In this document: positions 1-64,000 of the stretch, one piece after another | How positions within the stretch are numbered: the stretch's first letter is position 1 | Layout of the letters: the number at the start of each line of letters is the position of its first letter | NCBI RefSeq assembly: GCF_002156875.1 | Contig: NZ_NCSY01000002.1 | Location: 248,001-312,000 of the forward strand | Direction of reading: 5' to 3' | Source of the DNA: Bacillus sp. EAC | Lineage (GTDB): Bacteria > Bacillota > Bacilli > Bacillales > Bacillaceae_G | Length of the DNA stretch: 64,000 nucleotides | The notes under the pieces: generated by a model | The model's database searches: none | Seen by the model: only the letters and a program-made list of their open reading frames with translations | What the model was told of the DNA's origin: nothing | Program-made: the position numbers and the translations under genes

Positions 1-144
1 AAGGGAGAAAATTACAATTGCTAAAATACCAATTACAGTTGTTAATGGCTCTAAACTTGCTAAGAAAGTGCCTTCTAAAGGAACTTTTATTAATGCAAAA
101 CCAGCTAAAATACCAGCTAACATTTGAAGAATAAATCGATCCAT
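1..144 (-). CDS. Partial small membrane protein, cut by window edge
   Basis: Forty-eight N-terminal codons are visible, starting at an ATG (144-142) behind a clear GGAGGG ribosome site about six bases upstream. The product begins MDRFILQMLAGILAGFALI and is strongly hydrophobic, with two potential membrane segments (about residues 4-19 and 33-48) separated by a short polar turn. The reading frame runs off the left edge, so neither the length nor the family can be judged. I do not recognise it. Confidence 0.55.
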   Translation of the reverse strand, partial: MDRFILQMLAGILAGFALIKVPLEGTFLASLEPLTTVIGILAIVIFSL

Positions 145-334
145 GTTGTTTTCCCTCCTATCAATATATTTTATGTACATTTGAAAGGTAGGTTCAACAA
201 AAGATAGACTTTTATAAAAATGTGCGTATATCATGGTCAACATCTACACGTTATTTTCGTCATTTTGGATCTTGAAAGATTTCTAATAAGAATTCTCAAA
301 AATCATAGTCAATAGGTTCAAAATACTTTCGCTT

Positions 335-679
335 CTACACGATTGGTTTTTCAAAGATAAATACGGATACAGCCATATCCTCTTCAATCTTTGCATCCGA
401 AAATAAATGAAGTAGCTTCGAACCGACAAGCTCTTCCATTTCTTCAGGAACCTCCTGCCTATATACATCCCTAATCATTTCGGTTCTCGCACTATGAATT
501 ACTTTTTTTCCTTCTTGGGATTTTGCTATAAACTTTTCCGTAGGAGTTAGAATACCACTCATTGTCGTTACTGCCATATTCTCAACGAAATGAGTAAAAA
601 TCCGCTCTGGGCCCTTTCCGAAAATTTCTTTCCGCATTTTCCGCACGATATCATTAAACGCTGTTTCCTTTTTCCCCAT
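335..679 (-). CDS. MpsC-family (DUF2294) protein
   Basis: This 114-residue protein matches my memory of the DUF2294 family, now called MpsC after the third gene of the staphylococcal membrane-potential-generating system MpsABC. Visible hallmarks are the N-terminal KMRKEIFGKGPERI segment, the central LTPTEKFIA stretch, HSARTEMIRDVYR, and a C-terminal VSVFIFEKPIV. It has no membrane segment, so it is presumably cytosolic. The start is the ATG at 679, because AGGAGG lies seven bases ahead; an upstream in-frame ATG has no ribosome site. Family members are often scattered singly in Bacillaceae, and no MpsA or MpsB partner is visible here, so a role in ion transport is only inherited from the family name. 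Confidence 0.75.
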   Translation of the reverse strand: MGKKETAFNDIVRKMRKEIFGKGPERIFTHFVENMAVTTMSGILTPTEKFIAKSQEGKKVIHSARTEMIRDVYRQEVPEEMEELVGSKLLHLFSDAKIEEDMAVSVFIFEKPIV

Positions 680-732
680 ATTCTTGCCTCCTAACAATTC
701 AATTCTTACTAAATTTACTGATTAATTTTGTC

Positions 733-760
733 TTGTTTTTTTGGATGAGAGGAGTATAAT
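733..760 (+). promoter_or_regulatory. Candidate sigma-A promoter ahead of the TRIC-family gene
   Basis: TTGTTT (733-738), a 16 bp spacer and a perfect TATAAT (755-760). Transcription from here would run through the terminator-like hairpin at 881-929 before reaching the gene at 1033, giving a leader of about 265 nt. Confidence 0.45.
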
Positions 761-880
761 TATGTCTATTGAACATAATTTATACAAATTTTATGAATGG
801 AATTCTAATAAAATATTTTGTTAGAGCTCTATTTAATATTCCCAATGGAATGATTCATTAGTAGGAATTGCTAATTGATT

Positions 881-929
881 ACTCCACCACAACATCTCTT
901 TAGATGATCTCTTGTGGTGGAGTTTTTTT
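881..929 (+). terminator. Terminator-like hairpin in the leader of the TRIC-family gene
   Basis: Perfect 12 bp arms ACTCCACCACAA (881-892) and TTGTGGTGGAGT (912-923) are followed by seven T residues. No plus-strand gene lies upstream, so this looks like a transcription attenuator in the 5' leader of the gene at 1033 rather than the end of an operon. Confidence 0.7.
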
Positions 930-1032
930 GTGTGGAAAAAGAAAGCAATCTTTTCTCTCTCACGATACTCTATTCCATTGGTCCCATTTTTCAATTAACT
1001 ATTAACATACTATATTAGGGGGTATTAGAGGA

Positions 1033-1641
1033 ATGTCTTGGACAGTTCTACATTTTATCGGAATTATTTCATATGCAGCAAGTGGAGCATTTGTTGCTCT
1101 TGAAGCTGAATATTCTTTTATCGGAGTTTACGCTTTGGGATTAACCACAGCATTCGGAGGAGCGATGATTCGAAATTATATTATCGGTGTCCCTGTCTCT
1201 GAACTATGGATCCATTCCATCATTTTAACGGTTTTAATGACTCTGACAATCATCGTATTATTACCGCTAAAGTGGATCAATCATTGGAAACGATGGAGTT
1301 TATTTTTTGATTCAATTGGACTTGCTTCATTTGCTCTCCAAGGAGCAATGTCAGCAAAAGAAGTTTTTTCGGATGATTTTGGCGTAATGATATTGGCATC
1401 TATGTTTACCGGCGTTGGAGGAGGGATGATTCGTGACATAATAGCTGCTCGAAAACCTCTTGCCTTAAAAGAAGAAATCCATGCAATATTAACGATTTTA
1501 TGTGCTATATGTATATGGCTTGGTTGGAACAGCCCACTTCAGTTGACTCTGATTGTCCTGGTTGTTATCGCTTTACGCATGTCTGCTATTCGCTATCAGT
1601 GGAGGCTGCACTTACCCTGCCACTTTAGAAAAGGGAGTTAA
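1033..1641 (+). CDS. TRIC / UPF0126 family membrane protein
   Basis: This 202-residue integral membrane protein has the two repeated glycine-rich motifs of the UPF0126 (prokaryotic TRIC) family: FGGAMIRN at 41-48 and VGGGMIRD at 128-135, each in one half of an internally duplicated fold. Six or seven hydrophobic segments are visible. Bacterial TRIC proteins form trimeric channels for monovalent cations, and some enterobacterial relatives have been linked to glycine transport; which applies here cannot be told. The ATG at 1033 is preceded by AGGGGG ten bases upstream. The C-terminus (RLHLPCHFRKGS) is unusually basic and could reflect a small terminal frameshift. The long leader with a terminator hairpin suggests regulated read-through. 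Confidence 0.82.
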   Translation: MSWTVLHFIGIISYAASGAFVALEAEYSFIGVYALGLTTAFGGAMIRNYIIGVPVSELWIHSIILTVLMTLTIIVLLPLKWINHWKRWSLFFDSIGLASFALQGAMSAKEVFSDDFGVMILASMFTGVGGGMIRDIIAARKPLALKEEIHAILTILCAICIWLGWNSPLQLTLIVLVVIALRMSAIRYQWRLHLPCHFRKGS

Positions 1642-2101
1642 ACAGATACATTTATGTATTCTACTGCCAGGTGAAGATTCTTTAGGAAAATCAATCTATA
1701 AAAAGGTGATTTAAGTTTTAGCAGTCAAATAAAACTTAACTACTTAATTTTTTAAAAAAGGAAACACATATAAGCCCAGCTAGTCACCTTACTGGGCTAT
1801 ATTAGAATATTAAAGAAAATTTTAACCGGTGAACCTTAGACTTTTAACAATAATTTTCAACTTCTTCAGTGGGAGCCTATATCGAAAATAACTTTAGACT
1901 ATGTCCAACTTTTATATATTATTGGAGCAATTTTTTAAACTTAAAACCTGATTAACTTAGACATCTTACCTTACATAATCCTATATAGTTCAACAGTACA
2001 ATTCAATCATACTTAGTAAAACTATTTAAGCAATCAAGTTGTGAATCTAAGGGTTTATGGGTGGTTAACGCAAGTGATAGGTAGATCATTAAGGATTTTG
2101 C
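1642..2101. other. Intergenic stretch without a supportable gene
   Basis: AT-rich DNA. I see only an imperfect hairpin, AGCCCAG ... CTGGGCT, at about 1773-1798; it has no T-tract on either strand that would make it a convincing terminator. No reading frame with a ribosome site stands out. Confidence 0.4.
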
Positions 2102-2132
2102 AAAAAAAAAACCAGCTCAAAATAGCTGGTTT
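2102..2132 (-). terminator. Rho-independent terminator
   Basis: Nine-base arms AAACCAGCT (2109-2117) and AGCTGGTTT (2124-2132) lead on the minus strand into a run of nine or more T residues. It sits just after the small reading frame ending at 2136, which supports that frame being transcribed. Confidence 0.75.
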
Positions 2133-2135
2133 AGC

Positions 2136-2246
2136 TTAAAATACAATCTTCAGTATCCCGCCTAGTAGTAATAGTACAGATCCTGTCAATAGAGTAATTC
2201 TCGTGGATCGATTAGATTTATGAAAAAGTTTAATTAATATTTTCAA
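2136..2246 (-). CDS. Possible 36-residue membrane peptide
   Basis: A short frame beginning at TTG (2246) and ending at 2136 encodes a basic N-terminal half (KILIKLFHKSNRSTRI) followed by one hydrophobic segment (TLLTGSVLLLLGGILKIVF). A GTGAGGTG ribosome site lies directly before the TTG; its spacing is short, so the true start could be a few codons later. The strong terminator at 2102-2132 follows four bases after the stop. No family is recognised. The case rests on ribosome site, amphipathic composition and terminator placement; it could still be chance. Confidence 0.4.
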   Translation of the reverse strand: MKILIKLFHKSNRSTRITLLTGSVLLLLGGILKIVF

Positions 2247-2654
2247 CACCTCACTTTTAATAAATAGCTTACTAATATTTATTATGAGTAAACATTTAAT
2301 AAGATAAGAGTATTCATGTAAATAGTTATAGTTCAGTCCGACATTATACGTTTTTAATAGAAGTTTCTAATATAACCATTGCATGCCTTAGACAAATAAA
2401 GAATGGATTCAATTTAGCAAAATACGTACATACTTTTAAAAGAATTATAATTATTATACTTAGAATTTAGAGCTTTTTGTAAGGATTACAGTGGTTTTTT
2501 AGTTTTCGACAATCGGTTATACTTTTCCTTTTTGGCTTGGAGATGTGATCTAAAAGGAACTAATACCAGTGGTTTAATAAAAATATGTATAGTAAAATTA
2601 AACAATTAAGTAAAGGTAAAAAATGGTATGAAGAATTTGAGTGAGGTGTTCTGT

Positions 2655-3248
2655 ATGACAGAGAATAAAATTAATCCTAAGGTTGATGTATTTTTAAGGA
2701 AAGCCAAAAAGTGGCAGGAAGAGTACGAGAAGTTGAGAAAAATCGTACTTGATTGTGAACTGACCGAAGATTTTAAGTGGATGCATCCTTGTTACACTTT
2801 TGAGAATAAAAATATAGTTTTAATACATGGATTTAAGGAATATTGTGCGCTTCTGTTTCACAAGGGTGCCCTGTTAAAGGACTCCAACGGTATTCTAATC
2901 CAACAAACGGAGAATGTGCAGGCGGCGCGCCAGATTCGCTTCACGAATGTTCAAGAAATAATCGAGATGGAAGACATCATAAAGGCCTATATTTATGAAG
3001 CCATTGAAGTGGAAAAAGCCGGCTTAGAAGTGGAATTTAAAAAGAGCTCAGAATATATAATTCCTGAAGAATTCCAACTTAAATTAGATGAAATTCCTGA
3101 CTTAAAAACTGCTTTTGAAGCATTAACACCAGGTCGACAAAGAGCATATATTCTTCATTTTTCTGCACCTAAACAATCTAAAACTCGAGAGTCAAGGGTT
3201 GAAAAATGTATGCCGCAAATTCTCAATGGAAAAGGGTTAAATGATTAG
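2655..3248 (+). CDS. YdeI-like DUF1801 protein
   Basis: This 197-residue cytosolic protein has the layout of the B. subtilis YdeI / DUF1801 family. An N-terminal DUF1801 fold contains the hydrophobic strand MHPCYTFENKNIVLIHGFKEYCALLFHKGALL. The C-terminal tail is diagnostic: LTPGRQRAYILHFSAPKQSKTRESRVEKCMPQIL. Family function is unknown; related small domains bind ligands or stress-associated partners. The ATG at 2655 is chosen because GAGGTG lies seven bases upstream; an ATG nine codons earlier lacks such a site. A hairpin terminator follows at 3283-3318. It is a single-gene unit among decayed genes, as expected for an accessory region. Confidence 0.82.
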   Translation: MTENKINPKVDVFLRKAKKWQEEYEKLRKIVLDCELTEDFKWMHPCYTFENKNIVLIHGFKEYCALLFHKGALLKDSNGILIQQTENVQAARQIRFTNVQEIIEMEDIIKAYIYEAIEVEKAGLEVEFKKSSEYIIPEEFQLKLDEIPDLKTAFEALTPGRQRAYILHFSAPKQSKTRESRVEKCMPQILNGKGLND

Positions 3249-3282
3249 ACGATAGTCTACTTTAATCTATTTGCGTTCAATA

Positions 3283-3318
3283 AAAAGGAACACATTCTAA
3301 AATAAATGTGTTCCTTTT
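3283..3318. terminator. Bidirectional hairpin terminator after the YdeI-like gene
   Basis: Perfect 14-base arms, AAAAGGAACACATT (3283-3296) and AATGTGTTCCTTTT (3305-3318), carry A- and T-tracts at their ends, so it can act in both directions. Confidence 0.75.
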
Positions 3319-3340
3319 AGCTTAATTATTTCCGTCTTTT

Positions 3341-3371
3341 ATGAACAATCACAACAATTGTGATTGTTCAT
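3341..3371. repeat. Perfect 14 bp inverted repeat with 3 bp loop
   Basis: ATGAACAATCACAA (3341-3354) and TTGTGATTGTTCAT (3358-3371) are exact reverse complements separated by CAA. There is no T-tract, so it is not an ordinary terminator. It lies next to short TTCCGG-containing repeats. Confidence 0.7.
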
Positions 3372-3490
3372 TATCTTCCGGAATACGTTGTTAATATCTC
3401 GGCTATTATTAAATCACTTTTTTCATAATCCTCCGGAAAATTTATTTTATTATTGATAATATGAAGATTTTTATCATAAACTTTCGGAAA
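3360..3490 (-). repeat. Dispersed TTCCGGA-type short repeats (three units, minus strand)
   Basis: Read on the minus strand, three related units occur at about 3378-3360, 3441-3418 and 3490-3470: ATTCCGGAAGATAATGAAC, TTTCCGGAGGATTATGAA and TTTCCGAAAGTTTATGATAA. The same motif appears three times on the plus strand at 7653-7715. Confidence 0.5.
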
Positions 3491-3516
3491 AACATTCACT
3501 AACTTTTACAACTAAT

Positions 3517-3552
3517 AGAAAAAGGGCTACAAAAATGTAGCCCTTCCTTTTT
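3517..3552 (-). terminator. Terminator for the small membrane-protein gene
   Basis: Arms AAGGGCTACA (3522-3531) and TGTAGCCCTT (3536-3545). On the minus strand the stem is followed by a T-rich tract just downstream of the gene ending at 3592. Confidence 0.75.
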
Positions 3553-3591
3553 CAACTATCGCATGCGTTAGTTACATAAGGAATTTGATTT

Positions 3592-3819
3592 TTATAAAGA
3601 AAATATCGGCAATACACTAAAGGAAATACCCATTAATAAAAATATAATTTTACCTACATACCATGGAAGCATCAAGAAGAGATCAACAGTAATATATATA
3701 CTTCCTCTTTTTTTTGCCTTTTCGTGACTTTTTTTGTTATAGAATATCGCAATAATTATAACAATAGCGATTCCAAGAATTTGTGCGAAAAAAGCTCCTG
3801 ATGATATATATTCATTCAT
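3592..3819 (-). CDS. Small two-helix membrane protein, unknown
   Basis: This 75-residue hydrophobic protein has two clear membrane segments (about residues 9-27 and 44-74) joined by a basic loop, YNKKSHEKAKKRGS, which should face the cytosol. The ribosome site is weak (AATGTGAA ahead of the ATG at 3819), so the start is uncertain. A strong terminator follows at 3517-3552. It lies downstream, on the same strand, of two broken genes, so it may be a surviving member of a decaying group. Small proteins of this type are common in Bacillaceae; I cannot assign a role. Confidence 0.55.
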   Translation of the reverse strand: MNEYISSGAFFAQILGIAIVIIIAIFYNKKSHEKAKKRGSIYITVDLFLMLPWYVGKIIFLLMGISFSVLPIFSL

Positions 3820-3865
3820 TTCACATTTTAATATGATTTACATTAAATTATATCATTTCTTATTG

Positions 3866-3895
3866 AACTAGAACGGCAAATACTTAAATAAGAAA
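3866..3895. repeat. Short dispersed repeat, copy A
   Basis: AACTAGAACGGCAAATACTT followed by AAATAAGAAA closely resembles the segment at 7566-7594 (CTAAACTGCCAAATACTTGA then ATAAGGAAA). Both sit in intergenic DNA near terminators, one on each side of the endonuclease gene. Confidence 0.45.
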
Positions 3896-3943
3896 AAGCT
3901 TTATTTTAATTGATTTATACTAAAGGTAAAGGTAGTAAAGTGT

Positions 3944-4429
3944 CTAATCCCAATAATTAAACAATACATCACCTATTGTTATTGGGTTCCAACGTTCAAC
4001 TTGTTCTTTAATTGTACGCACATTTCTTAATTCTTCATGATCTTCAAGAAAAAAATTCTTGTTTAGGTCACTTACTTTCATTACTGTATAACCCGTAAAC
4101 TCTACTGCCAACTCTTCAAATTCGATAAACTCCAATGGGAATGAATTTCCAAATTCACCGAATTCATCTGCAACACAAAATGCTACAAAAGGCTGTGCAT
4201 CATTTACTACTGCATAAATAGGTTTTGGAAGAAAGAAAAACTTTACTGCATAAAAATTTTTATAATCCCTTTCTAAATCAATTAATATCTCACATTTAAT
4301 ATGTCTTCTTGAAGCGATCTCTTTACACTAAGAATAAAACTTTGATTTATTTATAGTGGGTGGCTCTGGATCTTCTCCTGGCATGTAATATCCACCCGTT
4401 ATTCCATATGGTAAATTCATTTTGGTCAT
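3944..4429 (-). pseudogene. Gene of unknown function interrupted by one amber stop
   Basis: Starting at the ATG at 4429, behind an AGGAGTT ribosome site, a single frame of 162 codons runs to 3944. It is broken only by TAG at 4330-4328 (codon 34). The N-terminal part begins MTKMNLPYGITGGYYMPGED; after the stop the frame continues CKEIASRRHIKCEILIDLE and ends NPITIGDVLFNYWD. No frameshift is needed. The downstream 63-residue frame from an internal ATG has no ribosome site and is only a fragment. I do not recognise the family; its size, acidic character and position among decayed genes recall toxin-immunity proteins, but that is inference. A sequencing error at one base could also explain the stop. 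Confidence 0.7.
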
Positions 4430-4531
4430 TTTTAACTCCTATATCAAATTGTATTTTAATTAAATTAATTATTCCAATTAAATGGACCTGAAATGATATT
4501 CCTTGAAGAAAATATCCTGTCATTTAGTGCA

Positions 4532-4558
4532 TTAAAAAAAGAACTGCCGAAGCAGTTC
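4532..4558 (-). terminator. Strong terminator with a TTCG tetraloop
   Basis: On the minus strand GAACTGC, loop TTCG, GCAGTTC, then seven T residues. It follows the degraded gene at 4625-5075 and would have ended its transcript. Confidence 0.85.
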
Positions 4559-4568
4559 GTGGTTGTTT

Positions 4569-4588
4569 AACTAACGCATGCCTTAGTT
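4569..4588. repeat. Near-palindromic AACTAACGCATGCCTTAGTT element
   Basis: This 20-mer is one base away from the perfect palindrome AACTAACGCATGCGTTAGTT. Related half-sites occur at 3558-3573 (CGCATGCGTTAGTTA) and 2381-2391 (GCATGCCTTAG), always in intergenic DNA. Confidence 0.5.
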
Positions 4589-4624
4589 GAATTAGAAAGG
4601 AAATTAGTAGTTATCAAACAAAAA

Positions 4625-5075
4625 TTATTTTTCATTTAAGAATTTAAAAATCCTCCATAATTCTCCAATATTATTTACTAAATCCTCTTGTAAGCATGAA
4701 TTTGAATACCAATATAATATAATCCTGATTCCTCCGTATCATAAAATGACCTTACAAATCTGTCACTCGATTCCTCGAATCATACATTAGTTGATTCGTT
4801 AACAAACTTAAATGAATTATTTATATTTAATTTCACCATTTATTTTTTCAAATTCTTCTTTGAACATCCAAATGAATACACCTGTAGTTAGTCCTACATT
4901 AGGGGAAGTAGTGTCAGAGATTCAATCAGTAATTGTTACATTTCTTTCCACTTGACAATCAACTTTTATTTAATACTGTTAACATTAAATCATATCGCAC
5001 TTTTCGATTCTTGTCAAAAATATCTTGAATTCCATAAAGCACTGCATTACAATCACAGTATAAACAAACTACGTA
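4625..5075 (-). pseudogene. Heavily degraded gene of unknown function
   Basis: Protein-like text can be read on the minus strand only by changing frame and passing stops. Near 5063-4986 it reads YCDCNAVLYGIQDIFDKNRK and on to LMLTVLNKS; after a frame change it reads VERNVTITD, a TGA, then ISDTTSPNVGLTTGVFIWMF. After another frame change it reads INNSFKFVNESTNV, a TGA, then FEESSDRFVRSFYDTEESGL and YYIGIQIHAY. A last change gives QEDLVNNIGELWRIFKFLNEK and a stop at 4625. At least three frameshifts and two in-frame stops are implied. Amino-acid composition is ordinary and the pieces join smoothly, which random DNA rarely does. The family is not recognised. Its upstream end abuts the ribosome site of the divergent endonuclease gene at 5084-5090. 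Confidence 0.5.
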
Positions 5076-5094
5076 ACACAACTAGAGGGGCAGA

Positions 5095-5445
5095 TTGATT
5101 GAATTGGTAAAAAGAATACTAACAGACCAACAAGTAATAGAAATAAAAACAAAGTTAATGAACGGTGTTTCTAATGTTGAGTTGACACGAGAATATGAGG
5201 TGTCATCTGCACTTATAGCAGATATTAAAAAAATGAAAACATACAAAAATATTTTTGTTCAAGGATGCAATGTTAGACCCAAGCCACCTGTTCCACAAAC
5301 TCTTGTGAGTAAGCTTCTTCTTGAGGGAGTTGTGTATAATGAGATAGCCGAAAAGTGTGGTGTAAATAAGGCAACAATAGTTAGAATAAGAAAAAAATGG
5401 AAGCAGAAGGGATTATTGGCAAACATGATAACAACAAAAGATTAA
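5095..5445 (+). CDS. N-terminal part of a modular HTH / GIY-YIG protein (zero frame)
   Basis: This 116-residue frame starts at TTG (5095), five bases after AGAGGGG. It holds two DNA-binding-type modules that recur in the overlapping downstream frame: a type-A module (residues 9-58, LTDQQVIEIKTKLMNGVSNVELTREYEV...) and a type-B helix-turn-helix module (about 64-105, LVSKLLLEGVVYNEIAEKCGVNKATIVRIRKK). After RIRKK the frame reads WKQKGLLANMITTKD and stops, whereas in all other type-B modules the same position continues as in the -1 frame (MEAEGII). The natural continuation therefore lies in the next frame. The join falls on A_AAA_AAA at 5391-5397. I read it as the first part of one roughly 777-residue protein, expressed by -1 frameshifting or recently broken. 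Confidence 0.7.
   Translation: MIELVKRILTDQQVIEIKTKLMNGVSNVELTREYEVSSALIADIKKMKTYKNIFVQGCNVRPKPPVPQTLVSKLLLEGVVYNEIAEKCGVNKATIVRIRKKWKQKGLLANMITTKD
5391..5397 (+). other. A_AAA_AAA slippery heptamer (-1 frameshift site or mutation hotspot)
   Basis: In the zero frame the codons are AGA AAA AAA TGG, so seven A residues fall exactly as X_XXY_YYZ with all A. A one-base backward slip continues as ATG GAA GCA GAA, entering the 676-codon frame with correct module phasing. Confidence 0.65.
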
Positions 5446-7427
5446 CAGATGACCAAGTAAGAGAAATAAGATTAAAATTTATGGACGGTATTCCTAATGT
5501 GGAAATTATGGAAGAATATAAAATAGCAAAAAAAACTACCTCAAATATTAAATTAATGATTACACACCAACATGTTATTATAGAAGGCTATGATGTTGAG
5601 GAAATTAAGAACAAAAAAAGAGCAAAACGAAAGTGGTATATTTCTAATCAGACAACATCCAATTGGAAGGTTAAGGGTATTATCTACAGAGCCACAAATA
5701 CTGTTAACGGTAAGATGTATATCGGTCAAACTGTTAAAACTTTACAAGTAAGAATGGTTAATCATAGATCTGATGCGATGGGTAAAGTATCTAAAAGCAA
5801 CTACCATTTCCACAGAGCAATCCGTAGATATGAATTTGAAGCTTTTGAGTGGGAAGTAATTGACGAAGCAGACAATTATGAAGACTTAAATGAGAAAGAA
5901 AAGTACTGGATTGACTATTACGACACCTTTAACAATGGCTACAATATGACAGTTGGTGGCGAAGGTAGTAATGGGTATATTATTACAGAAGAGGATACTT
6001 TAAAGAGAATCAAATCGCAAGGTGTGAAACCGTTTATTCTCTTTGACACAGAAGGAAATATTAAAGGTGAATATGAAGTAGTAAAGTGGGTAGAAAAAGA
6101 ATTGGAAATCCCTAGTGGTGGAATATTTAGTACATTGTACAATACTGCTTTCTCTACTACCTCCTATAACGGAACTACTTACAGTGCGATATACACAGAT
6201 GATTTTACCCATCTAGCAATGTGGGAGAGAATATACAAAATCAATAATCCCCATAAAGCAAGAGGCGAAGATTCTGCAATGGCTAAATTAACAGAAAAAC
6301 AGGTGTTAGAAATCATTGATTTAATATTGGATGGATTTTCGTATAAAGAAATATCTAATAAATATGATATCCATGTTAATACTATCAGTTCGATTGCGAA
6401 AAGGGAAAATTGGTCACATGTTAAATTATCTATAGATATAGCGAAACGACTTCAAGAGTTGATTGAACGAAATAGAGAAGTTTATGGACATCTATCAGAT
6501 GAAGAAGTACGTGAAATGCGGTTGAATTTCATGGATGGTGCTACTATCGAGGAAATGACACAGGAATACGAGATGTCAGAAAAGGCTATAAGAGACATTA
6601 GAGATATGTGTTCGTATACACATGTTGTCATCGAAGGCTATGATGTAGATTTTATAAAAGCAATTCACATGAAAGTGCCTCCACAAATGCGAGAGGAAAT
6701 AAGAGAACAACTTATGCAAGGAGAACTTAAACAATTTGAGATTGCAAATATATACGATGTTCACACAACAACAGTAGAGAGAATAAGAAAAGAAATGGTA
6801 TTAGAAGGGATTGAACCACCTTCACGAATCGGTAAAATAATAGAGAAAATCAAAACATATCTTCTCGAAGGAAAGCTTATGAATATAGAGATTGCAGAAA
6901 AATGTGGTGTTCACCCACAAATGGTGTCAAATCTAAAGATGAAAATGATATCAGGGGGAATTGTTATAAAGTCGCCTCCTCGACCTTTATCTTCACAAAC
7001 TGAGCAGATTAGAGAACTTCTTAAACGGGGAGTCAATGCACAGGAAATAGCAGATACATTTAATATGAACGTATCAAATGTATACAAAAAAAAGAGAGCA
7101 ATGCAAAAAGAAGGGATTATTCCTCCTTCACGAGATATGGCTAAAGTTGCAGAGAAGATACGAGAACTTATATTGCAAGGAGTTACACAGAGAGCCACTG
7201 CAAAAGCAACTGGTGCTAGTCGAAAGACTGTGCAGAAAGTAAAGAAACGAATTCAAGAAGAAGGGATTAAGCTTCAATCACGAGATAAGGATAAAATCAA
7301 AGAGGAAGTCAGAGAACTTCTCAAGCAAGGATTTGTGCAAAAAAGGGTTGCAGAAATATGTGGTGTAAGCTTGGCAACTGTAGAGAGAGAAAAGAGAAAA
7401 ATGCGAGATGAAGGGATTGCTATATAG
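5397..7427 (+). CDS. GIY-YIG homing-type endonuclease with an HTH-module array
   Basis: This 676-codon frame has a type-A module (15-70), then a GIY-YIG nuclease domain (94-190) with GIIY, KMYIGQT, the conserved Arg in LQVRM, the catalytic-type Glu in LNEKEKYWIDYY and the NNGYNMTVGGEG tail. A NUMOD-like domain follows (210-268, KPFILFDTEGNIKGEYEVVK). Next comes the GED-x3-AKLT-x2-QV homing-endonuclease HTH (290-342), another type-A module (366-421), and five tandem type-B HTH modules (about 428-475, 477-525, 532-578, 580-628, 630-676) with PPSR-like linkers. GIY-YIG enzymes cut DNA and NUMOD/HTH modules guide them to long sites. The internal ATG at 5397 has no ribosome site, so entry is probably by frameshift from the upstream frame. 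There is no host intron in sight; it is free-standing, beside a decayed gene, and AT-rich like a transferred element. Confidence 0.85.
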   Translation: MEAEGIIGKHDNNKRLTDDQVREIRLKFMDGIPNVEIMEEYKIAKKTTSNIKLMITHQHVIIEGYDVEEIKNKKRAKRKWYISNQTTSNWKVKGIIYRATNTVNGKMYIGQTVKTLQVRMVNHRSDAMGKVSKSNYHFHRAIRRYEFEAFEWEVIDEADNYEDLNEKEKYWIDYYDTFNNGYNMTVGGEGSNGYIITEEDTLKRIKSQGVKPFILFDTEGNIKGEYEVVKWVEKELEIPSGGIFSTLYNTAFSTTSYNGTTYSAIYTDDFTHLAMWERIYKINNPHKARGEDSAMAKLTEKQVLEIIDLILDGFSYKEISNKYDIHVNTISSIAKRENWSHVKLSIDIAKRLQELIERNREVYGHLSDEEVREMRLNFMDGATIEEMTQEYEMSEKAIRDIRDMCSYTHVVIEGYDVDFIKAIHMKVPPQMREEIREQLMQGELKQFEIANIYDVHTTTVERIRKEMVLEGIEPPSRIGKIIEKIKTYLLEGKLMNIEIAEKCGVHPQMVSNLKMKMISGGIVIKSPPRPLSSQTEQIRELLKRGVNAQEIADTFNMNVSNVYKKKRAMQKEGIIPPSRDMAKVAEKIRELILQGVTQRATAKATGASRKTVQKVKKRIQEEGIKLQSRDKDKIKEEVRELLKQGFVQKRVAEICGVSLATVEREKRKMRDEGIAI

Positions 7428-7597
7428 CGGTCTTTTTTTTGTCCAAAAATCCTCTAACTCCATTTTAATCGTATCTACTAATAGAGACAACTAAACAGAA
7501 AGAGGAAGATGCCAAGTCCAGCATGAACATGCGGTATCCTCCAACCACGCTATTTCATTATTCCACTAAACTGCCAAATACTTGAATAAGGAAATAT
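7428..7597. other. Downstream flank of the endonuclease gene
   Basis: A weak GCTATATAGC hairpin overlaps the stop codon and leads into eight T residues (7433-7440), possibly the terminator. At 7499-7541 a more GC-rich segment can fold (GAGGA ... TCCTC outside, GCATGAACATGC inside) but lacks a T-tract. No gene is seen. Confidence 0.35.
7566..7594. repeat. Short dispersed repeat, copy B
   Basis: CTAAACTGCCAAATACTTGA followed by ATAAGGAAA resembles the copy at 3866-3895. Here it directly precedes the terminator hairpin at 7598-7640. Confidence 0.45.
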
Positions 7598-7640
7598 AAA
7601 AAAAGGATCATATTTCGTTAAGAAATACGTTCCTTTTTTT
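7598..7640. terminator. Hairpin terminator, mainly for minJ
   Basis: AAAAAAAGGA ... TCCTTTTTTT outer arms enclose TATTTC / GAAATA inner arms. T-tracts exist on both strands, so it can also stop plus-strand transcripts from the endonuclease gene. Confidence 0.65.
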
Positions 7641-7652
7641 GTTTTTACTTCC

Positions 7653-7715
7653 ATTCCGGAAGATTATGAAATATATTCCGGAGGTTTTTGAAAAAATTCC
7701 GCGAGTTTATGAAAA
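7653..7715 (+). repeat. Three tandem TTCCGGA-type units
   Basis: Units begin at 7653 (ATTCCGGAAGATTATGAAA), 7675 (ATTCCGGAGGTTTTTGAAA) and 7696 (ATTCCGCGAGTTTATGAAA), a period of 21-22 bp with conserved TTCC and TGAAA. Related units lie on the other strand at 3360-3490. Confidence 0.6.
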
Positions 7716-7724
7716 ATCACACAA

Positions 7725-8918
7725 TCAGCCAACCTGTCCAGTAAGTTTAGCTTCTTCTTCAGGGAAAAGGAAGCCTAACTCATGGTGGTCACCTTCATAT
7801 ACTGCGCATTGAGTAATACGGATTTCATTGTTAAAGTCTAGTACTTCAATTTTGCAATATGCGCGATTGATTTGGAGTGCTTCATAGAATTCTGCAACAG
7901 TAGACACGTTTTGACCATTTACTTTTGTAATGGTTTCCCCTACCATAATTTCCATTTTGTCTGCAACTGAGTTTGGTAAAATCCCTAATACAACTAGACC
8001 AACAGCTTTTGATGTGAAGTATGATGAAGTGCTAATGTCTCTAGTTTTATGAATATAAGATATTACTTCCCGTCCAACGACTGCGATGGCTACTGCTACA
8101 AATGCTACGAATCCAACAAAATAGCTCGCAATACCACCTATACATACTAAAATGGATAATGTAACAACCTGTTTTCCAACAAGTTTAATAGACTCTTTGG
8201 CAACCATTCCTTGTACGAGATGATAGAAACCAATTCCGAATGGTACGCAAAGTATAGAATAGCCACTTTCTCCTAATGGTAAAGTTGGCCACCAAGAATA
8301 GTCGCTAATGATTGTCCCATTTGGAATAAGCAAAAATAGAGGTACAAGCCATAACTTGTTTGTTTCGTGGGCTCCAACCCGTTTACCACGTTTACTTTCG
8401 ATAAATAACGGAGTCGTATATTTTGCAGCATTACGCTGAACTAATATTCCCTCAGCTAATAATAATAAACTTAATAGAATCGTAACAGCTGGAAGCATAG
8501 CATTCATATCTTTTGGTATCACTTTTTCTAATAACGATAGCGAAGGCACAGCTTTGTTTAGTAAAGGCAATGCAATTAGTGCCAATCCAAATACATATGC
8601 TGGAGACATCCACCTAAACTGTAATAAAAGAGCACTAACAATCGTTAAAATACTAATTAATGTTATCATTTCTATTGGAATACTAATTCCTACTAGTAAT
8701 GAAACAACTGAAAGGATCCCACCTATTAGTAGTCCATACAATAAAGAAGTCTTCCATTCAAACGATGCATTAAAAATACGTATTGAAAAATGCTTACGTT
8801 CTCTCTTTACACGTAAATAACCACTAAAAAGAGTTGCAATAAAGAATATATAAGTAAATGGATTTAAAAATAATTTCGCGAATCCAACTAAAAGTCCCAT
8901 TAAACCATCTGACCACAT
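7725..8918 (-). CDS. minJ: MinJ, division-site topological determinant
   Basis: This 397-residue protein has about eight membrane segments (residues 5-285) followed by a cytosolic PDZ-type domain near 295-385 (MVGETITKVNGQNVSTVAEFYEAL). In Bacillus, MinJ links DivIVA at curved membrane to the MinCD inhibitor and so restricts where the divisome stays active. The gene order minJ-ctpB-...-ftsEX matches B. subtilis yvjD-yvjB. The ATG at 8918 is used because AAGGTGGTGA lies at good distance; the two GTG codons upstream overlap that ribosome site. It lies downstream of ctpB on the same strand, but two hairpins at 9015-9046 and 9111-9140 separate them, so it is probably transcribed on its own. Confidence 0.88.
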   Translation of the reverse strand: MWSDGLMGLLVGFAKLFLNPFTYIFFIATLFSGYLRVKRERKHFSIRIFNASFEWKTSLLYGLLIGGILSVVSLLVGISIPIEMITLISILTIVSALLLQFRWMSPAYVFGLALIALPLLNKAVPSLSLLEKVIPKDMNAMLPAVTILLSLLLLAEGILVQRNAAKYTTPLFIESKRGKRVGAHETNKLWLVPLFLLIPNGTIISDYSWWPTLPLGESGYSILCVPFGIGFYHLVQGMVAKESIKLVGKQVVTLSILVCIGGIASYFVGFVAFVAVAIAVVGREVISYIHKTRDISTSSYFTSKAVGLVVLGILPNSVADKMEIMVGETITKVNGQNVSTVAEFYEALQINRAYCKIEVLDFNNEIRITQCAVYEGDHHELGFLFPEEEAKLTGQVG

Positions 8919-9014
8919 AACGTTCACCACCTTTTCTTAAATTAATAGATTCATATATATTTATGTTATCGGTTTATACTCACTTTTTCAAAGGGAATAT
9001 TCCTTTTAACAAGA

Positions 9015-9046
9015 AAAAAGTACACTTCCCCTTGAAGTGTACTTTC
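9015..9046 (-). terminator. Second terminator after ctpB
   Basis: Minus-strand stem AAGTACACTTCA / TGAAGTGTACTT is followed by TTTTTTCTT. Confidence 0.7.
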
Positions 9047-9110
9047 GACATTCAATTTAGAAACTCCTGCTTTAGCTTGTTACAATCTATCTATTTCCCA
9101 GGAATTATGT

Positions 9111-9140
9111 CAAAAGAGGACGAAATTAATTCGCCCTCTT
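9111..9140 (-). terminator. First terminator after ctpB
   Basis: Minus-strand AAGAGGGCGAA and TTCGTCCTCTT arms (one mismatch) with TTTTG following, six bases beyond the ctpB stop codon. Confidence 0.65.
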
Positions 9141-9146
9141 TACACT

Positions 9147-10580
9147 TTATTTAGAAACGATATCTAATGCTTCTTCTAATTGAGTATCATTTTTCTCATC
9201 TCTAATTTTTTCAATTAATGATGCTTCAAGCTTTTCCGAAGTTAACGGATCAAGCTTACCATTCACAGTAGCTCCAACGTCTTTTTGGAATTTCTTAATT
9301 GCTTTTTCAGTTCCTTTGCTGAAATATCCGTCTTGACGTCCTGTATCATACCCTATACCATTTAGCATGATTTGAGCTTGTTTAATGTTTTCATTATTAT
9401 CATCATATTTAAATGTTTTCGTTTTATCGATTGGAGTTGCATAGAAATAATCTGGTTGTTTAACTGCAACATCTGGCTTAATACCTTTTTTATGAATCCA
9501 TGTTCCATTAGGTGTTAACCATTTAAATTGAGTTAATTTAATATTACTTCCATCTTTAAAATCAAGTGTAGATTGAACAGTACCTTTACCATATGATTTC
9601 TCTCCGATTAATTGATAATCTCCTGCTTCACTTAATGCAGCTGCTAAAATTTCTGCTGCTGACGCGCTTCCTTTATCAATTAATACGTCGATTGGATATG
9701 GCTTGGCTTTATTTAGCTTAGTGTAATACTTCTCACGTTGACCATCTCTATTTTCAACTTGTAAATAAGGCTCATTTTTAACAACTAATTCTTCAAGAAC
9801 TCCCTCAACTGCTTGTAAGTAGCCTCCAGGATTTCCACGAACATCGATTGTTAAACCTTGAATATTTTGATCTTCTAACTTTTTCAGTTCTTTCTTAAAC
9901 TCATCAGCCGTTTTTTCGTTAAATGACGTAATGTGTATATATCCAATTTTTTCACTGTTTATATCTTTAACTGAACCGAAAACTGTATACATCGGAATAT
10001 CATCACGTTTAATATTAAATTTGATAGGCTCTGGAACGCCTGGACGTTTAATTTCAATCGTTACATTTGTTCCCTTTTTACCACGAATTTTTAATACTGC
10101 ATCATATTGAGATAAGCCTTTGATACTTTTCCCATCAACAGTTAGAATTTCGTCTTTTGGTTTTAAACCAGCTTTTTCAGCAGGTGAATTTTTGATTGGT
10201 GACACAATAATTAGCTTTTCACCATCTTTTGAAACTTCAGCCCCGATTCCCTCAAACGAAGAACCTAATGATTGATGGAATTCTTTCGCTGTTTTTCCAT
10301 CCATATAAGATGAGAAAGGATCATCTAATGTCGTAACCATCCCTTGAATGGCACCTTCAGTTAATTTATCAGGATCAATTTTTTTCACATATTGATTTGC
10401 AATAATTTCATATGCTTTTTGTATTTTTGCAATGTTTTCGCCCTCTGTCGCCTTTACTTCTTCACTTTGTGATAATTTGTTGACGATAGAACTTGTACCA
10501 TCATTGAAACCAAATGCCCCTACTCCAATACCAACAACAAATGTTGCTGACGCAAGTATCACTGAAGTCTTTCGATTCAT
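9147..10580 (-). CDS. ctpB: CtpB, carboxy-terminal processing protease
   Basis: This 477-residue S41-family protease has one N-terminal membrane anchor (residues 7-24), a PDZ domain (about 95-180), the S41 catalytic core and a C-terminal peptidoglycan-binding domain (about 395-455, IKQAQIMLNGIGYDTGRQDGYF). The Ser-Lys-Gln triad can be placed at S307 (GSASAAE), K332 and Q336 (YGKGTVQ), with the same spacing as in B. subtilis CtpB. In that species CtpB acts outside the membrane and helps trigger SpoIVFB during sporulation by cutting SpoIVFA. The ATG is preceded by GGGAGG. It sits between katA and minJ; katA has its own terminator, so ctpB is likely monocistronic. Confidence 0.92.
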   Translation of the reverse strand: MNRKTSVILASATFVVGIGVGAFGFNDGTSSIVNKLSQSEEVKATEGENIAKIQKAYEIIANQYVKKIDPDKLTEGAIQGMVTTLDDPFSSYMDGKTAKEFHQSLGSSFEGIGAEVSKDGEKLIIVSPIKNSPAEKAGLKPKDEILTVDGKSIKGLSQYDAVLKIRGKKGTNVTIEIKRPGVPEPIKFNIKRDDIPMYTVFGSVKDINSEKIGYIHITSFNEKTADEFKKELKKLEDQNIQGLTIDVRGNPGGYLQAVEGVLEELVVKNEPYLQVENRDGQREKYYTKLNKAKPYPIDVLIDKGSASAAEILAAALSEAGDYQLIGEKSYGKGTVQSTLDFKDGSNIKLTQFKWLTPNGTWIHKKGIKPDVAVKQPDYFYATPIDKTKTFKYDDNNENIKQAQIMLNGIGYDTGRQDGYFSKGTEKAIKKFQKDVGATVNGKLDPLTSEKLEASLIEKIRDEKNDTQLEEALDIVSK

Positions 10581-10639
10581 AAAGAACCTCCCATCCGTTC
10601 ATTTTAGAACGTATCAATCTACTATATAGTGTATGTATA

Positions 10640-10673
10640 GAAAAAGCATCACACAGACGTGCGATGCCTTTTC
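10640..10673 (-). terminator. Terminator for katA
   Basis: Minus-strand GCATCGCAC, loop, GTGTGATGC, then TTTTT. It lies about 85 bases after the katA stop codon. Confidence 0.75.
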
Positions 10674-10755
10674 TGTTCTATTATATGATAAGTGAGTATC
10701 ACTTATGATTGCAAGTAGAACACTATTTAATAAATATTTATTAGAAGAAATTAAT

Positions 10756-12219
10756 CTATTTTGGTAAATGTTGTAAGTAAGGTGATAAATCTAAGCCAAG
10801 TTGATTTGCAAGTCTTTCACCTAATTTAGCATCTGCACGGTAGAAATTACATACAGCTCGTAATTTTATTTTTTCATCTACACCTTCTATGTCCGCACTA
10901 ATATTTTTAATTAATGCATCTTGTTCATCTTTACTATATCGATTCCAAACTTCTCCAGCTTGACCGAAGTCATTTGTTTTTTCAATCTTTTTACGTTCCG
11001 ACACACCATTAAGTGGCTGAGCAACTTCTACATATGCTACGTCTTCTTTTGGCGTATCTGAATAACTATTTGGTTCAAAATTAATCTGATGTGTCTGTTG
11101 ACCAAATGGCATGTGTCCGTCTCGTTGACCATTTGCAACTTTTGCAAAAGGACAGTTGATAGGAAGTTGCAAATAATTTGCACCAATACGATATCTTTGA
11201 GTATCTGAATATGAGAAAAGTCTTCCTTGTAATAACTTATCTTCTGAAGGCAGTATACCAGGTACTAGCACACCTGGATTGAAACCAACAGACTCCGTTT
11301 CAGCAAACACATTTTCAGGGTTACGATTTAAAATCATCGTTCCAACTAATTGACGAGGAATAACATCTTCAAACCAATCCTTCGTCGGATCTAGAGGATC
11401 AAAATCAAAATCATCCATATCAGCAGGGTTTAATACTTGAACATATAAATCCCATTCCGGATAATCACCATTTTCAATTGAATCATACAGATCACGGCTT
11501 GCGTGGTTGAAATCTTTACCTTGGATTTCACTAGCTTCTTCCATTGTTAAGTTCTCAATACCCTGTTTTGGTACCCAACGAAGTTTTACATATACTGTAT
11601 TACCATATTCATTAACCCATTTAAATGAGTGAACACTAGAACCTCTCATTTGACGGTAATTTGCAGGAATTCCTTCATCTGTAAATAAGTGTAATAACAT
11701 ATTCGTAGATTCAGGAGTTAATGACATGAAGTCCCAATAACGATTACCAGTTTGAAGATTTGTTCTCGGATCTGGTTTTAAAGAATGAACCATATCAGGG
11801 AACTTCATCGCATCTCTAATGAAGAATACTGGTAAATTATTTCCTACAAAGTCATAATTTCCATCTTCTGTGTAAAACTTTACTGCAAATCCACGTGGAT
11901 CACGTAGGGTTTCTGGTGAATGCGTACCGTGTACAACTGTTGAGAAACGTGCGAAAACTGGTGTTTCTGTTCCAGCTGTTTGTAAAAATTTAGCTTTAGT
12001 ATATTTTTTCATACTATTTTTTGTAACGAAAACACCGTGTGCACCTGCTCCACGTGCATGTACAACACGCTCTGGTACCCTTTCACGATCAAAGTGAGCT
12101 AACTTCTCAATTAATTGGTAATCTTCTAATAGAGTCGGTCCTCTACGTCCGGCAGTTAATGAATTTTGATTGTCTCCAATTGGAACACCTTGATTTGTCG
12201 TTAAACGATTATTAGTCAT
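10756..12219 (-). CDS. katA: Vegetative heme catalase
   Basis: This 487-residue clade-3 small-subunit catalase decomposes hydrogen peroxide. The distal heme His is H54 in RVVHARGAGAHG, the catalytic Asn is in DFVGNNLPVFFIRD, and the proximal Tyr is in LFSYSDTQRYRIG. Length and motifs match B. subtilis KatA and no residue is missing. The ATG at 12219 follows AAGGAG. Two PerR-type operators lie upstream: 12235-12249 (one mismatch) and 12301-12315 (perfect). Peroxide-responsive, PerR-controlled expression is therefore very likely. In B. subtilis katA is not next to ctpB, so its place inside the minJ-ctpB-ftsEX block is a local difference. Confidence 0.95.
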   Translation of the reverse strand: MTNNRLTTNQGVPIGDNQNSLTAGRRGPTLLEDYQLIEKLAHFDRERVPERVVHARGAGAHGVFVTKNSMKKYTKAKFLQTAGTETPVFARFSTVVHGTHSPETLRDPRGFAVKFYTEDGNYDFVGNNLPVFFIRDAMKFPDMVHSLKPDPRTNLQTGNRYWDFMSLTPESTNMLLHLFTDEGIPANYRQMRGSSVHSFKWVNEYGNTVYVKLRWVPKQGIENLTMEEASEIQGKDFNHASRDLYDSIENGDYPEWDLYVQVLNPADMDDFDFDPLDPTKDWFEDVIPRQLVGTMILNRNPENVFAETESVGFNPGVLVPGILPSEDKLLQGRLFSYSDTQRYRIGANYLQLPINCPFAKVANGQRDGHMPFGQQTHQINFEPNSYSDTPKEDVAYVEVAQPLNGVSERKKIEKTNDFGQAGEVWNRYSKDEQDALIKNISADIEGVDEKIKLRAVCNFYRADAKLGERLANQLGLDLSPYLQHLPK

Positions 12220-12234
12220 ATCAGATCTCCTTAT

Positions 12235-12249
12235 TTATAATTATTATTA
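12235..12249. promoter_or_regulatory. PerR box, proximal
   Basis: TTATAATTATTATTA differs at one position from the PerR consensus TTATAATNATTATAA and lies 16 bases ahead of the katA start codon. Confidence 0.6.
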
Positions 12250-12300
12250 TTTAGTATTAATTATATAATATTGTAAATCATAATGAAAATCAATATCAAA

Positions 12301-12315
12301 TTATAATTATTATAA
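12301..12315. promoter_or_regulatory. PerR box, distal, perfect consensus
   Basis: TTATAATTATTATAA fits TTATAATNATTATAA exactly, 82 bases upstream of katA. Nearby AT-rich DNA (12250-12300) contains no equally good second site. Confidence 0.8.
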
Positions 12316-12499
12316 ACTAGTAATTCATTTAGTCGATTTTAACCACCTCTTTACTATGTAAATGACCGATTTGCCTAAAACTAGTTAATGATAATACCTG
12401 TCTAATTAATGTTTATTTCACTAATCCCCTTTTTAGCATTAAAAATAGTATAAAATCGAAACAAAGAATAATTATAAATAATAAATACTTGTAAAATAC

Positions 12500-12526
12500 A
12501 AAAAACCTATCCTAGAAATATAGGTT
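12500..12526 (-). terminator. Terminator for the M23 hydrolase gene
   Basis: Minus-strand AACCTAT, nine-base loop, ATAGGTT then TTTTTTG, about 30 bases past the stop codon at 12554. Confidence 0.65.
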
Positions 12527-12553
12527 AGGTTTAAATGATTAATTTGGATTCAA

Positions 12554-13846
12554 TTAGAAATTAATATATTTTTGTGGATCAACAGCATTAGTCTTACCAT
12601 AATTCCATTCACCTTTATGTAATTCAAAGTGTAAATGTTGGCCAAAAGAATGTCCTGTATTACCCATGTAGCCAATTTTTGTTCCTTTTGAAACAGATTG
12701 GCCTGTTGAAACATTATAGCTATCTAAATGCGCGTAAACAGTTGTCCATACTTGTCCATTTATATTATGTGTAATGAAAACACAATTCCCATAAGTGGAT
12801 GATACATATGCTCGAATGACTACTCCGTCACCGGCAGCTACAACTGGAACACTACCACTTGCTGCTATATCAACTCCATCATGGAATTCTCCACCTTCAA
12901 ATGAACGGGTACCAAAACCAGATGAGATATAACCAGATGCTGGTCTAGTAAAGTTACCACTAGATACTGGCGGAGTATTATCTGATCCACCACCTGTTGA
13001 TGGCTTATTGTTATTATTATTATTTTTATTCTTTTCAATCTCTGCCTTACGTCTTGCTTCTTCAGCAGCAGCTCTCTTTTTAGCTTCTTCAAGAGCTTTT
13101 TGCATTGCAGCTTGTTGACTAGCTAGTAATTGATCTTGCTCTTCTAAGTTTAAAGCATCTTCATGAGCTTCTTTTTCTTGCGATTTGAGCGAAGCCATAA
13201 GCTTGTTTTTATTACTTACTTGACTTGCTAGTTCAGTTTTTAGATCTTCTAAATTAACTAGATCTCGTTCAATTTTTGCTTGTTTAATCGTCATTTCATC
13301 TTTCTTACTGCTTACATCAATTAGATCTAAATTTTGCTGTTTAATAATATCTTGATCTGCATGCATGATAACTTGTACAGCACTCATTCGTTGAACTAAA
13401 TCTCCGAAACTATTAGAGCCTAATATAACATCGACGTAAGATAACATCCCACCAGTTTTTTGAAGCGAACGCATTCTGTCTTTTAATAACTCTTGTCTTG
13501 TATCAATACGCTTTTCAATAAATTCAATTTCTTTTTTAAGCTTTTCAATTTGCTTTTTACCACTATTAACTGCATCTTTCGTTTGGCTAACCTTTTGCTT
13601 AGTATCATCCATCTTAGCATCTAGTTGTTCAAGCTCAGCAACAATTTTTTCTTGATTTGCTTGCAAGTTCTCAATTTTGTTATTTGCTGCGTTTGTTTGA
13701 TTTTTAACCTCACTACGTTTCTTTTTGATACGGTCAATTTCTGTTTGGTACTTACTCTCTGCAAAAGAAACGGATGGGATTGCCGCGATGATGAAAGTAC
13801 TGCATAAAACCGTAATCATTACTTTCTTAGTTTTTCTCTGTTTCAT
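12554..13846 (-). CDS. FtsEX-type peptidoglycan hydrolase: coiled coil plus M23 endopeptidase
   Basis: This 430-residue secreted protein has a signal peptide (1-29, cleavage after SFA), a long coiled-coil region (about 32-260), a basic/asparagine/glycine linker, and a C-terminal M23 (LytM) domain from about 300. Zinc ligands H322, D326 (FHDGVD) and H406, and catalytic-type H373 (YAHLD) and H404 (HLHFEL), are all present, so it should be an active endopeptidase. It lies directly downstream of ftsE-ftsX on the same strand. In B. subtilis FtsEX activates CwlO, which has a similar coiled coil but an NlpC/P60 domain; here the hydrolase domain is M23, as in EnvC or PcsB-like designs. AAGGAGGG precedes the ATG. 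A hairpin in its leader (13876-13929) may affect expression. Confidence 0.88.
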   Translation of the reverse strand: MKQRKTKKVMITVLCSTFIIAAIPSVSFAESKYQTEIDRIKKKRSEVKNQTNAANNKIENLQANQEKIVAELEQLDAKMDDTKQKVSQTKDAVNSGKKQIEKLKKEIEFIEKRIDTRQELLKDRMRSLQKTGGMLSYVDVILGSNSFGDLVQRMSAVQVIMHADQDIIKQQNLDLIDVSSKKDEMTIKQAKIERDLVNLEDLKTELASQVSNKNKLMASLKSQEKEAHEDALNLEEQDQLLASQQAAMQKALEEAKKRAAAEEARRKAEIEKNKNNNNNNKPSTGGGSDNTPPVSSGNFTRPASGYISSGFGTRSFEGGEFHDGVDIAASGSVPVVAAGDGVVIRAYVSSTYGNCVFITHNINGQVWTTVYAHLDSYNVSTGQSVSKGTKIGYMGNTGHSFGQHLHFELHKGEWNYGKTNAVDPQKYINF

Positions 13847-13875
13847 CTAAGATCCCTCCTTATATGTATATAGAA

Positions 13876-13929
13876 AAGCTTTAGTATCGTTCTCAACTCA
13901 GATAGACGTTAAATTAGACACTAAAGCTT
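13876..13929 (-). promoter_or_regulatory. Leader stem-loop ahead of the M23 hydrolase gene
   Basis: Arms AAGCTTTAGTGTC and GATACTAAAGCTT (13917-13929 and 13876-13888) form a 13-pair stem with one G-U pair and a 28 nt loop, ending 15 bases before the ribosome site. TTTTC follows, so it could attenuate or set mRNA stability. Confidence 0.5.
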
Positions 13930-14115
13930 ATCATTTCATTACTTTTTGGCTGTTTTCGTATACGTTGCTACTATTTATCTGTTATTGGTTGAGTATCGAT
14001 CCATTCAAACGGATTATTAACCTGTTTGTATTATCAGAACCCAATAAAAACAACAATCTATTTAAAAAGAGCCTACTTATTTAAAACAATTAAACTTTTA
14101 TATAATATTTTCAAA

Positions 14116-15009
14116 TTATTTACGTAAGAATTTTCGGATTGACATTACAGAACCCCACATACCAATTACTGCACCAATTCCAATTAGAACACCTGAAATT
14201 TGGTACACAAATGGTGAGAACGGAAGTAAAGTAAACATAGATCCAGCTAATTTCGGCATTAGCATATTATAAACAAGGTTATAGCCAGTCAAGATTAATC
14301 CAATAGGAACAATTGCCCCTAGAACACCAAGGAATAATCCTTCTAATAAGAAAGGCCAACGAATAAAGTTATTTGTTGCACCTACTAATCTCATAATCTC
14401 AATTTCACGACGTCTTGCCATGATTGTAATTTTAATTGTATTAGAGATTAAGAACATCGCAGTGAATAGTAGACCAACAATTAGTACTAAACCAATATTT
14501 CGACCAACTGAAACTGCTTTAAATAATTTTTGTACTTGTTTTTTACCATAAATTACATCATCAATATAAGTTAAGCCTTCGATTTTCTTTGCAACTGGTG
14601 CAATTTTATCTGGCGAATCTGTTTTAACAATAAAAGTATCATTTAATGGATTTTCTTGTTCAAAAAGTTGGAATGCTTTTCCATCTTGTCCCATACTTTT
14701 GATCAAATTATTTAGTTCTTGATCTTTAGATGAGAACTTAACTGTCGTAACATGATCTATTTTCTTAATATTATCTTTTAATTCAGCTTGTTGTTTCTTA
14801 GTTGCTGTTAAATCAACTAGCACACGTATTTCAACATCTTTTTCTAAAGTTGTACCGATATGATTAACATTCAGAATTACAGTTAAGAATACACCTACTA
14901 GCATTAACGTTACTGCAACAGCACTTACAGACGCGAATGTCATCCAACCATTACGTTTTAAGTTACGTAGACCTTCACGAACATGTCTTCTCGCAGTTCT
15001 AGCTTTCAT
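14116..15009 (-). CDS. ftsX: Cell-division ABC transporter permease FtsX
   Basis: This 297-residue FtsX has the typical N-terminal cytosolic tail (MKARTARRHVREGLRNLKRN), a first membrane segment at about 22-45, a large extracellular domain to about 170, and three more membrane segments to the end. The conserved RRREIEIMRLVGAT coupling segment for FtsE is visible between helices 2 and 3. FtsEX transmits ATP hydrolysis to an extracellular wall hydrolase, here probably the M23 protein encoded next. The ATG at 15009 is taken because GAGAGGGG lies about nine bases upstream, inside ftsE; the longer frame from 15063 lacks a site. It overlaps ftsE by 11 bases, showing one operon. Confidence 0.93.
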   Translation of the reverse strand: MKARTARRHVREGLRNLKRNGWMTFASVSAVAVTLMLVGVFLTVILNVNHIGTTLEKDVEIRVLVDLTATKKQQAELKDNIKKIDHVTTVKFSSKDQELNNLIKSMGQDGKAFQLFEQENPLNDTFIVKTDSPDKIAPVAKKIEGLTYIDDVIYGKKQVQKLFKAVSVGRNIGLVLIVGLLFTAMFLISNTIKITIMARRREIEIMRLVGATNNFIRWPFLLEGLFLGVLGAIVPIGLILTGYNLVYNMLMPKLAGSMFTLLPFSPFVYQISGVLIGIGAVIGMWGSVMSIRKFLRK

Positions 15010-15685
15010 AACCGTACACCCCTCTCGCTTGGTCGCGTACAATTTTTCCGCCTTCAATTGCAATTACACGTCGTTTAATATTATTAACAATATCTTTGTT
15101 ATGTGTTGCCATTACAACTGTCGTACCGCGATCATTGATTTCCTTAAAGATATCCATAATCTCCCAAGTAGTTTCAGGATCTAGATTCCCTGTAGGTTCA
15201 TCCGCAATTACAACTTTAGGTTTGTTTACAATTGAACGAGCAATCGATACACGTTGTTGTTCTCCACCAGAAAGTTCTGTTGGTAAGAATCGAGCTTTAT
15301 GTTTTAACTTAACTAGTTCAAGAACTTCCATAACTCTCTTCTTTATTGTTTTCGGATTTTCTTCTATAACTTCAAGTGCAAAAGCAATATTTTCATATAC
15401 AGATAATGTAGGAAGTAACTTATAATCTTGGAAAACTACTCCTATATTTCTTCGTAATAATGGAACTTTACTATTCTTCATCTGGCTTAAATCAATTCCA
15501 TTAATTAAAATCGTACCCTTTGATGGTCTTTCTTCACGATACATCATCTTAATGAATGTTGATTTCCCAGCACCACTAGGTCCTACAACATATACGAATT
15601 CACCTTGGCGAATCTTTACATTAATACCATTTACCGCAAGAACACCATTAGGATAAGTCTTGTAGACATCTTTTAACTCAATCAT
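14999..15685 (-). CDS. ftsE: Cell-division ABC transporter ATPase FtsE
   Basis: This 228-residue ABC ATPase has a Walker A GPSGAGKST at about 36-44, signature LSGGEQQR near 140, Walker B VVIADEPTGNLDPE and the H-loop MATHN. The start MIELKDVYKTYPNG and the tail DQARGVYGYES are typical of FtsE rather than other ABC ATPases. It acts at the membrane with FtsX. The ATG at 15685 follows AAGGAGA. It is the first gene of ftsE-ftsX, and the gene for the likely target hydrolase follows about 270 bases downstream. Confidence 0.95.
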   Translation of the reverse strand: MIELKDVYKTYPNGVLAVNGINVKIRQGEFVYVVGPSGAGKSTFIKMMYREERPSKGTILINGIDLSQMKNSKVPLLRRNIGVVFQDYKLLPTLSVYENIAFALEVIEENPKTIKKRVMEVLELVKLKHKARFLPTELSGGEQQRVSIARSIVNKPKVVIADEPTGNLDPETTWEIMDIFKEINDRGTTVVMATHNKDIVNNIKRRVIAIEGGKIVRDQARGVYGYES

Positions 15686-15942
15686 GACATTCTCCTTATT
15701 TTTGTTCCTTTTTTATCGAATAGGAATAAACCCATTTTATTTGGTTTTACAAAATCTCTATCCTTAACCAATACCTGCTCTTAATCTACATAATTCGATA
15801 TATTTAGCTAAGCTCCTCTATTATACCATCTAAAAAATGTCAATACTGATAAATTTATGTTACATTTTGAATAATAGTCAATATTTAATTCGGCCTATTT
15901 ACTAATTTCTTTAAATAAATGGTGATAATTGTCATATAAATG

Positions 15943-15968
15943 AAAACAGACCATAAATGGTCTGTTTT
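15943..15968 (-). terminator. Terminator for cccB
   Basis: Perfect 12-base arms AAAACAGACCAT / ATGGTCTGTTTT around a two-base loop, with A/T tracts on both sides, a few bases past the cccB stop codon. Confidence 0.75.
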
Positions 15969-15973
15969 AGTTT

Positions 15974-16300
15974 TTATTTTTTAGTTGCTAACCATTTTGC
16001 TACGCTTTTAGCATCATTTCCTTGAAGTACACCACTTGGCATTGATCCTCTGCCATCATGTATGATATTTTCAATATCTTTTTCAGAGTATTTTGCGCCG
16101 ACCTTTTTTAAACTCGGTCCAACGATTCCTTCAAGCTCGCCACCGTGACAGGTAGCACAGCTTTGTTTAAAAAGTTTTTCCCCATTACTGACTGAAACTG
16201 GTTCACCAGAATCTTTATTGTTTGAATTATTATTTGAACCACATGCTGCAACTGTTAACAGCATTCCCCCTGTAATAAAAGCAAATAATAGCTTTTTCAC
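15974..16300 (-). CDS. cccB: Cytochrome c551 lipoprotein CccB
   Basis: This 108-residue exported cytochrome has a lipobox LTVAAC with lipidated C20, a short asparagine-rich linker, heme attachment site C48-A-T-C51-H52, and axial Met in GRGSMPSG (M87). It should be tethered to the outer face of the membrane as a small electron carrier near cytochrome oxidase, as in B. subtilis CccB. The start is GTG at 16300, with AAAGGGGAGA six bases upstream; an ATG nine codons earlier lacks a site and would spoil the signal peptide. Between yvjA and ftsE as in B. subtilis. Confidence 0.92.
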
Positions 16301-16370
16301 AAAAATCTCCCCTTTAAAAAATGCCATTAAATATAGTCTACTACTAATGCGAGAGATTTATTTTTCCTTT

Positions 16371-17243
16371 TTATGTCAAATTTGTGAAACCTTCTCCAAG
16401 TACTTCAGTTGCATCCACAACTGTTATAAAAGCATTTCGATCGATTGACTGAACGATGTCTTTTAAGGATGTGAACTCAGATTGATCAAGTACACACATT
16501 AACACTAAACGATCTTCATTTGTGTATCCGCCAACACCAGTTAATTTTGTTACACCTCGATCTAACTCATGAACAATTGCATTTGTCACAAGTTCCACTT
16601 CTGAAGTAATAATTAGTGCCATTTTAGATCTAGCAAGTCCAATTTGAACTAAGTCAATCGTCTTACTTGTTACGAAAAGTGCGATTAAAGCATACATTCC
16701 ACTTTCAAGGTCAAATACGATTGCTGCAGTTAATACAATTAGCCCATCAATAAATGCAACACACACACCTAGTGATAAACCCGTATACTTATGAACAATT
16801 TGAGCTGCTAAATCCGTTCCACCAGTAGAGGCTTTTCCACGAAATACAATACCTAATCCTAAACCAATACAAAGCCCACCAAAAATTGCGGCTAAAAGTG
16901 GATTGTCTGTAGCAGGAGCAACATCTTTTGTTAGTAATACAACTAATGGTAAAAAGATTGTTCCCGCAAGAGTTTTCACACCGAATTGACGTCCGAGTAA
17001 AATCACACCTGCTATAAATAAAGGAATATTAAACGCCCATTGTACGATTGCAGGCTCAAAACCAAGGGTGTTTTGTAGAATTGTTGATATCCCACTTACA
17101 CCACCTGAAGCAATCTTATTAGGTAATAAAAATACGTTAAATGCAACGGCTATAATTCCAGAACCTACTAATACAAATAAATAATCAAAAAACGTTTTAC
17201 CCCACCCTACATAAAGAGCAGTGGCATACTTTACTTTCTTCAA
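16371..17243 (-). CDS. yvjA: YitT/DUF161 family membrane protein (YvjA)
   Basis: This 290-residue protein has five or six membrane segments in its first 200 residues (with the family motif NKIASGGVSGISTILQ) and a C-terminal cytosolic DUF2179 domain (about 205-285, ALIITSEVELVTNAIVHELDRGVTKL). The family function is unknown. Position between prfB and cccB matches B. subtilis yvjA. The start is probably TTG at 17243, seven bases after GAGGGGG; the earlier TTG at 17258 overlaps that ribosome site and cannot be used. Confidence 0.85.
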   Translation of the reverse strand: MKKVKYATALYVGWGKTFFDYLFVLVGSGIIAVAFNVFLLPNKIASGGVSGISTILQNTLGFEPAIVQWAFNIPLFIAGVILLGRQFGVKTLAGTIFLPLVVLLTKDVAPATDNPLLAAIFGGLCIGLGLGIVFRGKASTGGTDLAAQIVHKYTGLSLGVCVAFIDGLIVLTAAIVFDLESGMYALIALFVTSKTIDLVQIGLARSKMALIITSEVELVTNAIVHELDRGVTKLTGVGGYTNEDRLVLMCVLDQSEFTSLKDIVQSIDRNAFITVVDATEVLGEGFTNLT

Positions 17244-17600
17244 TTTTATCCCCCTCAATACTTCCCTCTAGATGATAACTTTCAATTTTGTATCCTTTTA
17301 TAAGGACTATCTCTCTATTTTTAATTATGAAAAATACTAAAAGCTTTCATTATATGTTAACCAAAATCAACTTTTTTACATTTGTAAAACAACTAAAAAA
17401 TGAATATGATTCAAGTAATTCCTTCGCTATAGCAAGTCTTGAAACTAGCTACCTACCTAGAGAGAAATACTCAAAAAGAGAACACCTTCTAAACAGAAGA
17501 TGTTTAAATGAGGTTTTAATTATCCCCTATAACCCCAATTTAAAGGCTGTTAAGAAAGAGAAAATCCCCCTTCTTATCAGCCTATTTTTCAAAGTATATA
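17244..17600. other. Intergenic region between prfB and yvjA
   Basis: A plus-strand frame (17288-17611) runs through here but has no ribosome site, overlaps prfB and covers the terminator hairpin at 17473-17504; I do not accept it. Nothing else is seen. Confidence 0.4.
17473..17504 (-). terminator. Terminator for prfB
   Basis: Minus-strand AACATCTTCT, loop GTTT, AGAAGGTGTT (one mismatch), then CTCTTTTTG, about 100 bases past the prfB stop. Confidence 0.6.
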
Positions 17601-18699
17601 TTAAATCTTAGAACGTAAGTAAGCGTCGATAAATGGATCAAGTCCACCATCCATCACAGCTTGTACATTACCTACTTCAGCACTTGTACGATGATCTTTA
17701 ACCATTGAATATGGGTGGAATACATATGAACGTATTTGACTTCCCCATCCAATTTCTTTTTGCTCACCACGAATTTCATCAAGTTGAGCTTGTTGCTCAT
17801 CTAATTTACGTTGATATAATTTTGCTTTCAACATTTTCATCGCTGATTCACGGTTTTTGATCTGTGAACGTTCAGATTGACATGTAACAACTGTATTCGT
17901 TGGAGTATGAGTAATACGAACTGCTGAATCAGTTGTATTAATATGCTGACCACCCGCTCCACTTGCACGGTACGTATCAATTTTCAAATCTTCTGTACGA
18001 ACTTCGATTTCTATTTCTTCATTGAATTCAGGCATAACTTCACAAGAAACGAATGAAGTATGGCGACGACCTGAAGAGTCAAATGGTGAGATACGTACTA
18101 AACGATGTACACCTTTTTCAGCTTTTAAATAGCCATAAGCATTATGTCCCTTAATCGCTAAAGTAACACTTTTAATACCAGCTTCGTCACCCGGTAAGTA
18201 ATCCAATGTTTCAACTTTAAAACCACGTTTTTCAGCCCATCTAGTGTACATACGTAATAACATTGAGCCCCAATCTTGTGACTCAGTTCCACCTGCACCT
18301 GGGTGAAGTTCTAGAATTGCATTATTTTTATCATAAGGCTCACTTAATAATAATTGAAGTTCAAAATCATTTAACTTAACTGTTAATACTTTCACTTCAG
18401 AAACTAACTCTTCAAAAAGCTCGTCATCGTTTTCCTCTTTAACAAGCTCATATGTTAATTCTAGATTTTCGTAACCATCACTTAATTCATTGAACTCATT
18501 AATTACTTCTTTTAATCCACTTACTTCACTTATAACAACTTGTGCTGCTTTTTGGTCATCCCAAAACGTTGGCTCAGACATAAATGCTTCAAGCTCGTCT
18601 AATCTTCCTTGCTTCGTTTCTACGTCAAAGAGACCCCCTAAATGCTTGAAGGCGTTTGGCCATCTTTTCTAATTCTTGCTTTACTTCTACTAATTCCAT
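17601..18699 (-). CDS. prfB: Peptide chain release factor 2, with programmed +1 frameshift
   Basis: The gene starts at ATG 18699 (GAGGTG upstream). Codons 1-24 end in CTT followed by TGA; a +1 slip then enters the long frame ending at 17601. The complete protein is 365 residues, the usual RF2 length. The GGQ motif ([13 protein letters not shown]) and the RF2-type recognition tripeptide SPF ([15 protein letters not shown]) are present. RF2 reads UGA and UAA stops and releases the finished chain from the ribosome. The frame starting at MSEP (18581) is only a fragment. The gene follows secA as in B. subtilis. Confidence 0.96.
18624..18639 (-). promoter_or_regulatory. prfB autoregulatory +1 frameshift site
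   Basis: Minus-strand AGGGGG TCT CTT TGA C: an internal Shine-Dalgarno-like AGGGGG three bases before the CTT shift codon, the in-frame TGA and the following C. This is the classical signal by which low RF2 raises its own synthesis. Confidence 0.95.
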
Positions 18700-18840
18700 T
18701 ACTTACACCTCAATTAAAATTTTATGAACAATAAAAAGCAGGTAAAGACAAGTAATTTGGAAGGAGTAACAGTTGTAAGTTACACCAATTTCCTAAATAA
18801 CTACTTGCCCTTGCCCCTTTTTCATACAGTTTCTATAGTA
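18700..18840 (-). terminator. Structured spacer between secA and prfB
   Basis: Minus-strand GGCAAGTA ... TACTTGTC outer arms enclose GGTGTAAC / GTTACTCC-type inner arms, followed by a T-rich stretch at 18731-18738. It probably ends the secA transcript, but the long, imperfect stem makes this less certain than other terminators here. Confidence 0.4.
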
Positions 18841-21351
18841 TTAGATTCCTTTTCCGTGGCAGTTTTTATACTTCTTACCTGATCCACAAGGACAATCTTC
18901 GTTTCGACCAGTCTCTTCAGCTTTTACGATTGGCTTACGTTTAACTTCACCATCATCGTTACTTACGTGAATTGCTTCACCTTGAATCGCTTCACGCTCA
19001 ACATCAGCCTCAATTTCAGCTTTCATAATGATACGAGATACTTCTTCTTCAATAGAAGCTATCATTTCTTCGAACATCGCGAAACCTTCCATTTGGTATT
19101 CACGTAATGGATCGATTTGAGCATATGCACGTAAATGAATTCCTTCACGTAGTTGATCCATTGAATCGATATGAGCCATCCACTTACCATCTACAGTACG
19201 TAATAATACAACTTTTTCGAACTCACGCATTTGTTCTGCAGGTAAAGCGTCTTGCTTTTCTTCATAACGTTCAAATACAACTTTTGAAATTAATTCAACC
19301 ATTTCATCTGGCTCAAGAACGCGTAATTGATCAACAGTAATTTCATCTTCATTTAATAAGTTAGCTTCTAAGAAATCGATGATTCCTTCTAAATGCCACT
19401 CTTCTTGAAGTTGCTCGTTTGGCGTATGTGCAGAAACAACACGATTAATTGTTCCTTCTATCATACTCTTAACGATTGGTTGTAAATCATTTGAGTCGAT
19501 TACTTCAGAACGTTGAGCATAAATAACTTCACGTTGCTGACGTAAAACATCATCATATTGTAATAATTGTTTACGAGCATCGAAGTTATTACCTTCAACT
19601 CGTTTTTGTGCTGATTCAACCGCACGAGAAACCATCTTACTTTCAATTGGTTGAGAATCATCTAATCCTAAACGATCCATCATAATTGAAAGATTGTCAG
19701 AACCAAATCGACGCATTAACTCATCTTCCATTGAAAGATAGAATGTTGTAATACCTGGATCTCCTTGACGACCAGAACGTCCACGTAACTGATTATCAAT
19801 ACGACGACTCTCATGTCGCTCAGTACCGATTACTGCTAATCCACCAAGCTCACGAACACCTTCGCCTAATTTAATATCTGTACCACGTCCAGCCATATTC
19901 GTCGCAATTGTAACAGCACCTTTGTGACCTGCTAAAGCGATAATATCAGCTTCACGTTCATGGTTTTTAGCATTTAATACTTCATGTTTTACACCTTTAC
20001 GTTTTAACATTTGAGAGATTAACTCAGATGTTTCAATTGCAACAGTACCAACAAGAACTGGTTGTCCAGCTTTGTGGCGCTCAGCAATTTCTTCTACTAC
20101 TGCAGTGAATTTACCATTCATTGATTTATAAACTAAATCTGCTTTATCAATACGAGCAATTGGACGGTTTGTCGGAATGACAAGTACGTTCATATTGTAA
20201 ATATTACGGAATTCTTCTTCCTCAGTTTTAGCTGTACCTGTCATACCAGATAACTTTTTGTACATACGGAAGTAGTTTTGGAAAGTAATTGTCGCAAGAG
20301 TCATACTTTCATTTTGAATCTTTAGACCTTCTTTTGCTTCAATCGCTTGGTGAAGACCTTCGCTATAACGACGACCTTTCATTAAACGACCAGTAAATTG
20401 GTCAACAATCACAATCTCGCCGTCTTGTACAACATAGTCAACATCATTTGTCATCGTAATATGAGCACGAAGACCTTGGTTAATATGATGATTTAAATTC
20501 ACATTTTTTAAGTCAAATAAGTTATCTACACCAAACGCACGTTCAGCACGAGAAATACCTTCTTCAGTTAATAAAACTGATTTAGTTTTCTCATCATACG
20601 TAAAGTCTACATCTCTCTTAAGCATACCTACAAATGCATTTGCTGCGATATATGCTTGTGCAGATTGTTTTGCTTGTCCAGAAATAATTAATGGAGTACG
20701 AGCTTCGTCAATTAAAATCGAGTCAACTTCATCAATAATTGAATAATTTAAAGGACGTTGAACACGTTGTTCCGCATAAACAACCATATTATCACGAAGA
20801 TAATCGAAACCTAATTCATTGTTTGTTGTATACGTGATATCACATGCATAAGCTTCACGTTTTTCATCTGGATCCATGCTATTTAAATTTAGACCAACAG
20901 TTAGGCCTAAGAATTCGTATAATTGTCCCATTTCACGAGCATCACGGCTAGCTAAGTATTCATTGACTGTAACAACGTGAACACCTTCTCCGCTTAACGC
21001 GTTTAAGTAAACTGGTAATGTAGAAGTTAATGTTTTACCTTCCCCAGTTTTCATTTCTGAAATATTACCTTCGTGTAATGAAATTCCACCTAATAATTGT
21101 ACTGGGTATGGTGTCATACCTAGAACACGAGTTGCGCCTTCACGAACTACCGCAAATGCTTCAACAAGAATATCATCAAGTGTTTCTCCCTTTTGAATGC
21201 GTTCTTTAAAAGCAGCTGTTTTGGCTTTTAATTCTTCATCAGATAATTTAGCAATTTGATCTTGCATCGCTACAATTTGATCAACTTGTTTCTGCATTTT
21301 ATTTAATTGTCGTTGATTAAGGTCAAATACCTTTTTTAACATTCCAAGCAT
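18841..21351 (-). CDS. secA: Preprotein translocase motor SecA
   Basis: This 836-residue SecA has Walker A GEGKT at 103-107, DEVD box in [19 protein letters not shown], the helicase-like [11 protein letters not shown] and [11 protein letters not shown] motifs, a helical scaffold, and a C-terminal SEC-C zinc motif ([13 protein letters not shown]) for SecB-like partners or phospholipids. It drives export of the many signal-peptide proteins encoded in this window through SecYEG. The ATG at 21351 follows GAGGAG. It lies between hpf and prfB as in B. subtilis. Confidence 0.97.
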
Positions 21352-21574
21352 ACGAAACGCTCCTCTATTATAAAGTCATAAATAATGTCTTCTATTAGGT
21401 AGATACTATTTCTAATTTTATCATTAAATGAAGATAAGTGACAACCTTATGTAAATATTGTTCGATTAGAATTGTTTAATAGTTTTGAAAATATACAAAT
21501 ATAGCTTTAGATTAGCTATTTAATTAAAGCTTTTTCGTAAATTTTGTTGCTAGTAAAAAATGGAGTATTCTAGA

Positions 21575-21700
21575 TTTCCTCTCCAGGATGCTCGCTTTCC
21601 GTGGGGCGTGCGATGAGCCTCCTCGGCTCGCCTGCGGGGTCTCATCTGTCCCGCTACTCCCACAGGAGTCTCGCACCTTCCGTTCCAATCATCTTCCTTA
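21575..21700. repeat. Intergenic repeat, copy 1 (short form)
   Basis: Starts TTTCCTCTCCAGGATGCTCG and ends CACCTTCCGTTCCAATCATC. It is much more GC-rich than the surroundings and can form several short stems (GAGCC/GGCTC; CTCC-TGTG-GGAG). Copies 2-4 lie at 42641-42830, 50592-50723 and 59067-59224. Confidence 0.85.
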
Positions 21701-21762
21701 TTTAAAGTTTGCTTTAAAAGCCCTTTTAAAATCAACATTCTTTAGTAAAGAGCATAAAACAA

Positions 21763-21800
21763 AAAAGGACTAAGCGTAATTAATTCCGCTTAGTCCTTTT
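21763..21800 (-). terminator. Terminator for hpf
   Basis: Perfect 14-base arms AAAAGGACTAAGCG / CGCTTAGTCCTTTT, 17 bases past the hpf stop codon. Confidence 0.8.
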
Positions 21801-21816
21801 ATCATTTACTATTTTA

Positions 21817-22365
21817 TTATTTTGCTTCAATCAATCCATAACGACCATCTTTTCTAGCGTAAACGATGTTCGTTTTGTTTGTTTCACCGTTTAAGAATAC
21901 GAAAAAGTTATGTCCTAACATATTCATTTGTAGAACTGCTTCTTCAGCATCCATTGGTTTTAGATCGAATTGCTTTGTACGAACTAATTCAATTTCATTC
22001 TCATGTTCCTCCACTGCAACAGCAGCTTCAGCAGATGGTGATGGCGCAAACATATATTTTAAAGATCCTTTTTCTCGTAGTTTGCGATTTACTTTTGTTT
22101 TATGTTTTCTAATTTGACGATCTAGTTTATCAATAACTAGATCAACAGCTGCATATAAGTCAGCATGTTCTTCTTCTGCACGTAATAACATGTACGTGCC
22201 TGGAATAGTTACTTCAATTCTTTGCTTGTCGTGGAATACCTTTGCATTAACTCGTGCTGATAAATCTTCATTAAAATAACGGTCAAATCGCGATAATTTT
22301 TTCTCTACGTAATCACGAATTGCTGGAGTAATTTCAATATTTTCGCCGCGGATGTTTAGCATCAT
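21817..22365 (-). CDS. hpf: Ribosome hibernation promoting factor, long form
   Basis: This 182-residue protein joins the N-terminal ribosome-binding fold (1-100, MLNIRGENIEITPAIRDYVEKKL) to a C-terminal dimerisation domain (about 125-182, VRTKQFDLKPMDAEEAVLQMNMLGHNFFVF), which is the long HPF type that alone makes 100S ribosome dimers in stationary phase. It corresponds to B. subtilis YvyD. AGGAGG lies inside the longer frame and eight bases ahead of ATG 22365, so this start (or the adjacent ATG) is right and the upstream ATGs are not used. It sits just upstream of secA, as in B. subtilis, though kimA and a cold-shock gene now separate it from fliT. Confidence 0.93.
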   Translation of the reverse strand: MMLNIRGENIEITPAIRDYVEKKLSRFDRYFNEDLSARVNAKVFHDKQRIEVTIPGTYMLLRAEEEHADLYAAVDLVIDKLDRQIRKHKTKVNRKLREKGSLKYMFAPSPSAEAAVAVEEHENEIELVRTKQFDLKPMDAEEAVLQMNMLGHNFFVFLNGETNKTNIVYARKDGRYGLIEAK

Positions 22366-22543
22366 ATGGGTTTCCTCCTTCATCAAGCTCCAAAAATGAA
22401 AGCTGTCTATACTTATATTCTACATTATATCGGATTATTCCTGCATCTAATATGTGTCGAATATAAGAAATCTTTTTAGTCTGCTCATGAAAGTATATTT
22501 AAGAACATGCTTAAAGATACACTGTATTTTTTTCCAAAAACAA

Positions 22544-22575
22544 ACAAAGGCTTACTCAAATGAGCAAGCCCTTGT
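22544..22575 (-). terminator. Terminator for the cold-shock gene
   Basis: Minus-strand ACAAGGGCTTGCTCA / TGAGTAAGCCTTTGT arms followed by TTGTTTTTGG, about 45 bases beyond the stop codon. Confidence 0.75.
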
Positions 22576-22617
22576 GGTCCGAATCTATATAAGCAAATAT
22601 TTACTTATTAACGGAAA

Positions 22618-22815
22618 TTAAATTTTAGTTACATTAGCAGCTTGAGGTCCGCGGTTACCTTCAACGATTTCGAAGCTAACTTCTTGGCCTTCTTCTAAAG
22701 ATTTGTAACCATCAGCATTGATTGCTGAGAAATGTACGAATACATCGTCTCCATCTTCGCGCTCGATAAATCCAAAACCTTTTTCAGCATTAAACCATTT
22801 TACTTTACCTTGCAT
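22618..22815 (-). CDS. Cold-shock protein (CspB/CspD family)
   Basis: This 65-residue single-domain protein has RNP1 (KGFGFI) and RNP2 (VFVHF) motifs on an OB fold and binds single-stranded RNA and DNA as an RNA chaperone. The sequence [20 protein letters not shown] is nearly canonical for Bacillus CspB/CspD; I do not choose between paralogues. A sigma-A-like promoter (22866-22895) leaves only a short leader, shorter than in strongly cold-induced csp genes, but an upstream promoter is not excluded. A strong terminator follows. Confidence 0.93.
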
Positions 22816-22865
22816 TCAAATCCATTCCCTTCAGTCGAAAACTTGTGAATATTCTCCACATTTCA

Positions 22866-22895
22866 ACTATACATCATGAAAGTGGGACAAGTCAA
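22866..22895 (-). promoter_or_regulatory. Promoter of the cold-shock gene
   Basis: TTGACT (22895-22890), 18 bp spacer, TATAGT (22871-22866) on the minus strand, about 50 bases ahead of the start codon. Confidence 0.6.
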
Positions 22896-22999
22896 AACTA
22901 GCTTATCGCCTTTTTTTTCATGAATTCGACAAAAAACGAAAAATTCTAATTACTTTTTAACACTACTATTATTCTTCTTATTTTTACATTAAAATCACG

Positions 23000-24820
23000 T
23001 TAAACTTTAAAACGATAAGGTACCGTCGTAACGATTACGCTACGTTTATAAAGTAAGTACGTACGTAGTAAAAGACTCGATTGATTGTGTAGAACATTAT
23101 GCCAGTTTTTCTTTGTAATAAATTGTGGAATTAAAACTGTGATTTCAAATCCATTATCATGAGCTTTTTGTTCCATTTCATCTATTACCTTTAAAAGTGG
23201 TCTTGTGATCTCTCGATATTCAGAGTGAACGACGATTAGTTTTACATTTGGATTCCATGCTTCCCATTTATCTCTCATTTGCTGTTCGCTATCTTTATCA
23301 AAAGAGATATAAACTGCATAAACTTCATCCGCAATACCTTGGGCATATTGCATCGTACGTTCAACTACTTTTGTAATACCAGCGACTGGCACGACCATAA
23401 TATTCCCATTAATTTTTTCAGGAATATCATTGTTTAACCTTAATTGATCGCCTACTGCTTCATAATGCTTACGGATTCTTAAGAATAAAATAACGATTAA
23501 AGGTAAGAAAATAAAAATTGACCAAACTTGAGAAAACTTAGTTGTTAAGAAAATAATTGAAACCGTTGCTGAAATAAATGCCCCTACAAAGTTTGCAATT
23601 AATTTTGGGAACCAACCTGCTGGTTTCTCTCTTATCCATTTAATAACCATACCTGTTTGAGAAAGTGTAAACGGTACGAATACACCAACAGCGTATAGTG
23701 GTATTAATTCTTCAGTTTTACCTTGGAAAGCAATAATTAGTAAAATTGAAGCTACACCAAGTGTGATAATCCCATTTGAATAACCTAAACGATCTCCACG
23801 AAGTAAGTACATCCTTGGCATGAACTTATCACTAGCTAAGTTATACGCAAGTAATGGGAATGCAGAAAATCCTGTATTTGCTGCTAATACAAGGATTAGT
23901 GCTGTCGTTCCTTGGATAAAGTAATAAATTACATTTCTACCAAAAATATCTGAACCTAATTGAGACATAACTGTTTCTTCGGCATTCGGCGTAATTCCAT
24001 ACCAGTAAGCTAAAAACATAACACCTGAGAATAGGACCGCTAAAATTGTCCCCATCATCATCAATGTTTTCGCTGCGTTTTTCTCAGATGGCTCCTTAAA
24101 GTTAGGAATTGCATTTGAAATAGCTTCTACTCCGGTTAAAGCAGAACATCCTGATGAAAAAGCTTTTAATAGTAAGAACAACGTTATTCCTTCTGGCTTA
24201 ACCCACATCGGTGCATGAGTTGTTGCAGGAGCATGGCCTGTTAATACATTATAAAGACCTACTATTATAATGATAACAAGTGCTACAACAAACAGATACA
24301 CTGGGTAAGCTAAAATAGATGCTGATTCAGTTAATCCTCGTAAATTTAAAATTGTAATAAAAATAACTAAAATAACTGCAATAAATACCGTATGACTGTG
24401 TAATGCAGGAACAGCTGATGTAATTGCATCTGTTCCTGCAGACACACTTACGGCTACCGTCAAAATATAATCGACTAATAATGAGCCACCCGCTATTAAA
24501 CCTGGGATTACACCAAGGTTTTGCTTAGATACGACATATGCTCCTCCACCATGAGGATAACTATAAATAATTTGGCGATAAGATAAAATTAGAGCTAATA
24601 ATAAAATTAATACGCCAATACCAATTGGAATCGAATACCAGTAAGCTGCTGCCCCAATCGTAGTTAATACAATTAAAATTTGCTCTGGACCATAGGCCAC
24701 TGAAGACAATGCATCAGATGACAAAATAGCCAAAGCCTTTGTATTCGATAACTTTTGCTCACTTAATTCAGTCGACTTAAGTGGTTTACCAATTAAGTAT
24801 CGTTTTAAAATCGATAACAT
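23000..24820 (-). CDS. kimA: KimA-type potassium importer (APC superfamily)
   Basis: This 606-residue protein has about 12 membrane segments in the first 440 residues with the APC signature SSVAYGPEQILIVL, then a C-terminal cytosolic domain (about 460-606, GNIMVVPVAGITKVVERTMQYAQGIADEVYAVYI). Length and sequence fit KimA (formerly YdaO), a proton-coupled high-affinity potassium importer inhibited by c-di-AMP. In B. subtilis its mRNA has a c-di-AMP riboswitch. The 200 bases upstream here are too short and lack the conserved core of that RNA, so control must differ. GAGGTG precedes the ATG at 24820. Its place between fliT and hpf interrupts the conserved order. Confidence 0.82.
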   Translation of the reverse strand: MLSILKRYLIGKPLKSTELSEQKLSNTKALAILSSDALSSVAYGPEQILIVLTTIGAAAYWYSIPIGIGVLILLLALILSYRQIIYSYPHGGGAYVVSKQNLGVIPGLIAGGSLLVDYILTVAVSVSAGTDAITSAVPALHSHTVFIAVILVIFITILNLRGLTESASILAYPVYLFVVALVIIIIVGLYNVLTGHAPATTHAPMWVKPEGITLFLLLKAFSSGCSALTGVEAISNAIPNFKEPSEKNAAKTLMMMGTILAVLFSGVMFLAYWYGITPNAEETVMSQLGSDIFGRNVIYYFIQGTTALILVLAANTGFSAFPLLAYNLASDKFMPRMYLLRGDRLGYSNGIITLGVASILLIIAFQGKTEELIPLYAVGVFVPFTLSQTGMVIKWIREKPAGWFPKLIANFVGAFISATVSIIFLTTKFSQVWSIFIFLPLIVILFLRIRKHYEAVGDQLRLNNDIPEKINGNIMVVPVAGITKVVERTMQYAQGIADEVYAVYISFDKDSEQQMRDKWEAWNPNVKLIVVHSEYREITRPLLKVIDEMEQKAHDNGFEITVLIPQFITKKNWHNVLHNQSSLLLRTYLLYKRSVIVTTVPYRFKV

Positions 24821-24977
24821 ATGTACACCTCAACATAAAAAGATATAAACCAGTTTTGAGTTTATCACAAAATTAGTAAAATTTGTGTGATATGGTAGAA
24901 AATCTTACCAATATTTATTAAAAGGATGTCAAAATAATTACTATTACCTTTCCTCTAAACATAAATAAAATACTACA

Positions 24978-25010
24978 AAAAGAAAGTACTCTGTTAAACA
25001 CAGAGTACTT
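24978..25010 (-). terminator. Terminator of the flaG-fliD-fliS-fliT operon
   Basis: Minus-strand AAGTACTCTGT / ACAGAGTACTT arms followed by TCTTTTTG, just past the fliT stop codon. Confidence 0.8.
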
Positions 25011-25020
25011 CTAATGTTCT

Positions 25021-25371
25021 TTATTCTGTTTTATCAAAAAAAGCAGAAACATTATTTAATGACTTGTATGGATTAATATATTGCGTATGAGCTTTCTTTT
25101 GATTCTTTAATCCATTAATATCTTTTTTTATATCAGCTAAAATGATATTCATTGAACGATTGATATGATTATTTAAATCAACAATCTTATCCATCACTTG
25201 TCGTTCATTCGCGTCTTTTGGAGGCTGAACAATAGAAAGTAACGAATCTCTTTCATCTAATAACGAAAAGATTTTTTCAATGACCTCATCACGTTTTTCT
25301 TGAGACGGTACATTTGAAGTTAGTTCTGCAAGCTGCGTTGTAACTGAAAAAAGTGTCTGATTAACATCCAT
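25021..25371 (-). CDS. fliT: Flagellar chaperone FliT
   Basis: This 116-residue helical protein occupies the fliT position directly after fliS, whose TAA stop shares one base with its ATG (25371). In Bacillus FliT acts as an export chaperone for the filament cap protein FliD. FliT sequences are poorly conserved, so the call leans on size, helical pattern and operon place. A terminator follows. Confidence 0.82.
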   Translation of the reverse strand: MDVNQTLFSVTTQLAELTSNVPSQEKRDEVIEKIFSLLDERDSLLSIVQPPKDANERQVMDKIVDLNNHINRSMNIILADIKKDINGLKNQKKAHTQYINPYKSLNNVSAFFDKTE

Positions 25372-25772
25372 TAAGCCTGTCCACCATCAGCATACATTTT
25401 TTGACGATTCACTTGTATAACTTCTTTCCACGTATCTCTAAATTCTGTAACAAATCCTTCTACCTCATCTAAAATAGAAGAATCATTTTTGATATTCGCG
25501 TCTACTAAACGTCGATTCATATAATCGTACATTTGCATTAGTTGTTCAGAAACTTCAATATCCATATTTAACGTAACCATTAACTCACGTATGATGTTTT
25601 GTGCTTTTATAATATTCTTATTTCGTTCTTCAAAGTTTTGTTGTGCAATTGCACTCTTTGCTAAGTGAATAAATTTTAGACAACCATTATATAACATCAA
25701 CGTTAATTCACCTGGAGATGCTGTATTTACTGAGTTTTGTTGGTATTGTTCATAAGGGTTTTTCAATGCCAT
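25371..25772 (-). CDS. fliS: Flagellin chaperone FliS
   Basis: This 133-residue helical protein begins MALKNPYEQYQQNSVNTASP and contains the family pattern PGELTLMLYNGCLKFI. FliS binds the C-terminal part of flagellin in the cytosol, prevents premature polymerisation and, in B. subtilis, takes part in the Hag-FliW-CsrA balance. ATG 25772 is chosen because AAGGTGG lies upstream; the GTG four codons earlier is inside that site. It follows fliD by a short gap and overlaps fliT by one base. Confidence 0.94.
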   Translation of the reverse strand: MALKNPYEQYQQNSVNTASPGELTLMLYNGCLKFIHLAKSAIAQQNFEERNKNIIKAQNIIRELMVTLNMDIEVSEQLMQMYDYMNRRLVDANIKNDSSILDEVEGFVTEFRDTWKEVIQVNRQKMYADGGQA

Positions 25773-25795
25773 TTTTTGGTCCACCTTAACGATTA

Positions 25796-27343
25796 TTATC
25801 CACCAATGGATTGTAAGAATTGAGAGCTTTGACTATTGGCTTTTTGTATTGCTTCTTCCATTGCATTAAATTGGGCGTAATATCTATTTTCAATTATTAC
25901 TAAGCGATCTTCAAATTTACCAATTCGAGTATTTAAATCAAGTAAATCTTTCCCCAATGTGAATTGGTTGGAAGTAGAATATGTCTTCCCTGCTTTTTTT
26001 GTAATATCATCGATTGCAATTTTTAAAGTATTTTTTAATCGGACAGCTAACCCTTGGTCACTTGTAACCTTTGGATCAGTACCCGGTTGTGTAAATAAAT
26101 TCGCAACTTTACTTGGATCATCTTGAATTGCTTGCTTTAACTTCGCTTCGTTGATAATTAGTTTTCCGCCATCTAAATAGTCATCGCTAGTAGTTATTCC
26201 TATACTACTTAACAATTTAGTTGCAGCACCTAAAACCGGATTCCCTAAATTTGAACGCATTTTAGTTAAAACACCACTAAAAATACTATCTCCTCGAAGT
26301 AAACCACTTTGGGCTTTATCTTCCCATTGCTTAATTTGATCATCTTTCATTGCTTCTCTTTGTTCGTCTGTTAAAGGCTGGAAGTCGCGATAACGTTTTT
26401 GCGTTACTTTATTACTAATATTTGCAATTAATTCATTGTAAGAGTCAACAAAAGCTTTTACACTATCAAATACTTTACTAGTGTCGGTAGCAGTAGATAT
26501 TGTAACTGGAGATGCAGAAGTTTGTTTTAATGTATACGTAACATCGCCTAGAGTGAAGGTGTTTGATTTACGTGTTGTTGTAAGACCATTGATTTTAAAA
26601 CTCGCATCTGAACCATTTGATGAAGGTACCAGGTTATTGGATCCGTCAGCAGTGAATCCTATTGCTTGCATAAAGCTCTTTGTTCCAGCCCCTGCACCTG
26701 ACTCATTAATTTTGATACCCGCTCCAGTACCTGTTGCTTTATTTGTAAAAACCATTTTTTGTGTAGCTGAATCATAAAAAGCCGATACACCAGCACTAGA
26801 ATTATTAATTTTCTTAATAACATCATTAAGTGAGTCTGTCGAACCATCAATATCGATCGATACAGTTGATGTTACTCCATCCGGTGATGTTACATCAAAT
26901 TGTAATTTTTGTGCACCTGATAGCTGGTAGCCACCATTAAATGTAATTGTATTTAATTTTGCAGTAGGATCGATTGAACCTCCACCACTATTTACAACTG
27001 AATTTGATGTCCACCTTGCACTTGATGCTAATGAAGTAATTTCATCGATTGAATTCACTACATTACTACTGGAGTTACTCGAAGAAGTAGCACTTACTAC
27101 ACTTTCATTCGAACTAGATACTGATTTAACATTAAAAGTCGAAACTAAACCTACACCATCAGTTATTTGTTTTCGAAAATTGTCCATCAGCAAGTTTAAA
27201 TCACGATATTGTTGTGTTTGCCATTCATTTATTTGCTTTTGAGCTTTTAATTTATTTAACGGTAGTTTTTCTGCATCCATTAATTTTTTGACTGTAGCAT
27301 CAATATCAAGTGCGCCTGAAAAACCTGTTATTCGGTTTACCAT
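25796..27343 (-). CDS. fliD: Flagellar filament cap protein FliD
   Basis: This 515-residue protein has FliD N- and C-terminal domains: MVNRITGFSGALDIDATVKKLMDAEKLPLNKLKAQ at the start and the coiled C-terminal LNTRIGKFEDRLVIIENRYYAQFNAMEEAIQKAN at the end, with a serine/glycine-rich variable middle. It is exported and caps the growing filament so that flagellin subunits can fold into place. It lies between flaG and fliS in one minus-strand operon with gaps of 11-25 bases. Confidence 0.95.
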   Translation of the reverse strand: MVNRITGFSGALDIDATVKKLMDAEKLPLNKLKAQKQINEWQTQQYRDLNLLMDNFRKQITDGVGLVSTFNVKSVSSSNESVVSATSSSNSSSNVVNSIDEITSLASSARWTSNSVVNSGGGSIDPTAKLNTITFNGGYQLSGAQKLQFDVTSPDGVTSTVSIDIDGSTDSLNDVIKKINNSSAGVSAFYDSATQKMVFTNKATGTGAGIKINESGAGAGTKSFMQAIGFTADGSNNLVPSSNGSDASFKINGLTTTRKSNTFTLGDVTYTLKQTSASPVTISTATDTSKVFDSVKAFVDSYNELIANISNKVTQKRYRDFQPLTDEQREAMKDDQIKQWEDKAQSGLLRGDSIFSGVLTKMRSNLGNPVLGAATKLLSSIGITTSDDYLDGGKLIINEAKLKQAIQDDPSKVANLFTQPGTDPKVTSDQGLAVRLKNTLKIAIDDITKKAGKTYSTSNQFTLGKDLLDLNTRIGKFEDRLVIIENRYYAQFNAMEEAIQKANSQSSQFLQSIGG

Positions 27344-27355
27344 AAAATATCACCC

Positions 27356-27709
27356 TTAAATTTTTTTATCAAACATTAAACCTATAAATTCTTTCATCGC
27401 TGCGTAAAAGTCTAGTAGTTTTTTTGAAGGAATTTCTTTAACTACTTCTTTTGTATCTTTATCTACTAAAACTGCATAATAACTATGCGTTTTATCATGT
27501 AATTTAAATTCTAAGGATGTTTGTGATGGTTCTAATAATTTGTTCATTCCATCAATTACTTTTTCTAGATCTTTTTTTGGTACTATAAAATCTTCAGGCT
27601 CATTAGCAGAAACTTTTACTACATAATCTTTAACTTCTTGGCCTTGTTGTTGTACAGGGATGTTTGGGACATTCTTAGCCAAAGTCGAAGTAGATACATT
27701 GTTTATCAT
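27356..27709 (-). CDS. flaG: FlaG family protein (YvyC)
   Basis: This 117-residue FlaG-domain protein ends with the typical segment SLEFKLHDKTHSYYAVLVDKDTKEVVKEIPSKKLLDFYAAM. FlaG proteins influence filament length or cap function; the mechanism is not settled. It is the first gene of flaG-fliD-fliS-fliT. A sigma-D-type promoter lies about 40 bases upstream (27749-27775). Confidence 0.9.
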   Translation of the reverse strand: MINNVSTSTLAKNVPNIPVQQQGQEVKDYVVKVSANEPEDFIVPKKDLEKVIDGMNKLLEPSQTSLEFKLHDKTHSYYAVLVDKDTKEVVKEIPSKKLLDFYAAMKEFIGLMFDKKI

Positions 27710-27748
27710 TCGACTTCCTCCCTTAAAAAATTAACTTCATCTATTAAT

Positions 27749-27775
27749 ATATCGGTAAAAAAAATAAAAAGTGTA
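27749..27775 (-). promoter_or_regulatory. Sigma-D-type promoter of flaG-fliD-fliS-fliT
   Basis: On the minus strand TACA, 15 bp, ACCGATAT, against the consensus TAAA-N15-GCCGATAT (one mismatch in each half). Confidence 0.65.
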
Positions 27776-28015
27776 GATAGAAAATTAACTAAGTGAATAT
27801 CCTATTTACTTTAATAATTATAGGTACTTATCTTAAGTGCTTTTACACTTTTTTAAAAGTACAAGTTAAGCTAAAAGAATTTATTCAACTTCTTCAAATT
27901 TATTTAGTAATCTCCGAAATAAATCAAGATAGTAAGTTAACAATCTATTAAATGAAAATAACTATAAATTTATTATTTTACAACAAAAAATTTTCTTATA
28001 ACCGGAGGATGAAAC

Positions 28016-29236
28016 ATGACTTCTACGCAACTAGTTCCGAGTCATTTTAAGAAATTCTCATGTATTGGAAGTGAATGTGAGAATCACTGTTGCCAGGGAT
28101 GGGTAGTATCTATTGATAAAAAAACATATAAAAAGTACCAAAATTCTAATGATCCTACCTTAGCAAAAAATTTAAAGAGATATAAAGGTAATGATAAAGG
28201 GATGCCTTATGCAACTATACAGATGAAAGAATGTGGAACTTGTCCATTTTTAACTGATAATGGACTTTGTTATATTCATGCAAACTACGGGGAAGAAATG
28301 CTAAGTTCAGTCTGTTCCGTTTTTCCTCGTGTAAAAAACATTTTTAACGATGTGTTGGAGCAATCGCTTTACCTTTCGTGTCCTGAAGCCGCAAGAATTG
28401 CCTTATTAGACCCGAATCCAATGGAATTCGACATTGAAATATCAGAACGTGTTATCTTAAATTCAATCTCAAAGCAGACTAATGACATTAGTCAAAAGAG
28501 TAACTTATCACCCCATTTCTTTCAATTGCGTTCATTTGCAATTGAACTAATTCAGGATCGTACATGGGATTTAAAAACTCGACTATTATTACTAGGATTT
28601 TGGATTCAAAGATTAGAAAAATTAGAAGATGTATCTATATCAGAATCCAATTTAAAAGAAGAGTGGGCTAATTTCATTACCACTTACTCAGCTCATATTA
28701 AATCTGGTACGATAGAAACTTTATTAGATGGTACAAAAGGAAATGAATCACGATTCGTAGGCTTTATACAAGCTTATTTCTCAACTAGAAACGAAATTGA
28801 GAATATTTATAAAGAATATAAGCTATTAGTTTCAAATTTATTAAATAATTTCGACTGGCTTAATGGCCAAATTGATGATTGGACATCCAGTTATACAACA
28901 GTTAAAAACAAATCCGAAAAACTAATTAATTCAAAAGAATATATCCTTGAGAATTTCCTAGTAAACGAAATTTTCAAAGATTGGTTCCCATTCGGAAAAA
29001 ATACTATGTGGGACCATTATTTATCATTAATTTTTCATTACACAATTATAAAAGTTCACTTTATGAGTATAATTACTGAAACTAACTCACTAGATGAGTC
29101 AGATATAATAAATGCAATATACTTATATGTTCGATCATCACTTCATAGAAAGTCTTATGTAAATAGTATTTTAGAATATGCTAAGGATAATCAAATGAAT
29201 GATTTAGCATCCGTAGTCATTTTACTAAATTGTTAA
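28016..29236 (+). CDS. fliB: FliB-type flagellin lysine N-methylase
   Basis: This 406-residue protein carries the cysteine pattern of the FliB family in its first 125 residues: C16, C21, C25, C26 (CIGSECENHCCQGW), C73, C76, C85 (CGTCPFLTDNGLCYIH), C100 and C121, probably binding a metal or iron-sulfur centre, followed by a helical C-terminal half. FliB of Salmonella methylates flagellin lysines. It lies on the plus strand, opposite all neighbours, between flaG and a surface-protein gene next to hag, so Hag is the obvious substrate. CGGAGG precedes the ATG. It is absent from this spot in B. subtilis, so it was probably acquired or kept from an ancestor. Confidence 0.85.
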   Translation: MTSTQLVPSHFKKFSCIGSECENHCCQGWVVSIDKKTYKKYQNSNDPTLAKNLKRYKGNDKGMPYATIQMKECGTCPFLTDNGLCYIHANYGEEMLSSVCSVFPRVKNIFNDVLEQSLYLSCPEAARIALLDPNPMEFDIEISERVILNSISKQTNDISQKSNLSPHFFQLRSFAIELIQDRTWDLKTRLLLLGFWIQRLEKLEDVSISESNLKEEWANFITTYSAHIKSGTIETLLDGTKGNESRFVGFIQAYFSTRNEIENIYKEYKLLVSNLLNNFDWLNGQIDDWTSSYTTVKNKSEKLINSKEYILENFLVNEIFKDWFPFGKNTMWDHYLSLIFHYTIIKVHFMSIITETNSLDESDIINAIYLYVRSSLHRKSYVNSILEYAKDNQMNDLASVVILLNC

Positions 29237-29260
29237 TTTCAAAATTGAATCTATTATTAA

Positions 29261-29298
29261 AAAGAAAAAGGAGTAACAAAAGTTACTCCTTTTTCTTT
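29261..29298. terminator. Bidirectional terminator between fliB and the VWA protein gene
   Basis: AAAGAAAAAGGAGTAAC / GTTACTCCTTTTTCTTT arms; serves two convergent genes. Confidence 0.85.
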
Positions 29299-29308
29299 TT
29301 ATACTTAA

Positions 29309-32300
29309 TTATATTACTCTTACTTGAACAAGAATTGTTATTCCATCACTTACTACCCTTATAGTCGTTGAATAGCCTACTCTTGCTGTAGATGGGATAG
29401 TTACAAGTCCATTCGCATTTACAGTTGCAGTTGACAGATTATTAGAAGTGTAAGCTGTTCCATTAGATGCCAAAGTAACATCTTTTTGGGTACCATCAAC
29501 CAACGTTCCCATAATCGTTAATTGCCCAGATGTCCCAGCTTTTAATGAAATAGTTGTAGGAACTGACTCTAATGCAATTAATTTATTGGGATTAGTAGTA
29601 ACAGTAATCGAAACAACTTTACTAATTCCATTGTTTCGAACTGTAATAGATATTACGATTCCATCTTTAGCGCTACTAGATAATGTAATTAATCCATCGG
29701 TGCTAACTGTCGCATAACTTGAATTACTAGAATACGTAGTTTTTTCACTACCATTCGTAATATCCTTAGTACTTCCATCACTAAATGTACCAAGAACACT
29801 TAATTGTTTAGTTGTTCCAGTTACCATAGTAACCGCTGAAGGAGTTACTGTAAAATTAGTAACTTTTATAGATGGGTCAACTACTTTAACGTTTACATAA
29901 AGTCCGACACCATTATTTGTAATAAAGATTGATGCTGTTGCCCCATCTGTCGCATTACTTGGTGCAGATAATAAACCATTAGCATCTATAGTAACAGCGC
30001 TCTTATTATTACTATTATATAGTGTTCCAGTACTTCCTAAAGTAATATCTTTTGTACTTCCGTCAGTCAAAGTACCAGTTATAGAAAGTTGAACTGTTCC
30101 TCCAGGTGCAATAGTAACACTTGTAGGATTACTAGAAATTGACTGTACTTTAGGGGTAGGATCTACCACATTTAGTACAATTACTTTATTAAATCCATTA
30201 TTAGCAACTGTAATATATGCCTTTGAACCATCAGCTGCACTACTTGAAACAGTAACTAATCCTGTAGCATTTACAGTTGTAAACGTAGAGCCACCAGTTA
30301 AAAATACTGTACCTTGGCTTGTAGAACTTATATCTTTTGTACTCCCATCACTCAATGTTGCTGTAATGATTAACTGTTTTTGTTCTCCAGGCGCCATTGT
30401 TAGTGATGAAGGATTTACTGTTAATCCAGTAACTTTAGGCGATGGATCTGTGATAGTTACAGTTATTATTTTAGCTACAGAACCATTACTTATTGTAATA
30501 CTAGCAATATCGTTCTCCTTTGCATTAGCAGAAACAGTAATCAAACCATCTGCATCAACTGTTGCAATTGAAGTTGCATTACTTTTATAAATAGTTCCTT
30601 CGCTACCAAGTGTAATATCTTTTGTACTTCCGTCAGTGTACGTTCCTACAATTGATAGTTGTTGAGTTTTTCCAATATCAATAGTTGGTGCTAAAGGTGT
30701 AACATCTAACTTAGTTAATTTAGGTGCTGGGTCTAAAATTGTAAGAGTTACATTTTTAAGTACCCCATTGTTTGTAACCGCAATAACTACATTTGTTCCC
30801 ACTGTAGCGTGCGTTGATACAGTAATATTCCCTTCAGGACTAACAGTCGCTGTAGATATTGCTTTGCTTTCATATTTGGTTCCCTCTGTTGAAGAAGTCA
30901 CATCTCTCGTATTTCCATCTTCCAAGTTTCCGATTACAGACAATTGAATAGCTTGTCCAGGTTCAACAGAGATAGTATCAGGAGTGACTGTTAACGAAGT
31001 AACCTTAGGTCTTGGATCAACAACATTTACATTTACAACCTTTAATATCCCGTTATATTGCACTTTGACAGTAGTATTATATCCATACTTAGCCGCACTT
31101 GGAATTGTAATCAAACCGTCTGAGTTAACTGTTGCTGTTTGACTTGAACCACTAGTGTAACTTGTTCCTTCTGTTGCTAAACTTACATCTTTCGTACTTC
31201 CGTCACTATAGATTGCACTGACAGATAACTGCTTAGTATTTCCTGGAGATAAATCCACATTCATTGGGTTAACTATTAAGTCCGTAAGTTTTACACTTGT
31301 ATCTTTAACTGTAACGTTTATTAAGTTTTGAATCCCATTGTTAGTAACTAGAATAGTTGTTTTCCATCCATCTTTTGCATCATTTGGAATTGTTACCAAA
31401 CCATCTTGACTTACTAACGCTGTTGAAATTGCACTACTTTTATAAATCGTTCCATCTGTTTGGTTAGTAATATCTTTTATTGTTCCATCACTAAGCACAC
31501 CAGTAATTACTAATTGTTTTGACTCACCTGGAGTCAGTGTTAAATTACTCGGTGAAACTTGAACATCTACAACAACAGGGGAAGCATAAGTATAACCATT
31601 TGAGACCATAGTATTAGTTCCATCTGGATTTTCCAATACAACATCGACAATCCCTTGTTTACTCGCTTGTGGTACAACTACATTTAAACTTTCTGAATTA
31701 ACAAAGTTTACTTTTGCATAGTTATCACCAAACTTAACTTTTGCACCATTTAAGAAATTCTTACCACTAATTAAAACCGTATTCCCACCTTCAAAAGGTC
31801 CAGAATTCGGTGTTATTTGCGTCATCTCGGGTTGGGCCCAGTAATTAAAGTTAGTAGCTGCAAATTGAGTATCGCTATTCTCAACTTTAACAACTATGTC
31901 TCCTTGCTTACCAGCAGGTGTTGTTAAGGTGATCGTTTGACCATCTACTAATTGCGCTGTCGTCACTTCAACATTATTAAAGAATACTTTTACACCCGGA
32001 AGGAAGTATTTACCCTTAATTGTAACTGTGTCTCCACCATTTACATTTCCTTTTGAATCAGTGATTGAATCGATCACTGGAGCATGATTTTTTACAAATA
32101 GACCTGTATTCCCAACATTATATGATCTTAAGGAACCTGTATAATCTTTATATGTTATAAATCCTGTCGCAGTATTATATGCGCCTGCCTTTGCACCTGG
32201 CTTTAATCGAATTTTATAATGTAATTGCAAAGTGTTTGCTTTTAATTCCTGAATATTCCATACAAGTTTATTTCCTGTTACCGTCGGTTGCGGTATATTA

Positions 32301-33106
32301 CTATCATATGAGCCAGGAACAATTTCAAAATTCGGGTCAACTGTCTCAGTAATAGTTACATCGTACGCACTCGCTAAACCAATTTCTTCTACGATTGCTT
32401 CATATACTTGTTGCAGTCCTACTGAACCAAGTACAAAGTGATGGTGATGAGCCGTTGTTGCCATATCCTCTAACAATAGGTTTGGAGGACTTGCTTTTGG
32501 ATCTTCATTAGGTCCTAATAAAGCAATTGTATAAAAAACAATTCCTGCGTCTTTCGCTGCTTGTGCAGCTATTTTCGCAGCTTCAGTATCATTCGCTTGT
32601 CCATCCGTTAACAAAACAATTACTGGTTGAGCATCAGGACGATGATTTGCTAGTAGGTTAGTAGCTTCGTTTAATGCTTGAGAAGTATTTGTATTTCCAC
32701 CTAATCTTACTTGGTCAATATATCCTTTAACGGCATTTGAATCAGTACTTAGTGGAAAAGTACTTGTGCTCGTACTAAAGTCAACTATACCAACTGAATG
32801 TTTTGTTAAATCAATTAAATCAACAAAACTTTTGGCAGCACTAATCATTGAATTAAAACGATTATCTGTCTGCATACTTCCAGATTTATCTAGCACCAAA
32901 ATAATATCATTTGGTTTTACAACATTTACAGGTGGCGTTCCTGTTACATTTAAAGTAACTTCTGACTCTTCATCTGTAAAAATTGTACTAGGTGCTACAG
33001 TTCTCGAAGCATTAATAAAGTTAAATGATGCAGCTTTTGTATTCACCGGTAGTAAGATACTCATTAGAAAGATTAGTATTGTACTAAACTTTATTATTTT
33101 TCTCAT
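29309..33106 (-). CDS. Large secreted VWA / IPT / Big-repeat surface protein
   Basis: This 1265-residue protein has a signal peptide (1-26, cleavage near NTKA-A), a von Willebrand factor A domain (about 65-245) with intact MIDAS residues D73, S75, S77 (DKSGS), a DUF11-like segment (about 250-330), two IPT/TIG immunoglobulin-like domains (about 340-510), then eight tandem Big-type repeats of about 94 residues to the C-terminus. Each repeat carries PG-x-x-x-QL, DGSTKD(I/V) and G(L/N)(I/V)T. There is no LPXTG sorting signal, SLH or membrane anchor, so it is released or held non-covalently. The architecture is that of adhesins. The start is ATG 33106, after GGAGGG. It lies between fliB and hag, within the flagellar block, which is unusual. 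Confidence 0.85.
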   Translation of the reverse strand: MRKIIKFSTILIFLMSILLPVNTKAASFNFINASRTVAPSTIFTDEESEVTLNVTGTPPVNVVKPNDIILVLDKSGSMQTDNRFNSMISAAKSFVDLIDLTKHSVGIVDFSTSTSTFPLSTDSNAVKGYIDQVRLGGNTNTSQALNEATNLLANHRPDAQPVIVLLTDGQANDTEAAKIAAQAAKDAGIVFYTIALLGPNEDPKASPPNLLLEDMATTAHHHHFVLGSVGLQQVYEAIVEEIGLASAYDVTITETVDPNFEIVPGSYDSNIPQPTVTGNKLVWNIQELKANTLQLHYKIRLKPGAKAGAYNTATGFITYKDYTGSLRSYNVGNTGLFVKNHAPVIDSITDSKGNVNGGDTVTIKGKYFLPGVKVFFNNVEVTTAQLVDGQTITLTTPAGKQGDIVVKVENSDTQFAATNFNYWAQPEMTQITPNSGPFEGGNTVLISGKNFLNGAKVKFGDNYAKVNFVNSESLNVVVPQASKQGIVDVVLENPDGTNTMVSNGYTYASPVVVDVQVSPSNLTLTPGESKQLVITGVLSDGTIKDITNQTDGTIYKSSAISTALVSQDGLVTIPNDAKDGWKTTILVTNNGIQNLINVTVKDTSVKLTDLIVNPMNVDLSPGNTKQLSVSAIYSDGSTKDVSLATEGTSYTSGSSQTATVNSDGLITIPSAAKYGYNTTVKVQYNGILKVVNVNVVDPRPKVTSLTVTPDTISVEPGQAIQLSVIGNLEDGNTRDVTSSTEGTKYESKAISTATVSPEGNITVSTHATVGTNVVIAVTNNGVLKNVTLTILDPAPKLTKLDVTPLAPTIDIGKTQQLSIVGTYTDGSTKDITLGSEGTIYKSNATSIATVDADGLITVSANAKENDIASITISNGSVAKIITVTITDPSPKVTGLTVNPSSLTMAPGEQKQLIITATLSDGSTKDISSTSQGTVFLTGGSTFTTVNATGLVTVSSSAADGSKAYITVANNGFNKVIVLNVVDPTPKVQSISSNPTSVTIAPGGTVQLSITGTLTDGSTKDITLGSTGTLYNSNNKSAVTIDANGLLSAPSNATDGATASIFITNNGVGLYVNVKVVDPSIKVTNFTVTPSAVTMVTGTTKQLSVLGTFSDGSTKDITNGSEKTTYSSNSSYATVSTDGLITLSSSAKDGIVISITVRNNGISKVVSITVTTNPNKLIALESVPTTISLKAGTSGQLTIMGTLVDGTQKDVTLASNGTAYTSNNLSTATVNANGLVTIPSTARVGYSTTIRVVSDGITILVQVRVI

Positions 33107-33196
33107 TTTAACCCTCCATAACAACTTTTTTTCTAAACATTCATAAATAACTGAATATAATAACTAAATATGAAAATATACCTATATAATGTACTT

Positions 33197-33228
33197 AAAA
33201 AAGCGAGTATCCTAACTAGGATACTCGC
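33197..33228 (-). terminator. Terminator for hag
   Basis: Perfect 11-base arms GCGAGTATCCT / AGGATACTCGC, then TTTTTT on the minus strand, 14 bases beyond the hag stop codon. Confidence 0.85.
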
Positions 33229-33241
33229 TCATTTTTAAGAA

Positions 33242-34075
33242 TTAACGAAGAAGTTGTAGTACGCCTTGTGGTTGTTGGTTTGCTTGAGCAAGCATAGCTT
33301 GAGATGCTTGAGTTAAGATGTTGTTTTTAGTAAACTCCATCATTTCCTTAGCCATATCAACGTCACGAATACGAGATTCAGAAGCTGTTAAGTTTTCTGA
33401 AGCATTGTTTAAGTTAGCAACAGTATGCTCAAGGCGATTTTGCCAAGAACCTAGTGTAGAACGACCTGTTGAAACATTTGCAATTTCTGTATCTAAATTA
33501 CCGATTGCGCTATCTGCATTTGTTTGAGAAGTAACGTCCATTGCAGCAAGTGCAGTGTTAGTAGCTGTTAAATCGATACCAGCTTGTTTAAAGTCTAATT
33601 GGAATGATTGGCCTTGGTTAGCACCAACTTGAATTTCAACTTTACCAGCAGCACCAGCAGCACCATTTAATAATTTTTGAGTATTGAATTCTGTATCTGT
33701 TGAGATACGTTTAACTTCTGAACCTAATTGTTGGAACTCTAAATCAAGAGCATCGCGGTCAGCTTGTACGTTTGTATCATTTGAAGATTGTACAGCTAGT
33801 TCACGCATACGTTGTAAGATTGAATGTACTTCGTTTAATGAACCTTCAGCAGTTTGGATCATTGAGATACCATCTTGTGAGTTACGAGATGCTTGATCTA
33901 AACCACGAATTTGTCCACGCATTTTTTCAGAAATTGAAAGACCAGCAGCGTCATCACCAGCACGGTTGATACGTAAACCAGAAGATAATTTCTCCATGTT
34001 TTTGCTAGCATTTGCATTGTTAGCAGTTAATTGACGGTGTGAGTTTAAAGCAGCGATATTGTGATTAATTCTCAT
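33242..34075 (-). CDS. hag: Flagellin Hag
   Basis: This 277-residue flagellin has the conserved N-terminal (MRINHNIAALNSHRQLTANN ... KLSSGLRINRAGDDAAGLSIS) and C-terminal (SRIRDVDMAKEMMEFTKNNILTQASQAMLAQANQQPQGVLQLLR) D0/D1 helices and only a short variable middle (about 140-195), similar in size to other short Bacillus flagellins. It forms the filament. Control elements visible upstream are a sigma-D-type promoter (34182-34208) and a CsrA-type hairpin (34101-34118); AAGGAGG precedes the ATG. It is transcribed alone, with csrA and fliW upstream and the VWA gene downstream. Lysines in the exposed part are candidate FliB targets. Confidence 0.97.
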   Translation of the reverse strand: MRINHNIAALNSHRQLTANNANASKNMEKLSSGLRINRAGDDAAGLSISEKMRGQIRGLDQASRNSQDGISMIQTAEGSLNEVHSILQRMRELAVQSSNDTNVQADRDALDLEFQQLGSEVKRISTDTEFNTQKLLNGAAGAAGKVEIQVGANQGQSFQLDFKQAGIDLTATNTALAAMDVTSQTNADSAIGNLDTEIANVSTGRSTLGSWQNRLEHTVANLNNASENLTASESRIRDVDMAKEMMEFTKNNILTQASQAMLAQANQQPQGVLQLLR

Positions 34076-34100
34076 TTTAATTTCCTCCTTGAATGTGTTG

Positions 34101-34118
34101 GTTCACTTCCATGTGAAC
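34101..34118 (-). promoter_or_regulatory. CsrA-binding hairpin in the hag leader
   Basis: The mRNA reads GUUCAC AUGGAA GUGAAC: a 6 bp stem with GGA in the loop, and ACAUGGAAGU fits the core CsrA motif ACANGGANGU. A second GGA lies in the ribosome site AAGGAGGA about 10 bases downstream, the usual two-site layout. Confidence 0.75.
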
Positions 34119-34181
34119 ACCATTTTTTTAGAACCTATTTGAAAATCTCGAGCTTTTTCATTTAAGTTCCTTACATAAGTT

Positions 34182-34208
34182 ATATCGACTGTTTTTTTGT
34201 AGATTTTA
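34182..34208 (-). promoter_or_regulatory. Sigma-D-type promoter of hag
   Basis: Minus-strand TAAA (34208-34205), 15 bp, GTCGATAT (34189-34182): one mismatch from TAAA-N15-GCCGATAT. The leader would be about 100 nt and contains the CsrA hairpin. Confidence 0.85.
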
Positions 34209-34308
34209 GTCTTTTTTTACAGAGATTTTTCGACAAAGTCATTTTGTTCGAAATAGCCACAAATTTTCAAGACTTTTTAGAACTGAATATAAGTGTCACT
34301 ATTAAAAT

Positions 34309-34340
34309 AAAAGAGCAGAGATATTAATCTCTACTCTTTT
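34309..34340 (-). terminator. Terminator at the end of csrA
   Basis: AAAAGAGCAGAGAT / ATCTCTACTCTTTT arms (one mismatch) overlapping the last codons of csrA, T-rich on the minus strand. Confidence 0.65.
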
Positions 34341-34552
34341 GTTTTAAATAAGTTTTTTAAGTCAACTAAACCATTAGCCGCTTCCTGATTTTCCTGCTTA
34401 ATCGATAAATAAATCTCTTTACGATGAATATCTATATGTTTCGGCGCAGAAATAGCTAGCTTTACTTGATCACCTTCTATTGCTGCAATTGAAATTTCAA
34501 TATCATCACCAATCATAATAGCTTCTTTAATTTTCCTAGAAAGAATTAACAT
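34331..34552 (-). CDS. csrA: Translational regulator CsrA
   Basis: This 73-residue protein begins [20 protein letters not shown] and contains [18 protein letters not shown], the standard CsrA dimer core. It blocks translation of hag mRNA by covering the ribosome site; a matching binding hairpin is seen in the hag leader. ATG 34552 follows AGGGGGA, which lies in the last codons of fliW; the longer frame is ruled out by this. It is co-transcribed with fliW, its antagonist. Confidence 0.95.
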
Positions 34553-34556
34553 TGAA

Positions 34557-35003
34557 TTAATCCCCCTGAGCAAAAGCCGGCGTTCCAGCTAATTCATGTT
34601 TTGTGTGATAACTTGTTTGATTTAATACTACCTGCTTCCCAACCTTTTTAACACAATTTATTATAATTGGTCCTTGTAAATTTGCCGTTGATTTTATGAA
34701 GGGTTCTTTTACAGTTATAATACTGTATAAAACAGCATCTTTAGACTCTTTTAACTCTAGAGCTTCGATTGCATTTTGTGTTAATTCAATATCATATTCT
34801 GGAAATAAAGAAAATACTTCACCAATTACAAACGCTAAATCTGGCGTATTGACAGACTGTAAAATTGAAAAAGGCAATTCACTTTGAAGCGGTAATAATA
34901 TAAATTTATTTTCCTCTTCAAATGCTGGAATGCCATTTGGAAAGGTTATTATATCTTCCTGTTGAATGTCTATTTCTCCGTGATATTTTGTTTGTAAATT
35001 CAT
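34557..35003 (-). CDS. fliW: Flagellar assembly factor FliW
   Basis: This 148-residue protein has the FliW hallmarks [21 protein letters not shown] and [22 protein letters not shown]. FliW binds CsrA and relieves repression of hag; free flagellin in turn sequesters FliW, closing a homeostatic loop. ATG 35003 is chosen after AAGGTGG; the GTG three codons earlier is inside that site. The csrA start lies four bases after the fliW stop, and yviE ends 11 bases upstream, so yviE-fliW-csrA form one unit. Confidence 0.94.
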
Positions 35004-35013
35004 ACCTTCCACC

Positions 35014-35589
35014 TTATCCTTTTTGATCTATTGTAATTCCAGTATAATCAATTTTTAAGTCATTCCAAATATCCATATAACTACTTACTTGGCCTGGAGT
35101 AATATTAGTGGTAGGTCTCTGTGGTATAACCTCAATTTCAGGTTTGTGAGTAGTCCAATTAATCTCTAAACTGCCAGGATCATACGACATTTTAAAGCTA
35201 CCATATCTTGGTACAAATGCAATGTTTACATCATAGATAGGATTTGTACTATTTTCTTTTGAGATATCAGAAATTGCATTTTTGTTATTTTGCACTTTCA
35301 TCATTTGATCACCTTGCTGAGATACTCTTGCTAGTCCATCTAACCATGCTTGATATCCATCATTAAATGCATCTTCTATTCTACGACGTACACTTTTCAA
35401 ATCAATATCTGCACGTGCCTCGTACGAATCCATTTCTAAAGTTGGTGCAACTCTTTCTATTTCCATTTCTGCATTTTGTTGATGGATATTCATTTCTGCT
35501 TTTGGCTGTTGAAAATCAAGAATTGGTTTTTCAACTTGCAACCCTAGTTTTGCAAACGTTGATTGTATTCGTATTTGAGGAAATTGCAT
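35014..35589 (-). CDS. yviE: YviE-like DUF6470 protein
   Basis: This 191-residue protein starts MQFPQIRIQSTFAKLGLQVE, has repeated short beta-like segments (PKAEMNIHQQNAEMEI, EARADIDLKS) and ends in a predicted beta-rich domain. It occupies the position of B. subtilis yviE between flgL and fliW. Its job is not known; conservation inside the flagellar block suggests a late flagellar role. No signal peptide or membrane segment is visible. Confidence 0.85.
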   Translation of the reverse strand: MQFPQIRIQSTFAKLGLQVEKPILDFQQPKAEMNIHQQNAEMEIERVAPTLEMDSYEARADIDLKSVRRRIEDAFNDGYQAWLDGLARVSQQGDQMMKVQNNKNAISDISKENSTNPIYDVNIAFVPRYGSFKMSYDPGSLEINWTTHKPEIEVIPQRPTTNITPGQVSSYMDIWNDLKIDYTGITIDQKG

Positions 35590-35620
35590 GCTCCTCTTCC
35601 TCTCACTCTAAATTTTTCTA

Positions 35621-35650
35621 AAAGAAAAGCTATCAAAAAAATGATAGCTT
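35621..35650 (-). terminator. Hairpin between flgL and yviE
   Basis: Minus-strand AAGCTATCA / TGATAGCTT with TTTTCTTTT after it, overlapping the flgL stop codon. It may only partly reduce read-through into yviE-fliW-csrA. Confidence 0.6.
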
Positions 35651-36563
35651 AACGTAAGAAGTCTAATAAAGTTGGTTGAATAATACGCGCCCCAACACCA
35701 AGTGCAGCGTTGTGAACACTCTCTTGTGTTTTTAAATCTGTTATAACCTTTTCAATATCAGCATCTTCATTATCCGACATAATACGGTTTGCAATAATTT
35801 CTTGTGACCCTAAACGATCATCGATCATTTCTATACGATTTTCGGTTGCACCAATTTTAGTTCGTGCAGTTAAAACACTATTAAGTACTTTATCTAGGTC
35901 ACCTATTGCATTATCGATTGCAGCAGTATTATTTGTTTGTAAACCGTTATGCAGCGAAACTAATTGATTCAATGTAGTTTGATCAAAAATATTGTTTGGA
36001 TCTGTATTTACTGCAACACTAACTCCTCTTGATACTTCAACTTGAAACGGATTATAAGTTGTAGAAGTTGGAAATGTTCCACTAAGTGTAATTTGTCCAT
36101 CAACTGCTGATGTAGTAACTGTCATGTTTATAGGTTGTTGAGTTGTATCTAATCCATTAAATATATATTTGTCTCCAACTTGAGTATTTCCAATAGAACC
36201 AAGATGTGTAATTAATTGTTTAACCTCTGCTGCTAGAGCTTGGCGAGATTCCACACTATTCGTTTCACTCGAACCATTTACAGCTAACTCTCGCATACGT
36301 TGAAGTGCTTGTGTTACTTTATCAAGGGCATCATCACTCGATTCAGTCCATGTATACCCTTCAGATAAATTACGTTTATATTGTTCTACCTGCGTAACAT
36401 CTGATCGGTAATAAACACCCTTCATCGCAATAACTGGGTCATCTGATGGACGACTAATTTTTTTACCTGTTGAAAGCTGTTCATTATATTTATCAAGCTT
36501 CGAGTAACTTGAACCTAAACTTCTAAGCATATTGTTACTTATCATCGTTTGCGTTACACGCAT
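35649..36563 (-). CDS. flgL: Hook-filament junction protein FlgL
   Basis: This 304-residue flagellin-like protein has an N-terminal MRVTQTMISNNMLRSLGSSYSKLDKYNEQLSTGKKISRPSDDP helix, a variable middle and the C-terminal D0-type helix ending VHNAALGVGARIIQPTLLDFLR. It forms, with FlgK, the junction between hook and filament. It follows flgK after six bases in the same operon. Confidence 0.95.
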   Translation of the reverse strand: MRVTQTMISNNMLRSLGSSYSKLDKYNEQLSTGKKISRPSDDPVIAMKGVYYRSDVTQVEQYKRNLSEGYTWTESSDDALDKVTQALQRMRELAVNGSSETNSVESRQALAAEVKQLITHLGSIGNTQVGDKYIFNGLDTTQQPINMTVTTSAVDGQITLSGTFPTSTTYNPFQVEVSRGVSVAVNTDPNNIFDQTTLNQLVSLHNGLQTNNTAAIDNAIGDLDKVLNSVLTARTKIGATENRIEMIDDRLGSQEIIANRIMSDNEDADIEKVITDLKTQESVHNAALGVGARIIQPTLLDFLR

Positions 36564-36569
36564 TACTCA

Positions 36570-38084
36570 TTACCTCCCAACAATTCCCATACCATTTATT
36601 ATTTTATCTAACATTTCATCAATTGCAGTGATATTACGCGCTGCAGCATTATAGGCATGCTGGAATTTGACCATATCTGTCATCTCTTCATCTAATGATA
36701 CGCTACTTACAGATTTTCTGTTTTGATCAACAGAATCTACTAAAATACCACTATTAGTCATTAATCGGTTTGCTTCTTGAGATTGAACACCCATTCCACC
36801 AATAATTCCTTGGTAAAATGCTGAAATACTTGTATTTGTTGTTGAGCCAATTGTTAAATTCGTTCTTCTCATGACATCAGCTAATGATGTAGCGTTTTTT
36901 CCATCACCATCGCTAGTCGTCGAACCGGCAGCAATATCATTAATGTTTGTGATAACTACATTAATACTGCTTGCAGTGATTGGTCCCGAACTTGATCCAA
37001 AGAAATTACCACCATTCACATCACCTAATGTAATACCAGCAGCATGTACTGTATTAAATGTATTAGCAAACGTGCTAGCAATATCGTCTAAATTTTTAAG
37101 CATTTCAGGATATAAACCTACTTGTGCATTTGAGCTATCTAAATATCCATAAGATTTTATTAAACTATCAAGTTTACCCATTGTTTTAAACTTTTCTACA
37201 TCAATAATGTTATTTCCAATTGAAACAGTATCAACTAATCCTGATGTCGCATCGTAGTTTACTTTTAAATACTTTGGATCAGCTTTAATATCTGTTCCAT
37301 CAATCACACGACCAGATTCAATTACACTGCCATCTTCAGCAACTAAGTCAATTGTTGCTTTACCTTCTGCTGCTGGAATTGATTGTCCACCACTTGAAGT
37401 GTAAGTAACCTTTATATTTACTAAACTAGATAATTTATCGATTAATCGATCACGTTCATCGTATAAGTCATTTGGCAACATTCCGTGTGGTTCAACGTCA
37501 GCAATTTGACGATTTACATTTTGAATTTGATTTAGAAGAGAATTTACATTCTTCGTTTCAACTTCTATTTGGTTTTGTTGATCACTTTGAACGGTTTTTA
37601 ATGATTTTGATAAATAATTAAATGTTTCAGCTACTGCTTTACCACGTTCTAAAACTACTGCTCTCGCACCAGAATTACTTGGATTCAAAGCCAAATCTTG
37701 TAAAGATTGCCAAAAGCGATCTAATGTTTTAGAAAGACCTTGTTCAGATGGCTCATTCATAATATCTTCCATTTTTGAAAGCGCATCGGCACGACTAGAA
37801 TAATATCCTAGTTGACTACTATTATTACGGTATTGTATATCTAAAAATGAATCTCTTATTCTTTGAATCGAAGTTACTTCAGAACCTGTACCAATAAAAC
37901 CTGGTATATACGGTCTTTCCATTCCTAAAGACGGAAAAGGGGAAGTTGTTTGCATATTCGCGCGCTGGCGTGTATAACCTTCTGTATTTGCATTAGCGAT
38001 ATTATGCCCTAACACACTAATTGCAGCTTGTTGTGTATACATTCCTCTTTTTGCAGTTTCTAATCCCATAAACGTTGGGCGCAT
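36570..38084 (-). CDS. flgK: Hook-filament junction protein FlgK
   Basis: This 504-residue protein has the FlgK N-terminal rod/hook motif (AAISVLGHNIANANTEGYTRQRANM) and a C-terminal SLDEEMTDMVKFQHAYNAAARNITAIDEMLDKIINGMG. It is exported through the flagellar apparatus and forms the first junction ring. Gene order flgM-flgN-flgK-flgL is that of B. subtilis. Confidence 0.96.
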   Translation of the reverse strand: MRPTFMGLETAKRGMYTQQAAISVLGHNIANANTEGYTRQRANMQTTSPFPSLGMERPYIPGFIGTGSEVTSIQRIRDSFLDIQYRNNSSQLGYYSSRADALSKMEDIMNEPSEQGLSKTLDRFWQSLQDLALNPSNSGARAVVLERGKAVAETFNYLSKSLKTVQSDQQNQIEVETKNVNSLLNQIQNVNRQIADVEPHGMLPNDLYDERDRLIDKLSSLVNIKVTYTSSGGQSIPAAEGKATIDLVAEDGSVIESGRVIDGTDIKADPKYLKVNYDATSGLVDTVSIGNNIIDVEKFKTMGKLDSLIKSYGYLDSSNAQVGLYPEMLKNLDDIASTFANTFNTVHAAGITLGDVNGGNFFGSSSGPITASSINVVITNINDIAAGSTTSDGDGKNATSLADVMRRTNLTIGSTTNTSISAFYQGIIGGMGVQSQEANRLMTNSGILVDSVDQNRKSVSSVSLDEEMTDMVKFQHAYNAAARNITAIDEMLDKIINGMGIVGR

Positions 38085-38107
38085 GATTTGGAACCTCCTT
38101 GCTTAAT

Positions 38108-38596
38108 CTATACCTGTGAATCAAATAGTGTATCTTTTTTCTGTGATTGTTGTTTTGCTGTTGGTCCATAATTTGGTGCTGTTTGTCTTGGCTTCAGTAT
38201 AGACAACGATAATGATACAAACTGCATTGATTGATAGATTAGCTCTTGATTTAAGTAATTTAGTTCTCTTAATTCTTCTATCTTTTCTTTTAATTCAGAT
38301 TGAATGTTTATTAGCTTCATAGCTTCTTCTTTTGGAATCACTTTAAGACAATCAGAAAGAGTAGGTAAGTCCCCACTCCATTCATGACCGCTTAAGACTG
38401 CATAAACAGATTCGATTCGTTTCTCTTCCAAATCATTTATTGCAAGCAAGTATTTTGCTTCTTTATTAATAATGTCATCTAAACGGTTGATGTCATTTTG
38501 CTTAATGACATCCGTTTTAATTAATGATAATTCATAAAGCCTTGTGTATTCTTCTAATTGTTGTTGGAGTGTAGTAAGTAAAAAAGATGAGTTCAT
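38108..38596 (-). CDS. flgN: Flagellar export chaperone FlgN
   Basis: This 162-residue, largely helical and coiled protein lies between flgM and flgK, the position of flgN (yvyG). The C-terminal stretch ending in a proline/glutamine-rich tail fits chaperones that hold FlgK and FlgL for export. Sequence conservation in this family is low; the call rests on helical pattern and position. Confidence 0.88.
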   Translation of the reverse strand: MNSSFLLTTLQQQLEEYTRLYELSLIKTDVIKQNDINRLDDIINKEAKYLLAINDLEEKRIESVYAVLSGHEWSGDLPTLSDCLKVIPKEEAMKLINIQSELKEKIEELRELNYLNQELIYQSMQFVSLSLSILKPRQTAPNYGPTAKQQSQKKDTLFDSQV

Positions 38597-38621
38597 TGCC
38601 GATCCTTCTTCCTTCTAGTTG

Positions 38622-38885
38622 TTAGTTCTTGCTGAAATATTGAAGCATTTTCTCGGCTACTAATGATGGTTGTACTTTGTAGGAGCCCTCTTCGATTTGC
38701 TTTTTTAATTGCTGTACACGTTCTTCACGTTCTGCGATTAACTGAGAAGCTATTTGAAGATCTTTTGCCTGAGAGGAAATTTCTATTTTGTCTTCATTTT
38801 GTTTTTGTGGTTTCTCTTGCTCAATCTTTTTTATGTGATTTTGATAATATTGAATGCGATCAATACCAGTTGGATTAACCTTCAT
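38622..38885 (-). CDS. flgM: Anti-sigma-D factor FlgM
   Basis: This 87-residue protein begins MKVNPTGIDRIQYYQNH and contains KIEISSQAKDLQIA and a C-terminal helix (VQQLKKQIEEGSYKVQPSLVAEKMLQYF), as in Gram-positive FlgM. It binds and holds sigma-D until it is exported when the hook is complete, releasing the late genes, here flaG, hag and others with sigma-D-type promoters. Confidence 0.93.
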   Translation of the reverse strand: MKVNPTGIDRIQYYQNHIKKIEQEKPQKQNEDKIEISSQAKDLQIASQLIAEREERVQQLKKQIEEGSYKVQPSLVAEKMLQYFSKN

Positions 38886-38925
38886 TTTCTCACCTCATTG
38901 TCAATCGTTTCATATCCTCATTTTT

Positions 38926-39342
38926 CTATCTCGCCTTATCGTCAAATAAATAAGTCGCTTTATCTCTTTTTCGTAGTTCTTGAATTCTTCTTTTCTCTTC
39001 TTCAACTTTAAGTAAGTCTTTTTTTAAGCCAGTTGAACAATCAGAACAAATCGAACCTTTTTGAATTAGTGTTCCACATTTGTCGCAAGGGTATCCCAAA
39101 TTTGGAAAATCAGATACACGAAGCTTGCCGTTTCTAATCCATTTCATGATTAGTTCGTCCTCTACTTCTGTAGCCTCTACAATTTCTAGGATTGTCGCTT
39201 TGCGATTTTCACGCTTGCGGATAAAATTATAAACTTTATCAAAATTTTTCTGCTCTACTTTATAACATGATTCACAGACATCTCGTAAATTTGTTTTAAC
39301 AAAAATGCTGTTACAAATAGGACAATTACGTAAGTCTCCCAC
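38926..39342 (-). CDS. yvyF: YvyF, zinc-finger flagellar operon protein
   Basis: This 138-residue protein has two zinc-ribbon-like cysteine sets: CPICNSIFVKTNLRDVCESC near the N-terminus and CDKCGTLIQKGSICSDC near 95, separated by a winged-helix-like segment (ATILEIVEATEVEDELIMKWIRNGKLRV). It is the first gene of yvyF-flgM-flgN-flgK-flgL. Its exact function is unknown; zinc-ribbon plus HTH suggests nucleic-acid binding. GTG 39342 is taken as start since GAGGTG precedes it and MGDLRNCP matches the family N-terminus. Confidence 0.88.
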   Translation of the reverse strand: MGDLRNCPICNSIFVKTNLRDVCESCYKVEQKNFDKVYNFIRKRENRKATILEIVEATEVEDELIMKWIRNGKLRVSDFPNLGYPCDKCGTLIQKGSICSDCSTGLKKDLLKVEEEKRRIQELRKRDKATYLFDDKAR

Positions 39343-39375
39343 TAATTTCACCTCTTTTTCCAATGTTCACTAATT

Positions 39376-39402
39376 ATATCGGCAAAATTGGGTGGAAAAT
39401 CA
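39376..39402 (-). promoter_or_regulatory. Sigma-D-type promoter ahead of yvyF-flgM
   Basis: A perfect -10 GCCGATAT on the minus strand (39383-39376) 34 bases ahead of the GTG start. The -35 at the proper 15 bp spacing is TGAT instead of TAAA (two mismatches). Confidence 0.6.
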
Positions 39403-39433
39403 AGTCCTTTATCACATGACAAATTACCAATTT

Positions 39434-40114
39434 TTACGCACGAATTAATGTAAGTGAAAATACCTCGCTAGCACCATTTTGTAACAAAATGATTGCAGCA
39501 TCTCGGACTGTTTTCCCAGTTGTATAGACATCGTCTAAAATTAATATCGGCATGTTTTGGATTTTTTTCTCTCCACAGTAGGAAAATATTTGTTCACGTT
39601 TCAATCTTTCGTTTCGATTTAACTTACTTTGCTTCTCTGTATGGATCCGTTTTAAGCATTTCGTTAAAGGAAATCCGGCTTGTTCACCAAGTACTTCTAC
39701 TTGATTAAAACCTCTTTCAACTAGCCGCTCCTCACTAAGTGGGATTGGAACTATTATTTTAATATGTTTAAAATTATTTTCATAGTATTCTCGCAAATCT
39801 GTAATAAACATTGTTGCTAATGTAACATCACCGTAAAATTTATAACGATTTAACCATTCTTTCATTACATCTGTGTAATGATAAATTGATCGATTCAATT
39901 TTAATGGTTGAGAAGTGTTTAGTTCTAATGATTCCTCACAATATTTACAAAGTTTTTGATCATGAGCGTGACCGCCACATATTTCACAAATAGTTCCCGA
40001 AATCTTTTTATAGCCTGTTAAACATTGTGAACAAGTTTTTTCTTCCAGCTGAAAAAAAAGATGATGCAATGAGAATGTTTCAACGAAATGACTACCGCAA
40101 TTTATGCATATCAT
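39434..40114 (-). CDS. comFC: Late competence protein ComFC
   Basis: This 226-residue protein has N-terminal zinc-type cysteine pairs (CINCGSHF, CSQCLTG, CEICGG, CKYC) and a C-terminal phosphoribosyltransferase-type domain with the PRPP loop ILILDDVYTTGKTVRDAA. ComFC is needed for DNA uptake in transformation and works with the ComFA ATPase. Its ATG overlaps the comFA stop by four bases (ATGA). comFB, which lies between them in B. subtilis, is missing here. Confidence 0.95.
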   Translation of the reverse strand: MICINCGSHFVETFSLHHLFFQLEEKTCSQCLTGYKKISGTICEICGGHAHDQKLCKYCEESLELNTSQPLKLNRSIYHYTDVMKEWLNRYKFYGDVTLATMFITDLREYYENNFKHIKIIVPIPLSEERLVERGFNQVEVLGEQAGFPLTKCLKRIHTEKQSKLNRNERLKREQIFSYCGEKKIQNMPILILDDVYTTGKTVRDAAIILLQNGASEVFSLTLIRA

Positions 40115-41478
40115 TTGTTATCCAACCAACCTTTCTCATAGCCTAATTTATTCATTCGTACAATTTGTTTTTTAGCACGTACCATTTCTTCACTAATTCC
40201 ACTATGAAAAAAGATGACATCACCATTTGGATAATCAACATGTCTGCCCGCTCTACCAGCTATTTGCACGAGTGCACTTTCTGTAAAAATTTCCTCATCA
40301 GCTCCGAGTACTGCAATTTGACTATTTGTGATAGTAACACCACGCTCTAATATGGTCGTTGTTATTAAAACTTGAATTTCTCCATTTCTAAACGCACTTA
40401 CTTTTTCGTGTCTAAATGGATCTTGACTATGAACGGATGCAGTTTTTACTGTCACTTCTTTTACAGCTTCTTCTATATAAGTGCATTCTTTAATCGTTGG
40501 GATAAAGAGAAAGATAGGATAGTTTAACTTAATGTAATGTTGAAGCCATTTCTTTAATTCATTTGGGAGTTTGTTTGCTTTTTGAATGGATTTACGCCAA
40601 TTACCTATCCATTTAAGAGTAGGTACTGGTAAGGGCTTACGATGGTATCTTGCGGGGACCATTACACTTTTTATTTTTCCATTTAACGCTAATCGCTGTT
40701 GATTAGTTGAAGGTGTGGCAGTTAACTGAATGGTAGAGCCAATTTGCGTCCTCGCTTCGTTAGCTACCCATTGCAGATGCGTTTCAATATTATAAGGAAA
40801 AGCATCAATTTCATCGATAATAAGTAAATGAAACGTACGACGAAAATACATAAGTTGATGAACCGTACAAATTGTAATTTGGTGTCCCTCCCACTTTTCT
40901 TCACTTCCTCCATAAAGTACTGCAATTGGAATCTTAGGAAATGATTTTCGAAATCGATTTCCAAGTTCTAACACTACATCTACTCTTGGAGTAGTAATAC
41001 AAACATATTTACCTTGTTGCAATGCAGTTTCGATTCCGAAAAATAACATTTCTGTCTTTCCAGCCCCACAAACCGCCCAAAGTAGTAAATCATTATTTTC
41101 CTTTACCGCTTCTCCTACTTTTATAGAAGCCTCTTCCTGTTGCGGGGACAATCTTCCATCCCAATCAAGTCCGCTAGTGAGACTCGCATTCTTCATATCC
41201 ACTTCATTTATTACCAACTTTGTGCATGTAGTCATTTTCCCCATTACGATGCATTTCCGACAGTAAGTACATTTTGATACACATCTTCCACAGAAATGAG
41301 TAGCAAAAAAGTGTTGATCTTGATTACCACAGCGAAAACATTTGAAACTAGACTTTATCTTTTGAACAGCTTGGATGATTTTACTTGTAGAAGGGATTTC
41401 TTGAAGTGTTATAGAGGGGTTTAATGCGAGTTTTCTTCCTATATACTGGACGCTCATACTCGGATCTATTAGATCCAC
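40111..41478 (-). CDS. comFA: DNA uptake ATPase ComFA
   Basis: This 455-residue helicase-like ATPase has an N-terminal four-cysteine-pair zinc region (CFRCG ... CGRC ... CTYCRKC), Walker A CGAGKTEM, DEAD-like box LLIIDEIDAF, motif III QLTATPS, and motif VI QIAGRAGRH. It sits at the cytosolic face of the ComEC channel and pulls single-stranded DNA in. The start is probably GTG 41478 after AGGTGA; the GTG at 41487 overlaps that site. A single ComK-type AT-box is seen upstream at 41551-41563. Confidence 0.93.
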   Translation of the reverse strand: MDLIDPSMSVQYIGRKLALNPSITLQEIPSTSKIIQAVQKIKSSFKCFRCGNQDQHFFATHFCGRCVSKCTYCRKCIVMGKMTTCTKLVINEVDMKNASLTSGLDWDGRLSPQQEEASIKVGEAVKENNDLLLWAVCGAGKTEMLFFGIETALQQGKYVCITTPRVDVVLELGNRFRKSFPKIPIAVLYGGSEEKWEGHQITICTVHQLMYFRRTFHLLIIDEIDAFPYNIETHLQWVANEARTQIGSTIQLTATPSTNQQRLALNGKIKSVMVPARYHRKPLPVPTLKWIGNWRKSIQKANKLPNELKKWLQHYIKLNYPIFLFIPTIKECTYIEEAVKEVTVKTASVHSQDPFRHEKVSAFRNGEIQVLITTTILERGVTITNSQIAVLGADEEIFTESALVQIAGRAGRHVDYPNGDVIFFHSGISEEMVRAKKQIVRMNKLGYEKGWLDNK

Positions 41479-41550
41479 GAAATTCACCTGCTTTCAATTG
41501 AATTAATTAAAATGTAACTTATTTTGTTTAGGAGTTGAAGCTATAAAACG

Positions 41551-41563
41551 AAAATTGAATTTT
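41551..41563. promoter_or_regulatory. Possible ComK AT-box upstream of comFA
   Basis: AAAATTGAATTTT fits the half-box AAAA-N5-TTTT and is symmetric. Functional K-boxes need a second AT-box at 8, 18 or 31 bp; I do not see a clean one, so support is weak. Confidence 0.3.
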
Positions 41564-41565
41564 CA

Positions 41566-41598
41566 AAAGAAAAAAGCCCCTTTATAAAAGGGACTTTT
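41566..41598 (-). terminator. Terminator for the degV-family gene
   Basis: Minus-strand AAAAGTCCCTTT / AAAGGGGCTTTT arms (one mismatch) followed by TTCTTTTG, directly past the stop codon. Confidence 0.75.
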
Positions 41599-41600
41599 AC

Positions 41601-42443
41601 TCAAATCACATACCATCCTAGTCCTAACGCACCTTCACCAAGATGTGTTCCAATTACTGGACCAAAATATGAAATATCCATTTCAACGTTTGGATAGGTT
41701 TCACCAAGTTGTTTTGCCAATTCCTTTGCATCTTCTTCACGGCTCGAGTGAATGACGACTGCCCGCATTTTTTCACCTTTTGACGCAACTTCGCCAAATA
41801 ATTCTAAAATACGTTTCATTGCTTTCTTTTCCGTTCTTATTTTTTCGAACGCTACGATTTGTTTATCTGTAAATGTAAGGATTGGCTTTACCTGAAGTAA
41901 GCTTCCTACAAATGCTTGTGCACTTGAAAGCCTTCCTCCTCTTTGTAGATGATCTAAATCATTTACCATGAAGTAGGCATTTATCGATTTTTTCATTTCA
42001 TCTAAACGTGCAATGATTTCAGCAGGTTCCGCACCTTTTTGCGCCATTTTTGCTGCTTCAATTACATAATATCCTTGCACCATGCAGCTAATTTCGGAAT
42101 CATATGCTATGACTTCAATATCATCTAGCATTGTTCCAGCAGAAACCATACTTTGATAAGTTCCGCTGATCCCGCTTGATAAACAGATCGCAATTACAGC
42201 ATCATATTCTTTTGATAGATGTTCAAATTTCGAAATAATCTTTCCATATGATGGTTGAGATGTTTTTGGTAATTCTTTTTGTTCACTTATCTTTATAAAA
42301 AATTGTTCAGTTGTAATTTCTACTTCCTCTTGATATGATGCATCACCGAAAATTACATTTAGTGGAATCATATGTATATCTAAACTATCCCTCAACTCTT
42401 GAGGTATATATGACGTGCTGTCAGTAACAATTGCTGTTCTCAT
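41601..42443 (-). CDS. DegV family fatty-acid binding protein (YviA position)
   Basis: This 280-residue protein has the DegV fold: N-terminal IVTDSTSYIP, the binding-loop segment LPKTSQPSYG, and SSGISGTYQSM. DegV/FakB proteins bind a fatty acid and present it to the kinase FakA for phospholipid synthesis. It lies between comFA and degU as B. subtilis yviA does; the name DegV came from this neighbourhood, not from a proven role in DegSU signalling. AAAGGA precedes the ATG. Confidence 0.9.
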   Translation of the reverse strand: MRTAIVTDSTSYIPQELRDSLDIHMIPLNVIFGDASYQEEVEITTEQFFIKISEQKELPKTSQPSYGKIISKFEHLSKEYDAVIAICLSSGISGTYQSMVSAGTMLDDIEVIAYDSEISCMVQGYYVIEAAKMAQKGAEPAEIIARLDEMKKSINAYFMVNDLDHLQRGGRLSSAQAFVGSLLQVKPILTFTDKQIVAFEKIRTEKKAMKRILELFGEVASKGEKMRAVVIHSSREEDAKELAKQLGETYPNVEMDISYFGPVIGTHLGEGALGLGWYVI

Positions 42444-42640
42444 TGTCTTGTCCTTTCTTGCAAATAGTAAACTAGCATTTATGTATTTATTAGATTCATT
42501 TTACACAATCTAGTAAGTAAAATCATTGAAATAAAATCTCTTTACTATGACCTTTTTCGACAATTCTAATAGATTTTTTATCATTTTTATACTTGGTTGT
42601 TTTCGTATACCTTGTTGCCATTTAACAAATACACTAATCT

Positions 42641-42830
42641 ATTTCCACTCCAGGATGCTCGCTTTCCGTGGGGCGGGCGGTGAGCATCCTGGGCCCACAC
42701 GATGTGGGTCATGCATGCGTTACGACAGGACGTCGTGGTATTAGCATGCCTACCTTTTTGACACCTGTGGGGTCTCACCTTTCCCGCACCTCCCACAGGA
42801 GTATCGCACCTTCCGTTCCAATCATCTTCT
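42641..42830. repeat. Intergenic repeat, copy 2 (long form with inner segment)
   Basis: Begins TTTCCACTCCAGGATGCTCG and ends CACCTTCCGTTCCAATCATC like copy 1. It has about 70 extra bases in the middle (about 42692-42767), including CCCACACGATGTGGG, TGCATGCGTTACGA and CATGCCTACCTTTTTGAC. The same inner segment is in copy 4. Confidence 0.85.
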
Positions 42831-42913
42831 GATTAAGAATACGCTTTTCAAAAATGCACTTTAGACAACAATCTTTTAGAAAATATCCTTATACTTTAAC
42901 ATACTAGACATTT

Positions 42914-42946
42914 AAAACAAAAACAGAGTATCTAAAGGATACTCTG
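42914..42946 (-). terminator. Terminator for degU
   Basis: Perfect nine-base arms CAGAGTATC / GATACTCTG, followed on the minus strand by TTTTTGTTTT. Confidence 0.75.
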
Positions 42947-42960
42947 CATTTTAAATCCTA

Positions 42961-43638
42961 TTATTTTACTTCAACCCATGAATTACGGATAGCGGTTACA
43001 ACTGCATGCGTACGGTCGTTAACTTCTAGTTTTTGTAGAATATTACTAACGTGGTTTTTAACCGTTTTTTCACTGATGAATAGTGCTTCACCAATTGCAC
43101 GATTGCTTTTGCCGTCTGCTAGCATTTGAAGAACTTCACATTCTCTTCGTGTTAGTAGGTGTAATGGGCGACGAACCTCTACTTCACGAGATTTGAACAA
43201 TTGTTCTTTTAATGATAAACGTCTAAATTCTTCTACTAAATTATGAGTAATTTTTGGATGTAAGTAGCATCCGCCTTTTGTAACAACTTTAATCGCCTCA
43301 ATTAATGTATCTGAGTCCATTTCTTTTAATAAGTATCCTCTAGCACCAACTTTAAGTACATGAGTTACGTAAGATTCATCATCATGAATTGATAGAATGA
43401 TAACTTTAGCATCCGGGTACTTTTCTAGCAATGCTTTTGTAGCAGTTACACCATTCATGTTAGGCATATTGATATCGATAATAAACACATCAACTTGATG
43501 ATTATCCATGATCGCTACGACTTCTGTTCCATCCGAACCTTCTGCAACTACATCAAAACTCTCCTCAAAGTCTAGGATTCTTTTAATCCCCTCGCGAAAT
43601 AGTTTATGATCATCCACAATTGCAATTCTAGTTTTCAT
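42961..43638 (-). CDS. degU: Response regulator DegU
   Basis: This 225-residue NarL-type regulator has a receiver domain with phosphorylation site D55 ([12 protein letters not shown]) and acidic D9/D10, and a C-terminal LuxR-type HTH ([44 protein letters not shown]). With DegS it controls exoenzyme, motility, competence and biofilm genes in Bacillus; this window contains several genes of those classes. It follows degS by about 165 bases. A terminator lies 15 bases beyond its stop. Confidence 0.97.
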
Positions 43639-43803
43639 TTTAATACTCCTCTGCTAATTATTCTAGTTTGCCTATATAGTTATCTATTTGGAATTTTTTA
43701 GTAATTTCTAGTATATTTTAACATATTTTAACAAATAATTCGACGAAAATCATCAAAAATCGTTTTTGTAATTTTACTTTTATAAATTTTCAGACGTTTA
43801 GAC

Positions 43804-44973
43804 TTAAACTTCTACTTCTAAATCCGCATCGACTTCTACTTCTAGCGTAATTCGAATCGTCGTTCCAACGTTTAATTTGGAATCAATTTTAAAATCACCA
43901 TTTAAAAGTTCAACCCGTTCTTTCATTCCAACCAGCCCAAACGAATTCTCGTTTTGACCGCCTTCAACATTAAAGCCAATCCCGTCATCTTTAATTAAGA
44001 CGTTGATTTTGTTTCTAAAAAATTCTAATTTTACAAAAATTACATTCGGACTAGCATGTTTGCAAGCATTTTGAACAGCTTCTTGGATTAATCTAAAAAT
44101 GGCAACTTCTAGTTTGGTATTAAGTCGTTTTTCAGTATTACCGTAATAGTCAAACTGAATCGAGATATGGTTATATTCTTCAAGTGATTTTAAGTACTTA
44201 CTTAAAGTTGGTACTAATCCTAAATCATCTAGAGCCATTGGACGTAAATCATAAATGATTCGTCGCACTTCACCTAGAGCTGTACGGACTTGTTCCTTCA
44301 TATCATTCAATTCTTTTATTGCATCTTCTTGCGGTCGTTGACGATACGTTTTAATTAAGAAATCCGATCTCATCAAGATATTCGCCAACATCTGAGCAGG
44401 GCCATCGTGGATTTCACGAGATAATTTTAATCTCTCCTCTTCCTGTGCCTGAATTAGTTGGAATCCAAATACTTGTTTTTGTTTTGCATCTTCGAGAATT
44501 TGACTAACTTGCTGAAAGTCTGTTTGGAGATAGTTTAAAATAATTGAAATACGTGCAACTAATAATTCCGCTCTTCTTAATTGATCTAGTAACGTTTGAA
44601 GTCTGCGCTCTAATTCATTTCGACGATGAATTAAGACTTTCTCTTCTTTTAATGAAAGAATGTGCTGCTCTTGAATATTCTGAGCCATCTCATAGGCATC
44701 CTTTACTTGCGCCTCTGTATATCGCTTAAAATCTCCATCAACTTCCATTAACTTTTGTCTAGCAGCCCTAACTAAAAGATCTAATCTTGCGGTATTTTCA
44801 ATTTTTTCTACTACCTGCACTTTTACTTCTTCAAGTTCCACTCTAAGCCTTTCATATTCAGATCGAGTGTCTTCAACAATATCAAACACTTGTGACTTAC
44901 TGTCGATAACAGTTGTTATCATATTGTTCATTACTTCATCAAGTGTATGCTTGTCCATTTTTCTGGTTGTCAT
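43804..44973 (-). CDS. degS: Sensor histidine kinase DegS
   Basis: This 389-residue cytosolic kinase has a long coiled-coil sensor region (1-175), HisKA_3 phosphoacceptor H189 (LSREIHDGPAQM) and a HATPase_c domain with DDGIGFNVEGG and FGLVGMKERVELL. It has no membrane segment, as in B. subtilis DegS. It phosphorylates and dephosphorylates DegU. The ATG at 44973 follows GGGGGA. The C-terminus is extended by an acidic repeat (EVEVDADLEVEV). Confidence 0.96.
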   Translation of the reverse strand: MTTRKMDKHTLDEVMNNMITTVIDSKSQVFDIVEDTRSEYERLRVELEEVKVQVVEKIENTARLDLLVRAARQKLMEVDGDFKRYTEAQVKDAYEMAQNIQEQHILSLKEEKVLIHRRNELERRLQTLLDQLRRAELLVARISIILNYLQTDFQQVSQILEDAKQKQVFGFQLIQAQEEERLKLSREIHDGPAQMLANILMRSDFLIKTYRQRPQEDAIKELNDMKEQVRTALGEVRRIIYDLRPMALDDLGLVPTLSKYLKSLEEYNHISIQFDYYGNTEKRLNTKLEVAIFRLIQEAVQNACKHASPNVIFVKLEFFRNKINVLIKDDGIGFNVEGGQNENSFGLVGMKERVELLNGDFKIDSKLNVGTTIRITLEVEVDADLEVEV

Positions 44974-45221
44974 TTGTAAAGTCCCCCATTAGTCAAACAT
45001 CACGACTAATAAAAATATGTATATATATTCATTATAATCAAATCGTCATTATAATTGTACAAAAATTTAAAATAAGCAAAAAAATTTATATATTTTGATT
45101 ACATTGTTCAATTCTTATTAGATATTATTATTTTATAATAAGTTTTAAAAATTACAAGGTGTATCATGACATTATTAACATACAGTTCACAAAAATTACA
45201 AAATTATTACAATGCGCATAT

Positions 45222-45258
45222 AAAAAAACGCTGGATTCACTATAAAATCCAGCGTTTT
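45222..45258 (-). terminator. Terminator for the LCP gene
   Basis: Perfect 12-base arms AAAACGCTGGAT / ATCCAGCGTTTT followed by TTTA on the minus strand; seven bases past the stop codon. Confidence 0.8.
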
Positions 45259-45264
45259 GCATAT

Positions 45265-46290
45265 TTATTGATTGGAATTATTTTCCGAACTACTACTATC
45301 TGTATTTAGACTATTACTTGTCGATGGCTTATCTAAGTCTAAATGTACTCTTAATTTACTTGAGATTTCATTTATACTTTCGTCTTCAGGAACATAGTAG
45401 TAGATACCATTAATCGTATCATCATGACCTTGAATTTTTAACGTTTCAAAATCTTGATTATTTATATTCGGCAAATGTTTAGCAAGTGAAATACCACCAG
45501 ACATTTTCATATTCGTACTGATATTGTCACTAAACACTTTTGCATAATCATCCATTTTAAGAATTGTTTGTGGAGATTTAATTTTGCTTAGTATCGCTTG
45601 AATTACTTGCTGTTGACGCTCTTCACGACCAAAATCGCCACGTGGATCACGTTTACGCATACGAGAATACGCTAAAGCCTGTTGTCCATTTAAATGCATC
45701 ATACCCTTTGTGAAATAGATTTTTTCACGAGGTTGTGTATCTGTATTTTCCCAGAAATCGAAAGGTACTTCGACATCTATACCACCAACTGCATCAATAA
45801 TGTTTTTAAATCCTTTAAAGTCAACTGTTACATAGTAGTCAATTGGTACATTTAAGAAGTTTTCAACTGTATCGACAGTTAATTGTAAACCACCATATGA
45901 ATAAGCATGGTTAATTTTTGTCTTTTCTGTATGTCCAGGGATACTTACGTAAGTATCACGAGGAATACTCATTGTCTTAATCGTTTCATCCTTTGGATTA
46001 AAGGTAGCAAGAATCATTGAGTCTGTACGTCCACCTTTTCCACCTGTTGAATAATTTTCAATTCCTAAGAACAAGATAGAGATTGGGTCTTTTGAAATTT
46101 TCACTTCTCCGTCACGAAGTCCTGAAGAGATTTGTTCACCTTTTGTTGCTTTATTTAATTCAATATATGTTTTAACACCTTGGTAACCTACGAACACTAG
46201 TACAACAATTACAATTAATAAAAATAATCTAGCGATAAAACCTTTTTTACGCCTTCTTTTCTTTCTGGCCATTTTTCGAGACTGATTCAT
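45265..46290 (-). CDS. LytR-CpsA-Psr family wall-polymer ligase
   Basis: This 341-residue protein has a very basic cytosolic N-terminus (RKMARKKRRRKKG), one membrane segment (about 19-40) and an extracellular LCP domain with RTDSMILATFNPKDETIKTMSIPRDTYV, INHAYSYGG, and QALAYSRMRKRDPRGDFGREERQQQVIQAI, holding the arginines and aspartates that bind the polyprenyl-phosphate substrate. LCP enzymes attach teichoic acids or other glycopolymers to peptidoglycan. It lies between degS and yvyE, where B. subtilis has yvhJ (tagV) beyond yvyE, so I do not assign a Tag letter. The ribosome site AGGAGG is 13 bases from the ATG, a long spacing. Confidence 0.9.
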   Translation of the reverse strand: MNQSRKMARKKRRRKKGFIARLFLLIVIVVLVFVGYQGVKTYIELNKATKGEQISSGLRDGEVKISKDPISILFLGIENYSTGGKGGRTDSMILATFNPKDETIKTMSIPRDTYVSIPGHTEKTKINHAYSYGGLQLTVDTVENFLNVPIDYYVTVDFKGFKNIIDAVGGIDVEVPFDFWENTDTQPREKIYFTKGMMHLNGQQALAYSRMRKRDPRGDFGREERQQQVIQAILSKIKSPQTILKMDDYAKVFSDNISTNMKMSGGISLAKHLPNINNQDFETLKIQGHDDTINGIYYYVPEDESINEISSKLRVHLDLDKPSTSNSLNTDSSSSENNSNQ

Positions 46291-46381
46291 ATGTTCGAAG
46301 AGACCTCCTTTTGCGATAAAATAATAAAACTATATTGTTTAGTCTGATATTGTCATTTTTTTAAAATCTATGTGAAAACAT

Positions 46382-47002
46382 CTACATGTATTTAACAATA
46401 CTTTCATCTATCTGGCAACTACCATTTGTTAGTTCGACAATCCACTCTTTAAAAGTAGTCAATTCTCCGACTTTAATCCATAACTCGAAATCGACTTCTT
46501 CTAAGTGTTTTACACCTTCTAAATGGAAGTTAGAATTGCGTATAGCATGTTCGACTTTTCCTAATAATTTATAACTAACTTTTACACTAATAACTTTCAC
46601 TAAAGTTCTTTCAACAATTCCGACTGCGTTTAAACCTTCACTAACAGATTGGCCATATGCACGTATAAGACCACCGGCACCTAACTTTTTACCACCAAAA
46701 TATCTTGTAACGACGACTACAGTATCCTTTAGTCCACGTTTCTTTAATACTTCTAACATTGGTACGCCAGCTGTACCACTTGGTTCTCCATCATCATTGG
46801 CTTTTTGAATCTCGTCATTTTCACCGATTAAGTAAGCCGAACAATTATGGTTTGCATCGAAATGTTTTTTCTTGATTTCTGCTATAAATTGTTGCGCTTC
46901 ATTTTCTGTCTTCGCTTCTTTTATATAACATATAAATCTTGATTTTTCGATGTCGATTTCATGACTACCAAAGCCACGAACAGTATAATAATTCGGTAGC
47001 AT
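46382..47002 (-). CDS. yvyE: YigZ/IMPACT family protein YvyE
   Basis: This 206-residue protein has the IMPACT/UPF0029 N-terminal signature (EKSRFICYIKEAKTENEAQQFI, HNCSAYLIG, DDGEPSGTAGVPML, TRYFGGKKLGAGGLIRAYG) and the YigZ C-terminal ferredoxin-like domain. Its function is uncertain; relatives affect translation stress in eukaryotes and some bacterial members have been reported as peptidases. It lies near degS as in B. subtilis. Confidence 0.93.
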   Translation of the reverse strand: MLPNYYTVRGFGSHEIDIEKSRFICYIKEAKTENEAQQFIAEIKKKHFDANHNCSAYLIGENDEIQKANDDGEPSGTAGVPMLEVLKKRGLKDTVVVVTRYFGGKKLGAGGLIRAYGQSVSEGLNAVGIVERTLVKVISVKVSYKLLGKVEHAIRNSNFHLEGVKHLEEVDFELWIKVGELTTFKEWIVELTNGSCQIDESIVKYM

Positions 47003-47232
47003 AATACACCTTACCTTTCGATTAACCCTAGCGATCCGTATAATCTATAATTTGTTTAGAATAGCATTTTATAGTCATACTTCTCTATATTACTACAATT
47101 ATTGATTCGCTTCCTTAAAAAACGCTAATAATCGACTAAACTTTGTATTTACTGACATCGAAGGATACAGTAACATTAGAGTAAGAAGATTTTCACAATT
47201 ACAATTGAAGGGAGAAATATCGAAAAAAGAAG

Positions 47233-49242
47233 ATGAAGAAATTACAAAAAAACATCATAACATTTACCCACCTGAAAAGGTATGGAATCATTTACCTTAT
47301 ACTTAGTTTATGTATTTCATTTTTACCACACTTTGCAAGAGCAGCTAGTACTCCTGAAGTGAATAATCTATATTCCACACCGCTAGCAACTTGGACTATT
47401 CATTCTTACAACAATCTAAATTTGGCAGGGATTCCGTTAAAGACAACGTCTATTACAACCAGTGCTTCTCCTATTAAATATACTTATCCAAATACAGATC
47501 CAAATCAGATAAAACTATTTCAATCCGTACGTTCTACAACTAATACTTCAATTCAAAGCGGAAAGTATTATTTAAATGTAGAATACGTAGGGAAAATTGC
47601 GATTTATATCGACAATAAATTAATCATCCAAGAAGAATCTTTACTTTCCTCAAAAAAAATTAAAAAGTCTATTTTAATTTCAGACCGATTAAATCAACCT
47701 ACATCACGAGATATCCACACAATTCGATTAGAACATGCAAATTTTCAAAATAATCCAATCCTTACTCTCTCATTAAATCCGATTCAACAAGCAGTAGATC
47801 TTAATCAGAAAGATATTGCTTATAATTGGGGCTATTTTGCTCCACTAGGTTATACCAGTGATTTATTTAATTTAACATTTATCAATACAACTAATTATTT
47901 AACTAATGATTATTTCGCGTCCCTTTATACAACAGACCAAACGAGTATCCATTTCGATGATAAAAAAATTTTAGAATCAAATCCAACGAGTAATAATATG
48001 CTTAATAATGCAGTTATTGAAAATGTACTTGAAGGGGAGCATACTGTAACAACAAATTTTACTGATTTAAATGGCGGAGAAGCTTCTCTCTTCTCTACAG
48101 TCGTACCTTTTTCTAATTGGGTAGCTTATTATTTTAACAATACTAGTTCTACCGGACTACCTGTCGCCAGACAAACACTCGCTAACCAAAGTTCTAATGT
48201 ACTTTTAAGGGCTAGTAATGAAGCAAATAGCCCGGTTCCAGGCATCGTAGCAAAAAATTATTATGGTGTAAGGTACATAATGTATAAGAGGATGACAGCA
48301 GGAACTTATCAACTAGAATATAAATCGGGTGAAGGAGTTGGTGTTTGGCTAGATGGTAAGCAAATCGCCTATGATTGGAAGGACGGAAAGAAGTCACTAA
48401 GAAAGATTTCATTCCAAATTAGTGATAATACCTTAAATTCAACTTCAAAAGATATACATCAAATTACAGTTCGCACTTATAACCGTAAAAGTCCACAAAA
48501 TATGCTTGTTTCAATAGCACCTACAGTAACTAGTCCAATTTCGCCAATTAAAACGGTAGTAATTGATGCTGGACATGGTGGTAAAGATACAGGAGCGATC
48601 GGTATAGGTGGGCTAAAGGAAAAGGATATTGTACTTGATGTAAGTAAAAAAGTTGAATCATTATTTAAAGAGATGACTCCTTATAAAATATATTTAACAA
48701 GGACTAACGATACATTTATCCCACTTGGTCAGCGTCCAGCTTTTGCAATTGCAAAAAAAGCTGATGCATTTGTCAGTATTCATGCGAATTCAGGAAGCTC
48801 ATCTGCAAGTGGTCTTGAAACTTATTATTACGGAATTAAACCATCGAGTACTTCAATGAATAAAATGGTTTCTCCTACTGGCCCGAGTAATAGCTCTTTC
48901 TTTTCAAAAGAGAGTTCAATTTTAGGCAATCTTGAAACAAGTGCATCCAACACAAATCCTTATATTACTGAAAGTAAATTATTAGCTTCATTCATTCAGA
49001 AACGTATGGTAACTGCTTTTCAACTACCTGATCGTGGATCGAAACATGGGAATTTCCAAGTAATTAGAGCGAATAAACTTCCAGCAGTTTTAACTGAATT
49101 AGGATTTGTAACGAATAAGAATGATGCAAGCAAGCTTAGCTCGCCATATTGGAGACAAATTGCTGCTGAAGCAATTTACATGGGGATATTAGACTTTTTT
49201 GAGAATAAAGGTAGCGATGTGACTAGCTACAGAATATTTTAA
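47233..49242 (+). CDS. Secreted N-acetylmuramoyl-L-alanine amidase
   Basis: This 669-residue protein has a membrane-type N-terminal signal (about 15-37), three PA14-like beta modules of roughly 120 residues each (for example 332-425, GTYQLEYKSGEGVGVWLDGKQIAYDW) and a C-terminal Amidase_3 domain from about 440. Zinc ligands H448 (DAGHGGKDTG), E463 and H517 (VSIHANSG) and the catalytic Glu E622 (VLTELGFVTN) are present. It should cut the amide bond between MurNAc and the stem peptide. PA14-like modules often bind carbohydrate, so they may target the wall. The ribosome site is weak (AAAGAAG before the ATG). The gene opens the plus-strand secretome block. Confidence 0.88.
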   Translation: MKKLQKNIITFTHLKRYGIIYLILSLCISFLPHFARAASTPEVNNLYSTPLATWTIHSYNNLNLAGIPLKTTSITTSASPIKYTYPNTDPNQIKLFQSVRSTTNTSIQSGKYYLNVEYVGKIAIYIDNKLIIQEESLLSSKKIKKSILISDRLNQPTSRDIHTIRLEHANFQNNPILTLSLNPIQQAVDLNQKDIAYNWGYFAPLGYTSDLFNLTFINTTNYLTNDYFASLYTTDQTSIHFDDKKILESNPTSNNMLNNAVIENVLEGEHTVTTNFTDLNGGEASLFSTVVPFSNWVAYYFNNTSSTGLPVARQTLANQSSNVLLRASNEANSPVPGIVAKNYYGVRYIMYKRMTAGTYQLEYKSGEGVGVWLDGKQIAYDWKDGKKSLRKISFQISDNTLNSTSKDIHQITVRTYNRKSPQNMLVSIAPTVTSPISPIKTVVIDAGHGGKDTGAIGIGGLKEKDIVLDVSKKVESLFKEMTPYKIYLTRTNDTFIPLGQRPAFAIAKKADAFVSIHANSGSSSASGLETYYYGIKPSSTSMNKMVSPTGPSNSSFFSKESSILGNLETSASNTNPYITESKLLASFIQKRMVTAFQLPDRGSKHGNFQVIRANKLPAVLTELGFVTNKNDASKLSSPYWRQIAAEAIYMGILDFFENKGSDVTSYRIF

Positions 49243-49297
49243 TGAACATTTTTTTTATTTAGTGAATGATTTACATTATTATATGTAAAGATAGTAA

Positions 49298-49411
49298 GAC
49301 TATCCAAAAAGTCGACATTCCTTGTACAATTTCTAGAAATTGTAATGCTGAGTACTGCAGTTTATGTGCACACTAGAACTGTAAGGTACCCTCGCGAATG
49401 CTTTTTGAGTC
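49298..49411 (+). ncRNA. Candidate structured RNA, three-way junction
   Basis: Paper folding gives an outer stem of GACT/AGTC (49298-49301 with 49408-49411), CAAAAAG/CTTTTTG (49305-49311 with 49401-49407) and CATTC/GAATG (49316-49320 with 49396-49400). Inside are a perfect 20 bp palindrome TACAATTTCTAGAAATTGTA (49325-49344) and a third stem GAG-TAC / GTA-CTC plus CAGTT/AACTG (49350-49393) with a 14 nt loop. It lies between the amidase gene and a sugar transferase gene. I match it to no family that I can verify. Confidence 0.4.
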
Positions 49412-49437
49412 GTAATGAAGTTGTAACAGAAAAACAA

Positions 49438-49465
49438 TTGATTTTTTTCTGTTAACCTTTATAAT
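49438..49465 (+). promoter_or_regulatory. Promoter of the sugar-phosphate transferase gene
   Basis: TTGATT (49438-49443), 16 bp, TATAAT (49460-49465). The leader of about 85 nt can form TAGGACA / TGGCCTA with an inner GCAATACTCTTGC hairpin (about 49498-49534). Confidence 0.6.
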
Positions 49466-49555
49466 TGGTATGATGTTAGATAAGTGACGTTATACATTAG
49501 GACATGTTGCAATACTCTTGCAGAAGTGGCCTAAATTATTAACTGGGGTGTTTAT

Positions 49556-50212
49556 ATGGCCTTACAGAATACTCAGCAAAAACTTGAAACAAGTTATTCG
49601 TTTCAAGTATTTGACTCAATTAGAAGAAAAAGTATTGTTTATTCATTTATAAAAAGAACGATGGATTTAATTTTATCATTAATGGCATTTATCATTACTG
49701 CCCCATTTGTTTTGTTCTTTATCGCGTTAATAAAAATTGATTCTCCAGGACCTGCTCTTTTCATTCAAGAACGAGTAGGATTAAACGGGAAGATTTTTAA
49801 AATATACAAGCTAAGAACGATGCGTATGGATGCTGAAGTAAATGGACCACAATGGGCTAGCACTGATGATCCTCGTATTACTAAATTAGGTAACTTTCTT
49901 AGAAAAACACGTATTGATGAATTACCTCAATTTGTAAATGTTATTCGTGGAGATATGAGTCTTGTTGGACCTAGGCCTGAAAGAGCGTTTTTTCTGGTTA
50001 AATTTAATCATGAAGTACCTGGCTTTACAAATCGTTTAGCTGTTAAACCAGGGTTAACTGGTTGGGCTCAGGTAAACGGTGGATATGAATTAACGCCAAA
50101 AGAAAAATTAGAGCTAGATCTATATTATATTGAGCATCAATCAATTCCGTTAGATATCCGCATTATGTTTAAGACAATAAAAGTGGTTCTAACAGGTGAA
50201 GGTGCTAGATAA
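49556..50212 (+). CDS. Undecaprenyl-phosphate sugar-phosphate transferase
   Basis: This 218-residue bacterial sugar transferase (WcaJ/EpsL/TuaA-like monotopic PGT) has one hydrophobic membrane segment (about 33-62) followed by the catalytic core: SPGPALFIQERVGLNGKIFKIYKLRTM, DELPQFVNVIRGDMSLVGPRPE and the C-terminal KPGLTGWAQVNGG. It moves a sugar-1-phosphate onto the lipid carrier as the first step of an exopolysaccharide or teichuronic-type polymer. No other polymer genes are nearby, so it stands alone. GGGGTG precedes the ATG and a terminator follows. Its promoter lies downstream of the structured element at 49298-49411. Confidence 0.92.
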   Translation: MALQNTQQKLETSYSFQVFDSIRRKSIVYSFIKRTMDLILSLMAFIITAPFVLFFIALIKIDSPGPALFIQERVGLNGKIFKIYKLRTMRMDAEVNGPQWASTDDPRITKLGNFLRKTRIDELPQFVNVIRGDMSLVGPRPERAFFLVKFNHEVPGFTNRLAVKPGLTGWAQVNGGYELTPKEKLELDLYYIEHQSIPLDIRIMFKTIKVVLTGEGAR

Positions 50213-50262
50213 ACAGTAGCGAAAAGTACGAACAAATTATTACAAAAAATTACAAAACTGAA

Positions 50263-50289
50263 GGAGAGCATTTTCTATGCTCTCTTTTT
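50263..50289 (+). terminator. Terminator of the sugar transferase gene
   Basis: GAGAGCAT, loop TTTCT, ATGCTCTC then TTTTTATTTTT. Confidence 0.8.
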
Positions 50290-50312
50290 ATTTTTCTGTA
50301 CTTTTATAAAAG

Positions 50313-50548
50313 TTTTCCACATTTTCTAACGATTTTCACTAAGTTATTCACATTATGTGGATAAGACGTTCAAGTTATCCACATATTCTGTGGAAATACA
50401 CTTTTTCGTTTTATTTTCTTCCATGGCTAAATAAATTCAGTAAATACAATATCTTCTATATTTCTACATTTTTCTCGAAGTTTTTAAGATACTTCTTAAA
50501 TTAATTTATTAACATGTTTAAATTAACTTTACCCACAAGTTATCCACA
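50313..50548. promoter_or_regulatory. Cluster of DnaA-box-like sites
   Basis: Seven 9-mers fit or nearly fit TTATCCACA: 50313-50321 TTTTCCACA, 50344-50352 TTATTCACA, 50356-50364 TTATCCACA (minus), 50375-50383 TTATCCACA, 50389-50397 ATTTCCACA (minus), 50529-50537 TTACCCACA, 50540-50548 TTATCCACA. Three are perfect. Four form two inverted pairs spaced 3 and 5 bp. No dnaA or dnaN is nearby, so this is a DnaA-titration or regulatory cluster rather than oriC. Confidence 0.75.
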
Positions 50549-50591
50549 AGTAACCGTTTTTCTTTTTCAGTATGATTGGAGATTGGTAGTT

Positions 50592-50723
50592 TTCTATTCC
50601 AGGATGCTCGTTTTCCGATGGATAGACGGCGGTGAGCCTTTTTAGCATAATCACAGCTGAGGGCTATTACCTGTCCAGCAGCTCCCAGAGGATTCTTCTC
50701 GTACTTCCCGCTTCCAGTCATCC
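50592..50723. repeat. Intergenic repeat, copy 3 (diverged)
   Basis: Recognisable by TTCCAGGATGCTCGTTTTCC at the left, GGCGGTGAGCC and CTGTCCAGCAGCTCCCAGAGGA in the middle and CTTCCAGTCATCC at the right, with many substitutions relative to copy 1. Confidence 0.7.
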
Positions 50724-50922
50724 TTTTTATTACCAGTTTTTTTTAACAAAATAACAAACTTATAAAGATGGCCTTTCATTATTCTCTATCCTCTTTCTTC
50801 TATATTAAATGTAAATAAATTATTATAAGTTTAGATAATTAAGTATTATCTGGTTGAATTTTTAGTATAATTAAATCTACTAATTCAATTAAATTAGAAA
50901 ACACTTGAAAAGAGGGGTCTGT

Positions 50923-53900
50923 TTGAGAAAATCCTTTAAGTACACAGTTGCCTTTACTCTAGCAGCGAGTTTACTTTCTACGAACTCAGTCTTTGCTTCG
51001 ACTTCGAAAAAGCCATTTAGGACAAATTTTGTTAAAGAGAGTGAACCACTACCTTTTTTAAGAAGCAAAAATGAAACAAGCGAAACTACCTATGTCGTTA
51101 AATATAAAAACTCGATTTCATCGACTATACATAAGCGTGCAGGAATGAACATTGTAAAGTCATTCCCTACTTTAGGCTATGACATCGTAAAAATTCAATC
51201 TGGCAAAAAATTAGCATCTGCTTTATCAATCTACAATCAATATTCAGATATCGTTTCTATTTCACCAAGTGTGCAATATAAATATATGTCAACTGCTGCA
51301 AACCCTAAAGAAGACGAGGCGTATCATTTAGCTCAACTTAAGATTTCGTCTGCACAAAAGCTTGTTGCAAATAAGCCAATTACAGTTGCAGTTATCGATC
51401 AAGGTGTAGATACTAGTCATCCAGATCTTACTGGTAGAATACTAGGTTCATATAATGTAGTAAACCCTGCTTCAAAAGGAGCAAGAGAATTTCATGGTAC
51501 ACATGTAGCAGGTATTATTGCTGCAACGAAAAATAACAAATTAGGTGCATATGGAGTCAATCCAAATGCAAAAATCCTATCTGTAAATGTATTTGATGGC
51601 AATCCTTATACATCAGATTATACAATCTCAGAAGGTATTTTATATGCTGTCCAAAAAGGCGCAAAAGTTATTAATATGAGTCTTGGCGGTTCTACGTACA
51701 GTCAACTTCTTGAAGATACGATTCAATATGCGGTAAGTAAAGGGGTAGTTGTTGTTGCTGCGGCTGGAAATAGCGGAATCAATGAATATAGCTATCCTGC
51801 TTCATATGATGGCGTTATTTCTGTTGGTGCTACAAACAGTGAGCGTAAGTTAGCTTCATTTTCAACGTTTGGTCCAGGTGTAGATGTAGTCGCTCCTGGT
51901 GAGTTTATTTATAGTACGATTTACGACCCAGCAATTGGCAGTTCTTACTATTATTTAAGTGGGACATCTATGGCAACCCCGATCGTTAGTGGTATTGCAT
52001 CTCTATTAAAAACAAAACATCCAAGTCTATCATCTTATGATGTGGAACAAATATTAGAAGAAACCGCTACTGACCGTGGTACAACTGGATACGATATTAA
52101 ATATGGCTATGGATTAGTTGATCCAGTTAAAGCATTATCTTATGACTTAAAAAGATTAGCTTCTTATAAGCCTATTTCTGAAGCAGGTATTTTATCAAGT
52201 GCATCAACTATAAATCTTTCAGCAAACAATGAAGCATCTTTAAATGGTTCAATTACAAAGCCTCATCAAACTTTCCGCTATAAAGTAAATGTTAAAAGTG
52301 GTGACGCTATTGGACTTACTTTAAAAATGGCAAAAGACTATGATGACCAAATGTCACTTCGTTTCTATGAAGGAACTAGCACAAAATCATCAAAACCAGT
52401 CATTATTGACGAAGTATTAGCTGGAAAAGATGAAGGCACAGTTTACCAAGCACCAAAAGATGGCACGCTTGTTATCGAAGTAAAGGATAAGAATTCAAGA
52501 TATAGTTTACAAGGGAAATCGACATTTACCCTTGGTGTTAAACATCAATCAGTTACAAATGGGGACACAGCTACAAAATCAAATCCATACTCAGTAACTA
52601 ATTTGCCGTTTAACACAGAAGTGTTATCTAATCCACTTCAGCTTTTCAATAAAGGTGAAATTGGCGCAAGATATATTGCTTTCCAACCAACTAATGAACA
52701 AGCAGTATTAATGTCATTAGAATCAATCCCTGGTGTAAACAGCTCAATCAATATTTATTCAAAGGATGAATGGGATCAATATTTAGGTAGACAAGATAAA
52801 AATCAACTATTACCAATGTATTCAATTGATACAAATGGTAAGAGCGTTGGTGAAAAAGGTTCATTTACGTTTATGAAAGATACGGAATATGTAATTGAAA
52901 TTTCAAGTTCACCAAATACGATCTTTACTTTACCAAAATATGATGAACAGCCTAATTTATCCGTTCCATATACTGGTTCACTGGAAAACGTTAAGTTTTC
53001 AATGTCTACTTTAAATCTTCCTGAAGACGAGGATGGTTTAACAAATAGTATGACGATTGAAGATTCCAACTACTTAACACAAAATGTCGGTATTGTGGAT
53101 ACGAACGATACGCAACAAATTATCGATCAAGCACGTCCGATTACACAAAATGCAGCATCTACTGCTTACATTCAATCAGATAATGATGCAGACTGGTATA
53201 AATACACTCCAAGCAATAACAATTTAACTCAATTCAATTTAAATGGTAAAAAAGAACAACAGTTAAATGCTGAACTGTATGTGTATAACACTGAGAAGAA
53301 AAAATTAGAATTTGTAAGTTCTTCAAATAATTATTATACAGATCAAAGTTATATCGAGAACAACCAAGATATTTTCACAGGACTAGAAAAAGGTAGAACA
53401 TATTATGTTCGTGTCTCTTCGTTTGGTGGTGTAACAGACTTACCTTATAAGTTAACTTTTAAATCTCATGGTGAACTTGGAAACGATGAATTCGAACCAA
53501 ATAATGATTTTGAAAACGCAAGTCCAATCAAAAGTTATAATGAGCTATACGGTAACTTCTCATCATCTAACGATGTAGACTATTATTACTTTAAAAATAC
53601 TAGTGCTCAAACGGTCCTTAAAGGTTTTGAGTTTATGGCATTCCCTCTTTCTGAAGACGAAACAGGTACAATACCAAAAATGTTAACAGAAGACACACCG
53701 ATTAATGTGACAGTTTATGAAGATACAAATGGCAATAAAAAACTAGATGGCACCGAATCGGAAAAAGGAAGTTTCTACCAAAACTATGGTGATTTTACAA
53801 AAGGTTCGTTCCAAGCAAAACCAAAATATGGCTACTTTATTGAAGTTGCCAATGCATATACAGATATTCCAAACATTCATCAGTATGGATTCCGTTTTTA

Positions 53901-54294
53901 TTCAATGAACAGAGTTGATGAAGATGCAAAAGCGAAGTACAAAAATGGTCTTCCATCAATTATGCTTCCACTAAAAAAATCTGGATCATCAACGTATGTA
54001 GGAAATGGCTATTTAAACGCTAATGTAGCAAATGGCGATAAAGATTACTTTAGATTTGTTAATGACAAAACACGTACCATTTCATTCTCACTAGAGATGC
54101 CAGCTGTTGGGATGAATGGAAAAGTATCATTCTATGATAGCAAAGGAAAGCGTATTGCAAGTTTTGACAGATATACATTCAACGATTCTGAAATTGGTCA
54201 AATTACATTGAAAAAAGGTAATTACTACATTCGTGTAGAAGAAGTTAATGGTGTCGCAGATTACGATCAATACCAACTAATTATTCAAAAATAA
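50923..54294 (+). CDS. Large secreted subtilase (S8) with C-terminal beta domains
   Basis: This 1123-residue protease has a signal peptide (1-26, cleavage after SVFA), an inhibitor-like propeptide (about 40-125) and a subtilisin domain (130-400) with catalytic D159 (VIDQGVD), H191 (FHGTHVAG) and S349 (SGTSMATP). The remaining 700 residues are repeated beta domains resembling PPC modules (for example near 840-950, FEPNNDFENASPIKS). It should be an exported endopeptidase. TTG 50923 is chosen as start because AAGAGGGG lies five bases ahead; the TTG six codons earlier overlaps that site. DnaA boxes and repeat copy 3 lie in its long upstream region. DegU control is plausible but no site is claimed. 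Confidence 0.92.
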   Translation: MRKSFKYTVAFTLAASLLSTNSVFASTSKKPFRTNFVKESEPLPFLRSKNETSETTYVVKYKNSISSTIHKRAGMNIVKSFPTLGYDIVKIQSGKKLASALSIYNQYSDIVSISPSVQYKYMSTAANPKEDEAYHLAQLKISSAQKLVANKPITVAVIDQGVDTSHPDLTGRILGSYNVVNPASKGAREFHGTHVAGIIAATKNNKLGAYGVNPNAKILSVNVFDGNPYTSDYTISEGILYAVQKGAKVINMSLGGSTYSQLLEDTIQYAVSKGVVVVAAAGNSGINEYSYPASYDGVISVGATNSERKLASFSTFGPGVDVVAPGEFIYSTIYDPAIGSSYYYLSGTSMATPIVSGIASLLKTKHPSLSSYDVEQILEETATDRGTTGYDIKYGYGLVDPVKALSYDLKRLASYKPISEAGILSSASTINLSANNEASLNGSITKPHQTFRYKVNVKSGDAIGLTLKMAKDYDDQMSLRFYEGTSTKSSKPVIIDEVLAGKDEGTVYQAPKDGTLVIEVKDKNSRYSLQGKSTFTLGVKHQSVTNGDTATKSNPYSVTNLPFNTEVLSNPLQLFNKGEIGARYIAFQPTNEQAVLMSLESIPGVNSSINIYSKDEWDQYLGRQDKNQLLPMYSIDTNGKSVGEKGSFTFMKDTEYVIEISSSPNTIFTLPKYDEQPNLSVPYTGSLENVKFSMSTLNLPEDEDGLTNSMTIEDSNYLTQNVGIVDTNDTQQIIDQARPITQNAASTAYIQSDNDADWYKYTPSNNNLTQFNLNGKKEQQLNAELYVYNTEKKKLEFVSSSNNYYTDQSYIENNQDIFTGLEKGRTYYVRVSSFGGVTDLPYKLTFKSHGELGNDEFEPNNDFENASPIKSYNELYGNFSSSNDVDYYYFKNTSAQTVLKGFEFMAFPLSEDETGTIPKMLTEDTPINVTVYEDTNGNKKLDGTESEKGSFYQNYGDFTKGSFQAKPKYGYFIEVANAYTDIPNIHQYGFRFYSMNRVDEDAKAKYKNGLPSIMLPLKKSGSSTYVGNGYLNANVANGDKDYFRFVNDKTRTISFSLEMPAVGMNGKVSFYDSKGKRIASFDRYTFNDSEIGQITLKKGNYYIRVEEVNGVADYDQYQLIIQK

Positions 54295-54297
54295 TGT

Positions 54298-54327
54298 AAA
54301 AGAGAAGGGATTCGTCCCTTCTCTTTT
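54298..54327 (+). terminator. Terminator of the subtilase gene
   Basis: AAAAGAGAAGGGA, loop TTCG, TCCCTTCTCTTTT, starting four bases beyond the stop codon. Confidence 0.85.
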
Positions 54328-54525
54328 TTGTTGTTACTTCCTATAAAAAACTACTGTTTAATTCTCACCAAAAATGACCACAAATTAATGATCTTGGTTT
54401 GATCTTTATGTAACTAATAGGCTAACCAAGCTAACCGACTATAATATTTCTAAATTCATGAATATGTCGTTCCCTTTCTGCAAAAGATATTTACTATAAA
54501 AAGGACGGTTTTAGGTGGTTACATT

Positions 54526-54699
54526 ATGAATCAATCTACTTTTAAATATTATGTATCTTTGTTACTAACTCCTTTAAGCATATTTTGTATTTTTATGGGT
54601 ATTATGGATAAAAACTTACAAATAGCACTCCTCCCAATACCTTTCCAGTTATTTGGATTTATATTTGATAAGGTTGTTTATGGTAATGAATCAAAGTAA
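54526..54699 (+). CDS. Small 57-residue membrane protein
   Basis: An ATG at 54526 behind AGGTGG (nine-base spacing) opens a 57-codon frame: MNQSTFKYYVSLLLTPLSIF, then CIFMGIMDKNLQIALLPIPF and QLFGFIFDKVVYGNESK. Two hydrophobic segments separated by MDKN suggest a two-pass membrane protein. A bidirectional terminator follows 55 bases downstream (54754-54802). Codon use looks normal. No family is recognised. Confidence 0.55.
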   Translation: MNQSTFKYYVSLLLTPLSIFCIFMGIMDKNLQIALLPIPFQLFGFIFDKVVYGNESK

Positions 54700-54753
54700 T
54701 TTTATTCGCATCGTATTTCGTTTTTGATAAAAGACTTTCACAGATTCCCATAA

Positions 54754-54802
54754 AAAAAGTGATGAGACAAAAGATTTCATATCTTTGCCGCATCACTTTT
54801 TT
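54754..54802. terminator. Bidirectional terminator
   Basis: AAAAAGTGATG / CATCACTTTTTT outer arms with AAAGAT / ATCTTT inside; lies between convergent genes. Confidence 0.8.
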
Positions 54803-54807
54803 AGTTA

Positions 54808-56205
54808 CTATTTTACTTTTATTGTAGCAAAACGGCTTTTATTACCAGCCTTATCAGCTACATAAATATTAAGAGTTGTATTTTTAGGCATAGCTTTTAT
54901 TTTCACAGAAAACTTTCCGCTCGAATTAACGATTGATTTACCAACTACTGTATTTCCTTTAAGAATGTAAACCGTCGTACCTTTTTCTGCATGACCAAAT
55001 ACTGAAGTTGTCTTAGTAGTCACGTTTTTAACATAAGGTGTAGCAGGTTTTTTCTTATCAATTGTAAATTTTACAATAGTTTTGTTCCCTACTAGATCTA
55101 TAACTACTAATGAGTAATTGCCATCATTATTAATCATTCTGCCACTTTTTATCGCTGTTCCATTTAATTTAGCTGTTCCCTCATTAAAACGGATCGTTAC
55201 ACTTTTATTATGGTAATAATTGTTTTTAACTCCAGTCACCACAGGTGGTTTTGAGTCAACACTCTTATCCAAACGAACAATATAAGCTGAAGAAATATAC
55301 CCTTTTACTGAATTGTCTATTGTTCGAACAGGAACCCAAACAAACTGATTCTTTGATGTTTCTGAATTATCATATGCGAAAGTACCAGTTACAATTAAAG
55401 GTGTGTTTAATGGTAGTTTCTTTAATTCTACAGTTCCAGGTCCAACTCTTAATTTCGCACCGTCTTCTGTAACAGCAACCGGGTTTCCACTTTTAAAGAA
55501 ATAGTTTGATTCATGGAGCTTTTTCGTTACCGTATATTCTTTCGTTACAAAAACGATATTATCACTACTGTCTTTATCATAATTGAAATCGGACACACTA
55601 AAATCTGGACGAACAAGTTCTGTGTCAGTTAAATAACTTTGTTCTTCTATCTTCCTAAATACTTGCTCTTGATAAGCATCAAGATTTGGTAAACCATCAT
55701 CTTTAAAAACCGGGCTATTTACTGGTTTTATTCCATTGTAAGCCATAATTGGAAAATACCAGTTTTCAATGTGATGTCGATTTGCACCTTTTATTTTAGG
55801 AAGGCTAGAATTACTATATTTATTGTTTAGAATACTAACCCCAACCTCAATATTGTAAGCAATATCTGTCGCTAATCTTTGCTGGTCATAGCTTGGATCC
55901 TTGTCTGTTACTTGCATGATGCCAACTCCACCATCAACTGATACATACGGTTTACCATCAACAAATTGTCTCCAATCAGACTCTTTCATAGCAATTCCTT
56001 TTACAACTTCAGGCGGAATATCTGCATTTAAAGCTGCATTTGTTAGTAAACAATTAGTATGTTGGAAGGACGGATTTTCATTTTGTTTTAATTGACCATA
56101 TTTTGAACATTTTGTTTCCCATGTTGTTTCGGCAGCTGCTTTTCCACTAAATAAGCTCACTGATAATGCCGTTAAAACTCCTACTTTTACGATAAATGAT
56201 TTCAT
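54808..56205 (-). CDS. Secreted lytic transglycosylase with SH3 and Big-type domains
   Basis: This 465-residue protein has a signal peptide (1-25, cleavage after AAA), an SLT/lysozyme-like domain (about 30-190) with candidate catalytic Glu in VVKGIAMKESDWRQF and the GGVGIMQVTD motif, a bacterial SH3 domain (about 235-310, GAKLRVGPGTVELKKLPLNTPLIV), a Big_3-like domain and a C-terminal Big_9/Ig-like module (FGHAEKGTTVYILKGNTVVGKS). It should cleave or bind the glycan strands of peptidoglycan. The ATG at 56205 is preceded by TTGGAGAAC, with spacing longer than ideal; the TTG inside that site is not used. Confidence 0.85.
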   Translation of the reverse strand: MKSFIVKVGVLTALSVSLFSGKAAAETTWETKCSKYGQLKQNENPSFQHTNCLLTNAALNADIPPEVVKGIAMKESDWRQFVDGKPYVSVDGGVGIMQVTDKDPSYDQQRLATDIAYNIEVGVSILNNKYSNSSLPKIKGANRHHIENWYFPIMAYNGIKPVNSPVFKDDGLPNLDAYQEQVFRKIEEQSYLTDTELVRPDFSVSDFNYDKDSSDNIVFVTKEYTVTKKLHESNYFFKSGNPVAVTEDGAKLRVGPGTVELKKLPLNTPLIVTGTFAYDNSETSKNQFVWVPVRTIDNSVKGYISSAYIVRLDKSVDSKPPVVTGVKNNYYHNKSVTIRFNEGTAKLNGTAIKSGRMINNDGNYSLVVIDLVGNKTIVKFTIDKKKPATPYVKNVTTKTTSVFGHAEKGTTVYILKGNTVVGKSIVNSSGKFSVKIKAMPKNTTLNIYVADKAGNKSRFATIKVK

Positions 56206-56301
56206 TATTTTTCGGTTCTCCAATCTACAAATTTATGAATCTCTCATTCTATCTTAACATACAAGTTTACTATTTTTGGAAAAACCATATTTTTTCCATA
56301 C

Positions 56302-56333
56302 AAAAAAGGCGACTTAGAAAATCTAAGTCACCT
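56302..56333 (-). terminator. Terminator of the glucosaminidase gene
   Basis: Minus-strand AGGTGACTTAGA / TCTAAGTCGCCT arms (one mismatch) followed by TTTTTTG, six bases past the stop codon. Confidence 0.8.
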
Positions 56334-56338
56334 CCAAT

Positions 56339-58777
56339 TTACTTTAATTCTAATGCCACATAGCTCGTTGAAATCCAACCAATATTTCCGTCAGCCATTT
56401 GAACTTTATACCATTTTTTTGTATTATCCATTGTTAAACTTCCATTTGGTTCAGTCATTAAACTTACATAATCATTTAAGTTATACTGACCAATAATATT
56501 ATCTACAGCAGTTGTTGTAGATGACCTGACATTTAATCCATCCGTTAAAATTCTTCCTAAGTTTTTAACAGCAACATAACGACCATAAACATCGAATTTT
56601 ATACTGTTTGTCCAATATACTTGGTCATCGATCATTAATTTGACCCAATAATCGTTCGATTTTTCAAGTAGGATGAAGTTTGTTCCCGCAGGAATTGTTT
56701 TTACTTTTGTTTTATCACCTTTAAGGGCATATAAATCAAAATTACCCTCTGTAACAGCTTGAATATTTGTTGGGAATACGTCACTTCCTACAGGCATCAC
56801 AGGACGTGAAGGAATCGTCGAATTCACTGAAGCTGTCTTATAGTAATTTTTATCATAAGGTAAGATTTTTTCCATATGCTGTGCAATTGCTTTACCCCAG
56901 TTTGTATCACTCGCATAATAGAAATTCATTCCTTCACTACTCGCATCAATACGTTTACCGTTTTCATCTTTAGTTGTGAATCCAAGATAAGCACCATTAT
57001 ATTTCCAGTTTGATGGATTTAAGTAAGTCGTTTTTATTTCTAATGCGATATAATTAATATTTTCTCTAACAGTACTGAATTTAAATGAAGCAATGAATGG
57101 TGTTGCGTCGTATGATCCAAATCCAAATAAATTTGATTTCCCTAATGAAATAGCTGATGTACCAAATCCACTCTCATGAATTGCGTGAGCAGCTAGATAT
57201 AGTGCATTTACACCATATAATTTTCCAGCATCAATAAATAGTTGGCCTTGTCCTGTCAGAACGCTCTTTTTACCTTTTAAATTTACATATGATGCAATAT
57301 AGTCATTAATTTGTTTTGCTGTTACAGGAGATTGGGTACGTAAATCAACGAATTGATAACTATCGCGATTGACAATTGGATCACCAGTAACGACAGGTTT
57401 TAAATAAGCTCCTGCAACATAACCTGTTTTTCCATTAAAAGCAACCTTATACCAACCATTCGATGCTTTCTGTGTTGCTAAAACATTAGATGATTTTGGA
57501 ATAACAATAATCGCTGCAGATGCCGCGTCATATGAAGCTCTTAAATTTAAGTCAGCAGTCGTTGTAAAAGCCGTATCTGGTATATCAACAACTGTCACAT
57601 TATCGACTTTACCAAAGTCATTTGTATTAACATAACCCGTTTTACCATTATAAGTAACGCTATACCAGTTACCTATTTTTTTAGTTGATGAAACAACCGT
57701 ATCTTTTGGTATAGTAGCCAATTTTGCAAATGCATTTCCATATGATTCATATACGTACGTTTCTTTTAATGCTTTATAATTTGTTTGAGTAAAAGTTGAA
57801 AAACTGTTAGCACTTACATCTAAACTATTAATATAGTATTTCTGATTATTAAGGGTTACTTGATACCAAATTTTCCCCGTGCTGTCTGTGGCTTTTTGAG
57901 TAGATGCAAAACCATTATTCATATCAACTGAAGTTAATTCTTTTTGATCATTTTCAGGTGCTGAATATAGCTTTGTTTGTGTTTTCGTAAAGTAGTAGGT
58001 CGTAGGTGTAGTTTCATATTTCACATCAATATTCTTCGCGAAATCGGCCATGTTAATATATCCTTTTTTTCCGTTGTAGGATACATAATACCAATTCCCG
58101 ATTTTTTTACTTGTCGATACAATCGTGCCTTTTGGTATTGTGACTAATTTTGAAAATACTGATCCATAATATTGATAAACATATGTGTCTTTACTTGCTT
58201 TATATTTAGTTTGGGTAAACGAAGTAAATGTATTATTTACAACATCACTGCTATTTACATATACATACTTGCCTTTGTAATTAACTCGGTACCATGTTTG
58301 ACCGATACTATTCAAAACAACTTGTGTGCTACTAAAACCATTATTCGTTTCAATTGTATACACTTCTTTTTTCTTTGTATCTGGAGTTGAATAAAGTTTA
58401 GTTGTCTTTTTAGTAAAATAATACTTTGTCGGTTGGGTTGTATATTGGTAATATTCCTTCAAATACGTTGCAGCTACCCATCCAGTTTTTGTTAAACTTT
58501 TGCCTTTATACTTATATGTATAAGACACTTTATACCAGGCACCTTGTTTTTGCGTAACATTTAACACGACACCTTTTGGTATAGTAAGAAGGCTTTTATA
58601 CGTAGTTCCAGGTTTCTCACGTAATACTAGATTAGACGTAATTTGAAATTTAGCATTCATGTTCAAAACTGCACTACTCGCCTCAGTCTTTTCGATTCCT
58701 ATTGTAGGAAAAGGAATGCTAGAAGACCCCACTAATATACCTGCTGACACAATTAGTGCTTTACTAATATTTTTCAT
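56339..58777 (-). CDS. LytD-like glucosaminidase with eight SH3-like modules
   Basis: This 812-residue secreted protein has a signal peptide (about 1-33), six SH3-like modules in the first 470 residues, a glucosaminidase domain (about 490-650) with catalytic-type Glu in LAAHAIHESGFGTSAISLGKSNLFG, and two further SH3-like modules to the end. Modules 2-3 and 4-5 are a duplicated pair: both pairs share YYFTK-x-x-TKLYS, then IGNWY-x-VSYNGK(K/T)GY-type text. It should hydrolyse glycan strands between GlcNAc and MurNAc. ATG 58777 follows GGGAGAG. A sigma-D-like promoter lies about 170 bases upstream, as for B. subtilis lytD. Confidence 0.88.
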   Translation of the reverse strand: MKNISKALIVSAGILVGSSSIPFPTIGIEKTEASSAVLNMNAKFQITSNLVLREKPGTTYKSLLTIPKGVVLNVTQKQGAWYKVSYTYKYKGKSLTKTGWVAATYLKEYYQYTTQPTKYYFTKKTTKLYSTPDTKKKEVYTIETNNGFSSTQVVLNSIGQTWYRVNYKGKYVYVNSSDVVNNTFTSFTQTKYKASKDTYVYQYYGSVFSKLVTIPKGTIVSTSKKIGNWYYVSYNGKKGYINMADFAKNIDVKYETTPTTYYFTKTQTKLYSAPENDQKELTSVDMNNGFASTQKATDSTGKIWYQVTLNNQKYYINSLDVSANSFSTFTQTNYKALKETYVYESYGNAFAKLATIPKDTVVSSTKKIGNWYSVTYNGKTGYVNTNDFGKVDNVTVVDIPDTAFTTTADLNLRASYDAASAAIIVIPKSSNVLATQKASNGWYKVAFNGKTGYVAGAYLKPVVTGDPIVNRDSYQFVDLRTQSPVTAKQINDYIASYVNLKGKKSVLTGQGQLFIDAGKLYGVNALYLAAHAIHESGFGTSAISLGKSNLFGFGSYDATPFIASFKFSTVRENINYIALEIKTTYLNPSNWKYNGAYLGFTTKDENGKRIDASSEGMNFYYASDTNWGKAIAQHMEKILPYDKNYYKTASVNSTIPSRPVMPVGSDVFPTNIQAVTEGNFDLYALKGDKTKVKTIPAGTNFILLEKSNDYWVKLMIDDQVYWTNSIKFDVYGRYVAVKNLGRILTDGLNVRSSTTTAVDNIIGQYNLNDYVSLMTEPNGSLTMDNTKKWYKVQMADGNIGWISTSYVALELK

Positions 58778-58949
58778 GTATCCACTCTCCCATTCTTCCA
58801 TACAAATTTAGATAAAGCCTGTTTACTATACAAATTGTTATGTATAAGCTGAGATTACTAGGTTATGAGTTTCAAAAAATAACCAAAAAAATCTACACAA
58901 AATGACTTTTATTAAAATTCGAATAAATTATGTATTTTTATTAATAATT

Positions 58950-58976
58950 ATATCGGAAAGAATAGAAAAATGTTTT
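58950..58976 (-). promoter_or_regulatory. Sigma-D-like promoter of the glucosaminidase gene
   Basis: Minus-strand AAAA (58976-58973), 15 bp, TCCGATAT (58957-58950): one mismatch in each half of TAAA-N15-GCCGATAT. Confidence 0.5.
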
Positions 58977-59066
58977 GTTTTATCGAAATGTAATAAATTT
59001 GACATAGGTGTTACAAAAGGGCTATTTTTGTAAATTTGATTAAAATTCAGCGTAAAGTTTAAGTTG

Positions 59067-59224
59067 ATTTCCACACCAGGATGCTCGCTTTTCATGGGAT
59101 GACGATGAGCCCCTTTGGGCCCACACGATGTGGGTCATGCATGCGTTACGACCGGAAGCCTTGGTATTAGTATGCCTACCTTTTTGACCATTGTGGAGTC
59201 TCTCCTTTCCCGCTACTCCCACAC
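59067..59224. repeat. Intergenic repeat, copy 4 (long form, right end lost)
   Basis: Starts GATTTCCACACCAGGATGCT and contains the same inner segment as copy 2 (CCCACACGATGTGGG, CATGCATGCGTTACGACC, TATGCCTACCTTTTTGACC). It ends at CCGCTACTCCCACA, lacking the CACCTTCCGTTCC right end. Confidence 0.85.
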
Positions 59225-59250
59225 CTTTAGAAAAAGCTTACAAATAAAAA

Positions 59251-59293
59251 ATAGCCCTTCTTCGTAAGATTGAATTCTTACTTTCAGGGCTAT
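59251..59293 (-). terminator. Terminator of the lysozyme-like gene
   Basis: Minus-strand ATAGCCCT / AGGGCTAT outer arms and GTAAGA / TCTTAC inner arms, then TTTTTT; overlaps the stop codon. Confidence 0.7.
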
Positions 59294-59883
59294 GATTCTC
59301 TATGTTTGATTGCCTCAAAAATTTCAAAGTACTTTGTTTTTTTCAATACTTTATCACTATACGTAAAATCTCCGTAGCAATATGGATATCGGAAGTTTTT
59401 CTTGTTGTTATTGCATGTATAAAGCTCTGGATTTGTATCGACCATTGAAAGGGAATATGATTTTGCAAGCGCAATGGAGTGCTTTCCGCCATGCGATTTT
59501 ACAAAATCAATATAGGAAATTCCCATATTATAACTTTGAATAATCGTATTTAAATCTACACCTTGTTTTTTCCCATATGAATAAACATCTGCAAAATGAA
59601 CAACGCCTTGTTGAATACTTTTCGATGAATTTTGAATACTATCTTTCGCCAAACCTAGTGATTCAGACGCTTGCATTGGGTCAGACCCTTTGCCTTTTGT
59701 TTCTTGCATCATAAGTCCTAATAACAGTGGTGTATACTGTTCTAATTCAACTGATTGGAGTTCAGTATAAACTTTTGATTCATATTTAATCACATCTTGA
59801 AAATAATAATGATATATAGCAAACGATCCAATAATCGCCATTAAAATTGTAAATAAAAAAAGTCTTCTAAAAAATTTCAACAT
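59290..59883 (-). CDS. Small membrane-anchored lysozyme-like protein
   Basis: This 197-residue protein has one N-terminal membrane segment (6-25) and a lysozyme-like domain of the type found in CwlT: catalytic-type Glu in LLLGLMMQETKGKGSDPMQASESLGLA, then IQQGVVHFADVYSYGKKQGVD and IIQSYNMGISYIDFV. It should cleave glycan strands from the outer membrane face. A good ribosome site (GGGAGG) lies 16 bases from the ATG, too far to be ideal, so the N-terminus is uncertain. It is monocistronic, with a terminator overlapping its stop. Confidence 0.8.
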   Translation of the reverse strand: MLKFFRRLFLFTILMAIIGSFAIYHYYFQDVIKYESKVYTELQSVELEQYTPLLLGLMMQETKGKGSDPMQASESLGLAKDSIQNSSKSIQQGVVHFADVYSYGKKQGVDLNTIIQSYNMGISYIDFVKSHGGKHSIALAKSYSLSMVDTNPELYTCNNNKKNFRYPYCYGDFTYSDKVLKKTKYFEIFEAIKHRES

Positions 59884-60145
59884 TTTTACTCTAATTCAAT
59901 ACCTCCCTATCAATCTTTATTTATTCATTATAACGTATATTTTCAGTTTAAAAAGCAATGTACCAAAACTACATATATTTGACATCAAATTGAGAAAAAA
60001 GATACATGAAGCGATTACAATTCTTGAGACAAAAGGTCTAGAATATTATAAAAGGATTTATTCATTTTTCATTCATTCCAATCAATGTGTTTATTAACCG
60101 TTTCCTTTAGCAAAAACGATTTACCATCTTTTAGAAAGTCGCCAA
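59884..60145. other. Intergenic region between lysozyme-like gene and large subtilase
   Basis: AT-rich; I see no gene, repeat or structured element other than the subtilase terminator that follows at 60146. Confidence 0.4.
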
Positions 60146-60175
60146 CAAAAAAAGAGCCTTTATTATTAGGCTCTC
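60146..60175 (-). terminator. Terminator of the large subtilase gene
   Basis: Minus-strand GAGAGCCT, seven-base loop, AAGGCTCT, then TTTTTTG, about 110 bases past the stop codon. Confidence 0.75.
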
Positions 60176-60283
60176 AAAGTGTTGAAATATAACTTAGTCA
60201 CTTTTAGAATAAATCCACTTTGTAGAATCAATTCCTAAGTAGGTAAGATAGCTTCTTAATTAAGCTAAGTTTATTTATTAAGG

Positions 60284-63200
60284 TTATTGAACAACTGTTA
60301 CTTGTTTAACTGGCGTTGTTACTTTAAAACCGTCTTTTGTTACTACATCAAGCGTGATCGTATATGTTCCATTTGGAAGGTCCGTTTCAGGTAACCATGC
60401 TGCTTTTAGTGTATGTTCATTTTTCACTTCCCACGAATCAACCAATTTCCCACTTGCATCTTTAACATTAATCGTCCAGTCTACTCTTGCATAAGCCCAA
60501 GCAGATATCTTGGCTGGTTTGGTCTCGTTTACACCAGTCGGCGCAGTTGATATATTCCAATTTTGCATACCCATAGTATATTTTATAAAGCTCGTATCTC
60601 CCCAAACCTTGTACGATTGATTTCCTGCCCAATCAATGGCTTGAATAACAATGCTTTTCGGTTCGGTATTAACGAGTTGAGATTTCACCCCAGCTGCTGG
60701 TGAATAATATTGTCCATTAACGTAAATAACAGCTGAATGATAGTCAGTTGCATTGTCTACTACATCCCAAGAAACTTCATATTTTCCGTTCTTTGGTGTC
60801 ACTTTAAGTTCTGTAACTGTCGGACCGACGGAATCTACTGTTATTGGCATTTTAACGATCTGAGGTTTTGCGTTTTCATAATCTAATGTTGATTTTATAA
60901 CATATTGGTATACACCATCTGGTACAAATTGATCTGAAGTATCCCTCATATCCCATTTATAACCTTGATACATTGTATCCCCAATTGGCATTATATTTTT
61001 TCTGAATTTAAATGGTGCTCCAGTATATTCACTAAAATCGCCTAAATTTTTAATGAGTTTTCCAGATGAATCTTCAATATACATTTCAACTTTATCTAAA
61101 TTACGTAACGCTTGAAATGAAGCAAAAATTCCATCAAGAATATAGTTTGGTGAATAGGCAATATGGTTAAGAGTGAATGTATCATTATTGGGGTTATATC
61201 CTAATGGAAATCTTTCTGAATTTTCGTCCCAAAGTGCAGTATATCCTACAAACGCATCTTTCTCCCATGCTGGAGCGTCAATATTTCGTGGCTCATCCCA
61301 ATTTCCATAGAAGCCCATATAAGGAACCGTTAAAGGTACTGCTTTATCTTGATCCTTCGCTACTGGTACAAGACGAACAAAACCTTCTACAAAACTATTT
61401 TTCTTTAAGGAGTCTGGTAAAGTTATATCGACTGTTAGATGTTTATGTTGGCCAGGTTTGATTTTAATCGAAGCTACTTGTGTTGGTGAAACTTGTTTAT
61501 TATCTACTTTTACAATTGCGCCGTTAATACGTTCGCTAGTTAATGATAAATACTCTTTTGGATCCAATTTCCCATCACCATCGAAATCAAATTCCTTCGT
61601 TTCGGTCTTATCTTTTAGTAAATCTACAAATACATTGTATTCAAATTCATCCTTATCTCTATTACTTTTACCCGTAGGAATGTCGAATGCTTCCATATCT
61701 AATGTAAAGCTTGTATTTCGACTAATTTCCTTTAAAGCAACTGCTCCAGCTTGTTCTAAAGGCGTGTTTCTACTAGTTACAATAACTGGAGTATTAATGG
61801 CATTTTGAATTTTCATTAATCCTGATCCTTGTACACGTGGAGAATATGGAACTTCTCCATTCGTTCTTGGATCCATGACCACATTAGCTGTATTCATTAA
61901 AGCAACTTTTGCCTTCAAAACAGTATCTTCTGAATGTGTTAACCCTTTTTGATAAAGTGCCTGCAATAACAATGCAGATCCTCCTGCAACATGAGGAGTT
62001 GCCATGGATGTTCCACTCATCATTTCATAATCATTTCCTGGTACAGTAGAATAAATATTTCCACCAGGAGCAGAAATCTCTGGTTTAAAATCTAATGTAC
62101 TTGGAGATCCAACTGATGAAAAATAGGACATTGTGTCTTTTAATGGGTTATCTACATAAGTATCTTCTGATAATTTCATACTTAGATATTGGCCATTTGG
62201 TAGAGCGCTCATTTTACTTAACAATGCTTCACCTACCGCTTTACTTGTTGAAGCTGCTGGTGTTGCAGTTGCTGTTACTGGTAGAGAAGTATAATCATTC
62301 CAAACTGTAGGTGGTATCATAATAATAGCCTTTACTCCTGCACTCTTTGCAGTAAACTGAATAGATGAAACAGTACTATATGGATTTAATAGTTTAACTA
62401 CGGCAATGTAGTTAGTTTTTCCTTTAGGATAATCAGTTGCTTTACTTCCTTCACCTACGTATACCATATCATAGCTTACGTCTGGTGAAAGAGCCTTAGT
62501 AAGTTTAAAATTATAGGATGCAGGGAATTGCGTTTGATTTCTAAACGGTAGTGAAAAACCATCTGCTGCAGCTAGTGTATTCACATGATATTTAGTATTT
62601 TCATAGGAAGCAACCGATAGAGCAAATGGACTTACACCTGGTGCACCAACTGTTCCAATATCAGGATTTTCTGCAAATGGTTTTAATGACGACATAGTAA
62701 TGTTATTCTTCGTACTGTAGGCTGAATTACCTGCTGCCACGACAACAAGAGTACCCTGTTCTGTAGCTTGTCGGATGGCTTTTTGGATCGGATCAAACGC
62801 TTCATCAACATAGCCCGCATCTACACCTAAACTCATGTTGATCACATCTGCACCCATTGTGACAGCATGCTCAATTCCTGCAATAATATCGTCTTCAGAG
62901 GCACCGCCACCTTTATCTGAAAATACTTTCTCAGCTAAAAGCTGTACACCAGGTGCAATACCAGCTACTCCACCCTTCGTTTCGTCTCCGTTTGCTCCAA
63001 TTGTTCCAGACACGTGTGTACCATGCGGACTACCAGTTGATCCAGGAATGACATCCGTATCGTTGTCAGCCCAATCATAGCCTGTTGGAACTTTATCGGT
63101 ATACCAGATTTCGTTTACATCTGTCCCAGCCATTTTTTGATCCATTTTTTCATGAGTCCATCTTTCTTTCGTTTTTGCTGCATCTGATAGCTTCAAATCC

Positions 63201-63832
63201 TTGTGAGTATAATCAATTCCAGAATCAACAACTCCGACTACTAAGCCTTCTCCTTTATATCCGTATTGTTCCCATACTTTTTGAGCTTGTACTAATTCCT
63301 TGCTAGTTGCCATTGTTTCCTCAAATGTTCTAGCAACATGAACGTGCGTAACACCTGGAATGGATTTGATATCTTTTAAATTTTGGAACTCAGTTTCGAC
63401 ACTGAATCCGTTAAACCCTTCAAAATAACGATGTTTGACTTTAATCGAATCATTGGATTTAGAATGTTTTTCATTTGAGATTTGCTCGATTACTTTATCT
63501 TGCTTTTGCTTCATTAATGATTTTTTATTTTCAGATGTATTATCCACATCTGTTGGCTGTTCTACTTCGACAATAAATCGAACAGTCTCATTCGGTTTAT
63601 ATGCTTTAGCTAAACCTTTTTCATATACATCTTTATACATAGTTTCGTCACTACTAGTATCAGCCTGATCTCTATTTAATAATTGTCTTCCTTGCTCCAC
63701 TATTTCTTCGATTCCCGATGGTTCACTAGAATTGTCATAACTCTCAGCAAAAGCTGTAAATGATGTGACAAACAATGAGGCTAAAGCAGCAGTGGACAGT
63801 ACCTTAAATGCAATTACTTTTCTTTTTTTCAT
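60284..63832 (-). CDS. Vpr/C5a-peptidase-like secreted subtilase
   Basis: This 1182-residue protease has a signal peptide (1-29, cleavage after AFA), an I9-type propeptide (about 80-170), a subtilisin domain with catalytic D203 (VVDSGID), H270 (SPHGTHVSG) and S609 (SGTSMATPHVAGG), a PA domain inserted between the His and Ser segments (about 420-560), and Fn3-like beta domains to the C-terminus. A short calcium-type sequence DFDGDGKLDPKEY occurs in the C-terminal half. The layout is that of lactocepin, C5a peptidase and B. subtilis Vpr, though it is longer than Vpr. No LPXTG anchor is present, so it should be released. AAGGAG precedes the ATG. Confidence 0.92.
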   Translation of the reverse strand: MKKRKVIAFKVLSTAALASLFVTSFTAFAESYDNSSEPSGIEEIVEQGRQLLNRDQADTSSDETMYKDVYEKGLAKAYKPNETVRFIVEVEQPTDVDNTSENKKSLMKQKQDKVIEQISNEKHSKSNDSIKVKHRYFEGFNGFSVETEFQNLKDIKSIPGVTHVHVARTFEETMATSKELVQAQKVWEQYGYKGEGLVVGVVDSGIDYTHKDLKLSDAAKTKERWTHEKMDQKMAGTDVNEIWYTDKVPTGYDWADNDTDVIPGSTGSPHGTHVSGTIGANGDETKGGVAGIAPGVQLLAEKVFSDKGGGASEDDIIAGIEHAVTMGADVINMSLGVDAGYVDEAFDPIQKAIRQATEQGTLVVVAAGNSAYSTKNNITMSSLKPFAENPDIGTVGAPGVSPFALSVASYENTKYHVNTLAAADGFSLPFRNQTQFPASYNFKLTKALSPDVSYDMVYVGEGSKATDYPKGKTNYIAVVKLLNPYSTVSSIQFTAKSAGVKAIIMIPPTVWNDYTSLPVTATATPAASTSKAVGEALLSKMSALPNGQYLSMKLSEDTYVDNPLKDTMSYFSSVGSPSTLDFKPEISAPGGNIYSTVPGNDYEMMSGTSMATPHVAGGSALLLQALYQKGLTHSEDTVLKAKVALMNTANVVMDPRTNGEVPYSPRVQGSGLMKIQNAINTPVIVTSRNTPLEQAGAVALKEISRNTSFTLDMEAFDIPTGKSNRDKDEFEYNVFVDLLKDKTETKEFDFDGDGKLDPKEYLSLTSERINGAIVKVDNKQVSPTQVASIKIKPGQHKHLTVDITLPDSLKKNSFVEGFVRLVPVAKDQDKAVPLTVPYMGFYGNWDEPRNIDAPAWEKDAFVGYTALWDENSERFPLGYNPNNDTFTLNHIAYSPNYILDGIFASFQALRNLDKVEMYIEDSSGKLIKNLGDFSEYTGAPFKFRKNIMPIGDTMYQGYKWDMRDTSDQFVPDGVYQYVIKSTLDYENAKPQIVKMPITVDSVGPTVTELKVTPKNGKYEVSWDVVDNATDYHSAVIYVNGQYYSPAAGVKSQLVNTEPKSIVIQAIDWAGNQSYKVWGDTSFIKYTMGMQNWNISTAPTGVNETKPAKISAWAYARVDWTINVKDASGKLVDSWEVKNEHTLKAAWLPETDLPNGTYTITLDVVTKDGFKVTTPVKQVTVVQ

Positions 63833-64000
63833 TTAGATAGCTCCTTTTTCATCTTTTCAAATTAAAAACTAGAAATTGAAAGACCAGTAATTTCATTTTT
63901 ATTACTAAAATTAGTATTTTTATTTTAGTAGTTAGTGAGATTGGTAGCTTCTATCCCTAGTTATCTACGCAATATTCATTATTAAGAATTTATTAAACTC
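63833..64000. other. Upstream region of the large subtilase gene
   Basis: AT-rich leader/promoter DNA up to the window edge. No gene or clear promoter box can be supported. Confidence 0.4.

Follow-up and report, generated by a model that had tools for sequence, protein, structure and literature searches.

The window analysed here, a stretch of 64 kb, comes from a draft genome (4.33 Mb in 28 contigs) that by its sequence belongs to the genus Gottfriedia. A predicted cluster of DnaA boxes (50313..50548, no strand assigned) lies in an intergenic region of 692 bp (50213-50904), measured from the stop codon of a transferase gene to the longest open reading frame of a subtilase gene; the initial annotation had put this region at about 700 bp. 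The gene on the left (49556..50212, plus strand) encodes a bacterial sugar transferase (PF02397) and is found 5' of the cluster in all 13 genomes compared. Its product is closest to that of G. solisilvae, with 95% identity, in a comparison from which the genome's own record was possibly left out. A consensus scan places a hairpin resembling an intrinsic terminator between this gene and the cluster (50260..50288, plus strand). Farther to the left are amidase, UPF0029, LytR-type and degS genes, of which we take the UPF0029 gene to be yvyE. The gene on the right (50923..54294, plus strand; longest reading frame from 50905) encodes an S8 subtilase, and the last box of the cluster ends 357-375 bp ahead of its start codon, depending on which TTG is chosen. 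The S8 domain is the only Pfam match of the subtilase, no NCBIfam cut-off is reached, and among solved structures its best matches are subtilisin-type S8 chains.

A search of positions 49000-51500 against Rfam at the gathering threshold gave no match. Between the cluster and the subtilase gene there is a G+C-richer intergenic repeat (50577-50700) with 23 matches in the same genome, itself included; the other copies are 68-93% identical over parts of its length. The alignment shows no copy of it at the locus of G. solisilvae, and as an RNA it folds no better than shuffled sequences (z 0.99).

Boxes were scored by their mismatches to the consensus TTATCCACA. Within 236 bp the cluster holds three perfect boxes, three more that deviate at one position and a seventh that deviates at two, so the seven DnaA-like 9-mers of the initial annotation were recovered by the scan. 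They form two sub-clusters. The left one (50313-50397) comprises TTTTCCACA at 50313..50321 (plus strand, one mismatch), TTATTCACA at 50344..50352 (plus strand, one mismatch), a perfect box at 50356..50364 (minus strand) that is identical in 13 of 13 genomes, a perfect box at 50375..50383 (plus strand) that carries one mismatch in a single genome (G008), and the DnaA-like box ATTTCCACA at 50389..50397 (minus strand, two mismatches). The right one (50529-50548) comprises TTACCCACA at 50529..50537 (plus strand, one mismatch) and a perfect box at 50540..50548 (plus strand). Besides the box at 50389-50397, a further 9-mer with two mismatches is listed at 50506. The two inverted pairs noticed earlier are present, with 3 bp between the boxes at 50344 and 50356 and 5 bp between those at 50375 and 50389. 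The conserved core of the cluster (50344..50383, no strand assigned) consists of TTATTCACA, 3 bp, TGTGGATAA, 10 bp and TTATCCACA.

Clustering of DnaA boxes in the window and in the genome

When the window was shuffled 300 times with dinucleotide composition preserved, the densest 236-bp stretch of a shuffle held one to three boxes (perfect or with a single mismatch), as against six at the cluster, and no shuffle came to four in that length. Likewise, 3000 shuffles of the 692-bp intergenic stretch alone never placed more than three boxes in it. When perfect and one-mismatch boxes are counted together, the window as a whole has 29; its shuffles average 22.66, and 12 of 100 reach 29. Thus, the box total over the 64 kb is not in clear excess, and it is the clustering that is exceptional.

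The same holds for whole genomes. The draft genome has 59 perfect boxes against 50 matches to a reversed-pattern control, which is a crude one, and for four other Gottfriedia genomes the corresponding figures are 58 and 65 (G001), 67 and 62 (G002), 66 and 64 (G004) and 65 and 64 (G011). Because the excess is small or absent in these five genomes, totals are uninformative and only clustering tells. In other genera, the totals exceed the control in G016 (55 vs 43) and in G015 (63 vs 34). In the draft genome 24 of the 59 perfect boxes sit at clusters and oriC, for which reason isolated perfect boxes may be depleted.

Only six places in the draft genome have at least three perfect boxes within 600 bp, and among them are the site described here and oriC, where perfect TTATCCACA boxes lie upstream of dnaA. 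The host DnaA carries PF00308 and PF08299, and its oriC uses the same box. The other four places, with genes named by family search where possible and otherwise by reading, are between tsaD (gcp) and an ABC-F gene (ydiF by position), between a SAV0927-like gene and yutD (L003:6007-6158; C21:32006-32165 on the draft contig), between the threonylcarbamoyladenylate synthase gene (ywlC) and a reading frame without a Pfam match (ywlB by position), and between rlmH (yydA) and a gene of the MBL fold. Two further sites have fewer perfect boxes: a pair of them between sda (PF08970) and yqeG (L007:6344-6435), and, upstream of spoIIQ (L008:5931-6030; C21:417930-418029), one perfect box accompanied by four that have one mismatch. 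All seven clusters outside oriC are also present in the closed genome G011; B. subtilis has six. Counts of boxes with at most one mismatch per 300 bp, taken around centres set by hand, are 6 at the cluster, 7 at oriC, 7 at gcp/ydiF, 6 at ywlC, 5 each at yutD, rlmH and spoIIQ, and 3 at sda/yqeG. The density at the cluster is therefore like that at oriC and gcp/ydiF of the same genome.

The likeness to the clusters outside oriC of B. subtilis lies in several boxes of the TTATCCACA type within a few hundred intergenic base pairs. For four of the six such B. subtilis sites, the draft genome has a cluster beside the same genes (gcp/ydiF, ywlC, rlmH and sda/yqeG). The trmE-jag gap of the draft genome, whose flanking genes were identified by reading, contains no box even when two mismatches are allowed. 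Among the sites listed for B. subtilis, the one nearest to our locus on the gene map is the weak site of rank 18, inside ggaA. The strongest in-vitro sites are given as two at oriC and those at ywcI/vpr, gcp/ydiF, trmE/jag, ywlC, yqeG/sda and yydA (PMC4447404). The top-20 list in that source has no intergenic entry 3' of a sugar transferase gene in the degS-lytR-yvyE region (PMC4447404). The yutD cluster also lacks an intergenic counterpart in this list, where rank 16 lies inside yutJ (PMC4447404). Boxes between sda and yqeG suggest that the arrangement by which DnaA is linked to Sda in B. subtilis appears to be kept in Gottfriedia, and the spoIIQ cluster, seen in the draft genome and in G011, might tie DnaA to spoIIQ, a sporulation gene.

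Conservation of the core and turnover of its surroundings

An orthologue of the transferase gene was found in all 12 other Gottfriedia genomes, with 86-95% identity, and in 11 of them a box cluster follows within 1.5 kb on its 3' side. In the twelfth, G. endophytica (G004), a reading frame of 238 amino acids without a Pfam match lies between the two, and the cluster is found about 2.4 kb 3' of the transferase gene. The initial annotation had suggested a comparison with close relatives, in which loss of the boxes would count against it; the core is kept in 12 of 12. Its form in all 13 genomes is TTATNNACA, 3 bp (4 in G004), TGTGGATAA, 10 bp and TT[AG]TCCACA, where the search pattern itself required the spacing of 10 bp and the box pair served to select the stretch in G004. 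In ten relatives the 9-mer at the position of 50344..50352 is TTATTAACA, with two mismatches.

In an alignment of the 13 loci with the draft genome as reference, box columns are 90% identical against 50% elsewhere, and none of 20000 random sets of 9-mers scored as high. With G011 as reference the figures are 84% and 59% (2 of 20000 sets as high), and with G. solisilvae they are 70% and 51% (588 of 20000), the weaker result being due to the rearranged right-hand sub-cluster of that genome. Within the ten acidiceleris-like genomes, box columns reach 99% against 75% (0 of 20000). The genomes compared share kinship, so these random-set tests are not independent. Boxes outside the core vary in number and place between relatives, and the right-hand sub-cluster was not found in the alignable part of G. 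endophytica.

The ten acidiceleris-like genomes (among them L041, L042, L044 and L046) have a conserved TGTCGATAA 3' of the transferase gene, a minus-strand DnaA box with one mismatch, which did not align in the draft genome. TGTCGATAA resembles a Spo0A box too.

The cluster is constant and the gene to its right is not. A subtilase gene directly adjoins it in only two of the 13 genomes, the draft genome and G. solisilvae. In ten others the cluster lies between convergent genes, the next reading frame of at least 100 amino acids being a convergent SLT/Big_6 gene (read at eight loci, namely six titled ones, G002 and G011, and identified by tblastn in G006 and G007). In G. endophytica two convergent genes separate the cluster from the subtilase gene, one for a PTS EIIC protein (by Pfam) and a small one that is EIIB-like by reading. 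G002 has a subtilase relative at 65% elsewhere in its genome, and the best subtilase matches in the remaining nine genomes of the genus are distant (best E 1e-38 to 1e-50).

For a wider view, a sample of 397 genomes from the order, taken out of a larger group, was searched for the 28-bp pair of perfect divergent boxes spaced 10 bp apart. It occurs in 14 of them, and the reversed-pattern control in none. Eleven of the 14 are Gottfriedia, each with the pair at the cluster locus; the draw contained 12 members of the genus, of which G008 misses the pair by one base, and G003 fell outside it. The other three genomes have the pair in clusters at other genes, as judged by eye: G019 and G065, two genomes of one genus in another family, at the 3' end of a tsaD-like (gcp) frame, where in G065 the opposite flank is an ABC-F-like frame, and G138 beside an HtrA-like frame.

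Six of six genomes from three other genera of the family have zero to two one-mismatch boxes within 1.5 kb of yvyE, a scan that is weak by itself because the cluster lies 3.3 kb from yvyE in the window. Only G015 and G016, in which any perfect box is more than 26 and 160 kb away, respectively, are real negatives. Seven more distant transferase loci (L052-L058 of the set L052-L068) showed zero to four scattered one-mismatch boxes and no cluster. As far as we looked, the cluster site is known only from Gottfriedia, and because none was seen near yvyE in the six genomes of other genera, it may be young.

The initial annotation described the cluster as far from any replication gene. This is true locally; in the closed genome G011, the distance to oriC is about 290 kb, or 6% of the chromosome. 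In the four genomes measured, cluster and dnaA are 290 kb (G011), 303 kb (G001), 299 kb (G002) and 338 kb (G004) apart, and in the draft genome they lie on different contigs. Along the G011 chromosome the cluster is at 4400 kb, spoIIQ at 4475 kb and ywlC at 4518 kb, the cluster being farthest from oriC.

These positions bear on the likeness to the vpr cluster of B. subtilis that was initially drawn from the adjacent subtilase gene. The vpr cluster lies at a similar distance from oriC, about 330 kb. It is given at 3886 kb, nearer to oriC than ywlC at 3772 kb (PMC4447404), whereas the Gottfriedia cluster lies outside ywlC as seen from oriC (G011), and we reject it as a positional counterpart of ywcI/vpr. 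The constant flank is the sugar transferase gene and the subtilase gene is adjacent in two genomes only, so the parallel, judged by position and neighbouring genes, is not supported and is probably a coincidence.

A candidate site for DnaA sequestration

DnaA very probably binds at the cluster. The best reading of the site, to which we give a probability of roughly 60%, is that of a cluster outside oriC of the B. subtilis type, specific to this lineage, which would sequester DnaA and delay initiation; with about the same probability, sequestration and initiation timing would be what the cluster is kept for. A DnaA-titrating cluster, as initially proposed, is the best-supported interpretation, which the core kept in relatives does not refute, while the vpr parallel is unsupported; binding and timing are what we infer.

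In the proposed mechanism, DnaA would bind the boxes cooperatively, with the conserved core as the site of nucleation and the perfect minus-strand box together with the plus-strand box 10 bp on as the nucleus. At some 6% of the chromosome from oriC, the cluster would be copied soon after initiation and so double in number. The doubled cluster, along with the other clusters, would then take up free DnaA and keep oriC from firing again too early.

For B. subtilis it is reported that deletion of six such clusters leads to early initiation (PMC5295017, PMC13220808) and that the ATP form of DnaA has an apparent Kd of 0.13-0.33 micromolar for six clusters outside oriC (PMC4447404). Against sequestration we count a result given in PMC13220808, where tenfold overproduction of DnaA did not lead to over-initiation. 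Our search of the literature found nothing on DnaA in Gottfriedia or on titrating DnaA-box clusters in Bacillaceae, a basis too narrow for calling either absent from print.

A less probable role is that of a nucleation site for DnaA that does more than titrate, either by altering the nucleotide state of DnaA, as datA and DARS do in E. coli, or by arranging the chromosome near the origin. The fixed arrangement of the core, whose divergent boxes are 10 bp apart in 13 of 13 genomes (a spacing that the search pattern asked for), suggests that a defined complex forms here and that the number of boxes is not all that matters. Set against this, the remaining boxes turn over in number and place, and datA, DARS1, DARS2 and IHF are described as absent from B. 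subtilis in the account of PMC13220808. Like the cluster, the E. coli loci are non-coding, carry DnaA boxes and lie at a distance from oriC, and they are described as tuning initiation; they differ in acting through the nucleotide state of DnaA, in the case of datA together with IHF (PMC5295017).

It is rather improbable that DnaA bound here regulates the transcription of an adjacent gene, as it does for sda or vpr in B. subtilis, where at its clusters DnaA is reported to activate sda and, apparently, to repress vpr and further genes (PMC4447404). The subtilase gene does start 3' of the cluster in the draft genome and in G. solisilvae, but in the draft genome its start codon is 357-375 bp past the last box, and the terminator-like hairpin separates the transferase gene from the cluster. 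In 10 of the 13 genomes the 3' ends of both neighbours face the cluster, and these genomes have retained the core nonetheless. Control of the subtilase gene, adjacent in two genomes, thus cannot explain the conservation, and for the ten genomes with a convergent neighbour we reject expression control as its reason. The earlier suggestion that the cluster could regulate its flanking genes fails as an explanation of why it is kept.

An accessory or relict replication origin is highly improbable. Box density approaches that of oriC (6 vs 7 in 300 bp) and the box sequence is the same, but the neighbours that were read include no replication gene, the GC skew over the surrounding 22 kb shows a local rise over plus-strand genes and no lasting switch, and dnaA lies 290-338 kb away in the four genomes measured and has a box cluster of its own in the draft genome. 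The cluster is neither beside dnaA/dnaN nor at a skew switch and has no sign of initiation, and so it is not oriC itself. Least of all do we believe in a chance grouping of AT-rich 9-mers, which would fit the unremarkable box total of the window but is at odds with the 300 shuffles, none of which reached four boxes in 236 bp, and is already contradicted by conservation across 13 genomes.

Sequestration of DnaA in the service of initiation timing would fit a cluster that is kept beside differing neighbours, since this makes replication timing a likelier role than control of those genes. As a tentative extension, Gottfriedia may have gained DnaA sinks of its own (the cluster site, yutD and spoIIQ), with none seen at trmE-jag, which would hold the number of clusters close to that of B. 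subtilis (seven outside oriC as against six); the set would turn over while its summed capacity and its dosage near oriC are under selection, and the core with its 10-bp spacing would be a defined complex, the nucleus of the sinks. In Gram-positive bacteria, whether clusters outside oriC serve timing or gene control is unsettled, and the accounts in PMC5295017 and PMC13220808 differ. The Gottfriedia locus amounts to a natural experiment, in which a conserved cluster with changing neighbours separates the two roles and offers a clean place to test them.
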